From assembly GCA_002923315.1 (NCBI GenBank), contig BEHM01000015.1, positions 1 through 64,000 of the forward strand: a stretch of DNA of 64,000 nt. Reading direction: 5' to 3'. Below are positions 1 to 64,000 of the stretch, piece by piece. Below the pieces are notes generated by a model. That model worked only from the letters and a program-made list of their open reading frames with translations. It was not told where the DNA came from and searched no databases. The position numbers and the translations under genes are program-made. Position 1 is the first letter of the stretch, and every line of letters starts with the position of its first letter. This stretch comes from a bacterium HR10 (GTDB lineage: Bacteria; Acidobacteriota; Blastocatellia; HR10).

Positions 1-255
1 CGAGGGGAGGGCACCGATCACCACCTCCGCCCCCTCCAGCGCCTCCTCAAGCGACATCGTCGCGCGCACACTCGGAGGGATCGAAAAGCCCGGCAGATAC
101 ACAGCGTTCTCGCGACGCTCGCCGATCGCCCGCGCGATCTCCGCATCATGACTCCACAGCCGGACGACATGCCCGCGCTGGGCCGCCAAGATCGCCAGCG
201 CCGTCCCCCAACTGCCGGCGCCGATGATCGCGATGCGATGCGAGCCCTCGTTCAT
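1..255 (-). CDS. gpsA: Glycerol-3-phosphate dehydrogenase [NAD(P)+], N-terminal part
   Basis: Only the first 85 codons are in the window; the gene runs off the left edge. The enzyme reduces dihydroxyacetone phosphate to sn-glycerol 3-phosphate in the cytoplasm, the backbone for phospholipids. The Rossmann loop IAIIGAGSWGTALA is at residues 8-21, followed by WSHDAE and the family segment REN-x-x-YLPG near residues 50-58. The ATG at 255 overlaps the plsY stop (ATGA), so the two genes are translationally coupled; PlsY uses the G3P that GpsA makes. The identification is firm; only the C-terminal catalytic domain is unseen. Confidence 0.93.
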   Translation of the reverse strand, partial: MNEGSHRIAIIGAGSWGTALAILAAQRGHVVRLWSHDAEIARAIGERRENAVYLPGFSIPPSVRATMSLEEALEGAEVVIGALPS

Positions 256-887
256 GACAGGCGAGCCCCGAGCTTGCGCTCCGTCCCCGCCAGCAGCCGC
301 CGGATGTTCTCCCGATGCCGGAAGATGATCAATCCTCCGGTCACGGCGGCCGTCACGATCAGCGGCTCGATCTCCTGCGGCGGATGGCGCAAGACCCTCC
401 CTTCCCAGAACCAGATCCAGAAGGGGATCGAAGCGGTCGCGAAGATGGACCCGAGCGAGACATATCGCTTCGCATACACGACGACCGCCCACAGCGCGAG
501 CCCCGAGACGACGGCCAGGGGGGAGAGGAGCAGATACCCCCCTGCTCCCGTCGCGACCCCCTTCCCCCCACGAAATCCGATCCAGATCGGGAAGATGTGT
601 CCGGCGACGGCGCACGCCACCGCCCATCCCATCCACCAGGGATCGTTCGCCGTCAGCTTCCCCGCGAAGAGCACGGCCGCCATCCCCTTCCCGATGTCCA
701 GAAGGCCCGTGAGCACCCCTCCTTTCGCCCCGGCGATCCGACTCACGTTGGTCGCCCCGATGCTGTGGCTCCCAATGGTGCGCACGTCGAGGCGATTCGT
801 GAAGACATACTTGACCAGCAGGTATCCGAAGGGGATCGAACCGAGAAGATACGCGCCGATCATCCCGAACATGGAACGCATGAACAT
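252..887 (-). CDS. plsY: Glycerol-3-phosphate acyltransferase PlsY
   Basis: Integral membrane enzyme that transfers an acyl group from acyl-phosphate to the sn-1 position of glycerol 3-phosphate. The 211-residue protein carries the family motifs GSIPFG (about 16-21), GSHSIGATN (about 40-48), DIGKG and FRGGKGVATGAG, with several hydrophobic segments. The second motif is normally GSGNIGATN, so the HS pair is a substitution in a conserved loop. I start at 887, where GGGGG lies five bases upstream; longer readings up to 1031 would begin upstream of the predicted transcription start near 906. It is followed by gpsA in the same operon. Confidence 0.92.
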   Translation of the reverse strand: MFMRSMFGMIGAYLLGSIPFGYLLVKYVFTNRLDVRTIGSHSIGATNVSRIAGAKGGVLTGLLDIGKGMAAVLFAGKLTANDPWWMGWAVACAVAGHIFPIWIGFRGGKGVATGAGGYLLLSPLAVVSGLALWAVVVYAKRYVSLGSIFATASIPFWIWFWEGRVLRHPPQEIEPLIVTAAVTGGLIIFRHRENIRRLLAGTERKLGARLS

Positions 888-912
888 CGCTTCCCCCTTT
901 CGCGAAAGGGAA

Positions 913-941
913 ATCATATCGGATGCCTCCGACGCTGACAA
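913..941 (-). promoter_or_regulatory. Promoter of plsY-gpsA
   Basis: TTGTCA (936-941), a 17-base spacer and TATGAT (913-918) on the minus strand. The predicted start near 906 leaves a leader of about 19 bases with the GGGGG ribosome-binding site before the ATG at 887. Confidence 0.65.
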
Positions 942-989
942 GGAAGGCGCGCGCCTCCCCTCGCGGAAGAGGCCTCCTCCATCGAGCCC

Positions 990-1019
990 TTGATCGAACC
1001 AAGCGACCTGCGCCATACT
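990..1019 (+). promoter_or_regulatory. Possible promoter of the glycosyltransferase at 1030
   Basis: TTGATC (990-995), 18 bases, CATACT (1014-1019). Only ten bases separate the -10 box from the ATG, and there is no good Shine-Dalgarno sequence, so a leaderless or nearly leaderless transcript is suggested. Confidence 0.4.
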
Positions 1020-1029
1020 TCTGGCGGAC

Positions 1030-1851
1030 ATGGAAGCAGCGCCCTATCTCTCCGTCATCGTCCCGGCCTTCGATGAGGCCCGCCGGATCGAGCGCTCGCT
1101 TCGAGAGATCACCCACTACCTGGAGCAGCGTCCCTTCCCGAGCGAAGTGATCGTCGTGGACGATGGGTCTCGTGACGAGACGGCTCGTCTGGTCCAAGCC
1201 TTCGCCGACGCGTGGCGGAGCGAACACGTGAGCGTGCGCCTGTTGCGGAACGAGCGCAACCTCGGAAAAGGCTACAGCGTTCGCCGAGGCTTCCTGAACG
1301 CGCGCGGCGAGATCGTTCTCTTCACTGATGCCGATCTCTCCGCACCCATCGCGGAGGTCGAGCGGCTGCTCCAGCTCATCGAGGCCGAAGGTGCGGACGT
1401 CGCCTTCGGCTCGCGCGGTCTCGATCGCCGCTTCATCCAAAAACCCCCCACGCGAGCACGACAGTGGGCCGGGCGGATCTTCAATCTCCTCGTGCGCCTC
1501 CTCACCGGCCTCCCGTTCAAGGACACGCAATGCGGCTTCAAGGCATATCGGCGCGCGCCCCTGCTCCCCATCTTCCAGCATCAGCGGATTCGCGGCTTCG
1601 GATTCGATGTGGAGATCCTCTATCTGGCGCGCAAGTGCGGCTTGCGCCTTCGCGAGACGCCGGTCCTCTGGGCCCATGCGGAGGGGACGAAGGTCCGCCT
1701 CCTGCGCGATGCCTGGCGCATGGCGCTCGATCTCATGCGTATTCGGGTGAACGATTGGCTGGGCCGCTATCGGCTGCCGACGGGAGTCACCACGACCCTC
1801 GCACGATGCCCGCAGGACGTGGCGTTGACGCGGCCCCGCGATCTGCCGTAG
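1030..1851 (+). CDS. Family 2 glycosyltransferase (dolichyl-phosphate-glucose synthase-like)
   Basis: GT-A fold enzyme expected to move a sugar from a nucleotide-sugar to a polyprenyl phosphate at the membrane. The 273-residue protein shows SVIVPAFDEA (8-17), IVVDDGSRDET, the metal-binding TDADLSAP (DxD-like), and KDTQCGFKAYRR with GFGFDVEIL, the pattern of the ALG5/DPM1-like subgroup. No C-terminal membrane helices are evident, so it is the soluble type. It stands alone, divergent from plsY, with selD 27 bases downstream. The exact sugar and acceptor cannot be read from sequence. Confidence 0.85.
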   Translation: MEAAPYLSVIVPAFDEARRIERSLREITHYLEQRPFPSEVIVVDDGSRDETARLVQAFADAWRSEHVSVRLLRNERNLGKGYSVRRGFLNARGEIVLFTDADLSAPIAEVERLLQLIEAEGADVAFGSRGLDRRFIQKPPTRARQWAGRIFNLLVRLLTGLPFKDTQCGFKAYRRAPLLPIFQHQRIRGFGFDVEILYLARKCGLRLRETPVLWAHAEGTKVRLLRDAWRMALDLMRIRVNDWLGRYRLPTGVTTTLARCPQDVALTRPRDLP

Positions 1852-1854
1852 TAT
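1825..1854 (+). promoter_or_regulatory. Promoter of selD
   Basis: TTGACG (1825-1830), 18 bases, TAGTAT (1849-1854), lying within the end of the preceding gene. TATGAT at 1852-1857 is a second possible -10 box but would need a 21-base spacer. Confidence 0.5.
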
Positions 1855-1878
1855 GATCCTTTCCCCGCGGGCGAGGGG

Positions 1879-2940
1879 ATGAGCGATATGGGTGAGACCG
1901 AACGCATTCGGCTGACACAACTGAGCCACGGTGCCGGTTGAGCGTGCAAGCTCAGCCAGAAGGACCTGGTCGAGGTCCTGAGCACATTGGCGCCGGTGGA
2001 CGACCCGCATGTGCTCATCGGGGTGGCGACCTCCGATGATGTGGGCGTCTATGTCCTCAACGAGGAGATGGCGCTCGTCCTCACCACGGATTTCTTCACG
2101 CCCGTTGTGGATGACCCCTATGCGTTTGGACAGATCGCCGTCGCCAATGCCCTCAGCGATCTCTACGCCAAGGGCGTTGAGCCGCTCGTGGCGCTGAATC
2201 TCGTGGGATTCCCGGCGAAGAAACTCCCCCTCCGCCTCTTGAGCGAGATCTTGCGCGGCGGCAGTGATAAGGCGCGCGAGGCGGGCGTCGTGATCCTCGG
2301 CGGACACACAGTGGACGACCTGGAGCCGAAGTACGGCCTGGCCGTGCTCGGCCTCGCGCGTCCGGCGGAGATCATCCCGAATTCGGGCGCGCGCCCGGGC
2401 GACCGCCTGGTCCTGACGAAACCGCTCGGCCTGGGGATCATCACCACGGGCATCAAGCGCGAGCGCGTCTCGCCAGACGTCGAAGCCGAAGCCATCCACG
2501 TCATGACGACGCTCAACCGCGCGGCCGCGCGCGCCATGCGGCAGATCGGTGTGCACGCCGCGACGGACGTCACCGGATATGGACTGCTCGGCCACTTGCG
2601 CAATCTGCTGGTCGCCAGCAGCGTGAGCGCCACGATCTGGCTCTCGCGCGTTCCGGTGCTCACGGCGGCATGGGAGCTCATCGCCGAACGCATCGTGCCT
2701 GGCGGCACGCTCGCCAACCACGCCTACCTCGCGCCGTTCGTGGACTGGGCGCCGGACATCTCCGAAGACGCGCAGCTCGTCCTCTGCGATGCACAAACGT
2801 CGGGGGGGGTTCTGATCGCCGTCGCTTCAGAGAAGACAGAAGCGCTCTGCGACGCACTGCGCGAGAACGGCGCGCTCGCGGCTTCCGTCATCGGGGAGAT
2901 CACCGCCGGAGCCGCAGGGCGCGTTCGCGTCCTCCCCTGA
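1879..2940 (+). CDS. selD: Selenide, water dikinase SelD, itself a selenoprotein (in-frame UGA at 1939-1941)
   Basis: Makes selenophosphate from selenide and ATP, the selenium donor for tRNA-Sec. Read from the ATG at 1879 (GAGGGG just upstream), the protein is 353 residues with UGA as codon 21, in the motif LTQLSHGAG-U-ACK. SelD enzymes have Cys or Sec at exactly this place (GAGCGCK in E. coli), so UGA is best read as selenocysteine. Without readthrough the frame opens only at 1987 and loses the catalytic loop. Downstream are TSDDVGVY, LTTDFFTPVVDDPY, GGHTVDD, DVTGYGLLGH and QTSGGVL, all SelD family segments. A SECIS-like hairpin follows 20 bases after the UGA. ATG 1888 is an alternative start. 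The genome should also carry selA, selB and selC. Confidence 0.95.
1951..1982 (+). promoter_or_regulatory. Bacterial SECIS-like hairpin in selD
   Basis: GGACCT (1962-1967) pairs perfectly with AGGTCC (1973-1978) around the loop GGTCG. An outer stem CTCA (1951-1954) with TGAG (1979-1982) is separated by an internal bulge. The hairpin begins 20 bases after the UGA and its loop starts with G, as bacterial SECIS elements do for SelB binding. Confidence 0.75.
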
Positions 2941-2941
2941 T

Positions 2942-4705
2942 TCACCCTTCCATCAGGCCTGACTTCACCAACTCCTCATCCGGCACGCGCACCAGAAGGA
3001 CAGGACACTTCGCGTGATCGAGGACCTTGCGACTCACGCTCCCCATGAGGAAGCGGAAGATCCCACTGCGTCCGCGCGCCCCCATGACGATGAGGTCCGC
3101 CCCCATCTGATCCGCGAGCTTCAGGATCTCCTCGGCCGGATCGCCCATGACCATAAGCTGCCGATGCGACGTCAGACCACGTCGCGCGAGCTCGGCGTTG
3201 GCTTCGGCGAAGATGCGCTCGGCCTCCAACTGATGCGCGGCCCGCCATTCGGCCTCTCGCTCCGGGCTGACATAGCTGCTGCGCTCGATCCGAGAAAGCG
3301 GCGCGACATAGAGCAACGTGATCTCCGCCCGCGCGGCATCCAGCAATTGACTGACCCGCTCGACGGCCAAGCGGGCATTGGGCGATCCATCCACGGGGAT
3401 GAGAATGCGACGCGCGCGCTCAGCCCGCTCCGGTTGCGCGCTCTCGCTCAAGGCCACGACTGCCGGTAGCGGCATCCCGGCCAGGACCTTCAGCGCCGAT
3501 TCGCCGCCCGTGCTCAGATGGCGGATCCGCTCCACGGGGAGGCCGAAGTGACGAATGGCTTGCGTCAGGCTGTCCCCGCAGACGATGATGTCTTTCTTCT
3601 CCGCCGGAACGCGTTCGGTCACATACTGAGCCAGGGCACGCGTCCCCTCTGCAAACGGAGCGTCCTCCCACCGCCCGAGCGGCCCGTTCCAAAAGATCGT
3701 GCGCGCCCAATCGAACAGCTCCACCAGATGATTGATCGTCATCGGCCCGATGTCCACGGCCACGGCGTACGCCGGGATCTCCGACGCCACGACGACATGG
3801 CGCGGGAGCGCGGCGATCTTCTCCGGATCCCCCTGCGCCTGCTCCAAAGCCTCCGCATCCACGACGACGAAGTCCGAGGGGAAGACGAGTCCGGTCGGAT
3901 AGATCTCTCCCCGGCTCCCGAGCACCTGCTCGGCCCGCACGAGGAAATTCTCAGCGAGCTTCAGAAACGCGGTCTCCACCGGAGAGTGCCCGACCTCATA
4001 TCCTTGCGCCTTGAGGAAGGTGAAACAGAGCGCGCCGCCGATGAACAGACGATCCACGCGGGGAAGCAGATTCTCCAAGACCGGTAATTTCTCCGACAGT
4101 CGCGCCCCGGCGACGACCGCCAGAAATGGCTTCTGGGGACTCTTCAATACGGCCTCCAACATCAGCAGCTCACGTTCCATCAACAACCCGGCGGCCGCTG
4201 GGGTCACATAGCGCGTGATGCCGACGGTCGAGGCCTGCCCGCGATGGGCCAGCCCAAAGGCGTCGTTGCAATAGACGTCGGCCAGATCGGCCAACTGACG
4301 AGCGAAGGCCGCATCGTCCAAATCCTCCTCCGCGTGGAAGCGAAGATTCTCCAACATCAGGACCTCGCCCGGCTTCAGCTCATCCACGAGCCGTTCGATC
4401 TGGCGCCCCACGCATGCGTTCGCTTTCCGAACGGGTCGCCCCAAGATGTGGCTCAAGCGCTCGGCGAGAGGATCCACGCGCCACGCCTCCACCACCTGCC
4501 CCTCCGGCTGCCCCCAATGCGTGCCGATGACGATGCGAGCCCCCGCCTCGATCAACAGCTGCAGCGTCGGCACCACCTGCTGCAGCTTGAAATCATCGGC
4601 GATCTCCCCCGTCGCTCCCCGCCGCGGCACGTCACCATCTATGCGCACGAAGACGCGCCGCCCCGAGAGCGCATCCCGCAACCGGCCGATCGTGAGCTTC
4701 TCCAT
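2942..4705 (-). CDS. Divergent phosphoglycerate kinase fused to a universal stress protein domain
   Basis: The 587-residue protein has a PGK-like N-terminal part (about 1-420) and a C-terminal UspA domain (about 435-580). PGK converts 1,3-bisphosphoglycerate and ADP to 3-phosphoglycerate and ATP. PGK landmarks are present but altered: RIDGDVP for RVDFNVP, THWGQPEG for SHLGRPKG, GARLSEK for GGAKVSDK, CGDS for GGDT, and Lys where the catalytic Arg before the AAVP-like segment is expected. ENLRFH and NDAFGLAHRG are kept. The Usp part has the ATP-binding pattern G-2x-G-9x-GS (GARGRSGIFRFLMGS). Activity as a PGK is therefore uncertain; it may be a second, regulatory copy. TATGAT at 4765-4770 could be its -10 box. 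The ATG at 4705 has a GGGAGGGGGG tract upstream. Confidence 0.88.
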   Translation of the reverse strand: MEKLTIGRLRDALSGRRVFVRIDGDVPRRGATGEIADDFKLQQVVPTLQLLIEAGARIVIGTHWGQPEGQVVEAWRVDPLAERLSHILGRPVRKANACVGRQIERLVDELKPGEVLMLENLRFHAEEDLDDAAFARQLADLADVYCNDAFGLAHRGQASTVGITRYVTPAAAGLLMERELLMLEAVLKSPQKPFLAVVAGARLSEKLPVLENLLPRVDRLFIGGALCFTFLKAQGYEVGHSPVETAFLKLAENFLVRAEQVLGSRGEIYPTGLVFPSDFVVVDAEALEQAQGDPEKIAALPRHVVVASEIPAYAVAVDIGPMTINHLVELFDWARTIFWNGPLGRWEDAPFAEGTRALAQYVTERVPAEKKDIIVCGDSLTQAIRHFGLPVERIRHLSTGGESALKVLAGMPLPAVVALSESAQPERAERARRILIPVDGSPNARLAVERVSQLLDAARAEITLLYVAPLSRIERSSYVSPEREAEWRAAHQLEAERIFAEANAELARRGLTSHRQLMVMGDPAEEILKLADQMGADLIVMGARGRSGIFRFLMGSVSRKVLDHAKCPVLLVRVPDEELVKSGLMEG

Positions 4706-4806
4706 AGGCCCCCCCTCCCGGTCACAATCCCCCCCATGTGGAGCAGAACAGGGGAACAGAGCGCATCATAGCCCGAACCGTCGTCCGCGTGTGTCACGCC
4801 TCGGTC

Positions 4807-5085
4807 TCATGCCTGCGTCGCGGCCACCAAGCGATTGACCAAGGTCGTCAGGCGCGACTTGTACCGAGCCGCCGCATTCCGATGAATGACGCCCTTCTGA
4901 ATGGACTTATCAATGATCGAGACCGTCTGCGGCAGAAGCTCTCGCGCCAACTGCGCATCGCCCGCCTCGATCGCCCGGCGCAGCTTCTTGATGTACGTGC
5001 GCAGACGCGAGAGATTGCGCCGATTGATCTCCCGCCGCTTCAGATTCTTCCGCAATTGCTTCTTCGCCGATTTCGTGCGCGGCAT
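4807..5085 (-). CDS. rpsT: 30S ribosomal protein S20
   Basis: Small-subunit protein binding 16S rRNA. The 92-residue sequence starts MPRTKSAKKQLRKN, is very rich in Lys/Arg and is predicted alpha-helical throughout, with IQKGVIHRNAAARYKSRL near the C-terminus as in the family. I chose the ATG at 5085 because GGGAGGGGAGG lies just upstream; a longer reading from 5106 lacks this. It has its own near-consensus promoter and is a single-gene unit by position. Confidence 0.96.
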   Translation of the reverse strand: MPRTKSAKKQLRKNLKRREINRRNLSRLRTYIKKLRRAIEAGDAQLARELLPQTVSIIDKSIQKGVIHRNAAARYKSRLTTLVNRLVAATQA

Positions 5086-5127
5086 GTCCTCCCCTCCCAG
5101 GCTCATCCCTCGATCGAAGGGAGATCA

Positions 5128-5157
5128 AGTATACGGATGCCCTCGGATGGGTGTCAA
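5128..5157 (-). promoter_or_regulatory. Strong sigma70 promoter of rpsT
   Basis: TTGACA (5152-5157), 18 bases, TATACT (5128-5133). The predicted start near 5121 gives a leader of roughly 36 bases. This is one of the best matches to consensus in the window, fitting a ribosomal protein gene. Confidence 0.8.
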
Positions 5158-5171
5158 CCGCATCCCCCCTC

Positions 5172-7059
<1,888 letters not shown>

Positions 7060-7070
7060 TCAGGCGAGCA

Positions 7071-7100
7071 ATTGTGGCCGATCCGCGCCACAGAGTGCAA
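7071..7100 (-). promoter_or_regulatory. Possible promoter of eno
   Basis: TTGCAC (7095-7100), 18 bases, CACAAT (7071-7076), giving a predicted leader of about 26 bases. Both boxes are only partial matches to consensus. Confidence 0.4.
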
Positions 7101-7136
7101 GCGCTCGCTCGCCTTCCCTCTTCGCGCGCCGGGCCA

Positions 7137-7165
7137 TTGCTCCTGTCGAAAAACCGGCCTAAACT
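7137..7165 (+). promoter_or_regulatory. Possible promoter of the PLP enzyme at 7205
   Basis: TTGCTC (7137-7142), 17 bases, TAAACT (7160-7165). The leader of about 33 bases contains AAGGAGGAG before the ATG. Confidence 0.45.
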
Positions 7166-7204
7166 CTCGCCGTCAGGAGACGAGGACGCACAAGGAGGAG
7201 AACG

Positions 7205-8383
7205 ATGGCGAGAGAGTGGGGGATCAACACCATCGCCGTTCACGCGGGCCGAGCGGTGAATCCGACGCGCTCGGTCGCGCCGCCGATCTTCCAAACGGCC
7301 GTCTTCGAGCTGGAGGACGCCGCTGCCGGAGCCCGATTCGCCCAGGCCATTGCGCCCACGGAGTACTACACGCGATGGGGCAATCCCACGACGCGACAAG
7401 CCGAGGAGATCATCGCGGCTCTGGAAGGCGGCGAGCGCGCCCTCGTGCTCGCCTCAGGCATGGCCGCCATCGCGACGGCCGTGCTCGCTTGCGTCCGAAG
7501 CGGCGATCACATCGTGGCCGGACGCTCGCTCTACGCCGCCACGATGGAGCTGTTCCGGCATACGCTCCCGCGCCTGGGCATCGAGGTCACCTTCGTCCCC
7601 CCCACTGATCCGGAGAACTTCCGTCGCGCTCTTCGTCCGAACACCACGCTCATCTACGTGGAGACGCCATCGAATCCCCGCCTGGATCTGACCGATCTGG
7701 AGGCCGTCGCTCGCCTCGCGCGCGAACACGGCGCGACCATCATCGCCGATAACACGTTCGCGACGCCATATAACCAGCGCCCGCTGCACTTCGGCATTGA
7801 CGCTGTCGTGCACAGTGCGACGAAGTATCTCGGCGGACATCATGACCTGACGGCCGGGGCCATCGTCGGCTCCGCGGCGTTCATCGAACGCTGTTGGACG
7901 CAGGCCAAGCTCTTCGGCCCGACGCTCAGCCCCTTCGACGCGTGGCTGCTCATCCGCGGGATGAAGACCTTCGGCCTGCGCCTGGAGCGGCAAAACGCTA
8001 ACGCGCAGCGCATCGCGGAATTCCTCGACGCCCATCCGAAGGTCGCGCGCGTCTTCTATCCGGGACTGCCCTCCCATCCCCAGCACGACCTGGCCCGACG
8101 ACAGATGCGGGGCTTCGGTGGGATGGTCGCCTTCGAGCTGAAGGGCGGACGGGAGGCCGGACGCCAACTCGTCGAATCCCTCCGGGTGATCACGCTCGCC
8201 GTCAGCCTCGGCGGGGTCACCTCGCTCATTCAGCATCCGGCCTCCATGTCGCACGGCCCGATCCCGGAAGAGGAGCGCCAGGCGACGGGCATCACCGAAG
8301 GCCTCATTCGCCTCTCGGTCGGGATCGAAGATGCGGAGGACTTAATCGCCGATCTCGAGCAAGCGCTCCGTCGTCTCCCCTAG
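7205..8383 (+). CDS. Cys/Met metabolism PLP-dependent enzyme (cystathionine gamma-synthase / methionine gamma-lyase family)
   Basis: A 392-residue fold-type I PLP enzyme of the transsulfuration family, acting on sulfur amino acids in the cytoplasm. Recognisable segments are TIAVHAGR, YTRWGNPTTRQAEE, ALVLASGMAAI (phosphate-binding), ETPSNP, IIADNTFATPYNQRPL, and the Schiff-base Lys in HSATKYLGGHHDLTAG. LSVGIEDAEDLIADLEQAL closes the C-terminus. The signature does not separate cystathionine gamma-synthase, gamma-lyase and methionine gamma-lyase. AAGGAGGAG precedes the ATG. It is a single gene converging on a stress protein gene with a six-base gap. Confidence 0.88.
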   Translation: MAREWGINTIAVHAGRAVNPTRSVAPPIFQTAVFELEDAAAGARFAQAIAPTEYYTRWGNPTTRQAEEIIAALEGGERALVLASGMAAIATAVLACVRSGDHIVAGRSLYAATMELFRHTLPRLGIEVTFVPPTDPENFRRALRPNTTLIYVETPSNPRLDLTDLEAVARLAREHGATIIADNTFATPYNQRPLHFGIDAVVHSATKYLGGHHDLTAGAIVGSAAFIERCWTQAKLFGPTLSPFDAWLLIRGMKTFGLRLERQNANAQRIAEFLDAHPKVARVFYPGLPSHPQHDLARRQMRGFGGMVAFELKGGREAGRQLVESLRVITLAVSLGGVTSLIQHPASMSHGPIPEEERQATGITEGLIRLSVGIEDAEDLIADLEQALRRLP

Positions 8384-8389
8384 GCGAAT

Positions 8390-8836
8390 TCACGCCGAAG
8401 GCTGACGCACGGTGAGCACCGGACAGCGCGCCAAGCGCACGATCTTCTCGGCGACCGAGCCGAAGACGAGATGGCGCCATCCCGTGCGCCCATGCGTCGC
8501 GATGACGATCATGTCCACTGCCTGCTCCTCAGCCGCCCGCAGGATCTGCTCGGCCACGTCGCCATGCGCGATGATCGGATGGATGACCACGCGCGTCGCC
8601 AGCTCGTTCACAAACGCCGCCATCTGCCGCTCCGCCTCCTCATGGAGCGCTCGCTCATATTCCGGCACATCGAAATGATAGGTCGGTCGCGGCTCCACGT
8701 ACGGGAGCGCGGGGATGACGTGGATCACATAGAGCTCCGCACCAAAGGCTTCCGCTAAAGGAATCGCCAGATCGAACGCTCGTCGAGCGGCTTCGCTGAA
8801 ATCCGTCGGACACAAGATGCGCTTCAATTGCAGCAT
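8390..8836 (-). CDS. Universal stress protein (UspA family)
   Basis: A 148-residue single-domain Usp. It begins LKRILCPTDFSEAARRAFD, continues with ELYVIHVIP and HGDVAEQILRAAEEQAVDMIVIATHGRTG, and ends in the nucleotide-binding pattern G-2x-G-9x-GS (GRTGWRHLVFGSVAEKIV). This suggests an ATP-binding stress or dormancy protein, as in other Usp proteins. The ATG at 8836 follows GGAGGGG; an upstream reading to 8887 has no ribosome-binding site. It is related to the Usp domain on the PGK fusion at 2942-4705. Confidence 0.93.
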   Translation of the reverse strand: MLQLKRILCPTDFSEAARRAFDLAIPLAEAFGAELYVIHVIPALPYVEPRPTYHFDVPEYERALHEEAERQMAAFVNELATRVVIHPIIAHGDVAEQILRAAEEQAVDMIVIATHGRTGWRHLVFGSVAEKIVRLARCPVLTVRQPSA

Positions 8837-8919
8837 AGGCCCCTCCTCACAAGGCTCGCCCACGCGTTCCCTGGGATCGTGTGCCATTCAGGCACAGCAC
8901 TAAGAGCGCGCGGTCGTCT

Positions 8920-9999
8920 TCAAGAACCCTCGGGGAACGTCACGCCGGGACGAAATCCCACGCCCTCGACGGAGACCACACCAGGTCCCCCCACTTCTCC
9001 ATCCACCTCAAACTTCACCGGCAAGAAGTGCTCAATGACCCAGACATTGGTCACCAAGTGAGTGGTGATCTCCGAAACGGTCATGGTCGAGCGTCCCTCG
9101 GCCAGCGCCATATAGAGCAGCAACTGATCGGCCAGATGCTTCTCCACCACTTTGCCGGAACGATGATGCGCCATGAACGCGTGATGGACCTCATCGGCAA
9201 CCGTCTCAGCGCGCTTCCCGACCTCGCCCAGAGCGCTGAATCCCGCCACCACGTCCCCATAATACGCGAAGGCGAACAACCCCGCCCCTTTTCCCGAAGC
9301 CGGCGTCTGCAACAACTCCACTTCGGCTACCAGCTCAGCGTGCGCCAACCGCTGCAACAGACGCCGACAGAAGCGCTCGGCGATCGACAGGGGGAGATTC
9401 GAGACGACGGCCAAACCCTCGATCTTGACCAACTCCTCCCGTCGGGTCAGCTCCACGGCCGACAACCGCTCCACGGGCTCAATGTCGGCTTCGACGACCC
9501 CACCGCCTTGGGGATACCACCCCCAACGAACCGTCTTCAGGCTCGCGCGCCCCCCCATTCGGCGCAGGGCGGGCAGGAAAACCCTCTCCAAGTACGTCGT
9601 CGGAGGGCTGAAGGGAACATGCGTGCCCCCTCTCAAGATCAAATGCGTGGGACGCGGAGCGAAGAGCAGCGCGGGCAGGACGGTCTGGAAGATCAGGCTC
9701 ACCGAGCCGGCGCTGGCCCGAATCTTGCTCACGTCAAATTCGTAGACGCCGCCCTCACACGTCCCCGGCCTGAAGATGAGCAGCTCCGATCCCAATTCGT
9801 CCCCGAGCGTGCGCCCGCGCGTGATGTCTCGAATCGCGCGCACGGCCGTCAGATGCTGCGGCTGCAGACCGGGGACTTTGCGCCCACGACGGATGTTGAT
9901 GATCTCCACCTCGCGCGAGAGCAAGGCCGCCAGCGCCAAACTCGTCCGCAGGATCTGCCCCCCTCCTTCGCCGACCGATCCGTCTATGCGCACGACCAT
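8920..9999 (-). CDS. rtcA: RNA 3'-terminal phosphate cyclase
   Basis: Converts RNA 3'-phosphate ends to 2',3'-cyclic phosphates through an adenylated histidine, in RNA repair. The 359-residue protein begins RIDGSVGEGGGQILRTSLAL, the family's N-terminal signature, with RASAGSVSLIFQTVLP, GWYPQGGGVVE and, near residue 288, the HLADQLLLYMALA segment whose His is the expected adenylation site. The ATG at 9999 follows GGGGGGAGCAGGG; the frame remains open to 10200 but that part has no support. No RtcB ligase or RtcR regulator is in the window. Confidence 0.95.
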   Translation of the reverse strand: MVVRIDGSVGEGGGQILRTSLALAALLSREVEIINIRRGRKVPGLQPQHLTAVRAIRDITRGRTLGDELGSELLIFRPGTCEGGVYEFDVSKIRASAGSVSLIFQTVLPALLFAPRPTHLILRGGTHVPFSPPTTYLERVFLPALRRMGGRASLKTVRWGWYPQGGGVVEADIEPVERLSAVELTRREELVKIEGLAVVSNLPLSIAERFCRRLLQRLAHAELVAEVELLQTPASGKGAGLFAFAYYGDVVAGFSALGEVGKRAETVADEVHHAFMAHHRSGKVVEKHLADQLLLYMALAEGRSTMTVSEITTHLVTNVWVIEHFLPVKFEVDGEVGGPGVVSVEGVGFRPGVTFPEGS

Positions 10000-10087
10000 A
10001 GCCCTGCTCCCCCCGTGCCAACACGGCGACGCGGACGGAGTCTCCCATCCGCCCTCGCCTCTGTCACACGGCTGCCGACCGGTATCT

Positions 10088-10117
10088 ATTTTAGCCGGCG
10101 CGCGACACGGTCTCCAA
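10088..10117 (-). promoter_or_regulatory. Possible promoter of rtcA
   Basis: TTGGAG (10112-10117), 18 bases, TAAAAT (10088-10093). The leader would be about 80 bases. Confidence 0.45.
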
Positions 10118-10209
10118 TTGCCCGCAGAAGAGCACGGGCGCGTCCGCTTCGAAGAAGCGCGCGAGGGACACATCGGCTGGCATCTGGCGACCTCAGCCAC
10201 GCGCGAGCC

Positions 10210-10400
10210 TTCGAATCCTCTTCAGTCACCTCCAAGATCGAGGCCGCGTCTGCTTGCAATTCTCCATCCACAAGCAGATGGGGACGCGCGCGAATCGTCC
10301 GCACGGCCTCGATGGGCGCTCCTCTCCATGGAGAACAAGAGCGACGCGCGGCTCCACCTCCTCGCGCCCTCGGCCGATGCGATGGCAATGTCCACCCTAA
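10210..10400 (-). pseudogene. Remnant of a phosphate acetyl/butyryltransferase-type domain
   Basis: Three consecutive minus-strand pieces in different frames read AIASAEGARR, then VEPRVALVLHGEE, then PIEAVRTIRARPHLLVDGELQADAA. In this order they match the layout of the phosphotransacetylase domain (AIATA..AR, then IEPRVALLS, then RPDLLVDGEMQADAA). At least two frameshifts separate the pieces, and both ends of the gene are missing. The call rests on motif memory; a translated search would decide it. It lies next to another broken gene. Confidence 0.4.
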
Positions 10401-10410
10401 AGGAGCCGCT

Positions 10411-11025
10411 TCAGAAACGGAGGCCTAAGCCGAAAGAGAACTGGAGATTGTGACCGGTGAAGCGTTCCGACCGAATCGGCCCGACCGCTGTCCAGCTCGT
10501 TCGACTCCCGAAGCGAACGATGGCGTCACCAACCTCGAAGCGCACAAATAAGCGGTTCCTCTTCGGAGGATAAAATCTCAAGGATGCCTCCCACATCTGC
10601 AGCGAAATTCCCTTGCTCCAACCGCGCGATCGGTGCAGCTTCATTCGCACTGACGAGGAAATCTCTGGTGAAATTGAGAAGCCCTATCCTGGCCTTCGTG
10701 AAGCCCCCCACCCTCGTGAAGCGCCGTCCGACCTTCGCCCCCCATAACCATTGGCTCTTCCAACCGTCGGCGATCCTCGAATCCGGGAAAAAAGTTCACC
10801 ACCATCTCGAGAGCGACACGCTCGGTGACGTTGTATCCGATTCGAACTCCGATGCCCATAAAGGCCCTCCTCGGCTGGCCCTTGAAACTCCGCATATGGA
10901 GGATGGCCGGAGTCTGTGCACCCACCTCAACCCGAGACAGCCAGTCCTGCGCGCGAGCCGCATCTCCTCTCAGAAGAAGGACCAACGAGGTGATAACCAC
11001 GAAAGGCCGTGCTTTTCCTCAGCAT
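10411..11025 (-). pseudogene. Outer-membrane beta-barrel (porin-like) gene broken by three single-base frameshifts
   Basis: The pieces read as one exported barrel protein: a signal peptide (MLRKSTAF then VVITSLVLLLRGDAARAQ), VEVGAQTPAI, FMGIGVRIGYNVTERVALEMVVNFFPG, then GFTKARIGLLNFTRDFL, IARLEQGNFAADVGGILE, FYPPKRNRLFVRFEVGDAIVRFGSRT and a terminal FSFGLGLRF, the usual ending of outer-membrane barrels. Joining them requires removing one extra base near 11001-11004, one in the C6 run at 10704-10709, and one near 10571-10578. The ATG at 11025 is preceded by GAGAGGGGGC. Three same-sign indels suggest real decay, but homopolymer sequencing error cannot be excluded for at least one. About 200 residues if repaired. 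Confidence 0.7.
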
Positions 11026-11073
11026 ATCGCCCCCTCTCATCTCGCCTTACCGTAGCACATACCGACAACGCCG

Positions 11074-11760
11074 TCATCCCGTGGCCAGGCGGTCCCAATC
11101 CTTCCGCTCAAGAAGTCGAACCATGAGGGAATGGAGGCCGAGGACCAAGAGAACAGCGATCCCATGACCAACCACGATGAAGGACCACCGTTCGGAGAGC
11201 CGGGCGAGCGGCATGAGCTCGTTGGGATAAAAGAACACCAGAAACACGCCACTGTACCAGATCACGACGATGATGATCCCCGCGAGGCGATAATCGAGCC
11301 AGAGATATAAGAACAGCGCCAACTGCGTCAAAAGCACCATCACAATGGGAATCCACCTCGCGAGGGCAGTTCCAAATGACCCGAGCACGCCCATCTCGTG
11401 ATCCTCTTGCAACGAGAGCACCAGCGACCGAGCGACGACGACCACCGCCCCGAAGAGCAACAGCATGCTGAGCGCGACCACCTCCTTCGCGATGGCAAGA
11501 TGATGTGCGCTCAGCGGAAGGAGCCGAAGCAAGAACAATGTGCGCTTGGCCTTCTCCATCCCGACGAGCCAGTACGCGATGAGCATTGGGAAGAGGAACG
11601 CCACGGGAAGCAGAGCCAGCGAGAGCGCAGGGACGACTCCACCGGGTCCCAGGAGAAGAGGCAGAAGCTGAGATACTGCGATCACCACCAGGACGCCTAG
11701 CAGATGGGTCGCATGCTCTCGGAAGTCCTTCTTCACCAATGCCCAGATGGATGCCCTCAC
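11074..11760 (-). CDS. ABC transporter permease subunit (ABC-2 type)
   Basis: A 228-residue hydrophobic protein with about six membrane segments, for example LLGVLVVIAVSQLLPLLL, FLFPMLIAYWLVG, LFGAVVVVARSLV and IIIVVIWYSGVFLVFFY. It pairs with the ATPase encoded upstream: its ATG overlaps the ATPase stop by four bases, so the two form one exporter. The charged segment MEKAKRTLFLLRLLPLS between early helices is typical of ABC-2 permeases that act with a CcmA-like ATPase. The substrate is unknown. Confidence 0.82.
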   Translation of the reverse strand: MRASIWALVKKDFREHATHLLGVLVVIAVSQLLPLLLGPGGVVPALSLALLPVAFLFPMLIAYWLVGMEKAKRTLFLLRLLPLSAHHLAIAKEVVALSMLLLFGAVVVVARSLVLSLQEDHEMGVLGSFGTALARWIPIVMVLLTQLALFLYLWLDYRLAGIIIVVIWYSGVFLVFFYPNELMPLARLSERWSFIVVGHGIAVLLVLGLHSLMVRLLERKDWDRLATG

Positions 11761-12620
11761 GCCAGCCCCAGGAACAGCTCATGCAAGGTCGGCGCCCGCA
11801 CGTCGAGGACGGCGATCCCGCGAGCGGTCAACTCAGCGACAAGTCCTTCTGATTCCTGACGGCGACAGAGAAGACGCACCGAACCGTCGCGCCCTCGAAT
11901 CACAGGAAAGGCACTCCATTGCTGAGCGCTCGTCCAGGAGGCCACGGACAGAATCCTCCACTCCCTCTCCAGGTCACCCAAAGACGCATGCACCACCACT
12001 TCGCCATGACGAATGATCACAATCTCGTCAGCTACAGCCACAACATCTTCAAGGATATGCGAGCTGATTAAAACCGCTCGTCCTGCTTCGGGAGCGATCG
12101 CGTCCTCCCGCAGCCACTGCAAAAAGTCGGCCCGCGCGATCGGATCGAGCCCTGCCATGGGCTCGTCCAGAAGGAGCAAGATAGGCCGATGCGCCAACGC
12201 GGCGATCAATGCGAGTCCGACCCGCATGCCATGCGAGAGCTCGCGGATTTGCTTATGGGGATCGAGACGAAAGCGTTCAAGGAGCTGCTGACAATATGCG
12301 TCATCCCAGGTCGGATAGTGAGCAGCGATGAATCTCAGGAACTGTTCGACGCGCATCCAGTCGTACAACGGATGCGATTCGGCGACATATCCCACCGATC
12401 GTCGCCACGCCACCTCACCATACTCCCGCTCGACGCCCTGAAACCGGACGCTCCCCCGATCGCGCGGAATCACTCCGAGGGCGCATTTGATCAACGTCGT
12501 CTTCCCCGCCCCGTTGCGTCCCAAAAGGGCAGTAACGGTCCCCCTTTTGAGGCTCAAGTTCACATCCCTCAGGGTGAACCCAGGATACGACTTCCACAAG
12601 TGCCGAATCTCCAATACCGG
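11757..12620 (-). CDS. ABC transporter ATP-binding protein (CcmA-like)
   Basis: Cytoplasmic ATPase of an ABC-2 exporter. It shows Walker A GRNGAGKTT, a Q-loop region VGYVAESHPLYDW, the signature LSHGMRVGLALIAAL (a variant of LSGGQ), Walker B ILLLLDEPMAGLDP, and the switch His in LISSHILEDV. A C-terminal region of about 70 residues follows, as in the DrrA/NatA group. I take GTG 12620 (PVLEIRHLWKSYPG) because GAGGTG lies about ten bases upstream; GTG 12680 would add 20 residues without support. The permease follows with a four-base overlap. Confidence 0.87.
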   Translation of the reverse strand, partial: PVLEIRHLWKSYPGFTLRDVNLSLKRGTVTALLGRNGAGKTTLIKCALGVIPRDRGSVRFQGVEREYGEVAWRRSVGYVAESHPLYDWMRVEQFLRFIAAHYPTWDDAYCQQLLERFRLDPHKQIRELSHGMRVGLALIAALAHRPILLLLDEPMAGLDPIARADFLQWLREDAIAPEAGRAVLISSHILEDVVAVADEIVIIRHGEVVVHASLGDLEREWRILSVASWTSAQQWSAFPVIRGRDGSVRLLCRRQESEGLVAELTARGIAVLDVRAPTLHELFLGLA

Positions 12621-12777
12621 CACCCTCTCGCCCACCTCACCTTCACGCTCTCTCGTGCGACCTTCGGCTCGAAAGCTCACCGCGCTCGATGAGGAAGCCC
12701 CCTACACATACCCGATGGAGCTCCTTTCTTAGGCGTCCCTCATCGTTCCTCAGTGCCACGCATCACGCCCTCTGCCG

Positions 12778-13509
12778 CTACCGCACGGACTCCACCTCAG
12801 GCGGAGGAGCGAAGAGCGAGAGAGGAAGATCACCTCCCATCGTGACTCTCGTCGTGAGGATCGTGATCTTACTCTCGCGCTCCATGGAAGGAGGCGTTAG
12901 GATCGCCGTGCTCTCGATCTTCCATGGGATCGCATCAGGAATGCCGATCCACAACCGCATGCGCACGTCATACAGACTCAAGACCGCCGCCTCGAACACG
13001 TAACAGGGGATGCGCTCGCCCGTTTTCGTTTCGACATCTTCCTGTCCAAGAAGCACGATCTCGCGAACGATGGGGGCCGTGGGCGGAGTCAAAACCACGG
13101 CGCTTCCCATCGGCACAGGGATAAGGAGCCCAATCCATGAGTCGAACCACAACGGGCGTTGTGCATTCACCGGTCGTTTGTATCCCCGACTTCGCTCCGG
13201 ATATTGGGTGACGTGCCACACCCACTGACCATCGGAAAGGATAAGCTTAGGGAACTCCCCTCGCAGCTCGAACCGGAAGAAATTCGGCCGTTTAAAGGCA
13301 ACCCAAAATTCTCGCTCCGTCCGCCGAATCATCCCCTCATACCGAGTCTCGCTGACGACGAGCCCTTCCAATTGCACTTCGGCGATCTGCTGCCGCCGCG
13401 CTTCGATCTCTTGAATCAGCTTTTCGGGAGTCCCTTGGCCCCAAGCGTGTCCCCAGAGAAATCCGAGCTGGAATATCACAACCCCTACTGCCCTACTTCT
13501 CCGCAACAT
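12778..13509 (-). CDS. Exported LolA-like lipoprotein-sorting protein
   Basis: A 243-residue protein with an N-terminal signal peptide (RRSRAVGVVIFQLGFLWGHAWGQ) and a LolA/LolB-like beta-sheet pattern: VQLEGLVVSETRYEG, FWVAFKRPNFFRFEL, LILSDGQWVWHVTQYP, ETKTGERIPCYVFEA, LWIGIPDAIPWKIES. Proteins of this type sit in the periplasm and bind lipids or lipoproteins. The specific role is not visible. The ATG at 13509 follows GAGAGGAGGGG. Its transcript should begin with a 9-bp stem-loop (13529-13556). Confidence 0.75.
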   Translation of the reverse strand: MLRRSRAVGVVIFQLGFLWGHAWGQGTPEKLIQEIEARRQQIAEVQLEGLVVSETRYEGMIRRTEREFWVAFKRPNFFRFELRGEFPKLILSDGQWVWHVTQYPERSRGYKRPVNAQRPLWFDSWIGLLIPVPMGSAVVLTPPTAPIVREIVLLGQEDVETKTGERIPCYVFEAAVLSLYDVRMRLWIGIPDAIPWKIESTAILTPPSMERESKITILTTRVTMGGDLPLSLFAPPPEVESVR

Positions 13510-13528
13510 AGTCCCCTCCTCTCCGGTG

Positions 13529-13556
13529 CCAAGGCTCCTCTCGCAACGAGCCTTGG
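13529..13556 (-). promoter_or_regulatory. Stem-loop at the 5' end of the LolA-like mRNA
   Basis: CCAAGGCTC (13529-13537) and GAGCCTTGG (13548-13556) form a perfect 9-bp stem with a 10-base loop. The predicted transcription start near 13558 puts it at the very 5' end of the mRNA, just before the ribosome-binding site. It could protect the mRNA, bind a regulator, or act as an operator. Confidence 0.6.
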
Positions 13557-13564
13557 AAGGCGTA

Positions 13565-13593
13565 AATATGAACCGTTCGGCATATGCCGTCAA
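13565..13593 (-). promoter_or_regulatory. Promoter of the LolA-like gene
   Basis: TTGACG (13588-13593), 17 bases, CATATT (13565-13570). Confidence 0.6.
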
Positions 13594-13658
13594 GAGAACG
13601 CATCCTCAGACGCTCCAGGCATGAGATGAGAAACGTCTGGGACCGCCCGTCCTCATCC

Positions 13659-14201
13659 TCATCTGTTATTATTCGGGCTTTCACACCACTCCTCAGTACA
13701 TTGATCCTGACACCTCTCTAAATCTGAGCGGATACGGCTGCACTCTGCATTGAAAAACACCGAGAAGACAGCAATGGCCGCAGCGATACATCCGGCGATC
13801 GTGAGCAGATTCCCTGCGCTGCAGCAGGCAGCGATTGCGGTGGAAAGACCTGCCCCCACATAGTTCCTCAGCGTCGCATAGGCACTCTCAGCGAACTCAC
13901 GACAGCGACTCAAGCAATTATCAAACCGGATCTGCCTTTCTAATTCATCAATCGCGAACTCGCAAGACACATATAAGGTAGAGACATCGCAATCGAAAAG
14001 ACCAGGATCGAGTCCTGACTCAGAACACACTTCTTCCGAACGAACGATAATCCCACCTTGGGCGTTCGGCGTACGCTTCAGCAGGCTCGCGACACGTTCG
14101 CTTTCGCCTCCTGCTGGAGGGGTTTTTGCCGCGGTAACGTGCGCAGCTATTAGGGCGAGTCCAACAGCCGCCCCTCTGAGAGCTCTCATCCTCCCGGCCA
14201 T
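13659..14201 (-). CDS. Exported Cys-rich protein of unknown function
   Basis: A 180-residue protein that I do not recognise. A signal peptide (RMRALRGAAVGLALIAAHVTAA) is followed by a region with about twelve cysteines: CSESGLDPGLFDCD, VSCEF, CLSRCRE, IAACCSAG, AGCIAAA, AECSRI, ERCQDQCTEEWC. A hydrophobic segment near the centre (LSTAIAACCSAGNLLTIAGCIAAAIAVFSVFF) could cross a membrane. Disulfides outside the cytoplasm are likely. The ATG at 14201 follows GGAGGGCTCACC. Its promoter contains six GACA repeats between the -35 and -10 boxes, so expression may switch. Confidence 0.65.
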   Translation of the reverse strand: MAGRMRALRGAAVGLALIAAHVTAAKTPPAGGESERVASLLKRTPNAQGGIIVRSEEVCSESGLDPGLFDCDVSTLYVSCEFAIDELERQIRFDNCLSRCREFAESAYATLRNYVGAGLSTAIAACCSAGNLLTIAGCIAAAIAVFSVFFNAECSRIRSDLERCQDQCTEEWCESPNNNR

Positions 14202-14245
14202 GGTGAGCCCTCCTCGCCTCAATATCCCACTTCATGGCGGCCTTG

Positions 14246-14278
14246 AGCATAGTGTCTGTCTGTCTGTCTGTCTGTCAA
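14246..14278 (-). promoter_or_regulatory. Candidate phase-variable promoter of the Cys-rich gene
   Basis: TTGACA (14273-14278) and TATGCT (14246-14251) are 21 bases apart, and the spacer is made of GACA units. Losing one 4-base unit would give the optimal 17-base spacing. The transcript would start near 14239, 38 bases before the ATG. Confidence 0.6.
14253..14276 (-). repeat. Tetranucleotide microsatellite, (GACA)6
   Basis: Six perfect tandem GACA units on the minus strand (GTCT/TGTC on the plus strand). The first unit forms part of the -35 box and the rest fill the promoter spacer. Confidence 0.95.
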
Positions 14279-14514
14279 GCCTTTTTTCGCGCGCTCGCGC
14301 GAGGGGTCGGTCGCGCGCCACATGGACCGAAAGAGCCGGCGACCGGCATGGCTCTGGCGGGAATCGAGCACGTGGCGACATGCGGTGGCGAGCAGGGAGG
14401 AATCGCCGCCCTGGTTTGGGAGCTTCTCACTGGGAGACGCGTCGAGTTCGACGATGGCTGTGCTACAGGTTCGGGACGCTCTCCCCCTGCGAGGTGACGC
14501 GCGGCCTTCGCCGC

Positions 14515-15180
14515 CTATGGTGCGTGGGCGTAGGCCGTGGGGTCGAGGATACCGGCTTGCGCGAAGGCCTGCTGGCGCTCGGCGCATTTACTGCACCGAC
14601 CGCAGTGGTGGTGACCGATGGGGGAGATGCAGGAGAAGGTCAAGTCCAGTGGGAGATGACGACCTCGCCGGATGATCTCATGTTTGGAGAGCCCCCGATA
14701 GGGGGCCAGGATCGCGATCGGATGAGCCAGGCCTTGGCTCACCGTCTGCGCCATGAGCGAGAGAAATGAAGGCGTCGCATCGGGAAAGGGATTCCCCTCA
14801 AGCAATCCGATGGCGATGGTCGAGACGCCGCGCAGAGCGCAGAAGACGGCCGCCTTCGCCAAGAGGATGATATTGCGCCCCGGGAGATAGACCGAATCCC
14901 AGGCCGCCTCTCGCTCGGGGACGCCATCTCCGGTCACGCTCCAATGCCCCCCGTAGATGTCCTCCATCGGAAGCGTCATGATGGTGAGCGGCTCAAGTCG
15001 CGCATCGCGCAGGCGATTGAGGAATTGCCGCAACCAATGGAGCTCGACTTCCTCCCATTGAAGCCCGCTCCGAACATAGACCGGAAAGACGCGCGCGTAC
15101 CGCGGCAGCAGCTCCGCGACGAGGACCGCGCTATCCAGTCCCCCGCTGGTGAGGACGCACACAGCTGCGGATTCGCTCAT
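14515..15180 (-). CDS. queC: 7-cyano-7-deazaguanine (preQ0) synthase
   Basis: ATP-dependent conversion of 7-carboxy-7-deazaguanine to preQ0 in queuosine synthesis. The 221-residue protein has the PP-loop VLTSGGLDSAVL (residues 9-20), the YLPGRN segment, GLLEGNPFPDATPSFL, and four zinc ligands near the C-terminus in the spacing C-x8-C-x2-C-x2-C (CISPIGHHHCGRCSKC). The ATG at 15180 follows GGGAG. No queD, queE or queF is nearby; 87 bases separate it from the upstream gyrB, whose transcript may continue into it. Confidence 0.92.
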   Translation of the reverse strand: MSESAAVCVLTSGGLDSAVLVAELLPRYARVFPVYVRSGLQWEEVELHWLRQFLNRLRDARLEPLTIMTLPMEDIYGGHWSVTGDGVPEREAAWDSVYLPGRNIILLAKAAVFCALRGVSTIAIGLLEGNPFPDATPSFLSLMAQTVSQGLAHPIAILAPYRGLSKHEIIRRGRHLPLDLTFSCISPIGHHHCGRCSKCAERQQAFAQAGILDPTAYAHAP

Positions 15181-15267
15181 GGAAGATCTCCCACCTCAAT
15201 CGTCCGATGGCGGAGACGAACGTCCCCCTGCCCGAACCCCTCCGTACGCTGCGGATCGCCGAGCGCT

Positions 15268-18973
<3,706 letters not shown>

Positions 18974-19065
18974 GCTCTACGTCCAGCGCTCGGCGCGCCC
19001 GCGCCTCTCACGACCGAAGCCGTTCACACCAGGGGCACTCGAAGGCCTTCGGCGCGATGCCCCCG

Positions 19066-19095
19066 GTATCGGCCTTCTGGCCGCGACCTCGTCAA
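19066..19095 (-). promoter_or_regulatory. Weak promoter candidate for recF-gyrB
   Basis: TTGACG (19090-19095), 18 bases, GATACC (19066-19071). The -35 box is good, the -10 box poor. Confidence 0.35.
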
Positions 19096-19143
19096 AGGCC
19101 GCGCGATCGCGTTCGAGGCACTTCTCCCAGAAGGTGCGGCCCG

Positions 19144-22100
19144 TCAATTGACGATCGAAATGCGCTCGCTCAAGGCCGAGCTGGTCCGACCGGCACGATC
19201 AATCGCTGTGACGCGAAACCGTCCGGTGCGCGTGAAGACCGTTCCCGGAACGACCCATGTGAACTGTCGGACATCGCCCGGGATATTGTCCCCCACGATG
19301 TTCCCCTGCGCATCCCGCAAGGGTTCGAAGGTGAGGCCATCATCGCGTGAGAACTCGATCCGATGGCGCACGATCCCGACATCATCGGAGGCCTCCCACG
19401 CGATCGTCAACGGACGCCGCGCGACGAAGAAGCGACCGGGGCCATTCACGTCGAAGACGACCACCGAGCCGATGGTCGGCGGCGCGCCGTCTATGGCGAA
19501 GTCCGCATCGCTTCGATCCTCCCCGATATTCCCGGCCAAGTCGCGACACCGCACGAGGACGCGCCCGCGCGTCGTGGAGAGCCCCTCGGGGATGCTCCAG
19601 GAGAATGACCGCACGTCCGCCGGGATGCGCATCGCCAGGGGCGCGAAGGATGCCCCGCCGTCTGTGGAGACGAAGAGATCGCAACTGGACAGGCCAACGT
19701 TATCGCTCGCCTCCCACGCGATCTCGAAGGGCTCTCCCGCCCGAGCGACCTCGCCCCCATTGGGACGCAGGACGCGCACGACCGGCTCCTCGCGATCGCT
19801 GCGCCCGATCTGGAAATCCCCGTCACTCGTATCGGTCGCCGCGTTATCGGAGAAGTCACGCGCCGTGACGCAGATGCGCGCGGTGGAGGAGAGCACGCCT
19901 TCCGGAACCTCCCACGCGAACGAGCGCTTCTCGCCGCTCACGCGCCCAAGCAGGATCGAGCACGTTCGTCCGCTATCGAGCGAGAGCGCGACCTCGTGAA
20001 GCAAGATCCCCACATCATCCGAGGACTCCCACGCAATCAGCAACACCGTTCCGGCCAGGACGAACTCGCCCCCATTGGGGCTGATCACGCGCACGCTGGG
20101 CGGCGTCGTATCTACCGGAGGAGTCACCCGAGAGAACTCCGACGTATTCCCCGCTTCATCGGTCGCCACTAACGTCACCGGATCCTGAACCGAGAGCCCA
20201 GGGAGGAAGACTTCGAACGTCCCATCCGAGCTCGGCACGATCCCTTGAGCCACGCACCTTCGCCCCTCTCCAAAACCTGTAGGATCAGGGTCGGCCACAT
20301 AAACGTCCACCCGCGCTGCCGCCGGATTGACCGTATCTATACGCCCTCGCAGGAGAACGCCGCCAGACACCTCGCGCACCTCGCGCACGACGGGGAAATT
20401 CATGAGCGCGTTCGGCCCATCATCAGCGTCGCCCACATCGTTGGGCGTCACCCCATCACCGCCGAGGTCAATACTTAATCCTTCGTTGCCGAAAAAGGCG
20501 TTGCAACCGATGCGATTCCCCCGACTCGGCGTCTCTTCACCATCCAGGATCATGATGCCTGCCCGAGCGTTATAGGCGATCGTATTCGCCGCTGTGGGCG
20601 TCGTCCCCCCGATGGTCGTATTCCGCGCGCCGAGGATGGCGATCCCGTTCCCTCCGTTCGGCAGACGATGCGTTCCCTCGCGATCCGCTGTCCCGATGAC
20701 GTTCCCCACAACCTGATTGTTGCTCGCTCCGCGCGCGAGCGTGATCCCATCGCCCGCATTCCCGGCGATGATGTTGCCGCTTGAGGCCTCGAGCCCGCCG
20801 ATGAGGTTATCCCGCGCGCCCGCCGTCACCAGAATCCCACCGGCGCCATTGGGCACAGCTCGCATCCCCGTCCCATCCAAACCGATGATGTTCCCCGCGA
20901 CCTGATTCGAGAAGGCATCCGCCAGACGAACACCATGTTGCGCGTTGCCGGAGATCACATTGCGCGCCGCTTCGGCGGTCCCCCCGATGAGATTCCCGTG
21001 TGCTCCCCCGACGAGCGTCACCCCATCTCCCCCGTTCGGCAAGGCCCGCATCCCGGTCCGATCGGTGCCGATCCAATTCCCCTGGACTTGATTCCCGAAG
21101 ACGCCGACGATTTGAACCCCACTTCCAGAATTCCCCGAGATCACATTCCCCGCCCCCGGCTCGCGCCCGCCGATCACATTATCTCGCGCCCCGCTGATGA
21201 AAACCCCCGCTCCCCCGTTCGGCAACGCGCCCAACCCATCGGCCGTCGTCCCGATATAGTTCCCCAGAATGAGATTCCCGAATGTGGGGAAGTCCAGCTC
21301 GATCCCGTTGCTGCGGTTCCCCGAGATGACGTTCCGATCAGCCGGCGCCGTCCCCCCGATGAGATTGGCCTGCGTGCGGTTGCGCGTGATCAGCACGCCG
21401 TAGAGGCCATTGCCCACGCTGCGTTGTCCCGTGGGATCCGTGCCGATGTAGCATCCGCGCACGATGTTCCCCGTCGCCGTGCCCGACTCCGGCGGATCCA
21501 CGATGATCTTCACGCCGCTCCCTTCAAACCCATTGATGACCAACCCGGCAATGACATTGAGCGAAGAGGTGATCACGAGCCCATCGGCCAATCCCGCCCG
21601 CCGCCCGCTGAGCACGATGATCGGCCGACCGCTCCAGCCCGGCTGCGTCGTCCCATCAATCGTCGTCCCCCCATCCACCAACCGAGGCAGCGGGCCTAAC
21701 GTGCCATCCACCTCGATCGTGAAGACACCATCCCGGCGCTCGGATTCCGGAATATTGAAGGCGATCACATCGGGTCCCCCCCGCTGTCCCGCGACATCCC
21801 GATTGGGCGGCACGCCATTAGCGGCGAGAATCGCTTCGCGCAACGAGACGCGACCATCCTCCAGGATCGTATCGGCGGTCGTCGTCACCACAATGCGCGG
21901 AGCATCTGTGACCGCCAGGAGCCATCCCCCCGGACGCCGCTCGCCAATGAGCAGATCGTCGAGCGCATCCCGATTCATCCGCGCCGACATGAGCGCCGCC
22001 ACCGGATCGCGCACGTCCAGATCGAACGCCTCTCCAAATCCCCCCCCGCTCTCGCCCATCAGCAAGACGATGCGCCCACGATCGGCGAGCGCCACAGCCA

Positions 22101-23157
22101 CGTCCCGATATCCGTCGGCATCGAAGTGGCCAGCGGCGAGCGCCGATGTCGGCCCTCCGACGAACCATCGCCCGTGTGGAACGAACCCTTTCATCGTCCC
22201 ACGAAAGAGCCGTACCTCTCCCACGCTATCGCTGACGACCACGTCGGCGCGCCCATCTCCATCGAAATCCTCCAGGATGAGATCGGTCGGCATCGCCCCT
22301 AGCGGCAGAATCGTCGGCGGCGAGAATCCGCCCACAGCTCCGCGCGCCCAGACGAGTCCCAGGCTCGAAGCGAGGACAACATCGGCATGTCCGTCTCGAT
22401 CCAGATCGGCCACGCGCAGCATCACAGGTTCCGCACGACCCTCCTCCCCCTCCACTCGGAGAACATCCACGCGCTCGAAGCGTCCGTCACCACGTCCGGC
22501 CAGAAGCACCATGCGCATTGGCGAAGCGAGCGCGAGGATCAGATCGTCACGCCCATCGCCGGTGACATCTCCGACAGCGATCGCCCACACTGATTCCCCC
22601 ACCGCGATCTCCTTCCGATCGGCGATCCCACCACGTCCATCTCCAATCAGAAGGACGAGGCGCGAGGGATCAGCAAGTGCGATCACGACATCGGAATGCC
22701 CGTCCCCTGTGACGTCCTCAACGGCGAGCCCGATGGGCTCACCCGATCCGAGATCAACCGCCCGTCCCGGACAAAACCGCCCCCCCGCCAACTGCAATCG
22801 CACCGTCAGAACGGCCCGCCTCTCCCCTCGCCCGAGGAGGAAGAGATCAGTCACACCATCTCCGTTGAAATCCCCGAGCGCCGCTCCCCGCGGCCAAGCC
22901 CGATGCTCTTCTCCGACGCTCGCACTCAGGAGCGAAACGTCTCCCGAACACCCATCCCCCTGTGCGAGAAGTTCCCCCTCTTCCACGAGGCGAAAATTCA
23001 CCCGAGGCCGAGCGCGGGGATCAAGTCGAAGGAAGGATGCACGCCATACTTCCGAAGACAATGCGCGGTGTGATCCCACCGTGCTCTCCCGCGAGATGAA
23101 CGAAAGCACCACGCTGACAACGATCACCCCCATGCCGACGAGTCCCAAGCGCCGCAT
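19144..23157 (-). CDS. Large secreted protein: FG-GAP repeats, CSLREA-type domain, parallel beta-helix, three Ig-like repeats
   Basis: The 1337-residue protein has an N-terminal hydrophobic segment (LGLVGMGVIVVSVVLSFI). Next come about six FG-GAP/VCBS units with Ca-binding D-x-[DN]-x-D loops (GDFNGDGVTD, VTGDGHSD, VTGDGRDD, LDRDGHAD, FDGDGRAD, FDADGYRD). The switch VSLREAILAAN then opens a right-handed beta-helix of about six units, each with NxISGN, GNYIGTT, ALPNGG and NVIGG-like steps. Three units of about 105 residues follow, starting near SPNGGE and containing IAWE[AS]SDDVG and RSF[AS]W. These parts usually make extracellular binding or adhesion proteins. No sortase or PEP-CTERM anchor is visible at the C-terminus. 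The ATG at 23157 follows GAGGAGGAG. Confidence 0.85.
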   Translation of the reverse strand: MRRLGLVGMGVIVVSVVLSFISRESTVGSHRALSSEVWRASFLRLDPRARPRVNFRLVEEGELLAQGDGCSGDVSLLSASVGEEHRAWPRGAALGDFNGDGVTDLFLLGRGERRAVLTVRLQLAGGRFCPGRAVDLGSGEPIGLAVEDVTGDGHSDVVIALADPSRLVLLIGDGRGGIADRKEIAVGESVWAIAVGDVTGDGRDDLILALASPMRMVLLAGRGDGRFERVDVLRVEGEEGRAEPVMLRVADLDRDGHADVVLASSLGLVWARGAVGGFSPPTILPLGAMPTDLILEDFDGDGRADVVVSDSVGEVRLFRGTMKGFVPHGRWFVGGPTSALAAGHFDADGYRDVAVALADRGRIVLLMGESGGGFGEAFDLDVRDPVAALMSARMNRDALDDLLIGERRPGGWLLAVTDAPRIVVTTTADTILEDGRVSLREAILAANGVPPNRDVAGQRGGPDVIAFNIPESERRDGVFTIEVDGTLGPLPRLVDGGTTIDGTTQPGWSGRPIIVLSGRRAGLADGLVITSSLNVIAGLVINGFEGSGVKIIVDPPESGTATGNIVRGCYIGTDPTGQRSVGNGLYGVLITRNRTQANLIGGTAPADRNVISGNRSNGIELDFPTFGNLILGNYIGTTADGLGALPNGGAGVFISGARDNVIGGREPGAGNVISGNSGSGVQIVGVFGNQVQGNWIGTDRTGMRALPNGGDGVTLVGGAHGNLIGGTAEAARNVISGNAQHGVRLADAFSNQVAGNIIGLDGTGMRAVPNGAGGILVTAGARDNLIGGLEASSGNIIAGNAGDGITLARGASNNQVVGNVIGTADREGTHRLPNGGNGIAILGARNTTIGGTTPTAANTIAYNARAGIMILDGEETPSRGNRIGCNAFFGNEGLSIDLGGDGVTPNDVGDADDGPNALMNFPVVREVREVSGGVLLRGRIDTVNPAAARVDVYVADPDPTGFGEGRRCVAQGIVPSSDGTFEVFLPGLSVQDPVTLVATDEAGNTSEFSRVTPPVDTTPPSVRVISPNGGEFVLAGTVLLIAWESSDDVGILLHEVALSLDSGRTCSILLGRVSGEKRSFAWEVPEGVLSSTARICVTARDFSDNAATDTSDGDFQIGRSDREEPVVRVLRPNGGEVARAGEPFEIAWEASDNVGLSSCDLFVSTDGGASFAPLAMRIPADVRSFSWSIPEGLSTTRGRVLVRCRDLAGNIGEDRSDADFAIDGAPPTIGSVVVFDVNGPGRFFVARRPLTIAWEASDDVGIVRHRIEFSRDDGLTFEPLRDAQGNIVGDNIPGDVRQFTWVVPGTVFTRTGRFRVTAIDRAGRTSSALSERISIVN

Positions 23158-23740
23158 AGCTCCTCCTCTCCACAGCCTCCACGGAATCCTCAGGACCACG
23201 TGGGATACCGATTCGATGAGATCGCCTCACCGATGTCTCCCCTCGTGCTGCGTTCCGAATCACGCCGCTCGCTCCTTCTCGCCCATCGCGTGAAGAGAGC
23301 CCTTCGCGCGACGAGGCTATGGTATAGCTGAGTCCCATCTCTGTCAACGGCAACTGTTCGCGTGTCTCAGAGGCATCCGAGCGAGGCTCCAAGGACGGGG
23401 ATGCGATCCTCACGCCCGGAGACATTCAAGACCCCCTCCAGTCTGGGACAGGCCATAGTGAACCCTGGAAGAGCGAGATCCCACCATCACTCAATTTCCC
23501 GAAGCTCGCGGGAGCAGGCGGCCTGCATGGAGGCGAACGACGGCGGCATCAACAGACGACGCGTGGAATCACGCGGACGGATCATCTCCTCCGAGGCTCG
23601 GGGGAACGAATCGGCTTATCCTGTCCCGGGGCTCACCTTCGGCCCACCCTCGATGAGATCCGATCGCTCGCTCACGTGGGCTCGATGTGAAACACGGGAA
23701 TGCCAAAAGCGCTCGCCGATGACTCACCCAGAACAACCGT
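23158..23740. other. 583-base region without a gene
   Basis: It holds the promoter and about 150-base leader of the large secreted protein gene (promoter 23319-23347). Between 23348 and 23740 I see open frames on the plus strand, but none has coding character or homology that I recognise, and no RNA gene. It may contain remnants too decayed to read. Confidence 0.5.
23319..23347 (-). promoter_or_regulatory. Promoter of the large FG-GAP/beta-helix gene
   Basis: TTGACA (23342-23347), 17 bases, TACCAT (23319-23324); TATACC at 23321-23326 is an alternative -10 box with 15-base spacing. Confidence 0.5.
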
Positions 23741-24265
23741 TCACGGACGAAGACAACATTGTCCGCGAGTCCCACAGCCTAAACACTGTCCCGGATTTGG
23801 GCAACACACCAACTTCCCATATTCACAGCAACTCTGAAGGCTCGCTTCGTTCAATGGGACGATGCGCACGTCTATCTCGGGAAGAGCGAAACGCTCGAAG
23901 CCAGAGACGCGAAGCGTGTCCCCCACTCGTCCGGAGACCGTCACCGTCGGCTCCGAATGAAACTGCCAGAGCTGCTCGCAGGTCAATGCTTCTTCGATCC
24001 GAGTGAAGAGCGGAGAAAGGCGAACCGTCACGGTATCCCCCTTGACCTCGGGAACGACCTTGAGCGCCGAGAGGTTCTCGCGGCCCGATACGCGGACAAC
24101 TCCGAATATCCTCCCCGACGCTGGCATGAGTAGCGCCTCTCGCCCGGAGAGGAGAATGTGAACACCGACCCCCTCTTCTCCCTCTTCCGTCTCCGGAGCA
24201 GGGTGCGAGGGTGCAGGAGGAACCAGAAGAAGGGCCACAAATCCGAAAATCCACAGGGTCCTCAT
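23741..24265 (-). CDS. Exported protein with Cys-rich C-terminus, unknown function
   Basis: A 174-residue protein that I do not recognise. It has a signal peptide (TLWIFGFVALLLVPPAPSHP), a middle domain with strand-like segments (GVGVHILLSG, GRIFGVVRVSG, KGDTVTVRLSP, VSGRVGDTLRVSGF) and a C-terminal knot of about ten cysteines (SCCEYGKLVCC, CLGCG, GQCC). Disulfide bonding outside the cytoplasm is likely. The ATG at 24265 follows a perfect AAGGAGGTGA, and the promoter at 24290-24318 is strong, so expression may be high. It shares the exported, Cys-rich character of the 13659-14201 product but no clear sequence similarity. Confidence 0.65.
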   Translation of the reverse strand: MRTLWIFGFVALLLVPPAPSHPAPETEEGEEGVGVHILLSGREALLMPASGRIFGVVRVSGRENLSALKVVPEVKGDTVTVRLSPLFTRIEEALTCEQLWQFHSEPTVTVSGRVGDTLRVSGFERFALPEIDVRIVPLNEASLQSCCEYGKLVCCPNPGQCLGCGTRGQCCLRP

Positions 24266-24289
24266 AGCTCTCACCTCCTTTCGGGAGGC

Positions 24290-24318
24290 CTTTTAGCACC
24301 CTCCTCACGGCGTGTCAA
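24290..24318 (-). promoter_or_regulatory. Strong promoter of the Cys-rich exported protein gene
   Basis: TTGACA (24313-24318), exactly 17 bases, TAAAAG (24290-24295). The predicted start near 24283 leaves an 18-base leader that is mostly the ribosome-binding site. Confidence 0.72.
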
Positions 24319-24503
24319 GGCCAAGGCACCGCCGCCGGAGGGGGGGCCCAAATCCCTCGGCTTCGAGTTTCGGAGACTTGGGCACAGAGCTGGCCGATGT
24401 CACCGTAAACGGCCATCTTCCAGGAACGACCCCTTCTCACCGCCATGAGGTGGCGAATTCCTGCGATCTCACCGCGTGGCTTCCCGTCATGCGATCGAGT
24501 TGG

Positions 24504-24509
24504 TAAAAT
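24504..24509 (+). promoter_or_regulatory. Possible -10 box of tpx
   Basis: TAAAAT lies 35 bases before the tpx ATG; the region 17 bases upstream (TTCCCG) is a poor -35 match. Confidence 0.35.
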
Positions 24510-24544
24510 TGCCCTTTTCGACAACCGATCAAGGAGGATGAGCT

Positions 24545-25066
<522 letters not shown>

Positions 25067-25136
25067 CGCGCGCGGGCTCGAAGCCCGATGCGGCGAGCCG
25101 ATCGCCTCTCGGGCTTCGCCCTCTCCCTTCGGCGAC

Positions 25137-26561
25137 ATGCGCGAGCGGGCTGCGGCTTCGGAAGAAACGCTTCTCTTCCCCACCGAACCCTCGATCTCCG
25201 TCGGCCTTCTGACCGACGTCGAACACGCGCGCTTCACACTGGAGGGGGAATTCCGAACGCCCGAAGGGAAGGCCTTCCCGCCGGGCGAATATCGAGTGAC
25301 CCCACGTCCCCATCTCGCTGCCCTTGAGATCCGCGATGCCCAGCAGCGCCTTGTGGAGATCGCACCGACGCTCACGCTCACCCCGGTGAACCCGGCGACG
25401 GCTGCATTCACGCTCTTCGATGTCCCCGTGGGAAAAGGGTTCCACTGGGAACGAACGAAAGCGCATCGGTATGCGGGGACGTTGGCGATTCGTCTCTCCC
25501 CCTCCGCGTCGGACACTGCGCCGCGACTTGTGGTCATCAACGAGCTACCTGTCGAGACCTATCTCGCCAGCGTCATCGCCTCGGAGATGAGCGCCCATGC
25601 CCCGTGGGAATTCCTCAAAGCGCATGCCATCATCTCGCGGAGCTGGCTCTTGGCGAATTTGGCGCGCCGCGCCAACGACGTGGAGTCGGCGTCCTCATCC
25701 GAGCAACGGGAGACGGCGACCGGCGAGATGGAGATCCTCCGGTGGACGGATCGGACGACGCATCGCGAGTTCGACGTGTGCGCCGACGATCATTGCCAAC
25801 GCTATTACGGCCTGGCGCCCATCACGACCAGCGATGTGGCGAGAGCCGTCGCGGAGACGCGCGGACAGGTCCTGTTCTTCAATGGGCAGATCGGTGATGC
25901 GCGCTTCTCGAAATGCTGCGGCGGAGCGACGGAAGAGTACCGGAGCGTCTGGGAGGATCGTGACGTGCCCTACCTGCGGGGTGGGCGGTTCGATGGAACG
26001 GAATGGCCTCCGAACTTCCCCCGTCCTCTCACGGTCGAAGCGCACGCCATCGCTTGGATCACGGGCACTCCTCCTGCGTACTGCCATACGACCGATGCGC
26101 GCGTGTTAGAGGCTGCGCTCCCCGAGGTGGACCGACCGACGCGCGACTTCTTCCGATGGGAGCGCACCATCAGCCAGGAGGAGCTTCAAGCGCTCCTTCA
26201 GGCGCAGCTTGGTCTGGACCTCGGTGCCATCCGACGACTGGAGCCGCTGCAACGAGGCCCTTCAGGACGCCTCGTGCGGCTCCGCATCGTTGGGGAGCGC
26301 AAGCGTGTGATCATCGGCAAGGAGCTTGTGATTCGGCGCGCGCTCTCCGGGACGCACCTCTACAGCTCGGCCTTCATCATCTTCCCCGAGGACGTACGCG
26401 CCGGTGTGCCCCGACGCTTTCGCCTCCGTGGGGCGGGGTGGGGACACGGCGTCGGCCTATGCCAGATCGGCGCCGCCGTCATGGCCCAGCAGGGACGCAC
26501 CTGCCCGCAGATCCTCGCCCACTACTACGCCCCCGCCCAGATCGCGCGCGTGTATGAGTGA
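25137..26561 (+). CDS. SpoIID/LytB domain protein
   Basis: SpoIID-type proteins cleave denuded glycan strands of peptidoglycan or support cell-wall remodelling; they are found in many non-sporulating bacteria. The 474-residue protein shows PSISVGLLTDVEHARFTLEG, the domain core LPVETYLASVIASEMSAHAP and LKAHAIISRSWLLAN, a Cys pair around KCCGGATEEY, and GAGWGHGVGLCQIGA near the C-terminus, which holds catalytic-region residues of the family. No clear signal peptide follows the chosen ATG at 25137, and there is no good ribosome-binding site, so the true start is uncertain; the frame stays open upstream into tpx. It converges on ldcA with a 12-base gap. Confidence 0.82.
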   Translation: MRERAAASEETLLFPTEPSISVGLLTDVEHARFTLEGEFRTPEGKAFPPGEYRVTPRPHLAALEIRDAQQRLVEIAPTLTLTPVNPATAAFTLFDVPVGKGFHWERTKAHRYAGTLAIRLSPSASDTAPRLVVINELPVETYLASVIASEMSAHAPWEFLKAHAIISRSWLLANLARRANDVESASSSEQRETATGEMEILRWTDRTTHREFDVCADDHCQRYYGLAPITTSDVARAVAETRGQVLFFNGQIGDARFSKCCGGATEEYRSVWEDRDVPYLRGGRFDGTEWPPNFPRPLTVEAHAIAWITGTPPAYCHTTDARVLEAALPEVDRPTRDFFRWERTISQEELQALLQAQLGLDLGAIRRLEPLQRGPSGRLVRLRIVGERKRVIIGKELVIRRALSGTHLYSSAFIIFPEDVRAGVPRRFRLRGAGWGHGVGLCQIGAAVMAQQGRTCPQILAHYYAPAQIARVYE

Positions 26562-26573
26562 TCCACCCCACGC

Positions 26574-27518
26574 TCAATCCGGACCTCCCATCGGGAACTC
26601 GCTCGTGGCCGCTTCCTCGATGATGAGCTTCGCGCGATCGCCATCCAGCGTCGCGCGAACGCCAAACGGGAGGACCTGATTCCGATCATCGCTATGGCCG
26701 GAGCGCACGCCGAAGAGGATCGGGACGCCCAGATCGGCGAGGCGATCCCGGAGGACATCCGCGAGGGTATAGTCCTGATCGGGATGCTGCACGCATTCGG
26801 TCATCTCGCCGAAGATGAGGCCTCGCACGGCGCGAAGTTTCCCGGAATCTCGGAGTTGTGTGAGCATGCGATCCACCTGATAGGGCTTCGCGGCGTAGTC
26901 CTCCAGGAAGAGGATCGCATCGGTCGCGTCGAACTCATAAGGCGTGCCCAGCGTGCTCACGAGCAGCGACAAGCACCCTCCGGTCAATCGGCCCCTCGCC
27001 ACGCCGGGGGAGAGCACGGTGGCACCGGACGTATCAATCTCCCCGATGGGCTCGGCGCGCATGAGTGTGCGCCGGAGCAGCTCCTCATCGTAGTGCCCCG
27101 GTCCATCGGCGAACTCGCGCGCCACCATCGGACCATGAAAGACGACCCATCGGAACCGCTGCTGGAAATAGACGAGCAGGGTCGTGACGTCGCTGTAGCC
27201 CATGAAGATCTTCGGATGCGCCCGCAGCCTCTCCTCATCCAGATAGGGGAGGAGGCGGACCGATCCATATCCCCCTCGCGCGGCGAAGATGGCCTTCACC
27301 TCGGGATCGCTGAACATCGCCATCAGCTCCTCGGCGCGCCGCTTGTCAGAGCCAGCCAGGTACATCTCGCGAGCGAAGATCGAGGGAGAATACGTCACGC
27401 GAAACCCCAGACGTTCCAATTCCCGCGCGCCGGCGACGAGCCGCTCCGGTCGGACGTCGCTCGCCGGGGCGACGATGCCGATCAGATCTCCCGGGCGCAA
27501 GACCGGCGGTTTGATCAT
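26574..27518 (-). CDS. ldcA: LD-carboxypeptidase (S66 family)
   Basis: Removes the terminal D-Ala from murein tetrapeptides during cell-wall recycling. The 314-residue protein has all parts of the S66 Ser-Glu-His set: the nucleophile Ser in MGYSDVTTLL, Glu in ILFLEDYAAKPYQVDRM, and His in GVRSGHSDDR. It begins LRPGDLIGIVAPASDV as the family does. The ATG at 27518 overlaps the folC stop (ATGA), so it is coupled to folC and accD upstream. Confidence 0.92.
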   Translation of the reverse strand: MIKPPVLRPGDLIGIVAPASDVRPERLVAGARELERLGFRVTYSPSIFAREMYLAGSDKRRAEELMAMFSDPEVKAIFAARGGYGSVRLLPYLDEERLRAHPKIFMGYSDVTTLLVYFQQRFRWVVFHGPMVAREFADGPGHYDEELLRRTLMRAEPIGEIDTSGATVLSPGVARGRLTGGCLSLLVSTLGTPYEFDATDAILFLEDYAAKPYQVDRMLTQLRDSGKLRAVRGLIFGEMTECVQHPDQDYTLADVLRDRLADLGVPILFGVRSGHSDDRNQVLPFGVRATLDGDRAKLIIEEAATSEFPMGGPD

Positions 27519-28864
27519 CCCCCTTCGGGTGGAGAAAGGCTCACCTCGCGTCCGGACTGCGCGAGCCAGCGCTTGACCTCACCGACCAGATAGAGCGAGC
27601 CGGTCACGCAGATCATCCCCGATGACGGCGTCCGCTCCCACGCGCGGTCGAGAGCTGCCCCTACGGGCTCGATCGCCTCAGTCGGGCGACGGAGCTGCTG
27701 ACGCAGCGTGGCCGTCTGCTGCAGGAGTTGCTCCAGCGACGCCGCGCGCTCGTCCGGCACGCGCGTCAGGATGACGGCATCCGCCAAGGAGAATAACTCC
27801 TCGGCCATCTCGGCGATCCGCTTGTCGCGCATCGTCCCGAAGACGAGCGTGAGCGGTCGGCGCCCGAACTCTTCCAGATACGCGCGCACGACGCGCGCGC
27901 CCGCCGTATTATGCGCCCCATCGAGCACGAGCAGGGGACTCGAAGGGCCGACAACCTCCAGCCGTCCCGGCCACGCGACCTGTTCGACCCCCTGACGCAA
28001 GGCCGAGGCGGGGATCGCATAGCCCATCTCGCGCAAGACCTCGGCGGCGCGCAGAGCGACGAGCGCGTTCTCGATCTGATGGCGCCCGCGCAGGCCGAGG
28101 CGCACGCTCAACGACTCCCTAGAAGCCGTGCGATAGACGATCGAGAACCGTCCATCCGGCTCGCATCCCGCGATCTCCACCTCCTCATCGGCCCACATCG
28201 GCCGGACCCCACATTCCCGACAACGCGCGAGCAAGACCTCGCGCGCTTCCGGATGCTGCCGCGCCAGGACGGCGCGCGCTCCCGGCTTGATGATCATCGC
28301 CTTCTCGCGCGCGATGGACGCGATCGTCGAACCCAGATACTGCTCGTGGTCAATGTCAATACTGGTGACGAGCGACAGAAACGGAGGGACGACGTTCGTC
28401 GCGTCCAAGCGGCCGCCGAGCCCCACCTCCAGGACAGCGAGTTCCACCTTCCGCTCGCGGAAGTATTCGAAGCCAATGGCCGTGAGGAACTCGAAATAGG
28501 TCGGACGTGCTTCGATCCCTCCTCGACGAAGCAACGCCTCGGCGACGTCGCGCACGCGCGTGGCCAGAGCGGCCAGCTCCTCCGGAGCGATCTCCCGCCC
28601 ACCGATCTGAATCCGCTCCTCGACACGCACCAGATGAGGCGAGGTGTAGAGCCCCGCGCGCACCCCCGCCTGCCGCAAGATGGCCTCCACCATCGCCGCC
28701 GTCGAGCCCTTCCCGTTGGTTCCTGCGATGATGATCGAGGGATACGCTGTGTGCGGATCTCCGAGTTCAGCCAGGAGGCGGCGAATCTTCTCCAATCCGA
28801 ATCGAGCCCGCAGCAGCTCGTGCCCGAGCCGATCCAGATAGGCGAGCGTCTCCTGGTACGTCAC
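27515..28864 (-). CDS. folC: Bifunctional folylpolyglutamate synthase / dihydrofolate synthase
   Basis: Adds L-glutamate to dihydropteroate and folates using ATP. The 449-residue protein has the P-loop [14 protein letters not shown] near residue 45, [26 protein letters not shown], the carbamylated-Lys region [18 protein letters not shown] and [10 protein letters not shown]. The start is GTG 28864, which overlaps the accD stop (GTGA); the frame stays open upstream but runs antisense-like through accD. Gene order accD-folC is common in bacteria. Confidence 0.95.
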
Positions 28865-29757
28865 CGCGGCTCCTCTGGCCCAGCCATCGCCGAGGCGCGC
28901 CGCCGCGCATCCGGCATCATGAAGGCGAGCGCCCTGATGAGGAAATCCCGCAAGTGGCGCCGATCCACGACGGCATCGAGCATCCCATGTTCGAGCAGGA
29001 ACTCCGACCGTTGAAACCCCTCGGGCAACTTCTGCCGAATCGTCTGCTCGATCACACGCGGACCGGCGAACCCGATGAGCGCTCCCGGCTCGGCGATATT
29101 CAAATCCCCCAGCATGGCGAAGCTGGCCGTCACGCCCCCCGTCGTCGGATCGGTCATCACCGAGATATAGGGCACGCCGGCTTCGTCCAACCGCGCCAGC
29201 GCCGCCGAGATCTTTGCCATCTGCATGAGACTCAAAACCCCTTCCATCATGCGCGCGCCCCCGGAACAAGAGACGATGATGAGCGCTGCGCGTTTCTCCA
29301 AGGCCCGCTCGATCGCTCGCGTGACTTTCTCCCCGACGACCGAGCCCATGCTCCCTCCGATGAAGCCATATTCCATCGCTTGGATGATCGCTGGATATCC
29401 GCCGATCGTCCCTTCTCCGGTGAGAATGGCCTCCAAGACGCCCGTCGCCTTTTGCGCGGCCGCCAGACGATCCGTGTAGCTCCGCGTGTCATAAAAGCCC
29501 AGCGGGTCGGTCGAAGCCAAATGCGCGTCAACCTCGGTGTAGACCCCATCGTCGAAGAGCAACGCCAGGCGCTGGCGCGCCGAGATCCGGAAGTGATACC
29601 CGCATCGGGGGCAAACCATCAGGTTCTCCTCCACATCCCGGCGATAGAGGACCTCGCGGCATCCCTCGCATTTGAGGAAGACGCCCTCGGTCTTCACCGC
29701 TCCCGTGCGCTCGACCGGCGGTTCCAACCCCCTCCGTTTTCGTCGGAACAGCGGCAT
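28861..29757 (-). CDS. accD: Acetyl-CoA carboxylase carboxyltransferase, beta subunit
   Basis: With AccA transfers CO2 from carboxybiotin to acetyl-CoA, the first step in fatty-acid synthesis. The 298-residue protein has the N-terminal zinc ribbon CEGC...CPRCGYH (about 31-57), then the carboxyltransferase core with [48 protein letters not shown] and [12 protein letters not shown]. The ATG at 29757 lies ten bases after the -10 box and lacks a Shine-Dalgarno, so the mRNA is probably leaderless. TTG 29766 would lie upstream of the predicted transcript start. Confidence 0.96.
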
Positions 29758-29767
29758 GGTACGCAAG

Positions 29768-29797
29768 ATTCTAGGTCGTCCTCTTGTGAGACGTCAA
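29768..29797 (-). promoter_or_regulatory. Promoter of accD-folC-ldcA, apparently leaderless
   Basis: TTGACG (29792-29797), 18 bases, TAGAAT (29768-29773). The predicted start near 29761 is only about four bases before the accD ATG. Confidence 0.68.
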
Positions 29798-29941
29798 ACC
29801 ACAACTGCATGGCTGACGCGATCCGAGTCGCCCACACGGACGGTGAGGTATCTCAAGAGTGGGACGAGATGTTCACCACTGTCGCGCGCATGGCATCCCG
29901 GCGAGCGTAAGCAATGGGGCCACTTCGAATGAACGTGAAGC

Positions 29942-30556
29942 TCAGGGACGGCGTTGAGCAAGAGCAGCCATCAGCTCAGTGTGGCGCCGATCCATCTCGC
30001 GGAGATAGGTGAGCAGCTCCTCGTGCCGCCGCTCGCCGTCTTCATGAATGGTGCGCATCGTCTCGTGAATCGCCCGTATCGTCTCTTGAGTCGCCCACAT
30101 CATCTCCTGAAGCGCCCGCGTGGTCTCTTGATTCCCCCGCATCATCTCCTGGATCGCTCGCGTTGTCTCCTGATTCGCTTGCATCGTCCCCTGAAGCGCG
30201 CGGATCGCCTCCTGATTCCCTCGCATCATCTCCTGGATCGCCCGCGTCGTCTCCTGACTCGCTTGCATCGTCCCCTGAAGCGCGCGGATCGTCTCCTGGG
30301 TCCCCCGCATCATCTCCTGGATCGCTCGCGTCGTCTCCTGATTCGCTTGCATCGTCACCTGAAGCGCGCGGATCGTCTCCTGGGTCCCTCGCATCATCTC
30401 CTGGATCGCTCGCGTTGTCTCGTGCGCGGCCTGAACGTCCTGGCGAATGGACTCAATGAGCGCCCGCGTGGCCCGCCCATTGTAAAACACCCCGTACAGC
30501 GTCAGTGCCAGCCCTAAAGCCGACGCCATCACCCCGGCCAGTCCGACAAGCTCCAT
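29942..30556 (-). CDS. Membrane-anchored repetitive coiled-coil protein
   Basis: A 204-residue protein of unknown function. Residues 1-25 form one membrane helix (VGLAGVMASALGLALTLYGVF). Residues 44-169 are nine 14-residue units alternating between two types, QETTRAIQEMMRG and QETIRALQGTMQA, which gives two heptads per unit with I/L/M at the a/d positions, so a long rod-like coiled coil is expected. The C-terminus is charged (EDGERRHEELLTYLREMDRRHTEL). The ATG at 30556 follows GGGGGG. DNA repeats of 42 bp encode the units, so length may vary between strains. Confidence 0.75.
   Translation of the reverse strand: MELVGLAGVMASALGLALTLYGVFYNGRATRALIESIRQDVQAAHETTRAIQEMMRGTQETIRALQVTMQANQETTRAIQEMMRGTQETIRALQGTMQASQETTRAIQEMMRGNQEAIRALQGTMQANQETTRAIQEMMRGNQETTRALQEMMWATQETIRAIHETMRTIHEDGERRHEELLTYLREMDRRHTELMAALAQRRP
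30050..30427 (-). repeat. Nine tandem 42-bp units (84-bp higher-order pairs) within the coiled-coil gene
   Basis: The units encode 14 residues each. A-type and B-type units alternate, so the DNA repeats most exactly with an 84-base period. Neighbouring copies differ by few bases, suggesting recent duplication or homogenisation. Confidence 0.9.
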
Positions 30557-30576
30557 CGTGTCCCCCCTCTGCCGCC

Positions 30577-30606
30577 ATGCTAGAAGGGAATCGGCCTCGT
30601 CGTCAA
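30577..30606 (-). promoter_or_regulatory. Promoter of the coiled-coil gene
   Basis: TTGACG (30601-30606), 18 bases, TAGCAT (30577-30582); short leader of about 14 bases holding the G-rich ribosome-binding site. Confidence 0.6.
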
Positions 30607-30828
30607 GCGGCGTGTCTGTCGTCACAAGGCCGCTGGGAGCCGGAGAAGGCTCGCGGATTCACCCGCCTTTGGGGAAACCGCTTCCGTAGAAGCGTCGGGA
30701 TCGCTGGGTGCGAGAGGGGGAGTTGGGCACCGACTAAAGGGACCACTTGTGGCGTCTCCGATGATCTGCTCGCTGGTGGTCGAGATCTCACCTCGATATT
30801 CCGGAAGCCCCCCGTCGCACGCGGAGAA

Positions 30829-31734
30829 TCACGGCATCTCCCGCTCCCGAATTCGCGAAGGCGGGGGGGGAGCTTCGTCCAAAAGTTGCGTCGTCCCCTC
30901 GGCTCCAGATATTGGGGATGAGGCTCCTTCCAGAAGTTGCGTCGTCCCCTCGGTCACGGAGAACGCGCTGGAAGGGAGAGGCGGCATCGCGGGCTCTTCG
31001 CTCACGCGTGGCCGAAGCCCTCCCTTCATCCCTCGTCGGCCCATCCCCTGCCGCAATCCATAAATCCCCCAAATCCCCCATCCCCATCCGAAAGCCCCAG
31101 CGAGAAGCCCCAGAAAGATCACGACCCCTTCGAGCTTCGCCGGGAGATCGAAGAGGAGAAGGGCGAGACAAACGGTCATGAGCGCCAAGCCTGCGCTCCC
31201 CGTAAGGAGCGCCAGATATGCTGCGCGATTTCTCGCTACAAGATTCAGGACGTCCAGCTCGGCCGGCTCTAAGACGGCCAGCAGCGCGCCACATCGTCGG
31301 CAAAATCGCGAACCCGCAGGATTCTCCCCACCGCATCTCGTGCAGAGCGGTGCCCGGGCGCCCTGCAGTGCGACCGCCGCGATCGCCTCCGCCTCCTGCG
31401 CGAGAACGGGCAGATCGCCCTTCGTGATCCATCCCAATCCCGAGTGCTTGAGCGAATAGCTGAACGTTACCTGTGTCGCCTGCTCCCCCGCCGGCTTGAA
31501 CCCGATGTGGAGGGACAATGGGTACTTGAGGACGTTCAAGGAGAAATGGGCGCCGCCGCGTCGCGCCTGAAGCGGATCTTCGCTCACCACGTGATACCCC
31601 ACTCTCTCAAGCGCCCGCGCCAGTTGCGGTCGGAGACGCTCGACCGTCCCCGGCAACACCAGCGTCACGTCGCAGTCGGCCGAATCCAGACCAAACCGAT
31701 AACTGATCACCTCGGCCTGAAGCCTGACGCTCAT
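30829..31734 (-). CDS. Zinc-ribbon membrane protein with duplicated TEGTTQLL tail
   Basis: A 301-residue protein of unknown function. The N-terminal half (about 1-130) is a soluble domain (VISYRFGLDSADCDVTLVLPG, HFSLNVLKYPLSLHIG). Then come a zinc ribbon CTRCGGENPAGSRFCRRCGA, two membrane helices (YLALLTGSAGLALMTVCLALLLF and LEGVVIFLGLLAGAFGWGWGI), and an acidic, Ser/Pro-rich tail with two copies of [SG]xxEGTTQLL[ED]. Such tails recur, from memory, in acidobacterial zinc-ribbon proteins; the Thr pair could be a phosphorylation site read by FHA domains, which is speculation. The ATG at 31734 follows GGAGAG. Confidence 0.75.
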   Translation of the reverse strand: MSVRLQAEVISYRFGLDSADCDVTLVLPGTVERLRPQLARALERVGYHVVSEDPLQARRGGAHFSLNVLKYPLSLHIGFKPAGEQATQVTFSYSLKHSGLGWITKGDLPVLAQEAEAIAAVALQGARAPLCTRCGGENPAGSRFCRRCGALLAVLEPAELDVLNLVARNRAAYLALLTGSAGLALMTVCLALLLFDLPAKLEGVVIFLGLLAGAFGWGWGIWGIYGLRQGMGRRGMKGGLRPRVSEEPAMPPLPSSAFSVTEGTTQLLEGASSPISGAEGTTQLLDEAPPPPSRIREREMP

Positions 31735-31756
31735 CTCTCCGTGTTCTCCGGCCGAG

Positions 31757-31785
31757 TTTATACCACAGGCACAGGCGGCGAACAA
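31757..31785 (-). promoter_or_regulatory. Promoter of the zinc-ribbon membrane protein gene
   Basis: TTGTTC (31780-31785), 17 bases, TATAAA (31757-31762), divergent from the meaB promoter. Confidence 0.55.
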
Positions 31786-31824
31786 GCCAGCACTCGTATT
31801 GTCCGCGCGCGTTCGGAATCCACC

Positions 31825-31852
31825 TTGACGCCGGCTCCGAAGACCGTTTAAC
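31825..31852 (+). promoter_or_regulatory. Promoter of the meaB operon
   Basis: TTGACG (31825-31830), 16 bases, TTTAAC (31847-31852). GAGGGG follows shortly before the ATG at 31875. Confidence 0.5.
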
Positions 31853-31874
31853 GTTAAGTGTCTGCTGAGGGGTC

Positions 31875-32867
31875 ATGTCGGACGCGCTGACCGCACTGAT
31901 CGAGAGCATCCGCGCCCAAGACGCGCGGGCCATCGCTCGGGCGATCTCGCTGGTGGAAAATGACGGAGCCCAAGCTCTGGCTCTTCTCCAACGGCTCTTC
32001 CCCTACACGGGGCGAGCTGTGGTCCTGGGCGTGACGGGATCGCCGGGCGTTGGTAAGAGCACGCTCGTGGATCGCCTGGCGCAGTATTATCGGGTCCGCG
32101 GAGAGACCGTGGGGATCATTGCCGTGGACCCCTCGAGTCCCTTCACCGGCGGGGCGATCCTCGGCGATCGCATTCGGATGCACGCGCTCGGGACTGATCC
32201 CGGCGTCTTCATCCGCTCGATGGCCACGCGCGGGAATTTGGGGGGCCTGGCCCGCGCGACCGGAGATGCCATCCTCATCCTCGATGCTGCCGGCTATGAG
32301 AAAGTGATCGTCGAGACCGTCGGCGTCGGCCAGGGTGAAGTGGACATCGTGAAGACGGCCGATGTGACGATCGTCGTCCTCATGCCGGGACTCGGCGATG
32401 ACGTGCAGACGATCAAAGCGGGCTTGATGGAGATCGGCGATGTCTTCGTCATCAACAAGGCTGATCGTGAGGGCGTCTCGCGCATCGAGAGCGAGCTGAA
32501 CGCCATGCTCGCCATCGCCGAACGGCGCGATGGATGGCACCCGCCGATCGTCAAGACGATCGCGACCGAAGGTCAGGGGATCGAAGAGCTGGGGAATGCC
32601 ATCGCGCGCTTCCTGGAATTCCGCGAGCGCAGCCCACAAGCCGACCGACGACGTCAGGAGATGGCCGAACAGCGGTTGCACGCGCTGCTGCGGGATCGGC
32701 TCTTCGACTTCGCCCTTCGCCATCTCACGACGGCCGAAGAGATGGCCCGATGGGCCACCGAGATCGCCCGTCGTGAACGCGATCCTTACTCCATCGTGGA
32801 GGAGATCCTCAAGCGGTGTGGGAGACCAGATCCCACGCCCTTTCCGATCTCAGAGCGAGGGGACTGA
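31875..32867 (+). CDS. meaB: Methylmalonyl-CoA mutase-associated GTPase MeaB
   Basis: G3E GTPase that protects and loads cobalamin into methylmalonyl-CoA mutase. The 330-residue protein shows Walker A TGSPGVGKST (Lys61), VDPSSPFTGGAILGDRIRM (switch region typical of ArgK/MeaB), ETVGVGQGEVDI, and the guanine-specificity motif NKAD. It starts an operon: the methylmalonyl-CoA epimerase gene begins four bases after its stop, which supports a role in propionyl-CoA metabolism. The mutase itself is not in the window. Confidence 0.96.
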   Translation: MSDALTALIESIRAQDARAIARAISLVENDGAQALALLQRLFPYTGRAVVLGVTGSPGVGKSTLVDRLAQYYRVRGETVGIIAVDPSSPFTGGAILGDRIRMHALGTDPGVFIRSMATRGNLGGLARATGDAILILDAAGYEKVIVETVGVGQGEVDIVKTADVTIVVLMPGLGDDVQTIKAGLMEIGDVFVINKADREGVSRIESELNAMLAIAERRDGWHPPIVKTIATEGQGIEELGNAIARFLEFRERSPQADRRRQEMAEQRLHALLRDRLFDFALRHLTTAEEMARWATEIARRERDPYSIVEEILKRCGRPDPTPFPISERGD

Positions 32868-32871
32868 ACCG

Positions 32872-33285
32872 ATGCGACTGGATCACATCGCCATCGCCGT
32901 GCGTTCGCTGGATGAGGCGCTCCCGTTTTACACGGAGGCCCTCGGATTGACCTGCACCGGACAAGAGATCATCGCCGAACAGGGCGTTCGCCTGGCCATG
33001 CTCCCTGTGGGCGAAGGGCGCCTGGAGCTGCTCGAACCCCTCAGCGAGCATTCGCCCGTCGGCCGATTCCTGGCGCGACGCGGCGAAGGCTTGCACCACA
33101 TCTGCCTCCAGGTGGACGATATCGAGCGCGCTCTCGCCCACCTCCGCGCGCAAGGCGTTCGCCTCGTGGATGAAGAGCCGCGCTGTGGCGCGGAGGGGCG
33201 CAAGATCGCCTTCCTGCACCCGGCGAGCGCGCACGGTGTGCTCATCGAACTGGTCGAAGTTCCGAAGGAGGGGAAGGAACCGTGA
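32872..33285 (+). CDS. mce: Methylmalonyl-CoA epimerase
   Basis: Interconverts (2S)- and (2R)-methylmalonyl-CoA. The 137-residue vicinal-oxygen-chelate protein begins LDHIAIAVRSLDEALPFY with metal-ligand His4-like HIA, then RLELLEPLSEHSPVGRFLARRGEGLHHICLQVDD (second His) and IAFLHPASAHGVLIELVE (final Glu ligand). GAGGGG precedes the ATG. Its stop overlaps the next gene by GTGA. Substrate assignment rests on the family and on the adjacent meaB. Confidence 0.93.
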   Translation: MRLDHIAIAVRSLDEALPFYTEALGLTCTGQEIIAEQGVRLAMLPVGEGRLELLEPLSEHSPVGRFLARRGEGLHHICLQVDDIERALAHLRAQGVRLVDEEPRCGAEGRKIAFLHPASAHGVLIELVEVPKEGKEP

Positions 33286-34400
33286 GATTCCCGACGCGAG
33301 CCGCATGGCTCATCGCCATGGTCGTGGGGATCGGTGCCGCTGCCGTCTTCATCCAACGCCGCCTCGCGGACCATCCCCCCCTCGCTCATCTCTCGACTGC
33401 GGACATCGAGACGCTGCTTGAAGGCATGCCCGAATCACGGCGTGCCTTCTTCTCCACGCCAGAGGGGCGACAGCAACTCGCCGAGCAACTTCGACAAGCG
33501 CTCGCCATGGCGCAGGAGGCTCGGCGCATCGGGCTGTTAGGGCGAACGGAAGTCGCCGCCCAGGTGGAGATTCAAAGGCTCTCCCTCCTGGCCTCCGCAT
33601 ATCGCGAGCGGCATCCCGACGTGGAGATCCCAGAGGAAGAGATCGAGCGTTTCTTCCGGACGAATCCGACGGCGCTGGATCAGGTGTTCGCGGCTAATCC
33701 CCAACTCTCCCGGAGCGCGCTCAACGAGCAGGTGCGCCGCCAGTATGGCGAGCTTCTCCTGCTGGCCGAGCGCGCGCGCACAGAGGGCCTGGATCGAGAT
33801 CCGCGCATCGCCCTGCAGCTCCGGGTCTTCCCCGCCTTCGTCCTGCAGAGCTATCTTCTGCGCGAGCTACAGCAACGCACGTCCGTGAGCGAGGAGGAGA
33901 TCCGTCGCTACTACGAGGAGCACAAGAACGAGTTCGAGCAAGTGCGCGCCCGACACATCCTCTTCAGCACGCGCCCGATCGCGCGGGATGGGAATCCGCC
34001 GCCGGATAAGGAGACCGTGCGGCGCAAGGCACAGGAGGTCTTGCGCCGGGCCCGCGCCGGAGAAGACTTCGCCGCCCTCGCTCGAGAGTTCTCCGATGAC
34101 CCGGGCTCGAAGGACAAGGGCGGAGATCTCGACTTCTTCGGGCGCGGCCGCATGGTGCGCGAGTTCGAGGATGCTGCCTTCGCCCTGCAGCCGGGACAGA
34201 TCAGCGATCTCGTGGAGACGAGCTACGGCTTTCACATCATCAAAGTCGAGGCGCGACGCATCGCGCCGCTGGATGAGGAGACGCGACTGCAGATCGAACA
34301 GACGATCCGGCAGAAGAAGATTCAGGAACGGATCGCGCAGATCCTGGCGCGCTATCCCATCACGATCGAAGGCTTTTCGGCGGAGTCGCGCCATCCCTGA
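33282..34400 (+). CDS. Parvulin-type peptidyl-prolyl cis-trans isomerase (SurA/PpiC-like)
   Basis: A 372-residue envelope chaperone with an N-terminal membrane anchor (AAWLIAMVVGIGAAAVFI), a helical SurA-N/PpiD-like domain (about 60-210) and a parvulin domain (RARHILFSTRP, REFSDDPGSKDKGGDLDFFGRGRMVREFEDAAF, YGFHIIKVEAR). GTG 33282 overlaps the epimerase stop (GTGA). It likely helps fold exported proteins; there is no functional tie to methylmalonyl-CoA metabolism, so the operon mixes functions. Confidence 0.9.
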   Translation: MRFPTRAAWLIAMVVGIGAAAVFIQRRLADHPPLAHLSTADIETLLEGMPESRRAFFSTPEGRQQLAEQLRQALAMAQEARRIGLLGRTEVAAQVEIQRLSLLASAYRERHPDVEIPEEEIERFFRTNPTALDQVFAANPQLSRSALNEQVRRQYGELLLLAERARTEGLDRDPRIALQLRVFPAFVLQSYLLRELQQRTSVSEEEIRRYYEEHKNEFEQVRARHILFSTRPIARDGNPPPDKETVRRKAQEVLRRARAGEDFAALAREFSDDPGSKDKGGDLDFFGRGRMVREFEDAAFALQPGQISDLVETSYGFHIIKVEARRIAPLDEETRLQIEQTIRQKKIQERIAQILARYPITIEGFSAESRHP

Positions 34401-34415
34401 CGGAGGCGAACGCTC

Positions 34416-35270
34416 GTGACCGAATCCATCGTCCTGGGGAAGATGACGCTCGACGTGGTGAGCGACGGGACCTGGCGGCTGGACGGGGGCATGATGTTCG
34501 GCATCGTCCCCAAAGTGCTCTGGGAACGGGTGGCTCCGGCTGATGAGAAGAACCGCATCCTCATGGGCCTGAACTGCCTGCTCGTGCACACGGATCGGCA
34601 CGTCGTCCTCGTGGACACGGGACTCGGCGACGTGTGGGATGAGAAGTTCCACCAGATTTATGCCCCACATCGTCCGCGCCCGCTGCTGGAGCAGCTCGCC
34701 GACCGAGGGCTCCGTCCCGAGGACATTGACGTGGTCATCAACACGCACTTGCACTTCGATCATGCCGGGAACAACACGCGGCGTCGGGGCGAGCGGATCG
34801 TGCCGACCTTTCCGCGCGCCCGCTATGTCGTCCAGCGCGGCGAATACGAGCACGCCATGGCCCCAAACGAACGCGATCGCGCCAGCTATCGCGCCGTCAC
34901 CTGGGAGTCCGTCCGCGAGAGCGGACAGCTCGAATTGATCGAGGGCGATGCGGAGATCGTCCCGGGCGTCCGCGTCCTGAAGGTGCGCGGTCATAATCGC
35001 GATCTCCAGATCGTCCTCCTGCACTCGGAAGGTCAAACGGCGGTCTTCTGGAGCGACCTGATCCCCATGACACCGCATGTGCAGAAGCCGTGGATCGCCG
35101 CTCTGGACCACTATCCACTGGAGACGCTCGAGCAGAAGCGTCGCCTGCTGCCACAGGCTGTGCGGGAGCGCTGGCTCTGCGTCTTCTATCACGATCCTCA
35201 TCTCCCCGTCGGGCGCATCATCGAGGAGTCCGACGGGCGATTCCGGGTCGTCCCCATCACGGGAGGGTGA
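34416..35270 (+). CDS. MBL-fold metallo-hydrolase
   Basis: A 284-residue metallo-beta-lactamase-fold hydrolase. The metal motif is [12 protein letters not shown] (HxHxDH) after the first strand [20 protein letters not shown], with a further His in [11 protein letters not shown] and Asp in FWSDLIPMT, consistent with a two-metal site in an AHL-lactonase/glyoxalase-II-like family. Substrate unknown. GTG start with GGAGG upstream; the mtnP gene begins one base after the stop. Confidence 0.85.
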
Positions 35271-35271
35271 G

Positions 35272-36150
35272 ATGTCGGAAGCCACGATCGGCATCATCGG
35301 CGGCAGCGGATTCTACGAGATGGAGGGCTTGCGCGACGTCGAGGAGATCACCGTGGATACGCCCTTCGGCAAGCCTTCGGACGCCTTCCTGCTGGGCACG
35401 CTCGAAGGTGTGCGCGTCGCGTTCCTGGCGCGGCACGGGCGCGGTCACCGGCTCATGCCGACCGAGCTGCCCTTCCGCGCGAACATCTACGCGATGAAGC
35501 TGCTCGGCGTCGAACGCATCATCTCGGTGAGCGCCGTCGGCTCCCTGCAAGAGAAATACGCGCCACTGGACATCGTCATCCCGGATCAATTCTTCGATCG
35601 GACGCGCCAACGACCCTCCACGTTCTTCGGCGACGGGATCGTGGCGCACATCTCCTTCGCCGATCCCGTCTGCCCGGTCGTCAGCGATGCGCTCGAACGC
35701 GCGGCTCGGCAGATCGCAGGCCTGCGCGTGCATCGCGGGGGGACGTACGTGTGCATCGAAGGGCCGGCCTTCTCGACTCGCGCCGAATCGCACGTCTATC
35801 GCGCCTGGGGGATGGACATCATCGGGATGACGAATCTGCAAGAGGCCAAGCTCGCTCGCGAGGCGGAGATCTGCTACGCGACGCTGGCCCTGGTGACCGA
35901 TTACGACTGCTGGCATCCCGATCACGATTCGGTCACCGTCGAGATGGTGCTCGAGTATCTCAACCGCAATACGGCCAACGCCAAACGCATCGTCCGAACG
36001 GCCGTCGCGCTGCTCAAGGAGACGGACAGCGCCTGCCGCTGCCAATCGGCGTTGCAACACGCCATTCAAACGGATCGCGCCGCGATCCCTCCGGAGACCA
36101 TACGGCGACTCTCGGCGATCCTGCGCAAATATTTCCCCATCGAGGAGTGA
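35272..36150 (+). CDS. mtnP: S-methyl-5'-thioadenosine phosphorylase
   Basis: Phosphorolysis of methylthioadenosine to adenine and 5-methylthioribose-1-phosphate in methionine salvage. The 292-residue protein has [74 protein letters not shown] and [11 protein letters not shown]; the last motif points to MTA phosphorylase rather than general purine nucleoside phosphorylase. The start at 35272 follows GGGAGGGTGAG. Four bases downstream of its stop, the next gene begins. Confidence 0.92.
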
Positions 36151-36154
36151 GCCT

Positions 36155-36649
36155 ATGCGAGGTCGAGAGCATCTGCGAAGGGAGCGCTCCTCGCCCCACG
36201 TTCTGATGGCGGCCGGCGCTCGTGCGCGCCGGGGATTCACCGGCATGGCGCGCGCGCTCAGCTTGGGACTCATCCTCGCACTCCTTCCTCCCCTGGCGCT
36301 CGCCGCGCGCCAAGGGAGCGTCTCGCGCGGCCCCCTGCTCGATCCCCGCAACCCGGAACTCGAACGCGCGGCGCAGCATGATCTGGACGTCGCGCGCTTC
36401 TACATCAAACGGAAGAAGTGGAAAGCTGCCGAAGGCCGCTTGCAAGCCATCGTGCGCGATCATCCGGCCTTCTCGCGCATCGTGGAGGTCTATTTCCTGC
36501 TCGGCGAAGTCTATCGGCAGACGGGACAGCGCGATCTCGCCGTCGAACTCTACTCGCGCGTCATCGAGGAATTCCCTGAACACGAACTCGCCACGCGCGC
36601 GCGCGAACGCCTTCGCGACTTGGGCGCCTCCCCGACCAAAGGGGGATGA
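36155..36649 (+). CDS. Exported TPR protein (BamD/YbgF-like)
   Basis: A 164-residue protein with a likely signal sequence (MARALSLGLILALLPPLALAARQG, beginning near residue 31) and two to three TPR-like helical hairpins (ARFYIKRKKWKAAEGRLQAIV, EVYFLLGEVYRQTGQRDLAVELYSRVIEEFPEH). Such proteins are periplasmic or lipid-anchored scaffold parts; BamD-like in pattern, but no lipobox Cys is visible. The true start may be the internal ATG near 36245. Last gene of the meaB operon; converges on the HAD gene. Confidence 0.75.
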   Translation: MRGREHLRRERSSPHVLMAAGARARRGFTGMARALSLGLILALLPPLALAARQGSVSRGPLLDPRNPELERAAQHDLDVARFYIKRKKWKAAEGRLQAIVRDHPAFSRIVEVYFLLGEVYRQTGQRDLAVELYSRVIEEFPEHELATRARERLRDLGASPTKGG

Positions 36650-36676
36650 TCGCCGGACGCCACCCCGCGGGGAGGT

Positions 36677-37420
36677 TCAGAGACCGAGCACCGCTCCCAA
36701 CTCGTCCAACCGCGAGATGACGTAATCGGGATCCACGACGTCGTCCGGCACCTCCTCGCCCCGCCGGTTCAGCCAGGCCGCGTCCATGCCGATGCTCTTC
36801 GCGCCGAGGATGTCCGCCTCGAAGGTGTCGCCGACAAAGAGCGCCTCGCGCGGGGAGACGTTCAATGGCGCGAGCGCCCGAAGGAAGATCTCCCGATGAG
36901 GCTTGCGCCACGGCACCTCAGCCGAGATGACGATCGCCTCAAAGAGATCGTGAATTCCGAAATCGCGCAGGATGCGACGCGCCGTCGGTGGATGATCGAA
37001 ATTCGAGACGAGCCCGAGCCGAAAGCGCTCCCTCGCGCGGACGAGAAGCCGACGGTTCTCCTCCGGCAGGTCGGCGCCGCGCGCCCACGTCTCCATATGC
37101 GCCCGCACCAGGCGCTCGACGACCTCCTCCGGCAGGGAATCCAACTGCAACAGCTCGAGCAGGCGCCGGAACCGAACCTGCGAAGGGTATTCCCGCAATT
37201 CCGTCTTGCGGCGCGCCTCCATCTGGCGCCACGACTCCCGAAAAGCCTCGTAGAAGGCATCGAAGGAGATATGGGGGACGTACTCACGCAGAACATCGTA
37301 GACGACCCCACTTGTCGAGAAGAGCGTCTGCTCGCCAATGCGGACCTGCGGCAAGCGCTCGGCATGGAAATCCACGACCGTGTCGAACAAGTCGAAGAGG
37401 ATCGCGCGATACGTCTTCAT
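36677..37420 (-). CDS. HAD-family hydrolase
   Basis: A 247-residue haloacid-dehalogenase-type phosphatase or dehalogenase. Motif I is ILFDLFDTVVDF (nucleophile Asp), with Thr as the variant at the third position. Motif II is LGLVSNFDH, motif III Lys in VPWRKPHREIF, and motif IV FVGDTFEADILGA. A helical cap (about 20-110) gives subfamily I. Substrate unknown. Its ATG overlaps the stop of the LOG-like gene by four bases. Confidence 0.87.
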   Translation of the reverse strand: MKTYRAILFDLFDTVVDFHAERLPQVRIGEQTLFSTSGVVYDVLREYVPHISFDAFYEAFRESWRQMEARRKTELREYPSQVRFRRLLELLQLDSLPEEVVERLVRAHMETWARGADLPEENRRLLVRARERFRLGLVSNFDHPPTARRILRDFGIHDLFEAIVISAEVPWRKPHREIFLRALAPLNVSPREALFVGDTFEADILGAKSIGMDAAWLNRRGEEVPDDVVDPDYVISRLDELGAVLGL

Positions 37421-37938
37421 AGGTGCTCCGACCGATTCTCCCGCGAGAGTAGCGCGAAGGCCACGGCGACGGCTTCCTCCGGCGTCTCCACCACGCGCAG
37501 GACGCCTCCAGCTTCTCCAAACGGAGACTCGAACCGCCAGGAATGGAGGAGGACGACAGGCTTCCCCACCTTCAGGGCGAGGGCGATCTCCGAGAGCGTG
37601 CCGTATCCACCGGCGATGGCGATGATGGCGTCCGCCGCGCGCACGTTGATGACGTTGCGCGCTTCAGACAAGCCGGTGAAGATCGCGATCTGGATGTAGG
37701 GATTCGGCGGTGACTCGCGCTCATCTCCCCCGGGGAGGATCCCGACGGTGATCCCGCCGGCTTCCCAAGCTCCGCGCGCAGCCGCTTCCATCACGCCCCC
37801 CAATCCCCCGCACAGCAGAACGGCGCCGCGCTCGGCAATGAGCCGACCGACGGTGCGCGCCTGCTCATAGATGGCGGGATCGCAATGCGCACTCCCCATG
37901 ACGCCGATGATCACACGTCGCGCGCTTCTCAGGCTCAT
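37417..37938 (-). CDS. LOG/TIGR00725-type nucleotide-binding protein
   Basis: A 173-residue Rossmann protein: IGVMGSAHCD, GAVLLCGGLGGVMEAAARGA, GGITVGILPGGD, SEARNVINVRAADAIIAIAGGYGTLSEIALAL. The pair GGxxGxM and GGxGTLxE is that of the lysine-decarboxylase-like (LOG) superfamily, members of which include cytokinin-activating phosphoribohydrolases, though the TIGR00725 branch has no proven substrate. It precedes the HAD hydrolase in a two-gene unit. Confidence 0.85.
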   Translation of the reverse strand: MSLRSARRVIIGVMGSAHCDPAIYEQARTVGRLIAERGAVLLCGGLGGVMEAAARGAWEAGGITVGILPGGDERESPPNPYIQIAIFTGLSEARNVINVRAADAIIAIAGGYGTLSEIALALKVGKPVVLLHSWRFESPFGEAGGVLRVVETPEEAVAVAFALLSRENRSEHL

Positions 37939-38013
37939 ACGCGAAGCAGCAATTGTAACCGCACGCCCACCGAGCGAGCAATCACCCGCGATGGCGCGCC
38001 CGCGACTTCGCGC

Positions 38014-38081
38014 TATGATTGAGCGGTGAGCGGAGGTCCTGCGCGAACGATCCGCACCATTGAGCGCAGGCCTCGCTCAAT
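38014..38081 (+). promoter_or_regulatory. Promoter-leader region with three ATTGAGCG elements and a 9-bp dyad
   Basis: A -10 box TATGAT (38014-38019) overlaps one ATTGAGCG (38018-38025). A second copy (38059-38066) pairs with its inverse CGCTCAAT (38074-38081) around a 7-base loop; one more C-G pair makes the stem 9 bp (38058-38082). The pattern suggests an operator or an RNA switch for the amphi-Trp gene. The -35 region is not convincing. Confidence 0.5.
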
Positions 38082-38101
38082 GCCGTTCCCAGGAGCCGCC
38101 C

Positions 38102-38407
38102 ATGCCGAAGGGAAACCGACGAGATGTGGAGCGAATATATTCGAAGGAGGCGTTCATTGCTCAGCTCCGGCGCCTGGCCGATGCCCTGGAACAGGGGAGA
38201 GCGTTCCGCATTCGCGTGGCGGGCGAGCGCGTGCGCATCCCGGCGCGCGCGACCTTCAGCATCGAGCATGAGCGCGAGCGAGGAGTGGAGGAGTTGGAGT
38301 TCCAAGTGCGATGGACGCGTTCCGCCCTCGGACCAGCATCGCGAAAGCAGCGCCGACGCGCGCGCCGCGCGCGTTCCTCCGCGAGAGCGGGCGAGCGCGC
38401 CACTTGA
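38102..38407 (+). CDS. Amphi-Trp domain protein
   Basis: A 101-residue basic protein. EAFIAQLRRLADALEQGRAFRIRVAGERVRIPARATFSIEHE...ELEFQVRW follows the amphi-Trp domain (helix-turn, then beta strands ending in a Trp), a small family of unknown biochemical role. The C-terminal 25 residues are very Arg/Lys/Ala-rich and could bind nucleic acid. AGGAGCC precedes the ATG at 38102. The leader carries the dyad at 38058-38082. The M16-family gene follows with its own ribosome-binding site. Confidence 0.7.
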   Translation: MPKGNRRDVERIYSKEAFIAQLRRLADALEQGRAFRIRVAGERVRIPARATFSIEHERERGVEELEFQVRWTRSALGPASRKQRRRARRARSSARAGERAT

Positions 38408-38456
38408 ACATTCCAGCGAGCCTCGCCACAATCTTAGGGTCAAGGGGAGGGATCGC

Positions 38457-39890
38457 ATGAACCGATGGACGTGCGTGAGCCGTTGGTTCTTCGGAGCGAT
38501 CGTGAGCGCGTGTCTTCTTGGGGGGGGATTGCCTGGCCTCCATGACGTCGGGGGCATTGATGCTCCGACCGCCTCACCATCGCTGCAACAGACGGAGGGG
38601 TCGGCCTTCCCGAACGCCTACTACGATTATCTCCTCAACGGCCTTCAGGTCATCCTCCTGCAACGCCCCGAGGCCTCTGAGGCCATCCTGAGCCTCATGA
38701 TCAAGAGCGGGGCGGCGTTCGATCGGGCGGGGAAATCGGGCACAGCGGCGCTGACGGCGCGCGCGATCTGGCTGGGAGCCGAAGACCTGAGCGGGACGAC
38801 GCTGAGGCAGCGACTCGCGGCGCTGGAAGCGGCCGTTCGCACGGACGTCACCTGGGATGCGACGACGATCACCGTCGAGGCTCCAGCGCGCAGTCTGCCG
38901 GAACTCATCCGCCTGATGGCGCGCGTCGTCTCGCGACCGACGTTCGAGGCCGAAGCGGTAGCGGCATTGAAAGCGCACTTCCTCGAGGAGGTGAAGGCCA
39001 AGTCTGGCGATCTCTCCGAGGTCGCCGATCGGGACTGGTATCGCGCGCTCTATCACCCGCATCCGTATGCGCGCCCCCCCGAGGGTCTGCCGGAAGAGAT
39101 CGCCGCGATCACCCCACTGGATCTCACGCGCCACCATGCGCGCTTTTTCATCGCCAACAACGCGACGCTCGTCATCCTCAGCCCGTTCGCTCCCGAGACG
39201 GTGATGCCCATCGTGCGCCCGAACTTCGGGGCTATGCTCAAGGGGAAGATCGTCCCGGCTACGTTCATCGCGCCCGCGCCGCTTCAGGGTGTGCGCATCC
39301 TCATTCGTGATCTGCCGGCAGCTCCGATGGCGCACATTCGCCTGGGCGCTTTCGGTCTGGAGCGCTTCTCCGATGACTACATCCCGGCCCTCGTGCTCGC
39401 CGAGGCCATCCGCCTGCGGCTGGAGCGCGCGCTCTCGGACATCGGGAATCCGGCGCCGCGCGCACACTGCCGTTTCGACCTCTGCACGCAGCGCGGCCCC
39501 TTCTTGCTCTCGCTCGCTGTCCCGAACGAACACATCGTCCCGGCCCTACGGCGCGCCCTGCAGGTGTTGACCGAGATGCGCGCCGCAGGACCCACTCCGG
39601 AGGAGCTGGCCGAAGCTCAACGGCGATGGAGCGAGCAACTCGCGCCGGATGCGCTCTCCCCACGACAATGGGTCGAGATGCTGCACCGCATCGAACTCTA
39701 CGGCCTGGGTCGAGACTATGTGCACCGCTTCCCCGCGCGGCTTCGCCGCGTGACCCACGAAGACGTCGCGCGCGTGGCCGAGAAGTACCTCTCCCCACAG
39801 AATCTGCTCGTCGTCATTGTCGGACGGGCTCAGGGACTCGCTGATGTTCTGAAGGATCTCGGGACCGTGGAAGTGAAGGCCGGGACCTGA
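38457..39890 (+). CDS. M16 peptidase-like protein lacking the zinc motif
   Basis: A 477-residue exported protein with signal peptide (WFFGAIVSACLLGGGLPG). It has the M16 two-lobe layout: NAYYDYLLNGLQVILLQRPEA, SLMIKSGAAFDRAGKSGTAAL, then RYH-like ARFFIANNATLVILSPF, and a second lobe from about residue 260. In active M16 enzymes the segment after GKxGxA holds HxxEH; here it reads TAALTARAIW, so no zinc site remains. It is probably a non-catalytic partner like the alpha subunit of processing peptidase. No active M16 partner is adjacent. AGGGGAGGG precedes the ATG. Confidence 0.83.
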   Translation: MNRWTCVSRWFFGAIVSACLLGGGLPGLHDVGGIDAPTASPSLQQTEGSAFPNAYYDYLLNGLQVILLQRPEASEAILSLMIKSGAAFDRAGKSGTAALTARAIWLGAEDLSGTTLRQRLAALEAAVRTDVTWDATTITVEAPARSLPELIRLMARVVSRPTFEAEAVAALKAHFLEEVKAKSGDLSEVADRDWYRALYHPHPYARPPEGLPEEIAAITPLDLTRHHARFFIANNATLVILSPFAPETVMPIVRPNFGAMLKGKIVPATFIAPAPLQGVRILIRDLPAAPMAHIRLGAFGLERFSDDYIPALVLAEAIRLRLERALSDIGNPAPRAHCRFDLCTQRGPFLLSLAVPNEHIVPALRRALQVLTEMRAAGPTPEELAEAQRRWSEQLAPDALSPRQWVEMLHRIELYGLGRDYVHRFPARLRRVTHEDVARVAEKYLSPQNLLVVIVGRAQGLADVLKDLGTVEVKAGT

Positions 39891-39907
39891 ACGTCCCCGG
39901 CTGCGAC

Positions 39908-41074
39908 TCACTCGCCATACGCCTCCACGGCGGCGGAGACGCCGGATCCGCAGCGCATCCCCTCACCACGCAACACGCTCTCCAGAGCGCTCAGGAAGAG
40001 CAGGACGTTGCCGCGCGTGCTGCCGGCTCCCATCAAGCCCACGCGCCAGATCTTCCCGCGCAACGGCCCTAAGCCTCCGCCGATCTCAATATTGAACTCC
40101 TCGAGCAGGCGCGCGCGCACGCGCCCATCCTCCACGCCCTCCGGGACGCGGATCGTCGTGAGCGTCCACAACCGATGCTCGCGCGGGACCAGCAGCTCCA
40201 GCCCCATCGCTTCCAGCCCCGCCCAGAGCGCTCGCGCATTCCGTTCATGCCGCTGCCATCGCGCTTCCAATCCCTCCTCCGCGACGATGCGCAGCGCTTC
40301 GCGCAAGGCATAATTCATGTTGATGGGCGCCGTGTGATGATAACACCGCTCGCTCCCCCAGTAGCGTTCGATGAGCGAGACGTCGAGATACCAATTCGGC
40401 ACCGGGGTCTTCCGCCGCCGCACTTTCTCCAGCGCCGATTCGGAGAACGTGATCGGGGCCAGACCCGGAGGGCAACTGAGCGCCTTCTGCGATCCCGAGT
40501 AGCAGACGCCGATGCCATGCCGATCCACGCCCACCGGATGCCCGCCGAGGCTCGTCACGGCATCCACGATGAGAATCCCCTCCCGTTCGGCGACCCATCG
40601 CGCGATGGGTTCGATCGGCTGCAGCACGCCCGTCGAAGTCTCCGCGTGCACCACACAGACGACGCGCGCGCGCGAGCGATCGAGCGCCGCCTTCATCGCT
40701 CGCTCATCGAGGGGACGTCCCCACTCCCCCTCCACGCGGATCGGGCGTGCGCCCAAGCGCGTGGCCATCTCATACATCCGCTCCCCGAAGAATCCATGAA
40801 TGCCGATGATGACCTCCTCGTCCGGTTCTAGCAGATTCGCCAACGCGGCCTCCATCCCGGCGCTCCCCGTCCCGGAGACCGGGAACGTGACCCGATTCTG
40901 CGTCTCGAAGACATAGCGCAGCAGATGCTGCACGTCAGTCATGCAGGCGAGGAAAACCGGATCCAGATGCCCGAGCGTCGGCGCCGCCAGGGCGCGCATG
41001 ACGCGATCCTCGACAGGGCTCGGCCCCGGGCCGAGCAACAGGCGATGCGGCGGATGAAATTCGGCGATCTTCAT
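39908..41074 (-). CDS. Alanine-glyoxylate / serine-pyruvate aminotransferase family protein
   Basis: Class V PLP aminotransferase of 388 residues. Segments: [83 protein letters not shown] with the PLP Lys in GSQKAL, then [16 protein letters not shown] and [16 protein letters not shown]. The likely reactions are transamination of glyoxylate or hydroxypyruvate. It is the last gene of the long LPS-heptose unit, overlapping the FHA-protease gene by four bases, though no link in function is obvious. Confidence 0.92.
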
Positions 41075-42327
41075 GACCCCTCCTTGAGCAGTTGAATGAG
41101 AAATCGTACGGGCGTTCCGAGCCCGATGGCACGAGCGCCCGGATCAATCGGCTCTCCGCGCTCGCCCAATCGGGCTGTCAGAATACCGACGACTCTCCCC
41201 TCGCGGTTGAAGATGGGACTGCCACTATAGCCCGGCATGACCGGCGCATCCAATTGCAGGAGCGTCGGCCCCACTTTGCTGATCGTGCTTCGGGTGAGCG
41301 TCGTCGTCGCGCGCTCCTGACCGGTCGTCTGCAGAAGCGCCGAACCGAGCGGAAATCCAATGATCACCACCTCATCCCCTTGCCGAAGGCGCGCCGGATC
41401 GGGCTCAAAGCCCGCGACGACCGGAAGCGGGATCGGCGCCTCCACCTTCAAGAGCGCCAGGTCCATCTCCCGCGACCACCGCAGCAGGCGCGCCTCCAGG
41501 GCCTCCTCGGGCGCGCGATCGGCGAAGATCACGCGCAGCGATTCGGTGACGGGCTTCCCCACCCCCTCCGAGAAGCGCGCATCGAACTCCCACGGGCGCA
41601 CCAGATGATAATTGGTGGCGATCAGCCCCCGCGGATCCACGGCGAAGCCCGATCCCTCGCTCACCGCCGAGCTGAGCTCGCGCCCTCGCGCGTCGAGGAT
41701 CCGGAAATGATGCTGAATCAGCACGACGGCCGCTTGATTTCGCTCGGCGATGTGCGCGAAGGGACTCGCGTCATCCCCACGTGGCGCGCGCGCGTCTCGC
41801 AAGAGGAATCCGACGAGGATCCCGATCATGGCGATCGCGCCAATGGCGAGGCCGACCATCCACCGCCGCCACACCCGCGCAGAGCGACGCACGGCGCGCT
41901 CGATCATCCTCTGCACGGTCGCATGGCCCACCTGCCACACCGACGCCGAAGGCTCAACGAGCGTCGGCTCAGTCCACGTCGCTGAGACCGCCGGATGCGC
42001 CTCCGGCATCGGGGCGAGGATCTCGATCATCACGCGTGGCCCCCGGCGACCGAACTGCACGAGATCGCCGCTATGAATCCGCGCCCGATGCACGCGCACA
42101 TCGTTCACATACGTGCCGTTGGTGCTCCCCAAATCCTCGATCACAACCCCCTCGTCCGTGAGCAGGAGCGCGGCATGATGCGCCGAGGCTCGCACGTCCT
42201 GCGGACTGAGGCGCACGTCGTTATCGGCAGCGCGCCCGAAGGTGATGCGCGGCTTGGACACAACCTCCTGCCGCCCCGCGTACCCCCCACTCACATGCGT
42301 GACGCGAATCTCCATACATCCGCTCAC
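41071..42327 (-). CDS. FHA domain - membrane helix - trypsin-like serine protease
   Basis: A 418-residue protein built in three parts: an FHA phospho-Thr-binding domain (about 5-105; [34 protein letters not shown]), one membrane helix ([21 protein letters not shown] near 155-175), and an S1C/DegP-like protease (about 190-415) with His in TNYHLVRP, Asp in [10 protein letters not shown] and Ser in [10 protein letters not shown]. The FHA part should face the cytoplasm and the protease the periplasm, so it could carry a phospho-signal across the membrane. GTG 42327 overlaps the upstream stop (GTGA); ATG 42315 is an alternative. Confidence 0.88.
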
Positions 42328-43292
42328 GGCTTCGGACGGACGTCGCCGCCCCTCGGCTCAGGGGAAGCGATCGCCGCCGCCCCCGGCTCGTCCTCGACCA
42401 ACTGCACCTGGACCGTCCCGAATCCTCCGCGAACACGCGCCAGCACCGGCACACGGCGCGCGTCCGCGCTCAACCAGACGAACATCTCGCCCTCTCGGCG
42501 GATCAATCGTCCTGGACCGAAGATGAGCGGCTCAATCTTCAAAGCAGAGACGCGACCGCGCGGCGTCTCCACCTCCTCGACCTCATGCACGCGAACCTCC
42601 AGATCATAGGTCTCCCCCTCGTCGCTCACGGGGAACCGCAATACGCTGCCCGGCACAAGCGGCTGCGTGCGCACGTAGTAGATCCCCGAGAGAATATCCT
42701 GCACCCAGGGACGCGCGGCATTCTCCTTCACGCTCGGCGGATCGGTCGGCCTCGTGAGATCGCGCACGATGTACGTCACCGACGCGTTCGCTCGATCGAA
42801 GAGGGCCAGATGAAAGCTCCGCTTCGCCCCTTCGGCCAGGTGTTTTCGCGTCCGCAACACGCCGAAATCCTGCGGGTCCACGAACGACTCGAAGACATCT
42901 TCCACGCGAATGCCCAGCAGGGTCATCAGCGCTCCCTCCGAGACCGCCTCCGCGCGAAGATGATAGACGCCGATAAGCGGCCGCTCCGACGAGCGCCCGA
43001 AGGTGAACGTGAGACGCCCGACGACGGCCGAGAGGATGAGCTTCGAATAGCGCGCTTGATACACGAGCCGCTCCCCTTCGCTGAAGGGGAGCGGAGACGG
43101 CCCCGCGGAGACATCTTGCGCCGCGCGCGAGAGGAGACGACCGCCGCGTCCTCCCGCGCCCGCCAGGATGAGAGCGGCGATGAGCCCTCCGATGGAAATC
43201 GCGCGCCCCAGGCGCCTCCCCTCAGCATCCGAGCGCACCTGAGAGCTCGGATCACCTCGCTTTGACCAGGAGAAGAACGAGGACGAGGACAT
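42324..43292 (-). CDS. DUF3108 exported protein
   Basis: A 322-residue protein with a membrane helix or signal (ISIGGLIAALILAGAGG, about 33-49) and a DUF3108 beta-rich domain: FSEGERLVYQARYSKLILSAVVGRLTFTFG, DVFESFVDPQDFGVLRTRKHL, ILSGIYYVRTQPLVPGSVLRFPV, LKIEPLIFG, and VWLSADARRVPVLARVRGGFGTVQVQL. Proteins of this family are periplasmic with an unproven role in envelope biogenesis; the location in an LPS gene unit agrees. The start is uncertain: ATG 43292 overlaps the upstream gene by 41 bases; GTG 43238 is an alternative. Confidence 0.78.
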   Translation of the reverse strand: MSSSSFFSWSKRGDPSSQVRSDAEGRRLGRAISIGGLIAALILAGAGGRGGRLLSRAAQDVSAGPSPLPFSEGERLVYQARYSKLILSAVVGRLTFTFGRSSERPLIGVYHLRAEAVSEGALMTLLGIRVEDVFESFVDPQDFGVLRTRKHLAEGAKRSFHLALFDRANASVTYIVRDLTRPTDPPSVKENAARPWVQDILSGIYYVRTQPLVPGSVLRFPVSDEGETYDLEVRVHEVEEVETPRGRVSALKIEPLIFGPGRLIRREGEMFVWLSADARRVPVLARVRGGFGTVQVQLVEDEPGAAAIASPEPRGGDVRPKP

Positions 43293-43830
43293 ATCCGAAC
43301 AGCACGCGGTATTCCCGATTTCTCACGTACACCGACCACTGCCCCACTCCCTCCTCCGAAGAGGCGAAGCGCCGTCCCGGCCTGGGGAAGAAGAGCGGGA
43401 CCTGCCGCTCATATGCCTCGAAGGCCGCGCCAAATAGCGCGCGCAGATGTTCCGCCTCCAGGATCATCGTCGGCACATACACGACTGCGAAAAAGACGAG
43501 GAAACATACCAAAAGCCACGGACTTCGACAAGCGAGCGCGAAGGCCACTCCCAAGAGAAACGAGCCCAGATAAAGGGGATTGCGCGTGTACGCATACGGT
43601 CCTGTCGTCGTCAGGACGCGATCCTTCCGCAGATGCCGAGACGCCCACGCTCGAAGGCCGAGTCCGGGAAGCGCCAGCACGGCTCCCCACAGGACCGAAG
43701 CGACCGTCGGCTGCGCCTCTCGCAGAAAAATGAGGCCAAGCCCCAAGCTCACAGGGACACGCGCTCGACGCACCGCCCTGAGCCACGTCGGGCGCGCCCG
43801 AAGGAATCGCTCACACGACGCCCACGACAC
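43252..43830 (-). CDS. Isoprenylcysteine carboxyl methyltransferase-like membrane protein
   Basis: A 192-residue membrane protein with four or five helices. The signature TTTGPYAYTRNPLYLGSFLLGVAFAL and the C-terminal EAEHLRALFGAAFEAYERQVPLFFPR match the ICMT/PEMT-type SAM-dependent methyltransferases, which methylate lipids or lipid-like groups in the membrane. Substrate unknown; the position suggests a lipid or LPS component. The start GTG 43830 follows the waaC stop by seven bases. The start is not certain as no strong ribosome-binding site is visible. Confidence 0.78.
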   Translation of the reverse strand: MSWASCERFLRARPTWLRAVRRARVPVSLGLGLIFLREAQPTVASVLWGAVLALPGLGLRAWASRHLRKDRVLTTTGPYAYTRNPLYLGSFLLGVAFALACRSPWLLVCFLVFFAVVYVPTMILEAEHLRALFGAAFEAYERQVPLFFPRPGRRFASSEEGVGQWSVYVRNREYRVLFGYVLVLVLLLVKAR

Positions 43831-43837
43831 AAGATGC

Positions 43838-44929
43838 TCACGGGTTTGATGATGGTTCGGTGATCCGACAGGACTCCACGCGCGCGGCCCTCTCACGCGC
43901 CCGCGCCAGTCGCCGCTCGATCGCCGCAATGACGTCCCCGACGGGAATATCGAGGGTTCCGACATCGCGCTCCCGTCGGCTGTAATACCGATGACCCGAA
44001 GCCGGCGTCCGCTCGACGACCTGATCGTCGGGATGAAAGGGACCATTGCGCCGCGCCGACGTCGGACCATAGAGCGCGACGATCGGCGTGCCGCGCGCGG
44101 CGGCCAGATGCAGCGGTCCCGTATCCCCCCCGAGAAACAACCGCGCACGATCAGCCAGCGCTGCCAATTGCTTGAGCGTGCACGGAAACGGGATGGCTTT
44201 CCCCCACCGCGTCGCGCGGGCGACCGCCTGCGCCAATGCCGCTTCACCTGGCCCGAACGGCACCAGCGACACCCACCCGTAGCGCTCCCACAAGAAGTCC
44301 GCGATCGCCCCATACTTCTCCGGCGCCCACCGTTTGGCCGCCCATCCCCCCCCGGGATTGAGCAGCGCGAAATCTCCGATGTCCAGCGCCTCCAACCTCT
44401 CCTCCACGACGCGCCGATCGCCTTCAGAGATCGCGAGGGGGAATTCGTACGCCGGACGGGATTCACCCCCTCCCACCACATGTCGCACGAGCGAGAGATT
44501 GCGCTCGATCACATGCCCTTCCGCAGGGACGGCGACCGTCTCCGTCAAAAACACCCGACTCGCCGGCTCCTTGAGCGCTGCCGCCGCGAATCCGATGCGC
44601 CGTTTGGCCCCGGAGAGCCACAGCACGATCCCCGACTTCATCAGCCCCTGGAAATCGAAGCCGAGATCATAGCGACGCCGTCGCAGGCGTGCGAGCGCCG
44701 CTCGAATCTCCGCCCACGTCGCTGGATGGAGCCACCGCCGGCGCCACCTCCGCGTGTCCACCTCGAGGATTTCGTCCAGCATCGGATTCTCGCGCAACAG
44801 ATCGGCCATCGCGCGCTCGACGACCCAACTGATGTGCGCCTCGGGGAACGCTCGCCGAAGTTGCGCCAGCGCCGGCAGCGTGTGCACGATGTCGCCGATG
44901 GAACTCAACTTGACGATGAGGATATTCAC
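43838..44929 (-). CDS. waaC: ADP-heptose:LPS heptosyltransferase I-like (GT9)
   Basis: GT-B glycosyltransferase family 9 that adds the first L-glycero-D-manno-heptose to Kdo of the LPS inner core. The 363-residue protein begins [19 protein letters not shown], with [31 protein letters not shown], and the nucleotide-binding [27 protein letters not shown]. The gene lies in an operon with the whole ADP-heptose pathway. Assignment as type I rather than type II comes from the start motif and the presence of a clearer waaF upstream. Confidence 0.88.
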
Positions 44930-45411
44930 GGCGCGCTCACCCGACGGATCCGCTCGATGATCTCGCGGCTCGAATGGCGCTTCTCGTCCCCGACGATGGC
45001 CACCACGCCACCATATCGCGCGACGATCTCCCGCTCCGGGACCGTCTCCGGCGTGTAATCAGTCCCCTTCGCATGCACGTCGGGGCGCAACGCCTCCAGA
45101 AGCGGCACCACCGTCAGCCCCTCGAAGATGACGACGTAATCCACGCACGCCAGGGCGGCGATGATCTCCGCGCGCTCCTCGGCCGGCATGAGGGGGCGTC
45201 CTGCTCCTTTCAAAGCGCGAACCGCCGCATCCGCATTCACGCCGACGATCAAGAGATCGCCCAATCGCCGCGCGGCTTGCAGGTACCGGACGTGCCCCAC
45301 ATGAAGAGGATCGAAGCACCCATTGGCGAGCACGATGCGCTGATGACGCGCCCGCGCCGCCTCGACCTCGCGCCACAGTTCATCGAGAGATCGAATCTTC
45401 GCCACGCTCAT
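44926..45411 (-). CDS. hldC: D-glycero-beta-D-manno-heptose 1-phosphate adenylyltransferase
   Basis: Transfers AMP to heptose-1-phosphate to give ADP-heptose. The 161-residue cytidylyltransferase-fold protein has [23 protein letters not shown] with the HxGH catalytic motif, [14 protein letters not shown], and [14 protein letters not shown]. It matches the C-terminal half of E. coli HldE; here kinase and adenylyltransferase are separate genes overlapping by 32 bases. The stop overlaps the waaC start. Confidence 0.93.
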
Positions 45412-46423
45412 TGTGAGCGTCCCAGGAGAGGATCGAAGCGCGTAACTCCTCCGGACCGACCGTCGCCGTCCCACGCTTCATGACGACAAGACCTCCGGCG
45501 TGATTGGCCAGATGGGCGGCCTCCAGGAAGCTCGCCCCGGAAGCCAGAGCGAGCGTGTAGGTCGCGATCACAGTATCCCCGGCTCCGGTCACATCCACAG
45601 GCTCTCGACTGCCCACGATCGGCAGGTGCACAACCGGATGTCCATCTTGGAAGAGCGACATGCCCTCCTTCCCGCGAGTGATCAGCAGAGCCGAGAGCTT
45701 CAATCGGCGGCGCAAGGCGCGCCCGACGCGCTCCAATGTCGGGAGATCATCCAGATGCCGCCCGCACACTTCCTCGACCTCCGATTGATTCGGCGTGGCC
45801 GACGTGAAGCCCTCAAACTCCAGCAACCGATGTCGGGAATCCACTGTGACCGGCACGCCGCGCCGCGCCAGAGGCCGAACAGCACTCACCAGGAGCGGAT
45901 GCACGAGCCCGTAGTGATAGTCGGAGAGGATCACCCCATCGGCCGAAGCCGCCAATTCCCGCACCCGTTCGGCGAGCGCGCGCACGACCGACTCCGAGGG
46001 AGGGGCTTCGGGCTCCCGATCAATGCGAATCACCTGCTGGCGCGTCGAATGGACCGAGCCCGCGAGGATGCGCGTCTTCGTGGGCGTGGAATAGCCAGAC
46101 ACAATGGACACGGCGGAGACATCCACGCCTTTCTCCCGAAGGGCTCGAAGCACGGCGCGCCCTTCAGTATCGCGCCCGATGACGCCGACAACAGCCACCC
46201 GGGCGCCCAGCGCCGCCAGATTCGCCGCCGCATTGCCACATCCTCCGGGTTGCGTCTCCTTCCGCTCGAATCGCAGGATCATCACCGGCGCCTCGCGAGA
46301 GATGCGCGCAATCTCCCCGTAGACGAACTCATCGGCGATGAGATCGCCCACGACCACGATCCGACGCCCATGAAACTGGGCGATCACCTCACAGAGTCGC
46401 GCCGCGCTCGGCCTCGCTCCCAT
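45380..46423 (-). CDS. hldA: D-glycero-beta-D-manno-heptose-7-phosphate kinase
   Basis: PfkB-type sugar kinase that phosphorylates heptose-7-phosphate at C1. The 347-residue protein shows [55 protein letters not shown], and the ATP/active-site loop [17 protein letters not shown] with catalytic Asp. It corresponds to the N-terminal half of HldE. The ATG at 46423 lies 35 bases inside the end of gmhB. The neighbours supply the steps before and after it. Confidence 0.93.
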
Positions 46424-47063
46424 AGTGCAAAATCCATCGAACGGCTTCCCAGAGATTCTCGGCGACGTGATTGGGTGGAGGCCACCCCTCCCGTTGGGAC
46501 CGCGCCCATTCCTCCCGTCCATGCCCGGTCAGGACCAAAACCCCCCGCGCACCCACGCGATGGGCCAGTTGGATGTCGCTGTATTTGTCCCCTACGAAGA
46601 CGCACTGTCGAAGGTCAAGCGCGAACTCCCGCTGCGCGCGCTCCACCAATCCGGTCGCCGGCTTCCGACATGAACACACCCGCCGATAGGCCGCGACCAC
46701 CCCTTCGGGATGATGCGGGCAATAGTAGACGGCATCCCACTGAGCGCCATATCGGCGCAGCTCGTTCTCGAACCGATGATGCACCTGGCGCACCAGCTCT
46801 TCCGTGAAATACCCTCGCGCCACGCCCGATTGATTCGTGATGACGATCACGCGGTATCCGGCCTGCCGGAGCGCGCGAAGCGCCGGAATCGCCCAGGGGA
46901 ACAACCGATACGCGGTGACATCGCGGGCATAGCCGACGTCCTCGCTGAGCGTGCCATCTCGATCGAGGAAGACCGCGCGCGCCGATTCCGAACGCCCCGC
47001 GTCGTCCCCGCGAAGCGGGGCATGCTCGATCCCCCGCTCTCCTTCCTCCACACGCGCATTCAT
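46389..47063 (-). CDS. gmhB: D-glycero-beta-D-manno-heptose 1,7-bisphosphate phosphatase
   Basis: HAD phosphatase that removes the C7 phosphate of heptose-1,7-bisphosphate. The 224-residue protein has FLDRDGTLSEDVGY (nucleophile and acid/base Asp), VIVITNQSGVARGYF, the zinc loop CPHHPEG...CSCRKP of GmhB, and FVGDKYSDIQLA. The start at 47063 overlaps the waaF stop (ATGA). An N-terminal extension of about 29 residues before the catalytic core is longer than usual, so an internal start is possible. Confidence 0.92.
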   Translation of the reverse strand: MNARVEEGERGIEHAPLRGDDAGRSESARAVFLDRDGTLSEDVGYARDVTAYRLFPWAIPALRALRQAGYRVIVITNQSGVARGYFTEELVRQVHHRFENELRRYGAQWDAVYYCPHHPEGVVAAYRRVCSCRKPATGLVERAQREFALDLRQCVFVGDKYSDIQLAHRVGARGVLVLTGHGREEWARSQREGWPPPNHVAENLWEAVRWILHYGSEAERGATL

Positions 47064-48157
47064 CCCACCCGCTCCGCGCCGAAGGATACGGATCGAACCG
47101 AAGCCGCTCCCCCCTCCAGAAGTTGCGAGGCCGGGCGCAAGACGTCCTCCACCTGAATAGCCGTCATGCACCGATGATCAATCGGACACTCGCGCCGCAT
47201 GCAGGGGGCGCACGCCACAGGCCTCTTGATCACAACGGCACGATCCGAGAAGGGACGTGTGGCGAAATCCTCCGTGGGGCCGAAGAGCACGATCACCGGC
47301 GTGCCGACGGCCGGCGCCACATGCGCAGCCCCGGTGTCGTTGGAGATGACCAGATGCGCGCAACTGAGGATCGCGACCATCAGGTCCACGCTCGTCTCCC
47401 CGGTCACCACCACGGGCGTTCGACGCATGTGCCGCCGCACCGCCTCCGAGACCGGTCGCTCCGCGGGCGTGCCGATGAGGACGACCGAGACATCGCCCCG
47501 CTCCAGCAACGCATCGCCGACGGCTGCGAATCGCTCGGGCAACCACTGCTTCGCCCGACTGTTCACCGCTCCGGGATTCAGGACGACGATCTTCCGGCTC
47601 ATCTCCACGCCGCGCGCGGCCAGGAAGGCGAGCGCTTCCCGCCGCCGCCCTTCGGAGACCGTCAATCGCGGGACCGGATCGGCGAAGGAGACGCGCTCGG
47701 TCCCGAGCACTTGCCGCTCCAGCTCGGCGACGAGATGAAGATAGTCGTACACCTGATGCTGGCGCCTCCACCTTGGAGGGAACGGGATGCGATGCGTCAG
47801 CAACCATGCGCGTCCATCGGTCGGATAGCCGGCCCGGATCGGAATCCTCGCCGCGAAGGCCAAAAGCGCTGCTCCGAAGGCGTTCGGCAAAAGCACCGCC
47901 AGATCGTACCGACGGGAGCGCAGCGCGAACACCGCCTCCCAGTATCCTCGCGCTGAGCGAAGGTCGAGCGGCAGAATCTCATCCGCGACATCCACCTCGC
48001 GGAAGAGCCCGACGAGCGCCGGCCGCACCAGCAGCGTCACGTGCGCGCTGGGGAAGACGCGCCGCAGTTCACGCAATGCGGGGATCGCCATGATCGTGTC
48101 GCCGACCCAATTCGTCCCCCGAATCAGAATGCGCTCGATCGAATCCGTTCGCCCCAT
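47060..48157 (-). CDS. waaF: ADP-heptose:LPS heptosyltransferase II
   Basis: GT9 enzyme that adds the second heptose to the LPS core. The 365-residue protein shows ILIRGTNWVGDTIMAIPAL, the WaaF-type start, then VVLNPGAVNSRAKQWLPERFAAV, VISNDTGAAHVAPAVGTPVIVLFGPT and a Cys cluster near the end (VACAPCMRRECPIDHRCM), a feature of many heptosyltransferase II proteins. It begins the heptose part of a long minus-strand unit; the zinc-cluster gene ends 45 bases upstream. Confidence 0.92.
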   Translation of the reverse strand: MGRTDSIERILIRGTNWVGDTIMAIPALRELRRVFPSAHVTLLVRPALVGLFREVDVADEILPLDLRSARGYWEAVFALRSRRYDLAVLLPNAFGAALLAFAARIPIRAGYPTDGRAWLLTHRIPFPPRWRRQHQVYDYLHLVAELERQVLGTERVSFADPVPRLTVSEGRRREALAFLAARGVEMSRKIVVLNPGAVNSRAKQWLPERFAAVGDALLERGDVSVVLIGTPAERPVSEAVRRHMRRTPVVVTGETSVDLMVAILSCAHLVISNDTGAAHVAPAVGTPVIVLFGPTEDFATRPFSDRAVVIKRPVACAPCMRRECPIDHRCMTAIQVEDVLRPASQLLEGGAASVRSVSFGAERVG

Positions 48158-48202
48158 GGCGGCTCATCCGATGGCCTCGCGCTGCGTGCGGCGACCCGCG
48201 CT

Positions 48203-48835
48203 TCACCCCGGCACGACGATGAGGCGCGATTGCGGCTCGGGATAGGGTTGAAAGAGCGCGGCCACGCGAAGATACGCCTGAGCCTCGCGCTCGTCCCTCA
48301 TCACGTGCACGGATTCGGCCAGCAGCCGCAAACAGGCCAAGGCATCGCTCCGGCGAATGCGCGTCCCCCGCTTGGCCAGGTCTTCCTCCACCCGCGCCAA
48401 GGCCTTCAACAGCGCCTCCGTCACCGCTTGAACGCGCGGCGATTCCGAACGGTGCTCGTAGATGATGCCCCGCTCCAGCGTCTCATACGTTCGGATGGCG
48501 TTCTCAAGCCCCGCGAGGACCTCTTCATCGGTCAAATCGCGAAAGCGCTGGCGCTGCACATCCACAACGGCTCCCTCCAGGAAGGCCAAAAGCCCGCTCA
48601 TCTGAGCGAGCATCTCCACCCACGACTCCTTCCCCTGCGCGGACAAGTGCCCGAGTAACTGCTCCATGCGCCGTTCCCCCGTCGTGCGTCGCGCATCCTG
48701 CAGGTAGGGACAGTGCTCCGGACACGCGAGAACCAACATCCGCAACTGCGCGCAACAGCGCGAACAGATGCGCTCAAGGAGCGCCGCGCACTCGCGTCGC
48801 GCGGCCTGCTTCGAGCACTTCGCACACTTCGCCAT
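48203..48835 (-). CDS. Small zinc-cluster protein of unknown function
   Basis: A 210-residue protein that I do not recognise by family. The N-terminal 50 residues contain seven or eight Cys and one His in a zinc-binding arrangement (MAKCAKCSKQAARREC, CSRCC, CPEHCPYL). The rest is predicted helical (VEMLAQMSGLLAFLEGAVVDVQ, SDALACLRLLAESVHVM). The ATG at 48835 follows GGGGGAGAGG. It sits 50 bases after dnaJ on the same strand, so a co-regulated role in protein quality control is possible but unproven. Confidence 0.7.
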   Translation of the reverse strand: MAKCAKCSKQAARRECAALLERICSRCCAQLRMLVLACPEHCPYLQDARRTTGERRMEQLLGHLSAQGKESWVEMLAQMSGLLAFLEGAVVDVQRQRFRDLTDEEVLAGLENAIRTYETLERGIIYEHRSESPRVQAVTEALLKALARVEEDLAKRGTRIRRSDALACLRLLAESVHVMRDEREAQAYLRVAALFQPYPEPQSRLIVVPG

Positions 48836-48885
48836 CCTCTCCCCCTTTCCGAGAATGCGAGGGCCGATCGTCTCCCCCTCGAGCC

Positions 48886-50034
48886 TCACGAATGAGCGCG
48901 GCCTTCTCGCCCGCCGAGCCACTCCTTGAAGCGCTCCAGGAGGCTTTTCTCCCCGACCTCCTTCGCCTCCAATCGCGCCAGCTCCTCAAAGAGGCGCCGC
49001 ATCTCGCGGCTCAACCGCGTCGGTGTGACGACGCGAACTTCCACAATGAGATCCCCTCGACCGGGCCGATCCAGGCGCGGCATCCCGCGCCCGCGCAACC
49101 GGAAGACGTCTCCCGATTGCGTCCCCGGTGGGATCTGCACCGATTCTTCTCCATCCAAGAGCGTGGGGATCTTCAGCTCCGCGCCGAGCGCCGCTTGTGC
49201 GAATGTGATCGGGACCGTGCAGTAGAGATCGTCCCCTTGGCGCGCGAAGAACTCATGCGGACGCACGTGGATGATGACGTAGAGATCGCCGGGAGCCCCT
49301 CCGGCGATTCCCGCCTCTCCCTCTCCCTCCAAGCGCAACCGTGTCCCCTCATCTACCCCCGGAGGAATCCGCACGTCCAGCACACGTTCGCGCTGGACGC
49401 GCCCGCGCCCGCGACACTCCTGGCACGGGTTCCGGATGATCGTCCCCGCCCCCTGACAATGCGCGCACGTGCGCGAGATGGTGAAGATGCCTTGCTGGTA
49501 CCGTACCTGCCCACTGCCACCACAGGTCGGACACCGCGAGGGCGATGTGCCCGGAGCCGTTCCGGCTCCCCCACACAATGAACACACTTCAGTCCGGGGA
49601 ACGCGAATCTGCTTCTCGACCCCGCGCGCCGCCTCCTCCAGCGTGATCTCCAGATCATAACGGAGATCCGCACCGCGCCGCGCCCGCGACCGTCGCCGCG
49701 TCGTCGTCCCGAACAGGTCGCTGAATCCGAAGAACTCGTCCAGCAAGTCCTCGAACGTGGCGAATGGGTCGAATCCAGCGCCATAGCCGGCTGCCGCCGC
49801 CGAGGAGCTGACCCCCGCATGCCCGTACCGATCATAGAGGGCGCGCTTCTCCGGATCGGAGAGGACGCTATACGCCTCGACGATCTCCTTGAACTTCTCC
49901 TCGGCCTCCTTGTCGCCCGGATTGCGATCGGGGTGATACTTCAAGGCGAGCTTGCGATACGCGGACTTGATCTCCTGCTCGCTCGCCGTGCGGCTGACGC
50001 CCAGGACCTCGTAATAATCCCGCTTATGCTCCAA
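48886..50034 (-). CDS. dnaJ: Chaperone DnaJ (type I J-protein)
   Basis: Co-chaperone that stimulates DnaK. The 382-residue protein has the J-domain ([17 protein letters not shown] in KYHPDRNPG), a short Gly/Ala/Phe region, and all four zinc motifs CxxCxGxG-like ([32 protein letters not shown]), then the substrate-binding domains ending with a charged tail. The start is TTG 50034 with GGAG eight or nine bases upstream. dnaK and grpE are not in the window. Its 5' leader contains a 6-bp GC-rich hairpin (50065-50081). Confidence 0.95.
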
Positions 50035-50106
50035 GGCCGCGCGCTCTCCGTGTGAGAACTCATCGAGGCGCTCAACGCCTCATCTTCGCGCTCGACGGAA
50101 AACTTA

Positions 50107-50135
50107 ATTTTGTCCCGGCCCCGGAGAATTTGCAA
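50107..50135 (-). promoter_or_regulatory. Possible promoter of dnaJ
   Basis: TTGCAA (50130-50135), 17 bases, CAAAAT (50107-50112). The leader of about 66 bases has a small hairpin. No CIRCE-type inverted repeat is present. Confidence 0.4.
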
Positions 50136-50184
50136 CCGTTCGCTCAAGGGGGAAGCCTCTTGGCGGAGATCGCGAACGCCAGAT

Positions 50185-52059
50185 TCACGGACACGACCCG
50201 GAGAGGGAAAGCGTGAGAAGAAACGAACGCTCGCCCATCGGCGCTCCCGCCTCGATCTCCACATGAATGGGGACGGCGGGATTCAACTCCTCCAGGGGGA
50301 TCGCGCGCACCGTGGCCCTCACCCCCTCCCCCGAGAAGCGGATCGCCTGAGCGCCGATCAACCCCACGCCGAAGATGATCGCCTCGCCAGACGAGGCGGG
50401 AGCGACTTCGTCGCCCAGGGTGAAGCCATCGGCCATGCCCCGCACTTCAAGAGATCGAAACGCCCGAAGGAGACGCTCAAAGCGAACGCGCTCTAGCGAC
50501 GTGATCACCCGCTGTGACCGCAATGCCCATGGAAGGGCGAGAGCGAAAGCCGAGAGGATGCGCTCCTCCGTGCTGAGGCCGACGATGCGCGGCGCGGAGA
50601 CGACGAAGACGACGGTCCCACTGGCAACCTCCCCGCGCGGAGTCCTCAGGGCGAAAGCGCGCGGACCGATCTCCGCGCGCGGATCAATGCTGAGCCAGAC
50701 GCGCACGGGATCGTTCAGAAGCGGCGCGCTTGAGGTCTCTGGTCGAACGACTCCACGAATCCCCCCCGGCTCAGCGAAAGCGATCGCCGTCGCCTCTCGA
50801 AGACCCACGCCATGGACTTCCACGTCACCACAGGCGCCCGCAAGAGCTTCATTGAACCCACGCCGATCCGCGATGCCATCAATGCGCGGCTCGACGATAG
50901 CGAAGGTGACGCCCGTAGCGCGGCTGTCCACCTGACCCGGCAGGCGCGGTACCGTCACCAAGATCGCGCGCTCGCCCAAAGGAGCATCCGGAGCGATCGT
51001 CACATGGACGGTGAGCACCGGATTCAGCTCTTGCTGCTGCTCGGGGAATCCCGGCATCAGCCGGGCTTCGACTCCCGAACCCGAGAACGTCACCTCCGTC
51101 GCCCCTCCGAGCCCGACCCCGAAGATGAGCACATCCCCGAAGGAATCCCGAGCGCCCTCTCCGCTCAAGCGAAACCCTTCGCCAGGGCGGAAGTTATGCC
51201 CCTCCCACACGCCATCAATGCGCGGCGCGACGACCCGAAACCGCACGCGCTCGCTCGGCACTCGCGCTCGCGCCGTCTCCAGGACGAAGGCCCGTTCCCC
51301 CAAGGGGGCATCCGCAGCGATCTCCAAGTCCACCTCCACAATGGGATTCACGAACTCGAATCCGACTTCCGAAGGGATGACGGTCCCGCGGATGCCCACC
51401 CCCTCGAATTCAATCGCGCGCGCCTGATCGAGCCCGATGCCGAAGATCTCAATTCGCCCCCGCGATCCCGGCGCCCCCTCCTCATCCCACACAGCGAGGA
51501 TCCTCGGTTCAGTGACGACGAACGCCATACCCTCGCTGCGCACGGGACCCCGCGGGGTCATGATGGTGAAAGCGCGCGGCCCTGGCTCAGCCGTCGGTTC
51601 GATCGTCACGCGCACGAGTACTGGCGGATTCAACTCTCCCGGCGTCCCCGCACTCACCACCTCACCCCGAACCCCACTGCCTTCGAACTCGATCCCCGTC
51701 GCCCCGGAGAGGCCGATCCCCGAAATGAGGATGAATCCACTGGCTCCCGGCCGCCCGTATCCATTGGGATCACCTCCGCCTGATGTCCACTGAGAGACGA
51801 GAGTCTCCCGGGCCTCGATCCTCGGCCCTTTTCGGCCAGCCCCCATGACGCTCATCGAGCCCAGCTCGAAGAGCCGACTCCCATCCTGAATCGAGAGGAT
51901 GCGCGGCTCGCCGATCCTCAGGACGACCTCCCCACTCTCCACCTCCTCAGGAGCACGCGCCCATGTCCCTCGCCATGGAGAGGATATCCCCAACCCGAGC
52001 AGCGCGACAAGAACTCCAACGCTCCGCCTTCGGTTCATTCGCCATCGCCTCAGTCTCAT
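50185..52059 (-). CDS. Exported protein with five IPT/TIG-like repeats
   Basis: A 624-residue protein with signal peptide (RRRSVGVLVALLGLGISSPWRGTWARA) and five units of about 100 residues. Each unit contains [IV]xG[IV]GL..A..I.F.G.G[IV]R, then LNP...V.[VL].I...A..G.RAF.[IL].[TV]PRG, and V.F.V..PRI. Gly-Thr-rich IPT/TIG domains are found in cell-surface proteins and in binding or adhesion roles. There is no C-terminal anchor. The ATG at 52059 follows GAGAGGAGAGAGG. The promoter is flanked by two related dyads, so specific regulation is likely. Confidence 0.8.
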   Translation of the reverse strand: MRLRRWRMNRRRSVGVLVALLGLGISSPWRGTWARAPEEVESGEVVLRIGEPRILSIQDGSRLFELGSMSVMGAGRKGPRIEARETLVSQWTSGGGDPNGYGRPGASGFILISGIGLSGATGIEFEGSGVRGEVVSAGTPGELNPPVLVRVTIEPTAEPGPRAFTIMTPRGPVRSEGMAFVVTEPRILAVWDEEGAPGSRGRIEIFGIGLDQARAIEFEGVGIRGTVIPSEVGFEFVNPIVEVDLEIAADAPLGERAFVLETARARVPSERVRFRVVAPRIDGVWEGHNFRPGEGFRLSGEGARDSFGDVLIFGVGLGGATEVTFSGSGVEARLMPGFPEQQQELNPVLTVHVTIAPDAPLGERAILVTVPRLPGQVDSRATGVTFAIVEPRIDGIADRRGFNEALAGACGDVEVHGVGLREATAIAFAEPGGIRGVVRPETSSAPLLNDPVRVWLSIDPRAEIGPRAFALRTPRGEVASGTVVFVVSAPRIVGLSTEERILSAFALALPWALRSQRVITSLERVRFERLLRAFRSLEVRGMADGFTLGDEVAPASSGEAIIFGVGLIGAQAIRFSGEGVRATVRAIPLEELNPAVPIHVEIEAGAPMGERSFLLTLSLSGSCP

Positions 52060-52093
52060 GAGCCTCTCTCCTCTCCTTGCCCTTCGCACCGCA

Positions 52094-52106
52094 GGTGAGC
52101 CTCACC
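52094..52106 (-). promoter_or_regulatory. Dyad at the transcription start of the IPT-repeat gene
   Basis: GGTGAG-C-CTCACC, a near-palindrome lying at about +1 to +15 of the transcript. It shares the AGGTGA/TCACC half-site with the dyad upstream of the -35 box. Confidence 0.5.
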
Positions 52107-52114
52107 GCGCTTTA

Positions 52115-52143
52115 ACTCTATCGGGCCGATCCAGCGCGGTCAA
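52115..52143 (-). promoter_or_regulatory. Promoter of the IPT-repeat gene
   Basis: TTGACC (52138-52143), 17 bases, TAGAGT (52115-52120). The predicted transcript start is near 52108. Confidence 0.62.
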
Positions 52144-52145
52144 TG

Positions 52146-52160
52146 TCACCTTCGAGGTGA
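52146..52160 (-). promoter_or_regulatory. Dyad just upstream of the -35 box of the IPT-repeat gene
   Basis: TCACCT-TCG-AGGTGA, perfect 6-bp arms, with the first arm three bases from the -35 hexamer. Together with 52094-52106 it could form a paired operator. Confidence 0.5.
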
Positions 52161-52294
52161 GACCGCCTCCGCGCGCCAGAAGAATCATGCCGGGAACTCC
52201 TGACACGCGCCGGGAAACGATCCCATGAGGCATTTGGCCGAAACCGGCCAAGAGTTCGGGACCCTGGGCATCACCTCTAGGGGAGGATCAAACG

Positions 52295-53023
52295 CTAGTA
52301 CGTCACGTCCAGGCGATGCAAGAGCATCACCAGTTGTGTGCTCACGGGATGCTGCCCCGCCCGCTTCGCGGGCTCGAAGCGCACGCCGGAGAAGGACGTC
52401 CTCACATCCATCGCGTCCACCATCGGCGATGGGGTCACGATGTCCACAAGTGAGGCCCGCCCATCCGGATGAACGAACGTCACCACAACGAGCTGATCGC
52501 TCGCCGCCGCGCGAAACAGCTCCTCTAAATGTCCCGAGGATCGAAGGCGCGGGAAGGTGTAGATCCCATACGGATGGCCCATCTCTCCATTGAGCAAGCT
52601 ATACTGCTGCGCATCCAGAGCGATGGGAGCATGGTAGTAGGCCAGCGGGACCTCCGGAACAGGCCGAAGAACTGAGAGTAAGGCCCCAAGAAGCACGACC
52701 GTGACCACGAGGCTGATCAGAGCCGAAGCGACTTTCGGATACGTGAAGGCCAAACGGCTTGCCGATCGAAGCCAATAAAGCCCAGCGCGTTTCTTCATGC
52801 GCTCGCCCTTGAGGGCATCCAGGAGCTGGCTCCCCAAATCGTGAGGAACGGTCGGACGCGGGAGCCGCCGCAACCCGCACGCCAACGCCCTCAAATCCTC
52901 CAGATAGCGCGCGCAGGCCGGACAAAGCGCCACATGTGCCTTCAGGAACCGCTCCCGCTCCGGCGAAAGCTCGCCATCCAGGTAGGCGGAAAGATCGCGT
53001 CGAACGATCGCACAATTCCTCAT
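52295..53023 (-). CDS. Anti-sigma factor with zf-HC2 domain
   Basis: A 242-residue single-pass membrane protein. The N-terminal zinc-binding anti-sigma domain reads CAIVRRDLSAYLDGELSPER with H-x3-C-x2-C (HVALCPAC). A membrane helix follows (VASALISLVVTVVLLGALLSVL, about 98-119), then a periplasmic domain of about 120 residues. It should hold the ECF sigma factor encoded just upstream and release it on envelope signals. The ATG at 53023 follows GGAGC; GTG 53062 has a poorer site. Confidence 0.88.
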   Translation of the reverse strand: MRNCAIVRRDLSAYLDGELSPERERFLKAHVALCPACARYLEDLRALACGLRRLPRPTVPHDLGSQLLDALKGERMKKRAGLYWLRSASRLAFTYPKVASALISLVVTVVLLGALLSVLRPVPEVPLAYYHAPIALDAQQYSLLNGEMGHPYGIYTFPRLRSSGHLEELFRAAASDQLVVVTFVHPDGRASLVDIVTPSPMVDAMDVRTSFSGVRFEPAKRAGQHPVSTQLVMLLHRLDVTY

Positions 53024-53083
53024 GTTCGCTCCATCGGGCAGCTCACACCGCCCATCACTCACTCCTCTTCCCGAACGGGACTC

Positions 53084-53173
53084 ACCAGCTCCGGTTCGAT
53101 CTCATGGTGCTGGCCTGATTGTCAAACAGCTCGCCTCGACCCATCGGCGAACTCGGCTCGAACCGGAGCTGGT
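53084..53173 (-). repeat. 16-bp perfect inverted repeat between the ECF sigma and anti-sigma genes
   Basis: ACCAGCTCCGGTTCGA at 53084-53099 and its exact inverse at 53158-53173 are 58 bases apart. The right arm ends at the first base of the sigma-factor stop codon. The RNA could fold into a long stem between the two reading frames; a consensus -35 TTGACA (53120-53125) lies inside the loop. Confidence 0.75.
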
Positions 53174-53865
53174 CAATCCGCTCGTCTCAGCTCGCTGACC
53201 TCCCGTGCGAGCTGCCCACGGCGCCGCTCGCGGAGACGCTGCAGTTCGCGCCGCAACACCTCGCGCCCTCGGGCGATCCGCGACTTCACCGTGCCCACGG
53301 AGACCTGAAGCGTCGCCGCAATCTCTTCGTAACTGAGCCCCTCGACGTCGCGCAGCAGCAATGCCGTGCGAAAGACCGGCTTGACCCGCCCGAGCGCTTC
53401 CATGAGCAGCCGCTCCTCCTCCCGCGCAATCGCCTGCTGTTCCGGATCGGCTCGCGGGTCCACCAGCCTCTCGCTCCAGGAGACCTCCGCGTTCTCCTTG
53501 AGAGTCTCCATCGAGATCAGGCGGTCCCCATTGCGCCGCCACCACCGATGGCGATTGGCCGCCTGATTGATCGCGATGCGGTAAATCCAGGTCCTCAATT
53601 CGCACTCGCCCCGAAACCGCCCGATATGGCGGTAGACCTTCAGGAACGTCTCCTGCGTCGCATCGCGCGCCTCTTCCCGATCGCCCAGGAGCCGATAGAG
53701 CAGCCCGTACACATCCGCCTGAAACCATGCGATGAGCTGCTCGAACGCTTCCCACTCCCCGGCGCGCAGCCGCTCGAGGAATCGCCGTTCCGCCGCACTC
53801 AACGGCTCGCCTTCGGCGCAACCGATCGCCAGCGCGTACTCCTCAATCGCCTCCGCGCGCGCCAT
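53173..53865 (-). CDS. RNA polymerase ECF sigma factor
   Basis: A 230-residue sigma-70 family protein with region 2 (VYGLLYRLLGDREEARDATQETFLKVY, then FRGECELRTWIYRIAINQAANRHR) and region 4 helix-turn-helix (FRTALLLRDVEGLSYEEIAATLQVSVGTVKSRIARGREVLRREL). About 40 residues precede region 2. The partner anti-sigma factor is encoded downstream. I start at ATG 53865, which follows AAGGAGGG; ATG 53886 lacks a site. A GGAACC-17-TCTATG motif (53884-53912) is ECF-like but too close to the start codon for comfort. Confidence 0.92.
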   Translation of the reverse strand: MARAEAIEEYALAIGCAEGEPLSAAERRFLERLRAGEWEAFEQLIAWFQADVYGLLYRLLGDREEARDATQETFLKVYRHIGRFRGECELRTWIYRIAINQAANRHRWWRRNGDRLISMETLKENAEVSWSERLVDPRADPEQQAIAREEERLLMEALGRVKPVFRTALLLRDVEGLSYEEIAATLQVSVGTVKSRIARGREVLRRELQRLRERRRGQLAREVSELRRAD

Positions 53866-54023
53866 ACGTTCGGCTCCCTCCTTCATAGACACCAAAATGT
53901 GCTCCAGGTTCCCGACGAAATGAACGGCCAATACCCTCCACCGGTGCGGCAAATTGCACGCGGCAGCCCCACGCCTTTGGGGTCAAGATCGCCGGGGGAC
54001 CTCACGATCGCCAATCACAGGGA

Positions 54024-54842
54024 TCACAGCAAGTTGAATTCCACGTTGATCGTCGCGCGCACACTGGCCGGGCGCCCATCGGGACCTCGCGCCGGGATGA
54101 ACTTGATCTGCTTGGCCGCTTCGATGGCTTTCTCATCCAACCCGTATCCGAGTCCCCGAATGACGCGAATATTGCGGACGACGCCATCCGCCCCGAATGT
54201 CGCGCTGAGCACCACGACTCCCTGAATGCGATTGCGCCGCGCTTCCTCCGTCCACTCGGGACGCGGCTTATAGGTGATGATCGGTCGGCCATACCCTCCG
54301 CGCCCGGCGATCCCCTCGCCCACGCTCTCCCCAGAAGCATCGCCCACGCCTCGTCCCTCTCCCGCTCCATTCCCCCCACCTGTCCCACCCGTTCCTGGAG
54401 GAGCCTCGACAGGTCCGAAACTGAAGGGAGCTGTGATCTGAAGGCGCGTATCAAGCGAGGGCAACTGGGCCTGCTCCGGCGGCGGAGGCGCTTTGAACGG
54501 AACGGGAATGGGCACCGGCACCGGCTCAGACCGCAATGGGAGCTTCTGCGAGACGGGCTCCGGAGGCCGGGAATATTCGCGATTCCCACCTCCTCCGGCG
54601 ACCTCCATCTCCGGGAACTCGAACTGAATGGCCACAAGCTGCTCCGGCGGCTCCGGCTCCGGAAGTGGACGGCTCGGGAAGAGGTTCTCCAAATGGAGCA
54701 GGAAGATCACCAGATGAAAGAGGATAGCCACGCCCGTAGCCCACATCAGGCGACGTCGCTCGCGCGCATCCTCGAGGACGAAACGATCCAAAACCCCAGC
54801 GACCGGCCCGGACGCCACGACTTGCTTCGATCCCTGCGACAT
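54024..54842 (-). CDS. tonB: TonB-like energy transducer
   Basis: Couples the proton gradient at the inner membrane to outer-membrane receptors. The 272-residue protein has a membrane helix (WATGVAILFHLVIFLLHL, about 35-52), a Pro-rich linker (FPSRPLPEPEPPEQ and PVPVPIPVPFKAPPPPEQ), a Gly-rich stretch, and the TonB C-terminal domain (PEWTEEARRNRIQGVVVLSATFGADGVV...IEAAKQIKFIPA). exbB/exbD are not in the window. ATG 54842 follows GGGGGAGGAAG. Divergent from the TPR gene. Confidence 0.9.
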   Translation of the reverse strand: MSQGSKQVVASGPVAGVLDRFVLEDARERRRLMWATGVAILFHLVIFLLHLENLFPSRPLPEPEPPEQLVAIQFEFPEMEVAGGGGNREYSRPPEPVSQKLPLRSEPVPVPIPVPFKAPPPPEQAQLPSLDTRLQITAPFSFGPVEAPPGTGGTGGGNGAGEGRGVGDASGESVGEGIAGRGGYGRPIITYKPRPEWTEEARRNRIQGVVVLSATFGADGVVRNIRVIRGLGYGLDEKAIEAAKQIKFIPARGPDGRPASVRATINVEFNLL

Positions 54843-54904
54843 CACTTCCTCCCCCTCACAGGGCTCACGCTCTCAAACACCGCACCCTCGATCGCCCCCC
54901 TTCC

Positions 54905-54937
54905 TTGACAGGGGCCGACCCAAGCTGCTACTACATT
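54905..54937 (+). promoter_or_regulatory. Possible promoter of the TPR membrane protein gene
   Basis: A perfect TTGACA (54905-54910) is followed by TACTAC at 18 bases or TACATT at 21 bases. It overlaps the divergent tonB promoter. Confidence 0.4.
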
Positions 54938-54962
54938 ATAGCACCCGAGACGGAGGGGACAA
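54935..54962 (-). promoter_or_regulatory. Promoter of tonB
   Basis: TTGTCC (54957-54962), 16 bases, perfect TATAAT (54935-54940). Leader of about 85 bases. Confidence 0.55.
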
Positions 54963-55003
54963 AATCAAGACGCCGGGAAGGGGCGATCGGGAGGGACCTG
55001 CAC

Positions 55004-55780
55004 GTGGCGAAGGCAGCGATCAAGGTCAAGAAGAAGAAGGTCAAGATCACCGCCCGAGACCTCAAACATGATGCCTTTCGCGATCATTATGAACGATTCG
55101 CCACGTGGGCCAAGCACCACCGGCGCCAGATCATCCGGACGGCTATCGGCCTGCTCGCCCTTCTGGTCCTGGCCACGGGAACGGCGCTCTTCACCACATC
55201 CCGACGAGAGAGCGCCGAAAAAGCTTTGGCCGAAGCCTATGAGATCTTCACGGCCGAAGTGACCTCGACCCCATCCTCCGCTGATCCGACTCGCCGAACG
55301 TACTCGAGCGAAGAGCAGAAATATCGCGAGGCCTTGGAGGCGTTCACGCGCCTGGCTCAGAAATATCCGAGCTATCGCGATGTGGCCGAGTATTATGCGG
55401 CGCTCTGCAAGCTCCATCTCGATCGGTCACAGGGCATCCGCGACCTGGAACGGCTGGCCCAGGGGAAGGGAGAGACCGCGCGTCTCGCTCGATTGGCGCT
55501 GGCTGAGCATCTGCTGGCGAGCGGCGACCCGGCAGGCGCCGAGCGGCAGTATCGGCAGCTCCTCGAAGATCCCGGCGAACTCCCTCAGGCTCCTCTGAAA
55601 CTGGGTCTGGCGCGCGCTCTGGAATTCCAGGGCAAGAAGACCGACGCCGTCGAACTCTATGTGAAGATCGCGACCGACTATCGCGCCCAGGATGCCGGTC
55701 GCACAGCGCGTGAACGCCTGGCGGCGCTCGATCCTTCTGCACTGGAACGCGTACCGGAAGAAGGAACGAGCTCTTCGTGA
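55004..55780 (+). CDS. Membrane-anchored TPR protein (YfgM-like)
   Basis: A 258-residue protein: a Lys-rich N-terminus (VAKAAIKVKKKKVKITARDLKHD), one membrane helix (IIRTAIGLLALLVLATGTALFTT, about 44-66) and TPR-like helical hairpins to the C-terminus (EEQKYREALEAFTRLAQKYPSY, ARLALAEHLLASGDPAGAERQYRQLL, PLKLGLARALEFQGKKTDAVELYVKI). The order matches YfgM/ancillary SecYEG- or Bam-associated proteins, with the TPR part in the periplasm. I start at GTG 55004, where GGGAGGG lies eight bases upstream. It converges on bamA. Confidence 0.78.
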   Translation: MAKAAIKVKKKKVKITARDLKHDAFRDHYERFATWAKHHRRQIIRTAIGLLALLVLATGTALFTTSRRESAEKALAEAYEIFTAEVTSTPSSADPTRRTYSSEEQKYREALEAFTRLAQKYPSYRDVAEYYAALCKLHLDRSQGIRDLERLAQGKGETARLARLALAEHLLASGDPAGAERQYRQLLEDPGELPQAPLKLGLARALEFQGKKTDAVELYVKIATDYRAQDAGRTARERLAALDPSALERVPEEGTSSS

Positions 55781-55794
55781 GCGAAGACCGCGCG

Positions 55795-58251
55795 TCACAG
55801 GCTCCCTCCGAGCAACGCACGCACGCGCCAGGCGCGCTCCCGCAACCGGACGAGCCGCCCGTCCCCTAATCGCACCCACTGATCCACGCGCGTCGGATTG
55901 AACGCCCAGATCACGCGAAGCGGCTGCCCGAGAAGAGGCAGGCGAAAGCGCCATTCAATACCCGTGGACGTTCGCACCAGCGCATTGGTCGCCCGAAGCA
56001 CCGAGACCCCCTCGATCGGATGAACCACCGAGATGATCCCCGCATCGAAGAAAGGCACCAGGGCGAAGCGCGTGGCGAGCGGCACGCGATACTCCGCTTG
56101 CCACGCGGCCACACTGTCCCCGCCGATCGCCGCAATTCCCGAGAGCGTCCCCGCCTGACCCGGCGCCTCCGCTGGCGTCACCGCCACGCGATACCGCGCG
56201 AGCGGGCCGAACTCCCCAACCGAGAATCCGCGGACGAGCTGGCCGTCCGAGAAGAACCGCTCGAACGATGGAACGATCTGCCCCCTGAATCCAGCGGCAT
56301 GAGCGAGGACGCCTCGGAAGGCGAACGTATGGCGACCATCGGTGAACGGATCCGGCGCGTATCTTCGGTACTCCAGCGAGGATTTCATCATCGCCACATC
56401 GCCCCCACTCACGCTCACCGACGCGAGCCAGGTCGCTCCATGCCGCGGATCGAGAGTCGCATCGGTCGTATCCCGATTCCAGAAGACCGCGAGCGTCCGG
56501 CGCGCGAATCGGGAAGGAGGATCTCCCGGCAGAAGCGGCGTCGCACGGACGCGCTCGATCTGAACGCCGAGACCTGCCGAAGAGAACTCTGTGATCGGAT
56601 AGCTGCCGCTCAGACGAATCCCCCGCTGGCGATACCAGATGCGATCAAGCGCCGCGTCGAGAGCCCCAAGACTCAGCGCATCAAATCGGGAGAACCGGGA
56701 GAAGAGCGAGAGCCCGAGCGTCACCGGCGTGTTCGCCACGCGTCGCACCAGCAGATCGAGCAGCACGTTGTGCATTCGAGGCCCCGCCATCGCCTCCAGC
56801 CCGAGCATCTCCCCGAGCCCCAGGACACTCACCGCTCGATACATCACGCCGAGATACCCCCCGCCGACTCCATTCGAGCCTCCGATCATCCAGATCCCCT
56901 GCCGATCCACCTCGCGGACGCGAATCGTCACAGTCACCTCCTGCCGCTCACGGTCCACATCAAGCTCCACATCCTTCCGATCCACGGGATGAACGAGGCC
57001 CGAACGCGCGAGACGCATGAGGCTGCGATCCAGGCGACTTTCGTCGTACAGCTCCCCCTCACGGAGCAATATCTCGCGCCGGAGGAGCCGATCGGAGATT
57101 CGCCGATTCCCCTCGAACTCGATGCGCGCGACGCGCAGCGGCGGCGAGGGCTCAATTCGAAACAGCAGGGACACGCGCGCGGTCGCCTCATCGAAATCCT
57201 GAAGTGCGTCCGCCCGCATCGGAATCCGTCCGGCCGCTGCATAAACGGTGCGAATGCGCTCCAGGACACCCTGCACCTTCCGCGCGTTATAGACCTCCCC
57301 CGGCTCAAGTGCCTGAAGCGCGGCGCGCACAGCCGGGGGGATCGAGGACTCCCCCGCTTCCACCCGCACCTCCCCCACGCGATATTGAGGCCCCTCGCGG
57401 ATCGGGATCTCCACGCGCAGGTGAACACGGCGACCGCGCTCCGCAATGGGCACGAGCACGGGCTCGCCCACGTCCGCTCGCGCATACCCGCGCTCTTGAT
57501 AGAACGCCACCAAACGCTGCCGATCCTCCTCGGCGCGAGCGCGCGTGTACACGCCACGTTGAGAGAACCGGCGGAACACGGACCTCGGCCGCAGCCACCG
57601 CAACGCCTTCCGCAGCTCCGCGCTCGCGACCGCCTGGTTCCCGCGAAAGACGACGTCTCGAACAATCCCGCGCGGCCCCCACGCGATGCGGAACACGATG
57701 TCCACGGAGGCCGATCCCACATCCTCTCGCTCCTCGCTCTCGACGCGCGCCCATGGGAATCCTCGCTCGTCGGCCCACCGTGCGATCACGTGCCGCGCGC
57801 GCCACACCTCCTGCGAATCGCAGGGTCGCCCCGGATGAAGCTCGATCTTCGCCTCACGCAAGCGCTGCGCGAGGTCGGCCTCTTGCGCCGCCGTCACCCC
57901 CTCATAGCGAACGCGGCGCACGATGGGCCGCTCCTCCACGCGGACGATGAGCCGCACCCCATCGGCCACAGCCGCGCGCTCGATGCGCACCGCGCGGAAC
58001 GCGCCAATCGCATAGAGCGCGCGCACATCCTGCTCGACGCGCCGCGGATCAAAGGGCTCCCCCACCTTCGTCCGAAGGTGAAACCGAATCGCGCTGTCGG
58101 GAATGCGCCGATTCCCCTGAATGACGAGCGAGCGAACAATGGGCGCCTCCTCCAGATCGGGGGCTTCCGCCGCCCGGACGCTCATCGTGAGCCAAACGAA
58201 GGCCAGGAGAAGGCGACCCAGTACTTCCCCCCCGCGCTTTTTCCAGATCAT
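55795..58251 (-). CDS. bamA: Outer membrane protein assembly factor BamA (Omp85 family)
   Basis: Inserts beta-barrel proteins into the outer membrane. The 818-residue protein has a signal peptide (VLGRLLLAFVWLTMSVRAAEA), several POTRA domains (IVRSLVIQGNRRIPDSAIRFHL; IVRRVRYEGVTAAQE; IVRDVVFRGNQAVASAELR; VARIEFEGNRRISDRLL) and a C-terminal 16-strand-type barrel (GFSVGEFGPLARYR, with VRGF-like RGFS). The end WRVRALLGGSL lacks the usual terminal Phe. TamA or a second Omp85 copy is possible. ATG 58251 overlaps the glycosyltransferase stop. Confidence 0.9.
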   Translation of the reverse strand: MIWKKRGGEVLGRLLLAFVWLTMSVRAAEAPDLEEAPIVRSLVIQGNRRIPDSAIRFHLRTKVGEPFDPRRVEQDVRALYAIGAFRAVRIERAAVADGVRLIVRVEERPIVRRVRYEGVTAAQEADLAQRLREAKIELHPGRPCDSQEVWRARHVIARWADERGFPWARVESEEREDVGSASVDIVFRIAWGPRGIVRDVVFRGNQAVASAELRKALRWLRPRSVFRRFSQRGVYTRARAEEDRQRLVAFYQERGYARADVGEPVLVPIAERGRRVHLRVEIPIREGPQYRVGEVRVEAGESSIPPAVRAALQALEPGEVYNARKVQGVLERIRTVYAAAGRIPMRADALQDFDEATARVSLLFRIEPSPPLRVARIEFEGNRRISDRLLRREILLREGELYDESRLDRSLMRLARSGLVHPVDRKDVELDVDRERQEVTVTIRVREVDRQGIWMIGGSNGVGGGYLGVMYRAVSVLGLGEMLGLEAMAGPRMHNVLLDLLVRRVANTPVTLGLSLFSRFSRFDALSLGALDAALDRIWYRQRGIRLSGSYPITEFSSAGLGVQIERVRATPLLPGDPPSRFARRTLAVFWNRDTTDATLDPRHGATWLASVSVSGGDVAMMKSSLEYRRYAPDPFTDGRHTFAFRGVLAHAAGFRGQIVPSFERFFSDGQLVRGFSVGEFGPLARYRVAVTPAEAPGQAGTLSGIAAIGGDSVAAWQAEYRVPLATRFALVPFFDAGIISVVHPIEGVSVLRATNALVRTSTGIEWRFRLPLLGQPLRVIWAFNPTRVDQWVRLGDGRLVRLRERAWRVRALLGGSL

Positions 58252-59390
58252 GGGCCGATCTCCTTCACAACCTGCGTCGCACTCGCGCGATCTGAGCGCG
58301 GCGCGCCGAGCAGCTCGAAAAAGAGCGCCTCGTAGTGGTCCACAATCCGCTCCCAATCGTACCGCTCGCGCACGCGCGCCATGGCGCGCTCGCGCAAGCG
58401 GATCACGCGCTGCGGATCGGCGATGACCTCCTGCAGCCGCTGCCGAAGCTCCTCCGCCGTGCGATAGTAGATGCCGACCTCTCCGGCGACCTCCCGATTC
58501 TCCGGCGTGTCCAGGACGAGGACGCAATTGCCGAACCCCATCGCCTCGACGAGCGCCGGATGCGTCCCCCCGACCTCCGTCGCATGCACGTAGCAGTAGG
58601 CGTTCTGCTGGAGCCGCCGATAGTCCTCGCCATAGACGAACCCCGCGAAGAGGATGCGCGGATCCCGCGTGCGCTTCAAGCGCTGTACGTAAGCCCGCGC
58701 ATAGGGCGCATCGCCGACAATGAGCAATTTCATCTCCGTCTCCACCCGCTCGAACGCCTCGATCACCAGATGGGCGTTATTCTCGGGCTCCAGCCGACTC
58801 ACGTAGAGGATGTACCGCTCGGGCTCCACCCCAAAGGGGCGCACCCCATCGGGATCAGGGCGCCGTCCGACCTCCGCGCCATAGGCGATCATGCGCGTCT
58901 CCACGCCATAGCGCTGCCGGTAGTAGGCGCGGATCACCTCCGCATCGGTGATCACAACATGCGCGAGCTTCGGCGCGAGCCGCGCCGAGATCCGGTAATA
59001 CAGGCGCCCGAGCCAATTCCACTTCTTCCGCTTCCACTCGAGCCCATCCACATTGATCGCCACCTTCTTCCCCACCAGACGCAGCAGCCCCGCGGCCAGC
59101 GCATTGGCGGCATTACAGACGAGGACGACCTCATAGGGGCGCCGCCAGGCATGGAGCGCGCAGAGGAACGTGTGCACGACCGTATCGAGATACTTGTGCC
59201 GGATCGTCGGGAGGACGACCAACCGAACACCGCGATACTCGCGCTCAGGGAGCGTGACATAGTGGCGCCGCCCGTAGACGGTCACCTCATGGCCGCGCGC
59301 CACAAGCCGCGTCGCCAATTGCTCCGCGAAAGTCTCGAAGCCCCCATAGTTGGCCGGGATACCGCGAATCCCCAGAATGGCGATCCGCAT
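58248..59390 (-). CDS. DUF1972-type family 4 glycosyltransferase (rhamnosyltransferase-like)
   Basis: A 380-residue GT-B enzyme. The start RIAILGIRGIPANYGGFETFAEQLATRL is the DUF1972 signature found in rhamnosyltransferases such as those of exopolysaccharide clusters; the C-terminal half has the nucleotide-sugar site YILYVSRLEPENNAHLVIEAF, TEVGGTHPALVEAMGFG and the E-x7-E motif. AGAGGAG lies five bases before ATG 59390; ATG 59405 overlaps the upstream stop. It likely builds a surface glycan with the adjacent glycosyltransferase. Confidence 0.87.
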   Translation of the reverse strand: MRIAILGIRGIPANYGGFETFAEQLATRLVARGHEVTVYGRRHYVTLPEREYRGVRLVVLPTIRHKYLDTVVHTFLCALHAWRRPYEVVLVCNAANALAAGLLRLVGKKVAINVDGLEWKRKKWNWLGRLYYRISARLAPKLAHVVITDAEVIRAYYRQRYGVETRMIAYGAEVGRRPDPDGVRPFGVEPERYILYVSRLEPENNAHLVIEAFERVETEMKLLIVGDAPYARAYVQRLKRTRDPRILFAGFVYGEDYRRLQQNAYCYVHATEVGGTHPALVEAMGFGNCVLVLDTPENREVAGEVGIYYRTAEELRQRLQEVIADPQRVIRLRERAMARVRERYDWERIVDHYEALFFELLGAPRSDRASATQVVKEIGP

Positions 59391-59401
59391 CGCCGCTCCT
59401 C

Positions 59402-60589
59402 TCATCGGGAAGCCCCCGCGGCCTGAGCCGAAGCCGCGCGCCCGGACTGCCTCACGTTCCGGACGACATCCTCGTAAGCGCGCAACGTCAACTCGGCCGT
59501 GCGCTTCCAAGAGAACTGTTGCGCCCGTCGAAGCCCCCGCTCGGACAATTCGCGCCTCATGGCGTCGTTCCAGATGACTTGCTGAAGAGCCTCTTCGATC
59601 GCCCGCTCATCATAGGGATTCACCAGGAGGGCCGCCTCGCCCACGACCTCAGGGAGCGAAGAGCTATAGCTTGTGATGACCGGAACTCCACAGGCCATCG
59701 CCTCCAGCACGGGGAGACCGAAGCCCTCGAAGATCGAGGGGTAGACGAAGACCGTCGCCCCGCTGTAGAGCGCAGGGAGATCCTCTTCAGGGACATAGCC
59801 CGTGAAGATGATGTCCTCCGCGAAAGGCGCATGCTGCGCCGCGCGGAAGATGTCCTGATACAACCACCCCTTCTTCCCCACGATCACGAGCTGATGATCC
59901 AGCTCATCGTCTCGACGACGCACGTTGACATACGCGCGGATCAACCGGACGAGATTCTTCCGAGGCTGAAGGCTGCCGACACTCAAGATGTACGCGCGCG
60001 CGATGCCATAGCGTCGGCGCACGGCGTGAATCCGCTCCTGATCTCGAACCGGCACAAAGAGCGCGCTCACCCCCTCGGGCGTCACCACGATCCGCTCCGG
60101 CGGAACGCGATACGTCGCCCGAATATCCCGGGCCGAATATTCCGAGACCGTGAGGATGCGCGCCGCCCGGCGCGCCGTATAGCCGACGGCGAGCTTGAGG
60201 AGCCATCGCTCGCGCGGCGTATAAAACTGCGGGAGATGTTCGAACGAGAGGTCGTGAATCGTCGTGACGATCGGCCGCGGACAGATGGGGGGAGCCGCAT
60301 ATTGCACGTGCAACAGGTCCACTTGCGCTCGCCAGACGGCCCACGGCAAGCTGAACGGGATGCGCAGATACCGCGTGTGCGGGCGCACCACCCAAACTCG
60401 GAAATTCCGGAATCGGTCGCGCCACTGCTCGGCGACCTCAGGACGGGTGAAGAACAGGACGTACTCGTTCTCCTCATCAATGGCGGCGAGCGCCTCGATG
60501 AGGTTCTTGATGTACGTCTCGTTCCCCGCCGTCTGACTGCCAATGGCATGCGCATCAATGCCGATGCGCATCCGCCCCCGCGGTCTCAT
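59402..60589 (-). CDS. Family 4 glycosyltransferase
   Basis: A 395-residue GT-B enzyme: RIGIDAHAIGSQTAGNETYIKNLIEAL, VTTIHDLSFEHLPQFYTPRER, ILTVSEYSARDI, YILSVGSLQPRKNLVRLIRAY, TGYVPEEDLPALYSGATVFVYPSIFEGFGLPVLEAMACGVPVI (E-x7-E). The pattern is that of mannosyl- or glucosyltransferases of O-antigen or capsule pathways; donor and acceptor cannot be told. GGGAGG precedes ATG 60589. It lies between coaE and the second glycosyltransferase in the bamA unit. Confidence 0.9.
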   Translation of the reverse strand: MRPRGRMRIGIDAHAIGSQTAGNETYIKNLIEALAAIDEENEYVLFFTRPEVAEQWRDRFRNFRVWVVRPHTRYLRIPFSLPWAVWRAQVDLLHVQYAAPPICPRPIVTTIHDLSFEHLPQFYTPRERWLLKLAVGYTARRAARILTVSEYSARDIRATYRVPPERIVVTPEGVSALFVPVRDQERIHAVRRRYGIARAYILSVGSLQPRKNLVRLIRAYVNVRRRDDELDHQLVIVGKKGWLYQDIFRAAQHAPFAEDIIFTGYVPEEDLPALYSGATVFVYPSIFEGFGLPVLEAMACGVPVITSYSSSLPEVVGEAALLVNPYDERAIEEALQQVIWNDAMRRELSERGLRRAQQFSWKRTAELTLRAYEDVVRNVRQSGRAASAQAAGASR

Positions 60590-60605
60590 GGGTCAGACCT
60601 CCCGG

Positions 60606-61220
60606 TCAGGAGGACGCCGACGCCTCCGCGCGCAAGCGCCGATAGATGGCCTCCACCTGCGCGCGCGTCTGCTCGAACGGCCCCGACGTGTCGATCTCGA
60701 AATCGGCATATCGCCGCTTCTCGCTCGAGGGGAGCTGCGCGCGGATGCGCTGGAGCGCGTCCTCGCGCGTCAGCCCATCGCGTCGCATCAGGCGCGCGAT
60801 CTGCTCCTCCTCATCGCAATAGACGACGATGATCCGATCGAACCGCGGCTGCGCCCCCGCCTCGATGACGAGCGCCGCCGCCACCAGGAGAATCCCCTCC
60901 GGGTCCTGATGCGCCAACTCCGCACTCCGCCGCTCGATCTCCTCGAGCACGCGCGGGTGCACCAGACGATTCAACAGCTCCCGCCGCGCCGCATCTCGAA
61001 AGACGATCGCCCCCAATCGGCCCCGATGAATCGTCCCGTCCTCGGCGAGGATCTCCGATCCGAAAGCGCGCACGACATCATGATACGCAGGCCGACAGGG
61101 GCGCATCAGCTCATGCGCGATCTCATCCGCCTCCATGGTGTGGCATCCCAGCTCGCGGAACATGCCGAGGACGACGCTCTTGCCGACGGCGATGCTTCCG
61201 GTGAGGGCGACTCTCAACAT
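60606..61220 (-). CDS. coaE: Dephospho-CoA kinase
   Basis: Last step of coenzyme A synthesis: phosphorylates the 3'-OH of dephospho-CoA. The 204-residue protein starts LRVALTGSIAVGKSVVLGMFRELG (P-loop), then EADEIAHELMRP, HPRVLEEI, IEAGAQPRFDRIIVVYCDEEEQIARLMRRDGLTREDALQRI, and QLPSSEKRRYADFEIDTSG, all family segments. ATG 61220 shares one base with the preceding stop (TGATG). Confidence 0.95.
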   Translation of the reverse strand: MLRVALTGSIAVGKSVVLGMFRELGCHTMEADEIAHELMRPCRPAYHDVVRAFGSEILAEDGTIHRGRLGAIVFRDAARRELLNRLVHPRVLEEIERRSAELAHQDPEGILLVAAALVIEAGAQPRFDRIIVVYCDEEEQIARLMRRDGLTREDALQRIRAQLPSSEKRRYADFEIDTSGPFEQTRAQVEAIYRRLRAEASASS

Positions 61221-62923
61221 CACGACTTGATGCGATAGGCGCGCTCCTCGTTGTTGAAGATCCAGCCGACGACCTCGCCGATGTTGATCTTCTCCGACGT
61301 ATAGGAGGCGCGCGTGATGGCCGCCGATCCCTGATCCACCATCGCGCCGATGTTGCGCGCCATCTCGCGAAACCGCCGCTGCCACACGCGCATGTTCTCG
61401 GGCCGCAAATCCACCCAGCCCTTTCGCGCCCACCGATCCACCGCCGCCGGTGTGACCCGCACGCGCGACTCGCCCTTGAGCTCCGGGATGCGAATGAACG
61501 GCCCGCGAAAGAGCCGCCGCCCATCGGGCGCCAGAATCGGCACGCCAATCGAGGTGATCACATCCCGAATCTTGTTGTGGCAGATGAGGCGATACAGGCT
61601 CTCGGCCATCTCCTCCGGATCGGCCTCGATCACCGCCGTGAGCGTCTTGTAGCGCATCTTCAGCAGATGCGCTTCATAGAGGAGCTTCGTCAGCTCCGGC
61701 GGACCCAACTGCCCGATGGCGATGCTGTAAGTCCCCGTCTCCTTCTCCAGTTGCTTCAACCGCTCGATCACCAGACCGCGCAAATACCCGGCGCGATAGC
61801 TGGGCGGCATGACAGCCCCATCAATGGCGGCGATCACATCCACACCCGTATTGCTCCCCTTGATCTCCAACACAGCCGCCTGCGCGATCTCCTCCGGCGT
61901 CACCGCCTCCATCTGATGGAGGCTGGTGATCGTCTCAAATTCCCCGCGCGCGAAGAACCCGTTCTCCCCGGTATCCACGCCCACGACCCGCAATTCCTCC
62001 AGGCGCTCGAACTCCTCCGGCGGGCGGATCGTGTGCAACACGTCCTCCAGCGGCTCCACTCGACTCGCATAGATGTAGACGGGTTCTCCCCCCCGCCGCA
62101 CCGTCTGAAACGCGATGCGCCGATAGCTGACCAAGGCCGCCGGCTTGATCTCCTTGACGATCGGCCCGCCCGCCGTGCGCGCCATCAGGAAGAGCAATCC
62201 CGTGTGCGCGAAGGCGATGGCCGATTTCGAGATGAGGAGCGCGCTCGGACGATCCTCACTGTGCGTGTACGGGATGTTGAGCCCCATCCCCCCTGTTCCC
62301 GTCGTCCCGATCTTCAGATACAACCGCGTCCCCGCCTCCACCATCGCGCGATAGAGCAGGAGCGTGTGCCGCACCAGCTCGGGGATCCCCTGCGAGACGA
62401 TCAAGGCCTCGATCTTCCGCACCGCTTCGTCCTTCAACGCCGCGAGCGTCGCCGCCTCTCGGCGCTCGATCGCCCGCGCGAGCCGAGCCAGGATGTCGCG
62501 CGCTTCGATCGAATTCGCGTAGACGTCCTGATACCCAATGGCCGTGGCCGTATTGATCGAATCCACGATGACCTCGGGCTTGAAGCGGCGAATGATGGCC
62601 ACCAGCCACGACTTTTCATATGCTCGATCGAGATCCCCGAAGAGGTCCTGAAAGAGGGCATCTCGCCGCTCGGGATCCTCGATGAGCTGCTGCCGCGTCC
62701 GCCCGCGATCCTCCGCGCGCAGGAAGATATCCCCCCACACGCCCTCCACTCGCAGCGTCGGGAATTCCTCGCGCAAGGCCGCGCGCGCCTCCTCCACCTC
62801 GCGCTCGAAGAGCCCGCCGATGACCAGAAGCTGCGGCCCGATCTCGCGGGCGACGGCCCGGGCGATCTCAAAGCCGATGAGCCCTGCCCCACCGAGGATG
62901 AGTACGGATCTCGGCCCGCGCAT
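61220..62923 (-). CDS. Conserved-looking Rossmann-fold protein of unknown function
   Basis: A 567-residue protein that I do not recognise. Residues 6-30 form a dinucleotide-binding loop (LILGGAGLIGFEIARAVAREIG, GxxGxxG) as in SDR/epimerase proteins, and DSINTATAIGYQDVYANS resembles the region after strand 4-5. The second half is unlike known dehydrogenases (GTTGTGGMGLNIPYTHSEDRPS, DVIAAIDGAVMPPSYRAGYLRG, GWVDLRPENMRVWQRRFREM). No signal peptide or membrane helix. It sits in front of coaE, the glycosyltransferases and bamA. Its promoter leaves nine bases before the ATG and there is no Shine-Dalgarno, so it may be leaderless. Confidence 0.75.
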   Translation of the reverse strand: MRGPRSVLILGGAGLIGFEIARAVAREIGPQLLVIGGLFEREVEEARAALREEFPTLRVEGVWGDIFLRAEDRGRTRQQLIEDPERRDALFQDLFGDLDRAYEKSWLVAIIRRFKPEVIVDSINTATAIGYQDVYANSIEARDILARLARAIERREAATLAALKDEAVRKIEALIVSQGIPELVRHTLLLYRAMVEAGTRLYLKIGTTGTGGMGLNIPYTHSEDRPSALLISKSAIAFAHTGLLFLMARTAGGPIVKEIKPAALVSYRRIAFQTVRRGGEPVYIYASRVEPLEDVLHTIRPPEEFERLEELRVVGVDTGENGFFARGEFETITSLHQMEAVTPEEIAQAAVLEIKGSNTGVDVIAAIDGAVMPPSYRAGYLRGLVIERLKQLEKETGTYSIAIGQLGPPELTKLLYEAHLLKMRYKTLTAVIEADPEEMAESLYRLICHNKIRDVITSIGVPILAPDGRRLFRGPFIRIPELKGESRVRVTPAAVDRWARKGWVDLRPENMRVWQRRFREMARNIGAMVDQGSAAITRASYTSEKINIGEVVGWIFNNEERAYRIKS

Positions 62924-62932
62924 ACCGAGAAA

Positions 62933-62961
62933 ACCTTAGCACACGCGGGCTCACCGAGCAA
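62933..62961 (-). promoter_or_regulatory. Possible promoter of the Rossmann protein-coaE-bamA unit, apparently leaderless
   Basis: TTGCTC (62956-62961), 17 bases, TAAGGT (62933-62938), nine bases before the ATG at 62923. Both boxes are moderate matches. Confidence 0.42.
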
Positions 62962-62976
62962 CGAGACGCTCCCACC

Positions 62977-63336
62977 TCAAGAAGATTCCCGCGCGCGCCC
63001 CGCCGCCTCCACCTCCTCCAAGCGCTCGAACGCCCGCCGCAGATGCGGGATCGTGATCGAGCCGCCGACGACCAACGCCACATTGAACGCCTCCAGAAAC
63101 TCCTCCCGCGTGACCCCTTCCTCGTGACAGCGCAGCAGGTGATAGGTGACGCAGTCGTCGCAGCGCAAGACGAGCGAGGCGACCAGCCCCAGCAGCTCCT
63201 TCACCTTGGGCGAGAGCGCGCCGGCCGTGTACGCCTGATGATCGAGCGCGAAAAAGCGCTTGATCCCCAAATGGCCGCTCTCCAGGATCTTCTCATTCAT
63301 CCTCCGGCGATACTCTTGCCATTCCTCGAGCGTCAT
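62977..63336 (-). CDS. Carboxymuconolactone decarboxylase / AhpD-like protein
   Basis: A 119-residue all-helical protein with the redox pair CDDC in LRCDDCVTYHLLRCHEEGV and the following His, the AhpD-like active site. ALSPKVKELLGLVASL and EEFLEAFNVALVVGGSITIPHLRRAFERL complete the CMD fold. Members are decarboxylases or alkylhydroperoxidase partners; the CxxC favours a redox role. ATG 63336 is six bases after GGAGGA; ATG 63342 is too close to it. A weak -10 box TATGCT is at 63367-63372. Confidence 0.88.
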   Translation of the reverse strand: MTLEEWQEYRRRMNEKILESGHLGIKRFFALDHQAYTAGALSPKVKELLGLVASLVLRCDDCVTYHLLRCHEEGVTREEFLEAFNVALVVGGSITIPHLRRAFERLEEVEAAGRARESS

Positions 63337-63410
63337 CTTCATCCTCCTCCCGCGAGATCCGACAAGAGCATACCGCTCCCGCGCGCGCCGAGGGAAGAGT
63401 ACGGCCCACA

Positions 63411-63440
63411 TTGACGCGGAGCGCATCGGCCGAGTACCAT
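63411..63440 (+). promoter_or_regulatory. Promoter of the AtuA-family gene
   Basis: TTGACG (63411-63416), 18 bases, TACCAT (63435-63440). The transcript would start near 63447, 28 bases before the ATG. Confidence 0.58.
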
Positions 63441-63474
63441 TGGCCTCTCACTCCACTGGGTGCGATACGGGACG

Positions 63475-64000
63475 ATGAAGACCATTCGCATCGCCAACGG
63501 CCAAGGCTTCTGGGGCGACAGTCTGGACGCCCCCATCGAACAGGCCACCCTCGGCCCGATTGACTACCTCTCGCTCGATTACCTGGCCGAGGTGACTATG
63601 TCCATCCTTCAGAAACAAAAGGCCCGCGATCCGCGCCTCGGCTACGCGCGCGATTTCGTCCCCCTGATGGCACGCCTCCTCCCGATCTGCCTGGAGAAGA
63701 ATATCACGGTGATCGCCAACGCCGGCGGCGTGAATCCTCGCGCGTGCGCCGAAGCCGTCCGAGACGTGGCGCGAGACCTCGGCCTCTCGGGAGTGCGCAT
63801 CGGGATCGTCGCCGGCGATGACATCCTCGATCGGCTCGACGACTTGATGGCCCGAGGCCACGAGCTGCGCAATCTCGATACGGGTCGCCCCTTGAGCGAT
63901 GTCCGCCCCCGCGTCCAAAGCGCGAACGTCTATTTCGGGGCCTTCCCGATCGTCGAAGCGCTTCGGCAAGGAGCTCGGGTCGTCATCACCGGACGCGTGA
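63475..64000 (+). CDS. Acyclic terpene utilization AtuA-family protein (DUF1446), N-terminal part
   Basis: The first 175 codons are present and the frame is open to the window edge. It reads [72 protein letters not shown] and [26 protein letters not shown], the N-terminal pattern of the AtuA/DUF1446 family. Members occur in terpene and branched-acid catabolism, but the biochemical role is not settled. The ATG at 63475 has only a weak GGGA upstream. Opposite-strand open frames here are shadows. Confidence 0.85.

Follow-up and report, generated by a model that had tools for sequence, protein, structure and literature searches.

Phase variation through repeat tracts in promoter spacers is known mainly from pathogens; work on it has concerned host-associated bacteria, in which immune pressure is given as its explanation. 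In Neisseria meningitidis the porA, fetA and opc promoters carry a homopolymer between the -35 and -10 boxes (PMC2791445), while each vlp gene of Mycoplasma hyorhinis has a poly-A tract in its promoter and a dinucleotide repeat is located in the spacer of the M. mycoides vmm promoter (PMC10502178). Repeats outside the spacer have also been described: the (TAAA)n tract of N. meningitidis nadA is situated ahead of the core promoter, with NadR and IHF mediating its effect (PMC2791445), and Helicobacter pylori sabA possesses a T-tract rheostat adjoining its -35 box (PMC4081817).

The locus described here was found in a window of 64 kb (the whole stretch of DNA analysed) from bacterium HR10, and belongs to a family of promoters in which GACA repeats form the spacer. 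As in porA, fetA and opc, the repeat tract is located in the spacer, changes in unit number shift the -35/-10 spacing and the products are exported or surface proteins; the meningococcal tracts, however, are of a single base, change in steps of 1 and serve a few unlinked genes of a pathogen, whereas the GACA family has a tetranucleotide, changes in steps of 4 and comprises 16 sites with one common repeat. With vlp and vmm it shares a multigene set of exported proteins in which each promoter has its own repeat, that of vmm being within the spacer, but those genes specify surface lipoproteins of host-dwelling mycoplasmas, whereas the GACA promoters precede many unrelated Cys-rich proteins at dispersed places in the genome of an uncultured bacterium of Blastocatellia type. 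The nadA promoter is comparable in having a tetranucleotide repeat in the promoter region and a multi-level output, and differs in that its tract is not the -35/-10 spacer, while sabA is comparable in its promoter-proximal repeat, its graded output and a design common to several genes, and differs in that the tract is beside the -35 box and not between the boxes. By this comparison the GACA design appears to work like the known variable spacer tracts, and would be expected to switch transcription in a similar manner; it differs from them in its 4-base unit, the number of loci, the class of gene and the organism. Among the papers searched, none joins Blastocatellia and phase variation.

The promoter at the window locus

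The minus strand from 14278 to 14246 reads TTGACA, GACAGACAGACAGACAGACA, C and TATGCT, with a gap of 21 bases between the two boxes, in the context aaaaaaggc-TTGACA-GACAGACAGACAGACAGACA-C-TATGCT-caaggccgcca, and the promoter is situated between queC (14515-15180) and an orphan gene for a Cys-rich protein (Table 1). The first-pass annotation had described the two boxes as 21 bases apart, with a spacer built of GACA and a -35 box using the first unit, which is borne out by direct reading and by Tandem Repeats Finder (14253-14276, period 4, 6.0 copies, 100% match). The array is the sole tetranucleotide array of this type within the window, for which a window dinucleotide model gives a chance expectation for (GACA)6 of about 2e-10. 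A coding role for the repeat was considered and rejected, the open frames across it being mechanical only. The ATG is located 45 bases past the promoter and is preceded by AGGAGG.

Table 1. Features of the GACA promoter locus and the genes behind it, in positions of the window.
Feature	Position	Strand	Remarks
Class-specific upstream block, here AAAAAAGGC	14279..14287	-	Family consensus AAANGGGC; adjoins the -35 box
TTGACA, -35-like box	14273..14278	-	Its GACA is repeat unit 1
(GACA)6 microsatellite	14253..14276	-	Fills the promoter spacer; 15 sister sites in own genome
TATGCT, -10-like box	14246..14251	-	Sisters mostly TATAAT or TATACT
AGGAGG, ribosome-binding site	14209..14214	-	
Exported Cys-rich orphan protein, 180 aa, 12 Cys	13659..14201	-	ATG 14201, stop 13659
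Possible operon gene: exported protein, weak LolA-like match	12778..13527	-	E 0.0043, below Pfam cut-off
Possible operon gene: ABC transporter ATPase	11757..12680	-	PF00005, 6.9e-26
Possible operon gene: hydrophobic ABC-permease-like protein	11074..11760	-	Assigned from sequence and position only

The protein encoded directly behind the promoter has a hydrophobic N-terminus, and neither a Pfam hit nor anything above the cut-off in NCBIfam was obtained for it, in agreement with its earlier description as exported, Cys-rich and unknown. A single-sequence AlphaFold model predicts its C-terminal part to be helical (pLDDT about 75-85 there), and a fold search of the PDB returned no relative at E<=0.001.

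A family of GACA promoters

The genome of the window's organism (3.13 Mb, 118 contigs; here G000) was searched first with the locus DNA and then with patterns. The former matched four further places, each exactly at the repeat, while the search for GACAGACAGACA yielded 14 distinct sites with arrays of at least 3 units, all 14 of which share one promoter layout, AAANGGGC-TTGACA-(GACA)n-G-TATAMT-nnnGGCC-RBS-ATG; the -10 box is TATAMT or TATGCT, and the exceptions are one site with TTGGCA and one cut by a contig end. A looser search, allowing fewer units and an imperfect -35 box, added C12:19233 (TTAACA, n=3) and C22:24143 (n=2), bringing the family to 16 sites. The repeat tract is located between the -35 and -10 boxes, as in the known promoter-spacer contingency loci. 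Exact TTGACA is present in 27 of 30 readable family sites, and among 31 aligned sites the upstream block has G at -3 in 30, C at -1 in 28 and A at -8 in 24, with GGCC common shortly past the -10 box. In 228 kb of own sequence, a sample chosen around GACA sites, all six perfect tetranucleotide arrays of at least 4 units are GACA.

A chance origin of the arrays was rejected, as only about 0.2 arrays of (GACA)3 or longer would be expected in 3.13 Mb, compared to the 14 found. It is similarly very hard to credit that the family represents an artefact of assembly or coincidence: the genomes are metagenome-derived and contig C59 terminates within its array, but ordinary reads are long enough to cross arrays of 24-38 bases and the identical design recurs in six separate genomes. 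The end of C59 within a GACA array (L089, position 10970) is what a long array, or one of variable length in the source population, would lead us to expect.

Four congeners of HR10 and one confamilial genome were found to carry the motif at 1-10 sites each, among them Bacterium HR08 (BEHK01; G004) and an uncultured Blastocatellia bacterium (CALHAI01; G002), while the motif was absent from the 156 further genomes of the class that were searched. Across the 162 genomes of the class, GACA promoters were found only in the window's own family, where they occur in two genera, that of Bacterium HR08 and a neighbouring one. A wider distribution was considered and rejected, as a search of about 85,000 species genomes returned, outside the clade, mainly ordinary 17-base promoters that start with GACAGACA by chance; four matches in IMG/VR were judged to be chance. 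One class member, at L178:3133 (G001:C23:464632, minus strand), has a (GA)n instead of a (GACA)n spacer, TTGACAGAGAGAGAGAGAGTATACT, with a gap of 13.

Three contigs of gut Clostridia metagenome-assembled genomes (L111, L122 and L145) share a flank; one of them has TTGACAGACAGACAGACAGCCTTTATAAT (gap 17) while the other two have TTGACAGACAGACAGACTTTATAAT (gap 13), which constitutes an independent four-base change in a GACA-containing putative promoter spacer.

Spacer length and the proposed switch

Exact TTGACA/TATAMT pairs at 0-28 bases were surveyed in the six genomes (113 pairs). Ordinary pairs, which lack a GACA array, have a gap of 15-18 in 84 of 89 cases, as compared to 0 of 24 GACA-class pairs (Fisher 5e-20), whose gaps are 5, 9, 13, 14, 20, 21 and 25; within this clade, therefore, gap length is of consequence, and the GACA class deviates from the rule, mostly in 4-base steps. 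When looser sites are included, 31 members are measurable, with gaps of 5 (4 sites), 9 (12), 13 (6), 14, 20, 21 (4), 25 (2) and 33. Both boxes of a sigma-70-type promoter are thus present in the class, but not 16-18 bases apart.

We favour the reading, with a probability of roughly two in three, that these sites represent a multi-locus family of slippage-tuned microsatellite-spacer promoters. Each consists of (GACA)n between a perfect or near-perfect TTGACA and TATAMT, and the protein encoded behind it is small, exported and usually Cys-rich. As the array keeps a fixed register with the -10 box, the gap equals 4(n-1)+1, and is 13 for n=4, 17 for n=5 and 21 for n=6. Replication slippage would alter n and with it the fit of the promoter to the housekeeping sigma factor, each locus thereby acting as an independent ON/OFF or graded (contingency) switch. 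Transcription would proceed from the two boxes, gap length would set its output and switching within a population would be reversible. Alleles with n<=4 are predicted to be OFF and n=5 to give the maximum, while n>=6 may be weakly ON owing to an in-repeat CAGACA, which matches 4/6 of the -35 box and is located 17 bases from the -10 box. For the window allele (n=6), a single slip would suffice to reach the maximum.

The first-pass annotation had proposed that slippage by one unit would set the ideal spacing of 17, and the geometry holds, as the window array minus one GACA unit gives a gap of exactly 17; the ideal itself, by contrast, is not represented, none of the 31 measurable sites, which come from six genomes each of a different species, having a gap of 17, or of anything from 15 to 18. 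The absence of the predicted ON form (n=5), that is, of the optimal-spacing allele (about 17 bases) of contingency loci, is the main weakness of the slippage switch, and would mean either that full ON is an uncommon or counter-selected state, or that spacing is read in a less simple way. Smooth interpolation predicts only about three 17-base sites, and for this reason the gap in the distribution is striking, yet suggestive at most; it nevertheless provides a sharp test of whether spacing matters. Also counting against a slippage switch, arrays of n=2-3, which should slip rarely, are the commonest while retaining both boxes, and some headed copies are frameshifted or truncated.

In addition, a plain sigma-70 switch has no need of the conserved AAANGGGC upstream and GGCC downstream, and these blocks hint at a dedicated regulator. 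The chief rival explanation is a regulon under a dedicated regulator or sigma factor that binds AAANGGGC-TTGACA(GACA), for which TATAMT would be activator-dependent and array length would be slippage noise or fine tuning. Such a regulon would account for the class-specific blocks on both sides and for the absence of 17, and also for gaps of 5 and 9 being the commonest, as these are unbridgeable by sigma-70. A GGGC-TTGACA box with a near TATA box, moreover, was found almost only with GACA arrays. When class members lacking the repeat were sought by means of the GGGC box, no clear example emerged. Against this, the box stands 5, 9, 13, 21, 25 or 33 bases from the -10 box, distances that fall on all helix faces and that a fixed activator geometry would consequently not tolerate; TTGACA, which ordinary promoters here use at 15-18, matches the -35 consensus of sigma-70 exactly; and the common blocks could partly reflect shared ancestry. 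We regard a dedicated regulon as unlikely.

Change in unit number between species

In favour of slippage-tuned promoters, all four loci for which both flanks identify an orthologue in HR08 differ in gap from the window's genome, with flanks that are 79-95% identical: 21 in the window's genome as compared to 20 in HR08 at C2, 14 as compared to 21 at C14, 9 as compared to 5 at C12:22141 and 5 as compared to 9 at C22. At two further loci only the downstream side is homologous, and the gap there changes from 9 to 33 in one and is the same (9/9) in the other, while six ordinary promoters recognisable in both genomes have kept their gaps. At the locus adjacent to mraZ-rsmH the gap is 21, 20, 5 and 5 across four species within conserved surrounding sequence. 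Units have thus been gained and lost between orthologues, and the sister loci combine tract-length variation with conserved flanks between species, all of these comparisons being at species level with one genome per species.

The window locus has no orthologue among the relatives, and the stretch is absent from HR08. A count of repeat units in related genomes, for which the first-pass annotation had called, accordingly covers sister loci, where the number differs. As for the original proposal of a phase-variable promoter, the promoter-like site ahead of an exported Cys-rich orphan, the evolutionary instability of array length at sister loci and the recurrence of the design across the genome are in its favour, while transcription and reversible switching are what we infer.

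Headed proteins and re-use of promoter and signal region

Headed proteins of at least 60 aa (29 in number) were compared with a background of 50 window ORFs, using a crude hydrophobicity rule for the signal call. Signal-like N-termini were found in 25 of the 29 as compared to 5 of the 50, and a Cys content of at least 5% in 20 of the 29 as compared to 1 of the 50. The genes behind GACA promoters encode small exported orphans, most of them Cys-rich, and the Cys-rich ones that were scanned gave no Pfam or NCBIfam hit above cut-off. The products bear some resemblance to Halocin C8-like Cys-rich bacteriocins, but those scanned matched no curated family model of that kind (Pfam, NCBIfam). Ordinary promoters head, among others, genes which we take to resemble those for GroES, ribosomal protein S20 and HU.

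Within the own genome, paralogues are up to 96% identical across a leader and signal region of 102 nt, beyond which they diverge. In the mraZ-rsmH neighbourhood (L080, L097, L179 and L181) one promoter and signal region is followed by mature proteins that differ between species: G000 and G004 have a protein of 106-110 aa, G001 one that is 62.6% identical to the C7-locus product of G000, and G003 a remnant of 51 aa. Some copies have unrelated upstream flanks while being 87-90% identical downstream. Patterns of this kind, including the syntenic promoter and signal region that G000 and G001 each place before a different mature protein, would also be produced by a dispersed cassette without regulatory meaning, its promoter and signal-peptide segments being copied around and its arrays varying neutrally. 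However, both boxes are kept almost everywhere in divergent species in which upstream DNA and mature genes differ, and neutral arrays would be predicted outside promoters, where just one 3-unit array was seen (G004:C88:6840); we consider a meaningless cassette quite improbable.

An extension of the favoured slippage-tuned switch, to which we give slightly less than an even chance, is that some 16 independent (GACA)n switches, each controlling a different small exported Cys-rich protein, would form a combinatorial, bet-hedging exoproteome in an uncultured, presumably free-living bacterium, being mostly off-optimal with fully ON alleles kept rare, and re-using promoter and signal cassettes before unrelated mature domains, as at the mraZ locus. 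If true, a genome-wide tetranucleotide-spacer set without sign of a host would direct attention to other pressures, such as rivals, phages, grazers and surface life, and would suggest that Cys-rich exported orphans have a role.

Some minor observations were also made. The headed genes at L082:4363, L083:12095, L086:11450 and L099:13203 look frameshifted or truncated near their start, in some cases with a longer copy in a relative. The array outside the promoter class (L097:6842) consists of TTGACAGACAGACA followed by ATAAAAATAATAAG, ahead of a Cys-poor protein without a signal peptide. Elsewhere in the window, an open frame at 29942-30625 on the minus strand contains an 84/42/21-base tandem repeat at 30037-30421, which encodes a helical heptad-like repeat (QETTRAIQEMMRGTQETIRALQ...) of what is apparently a membrane-anchored coiled coil.
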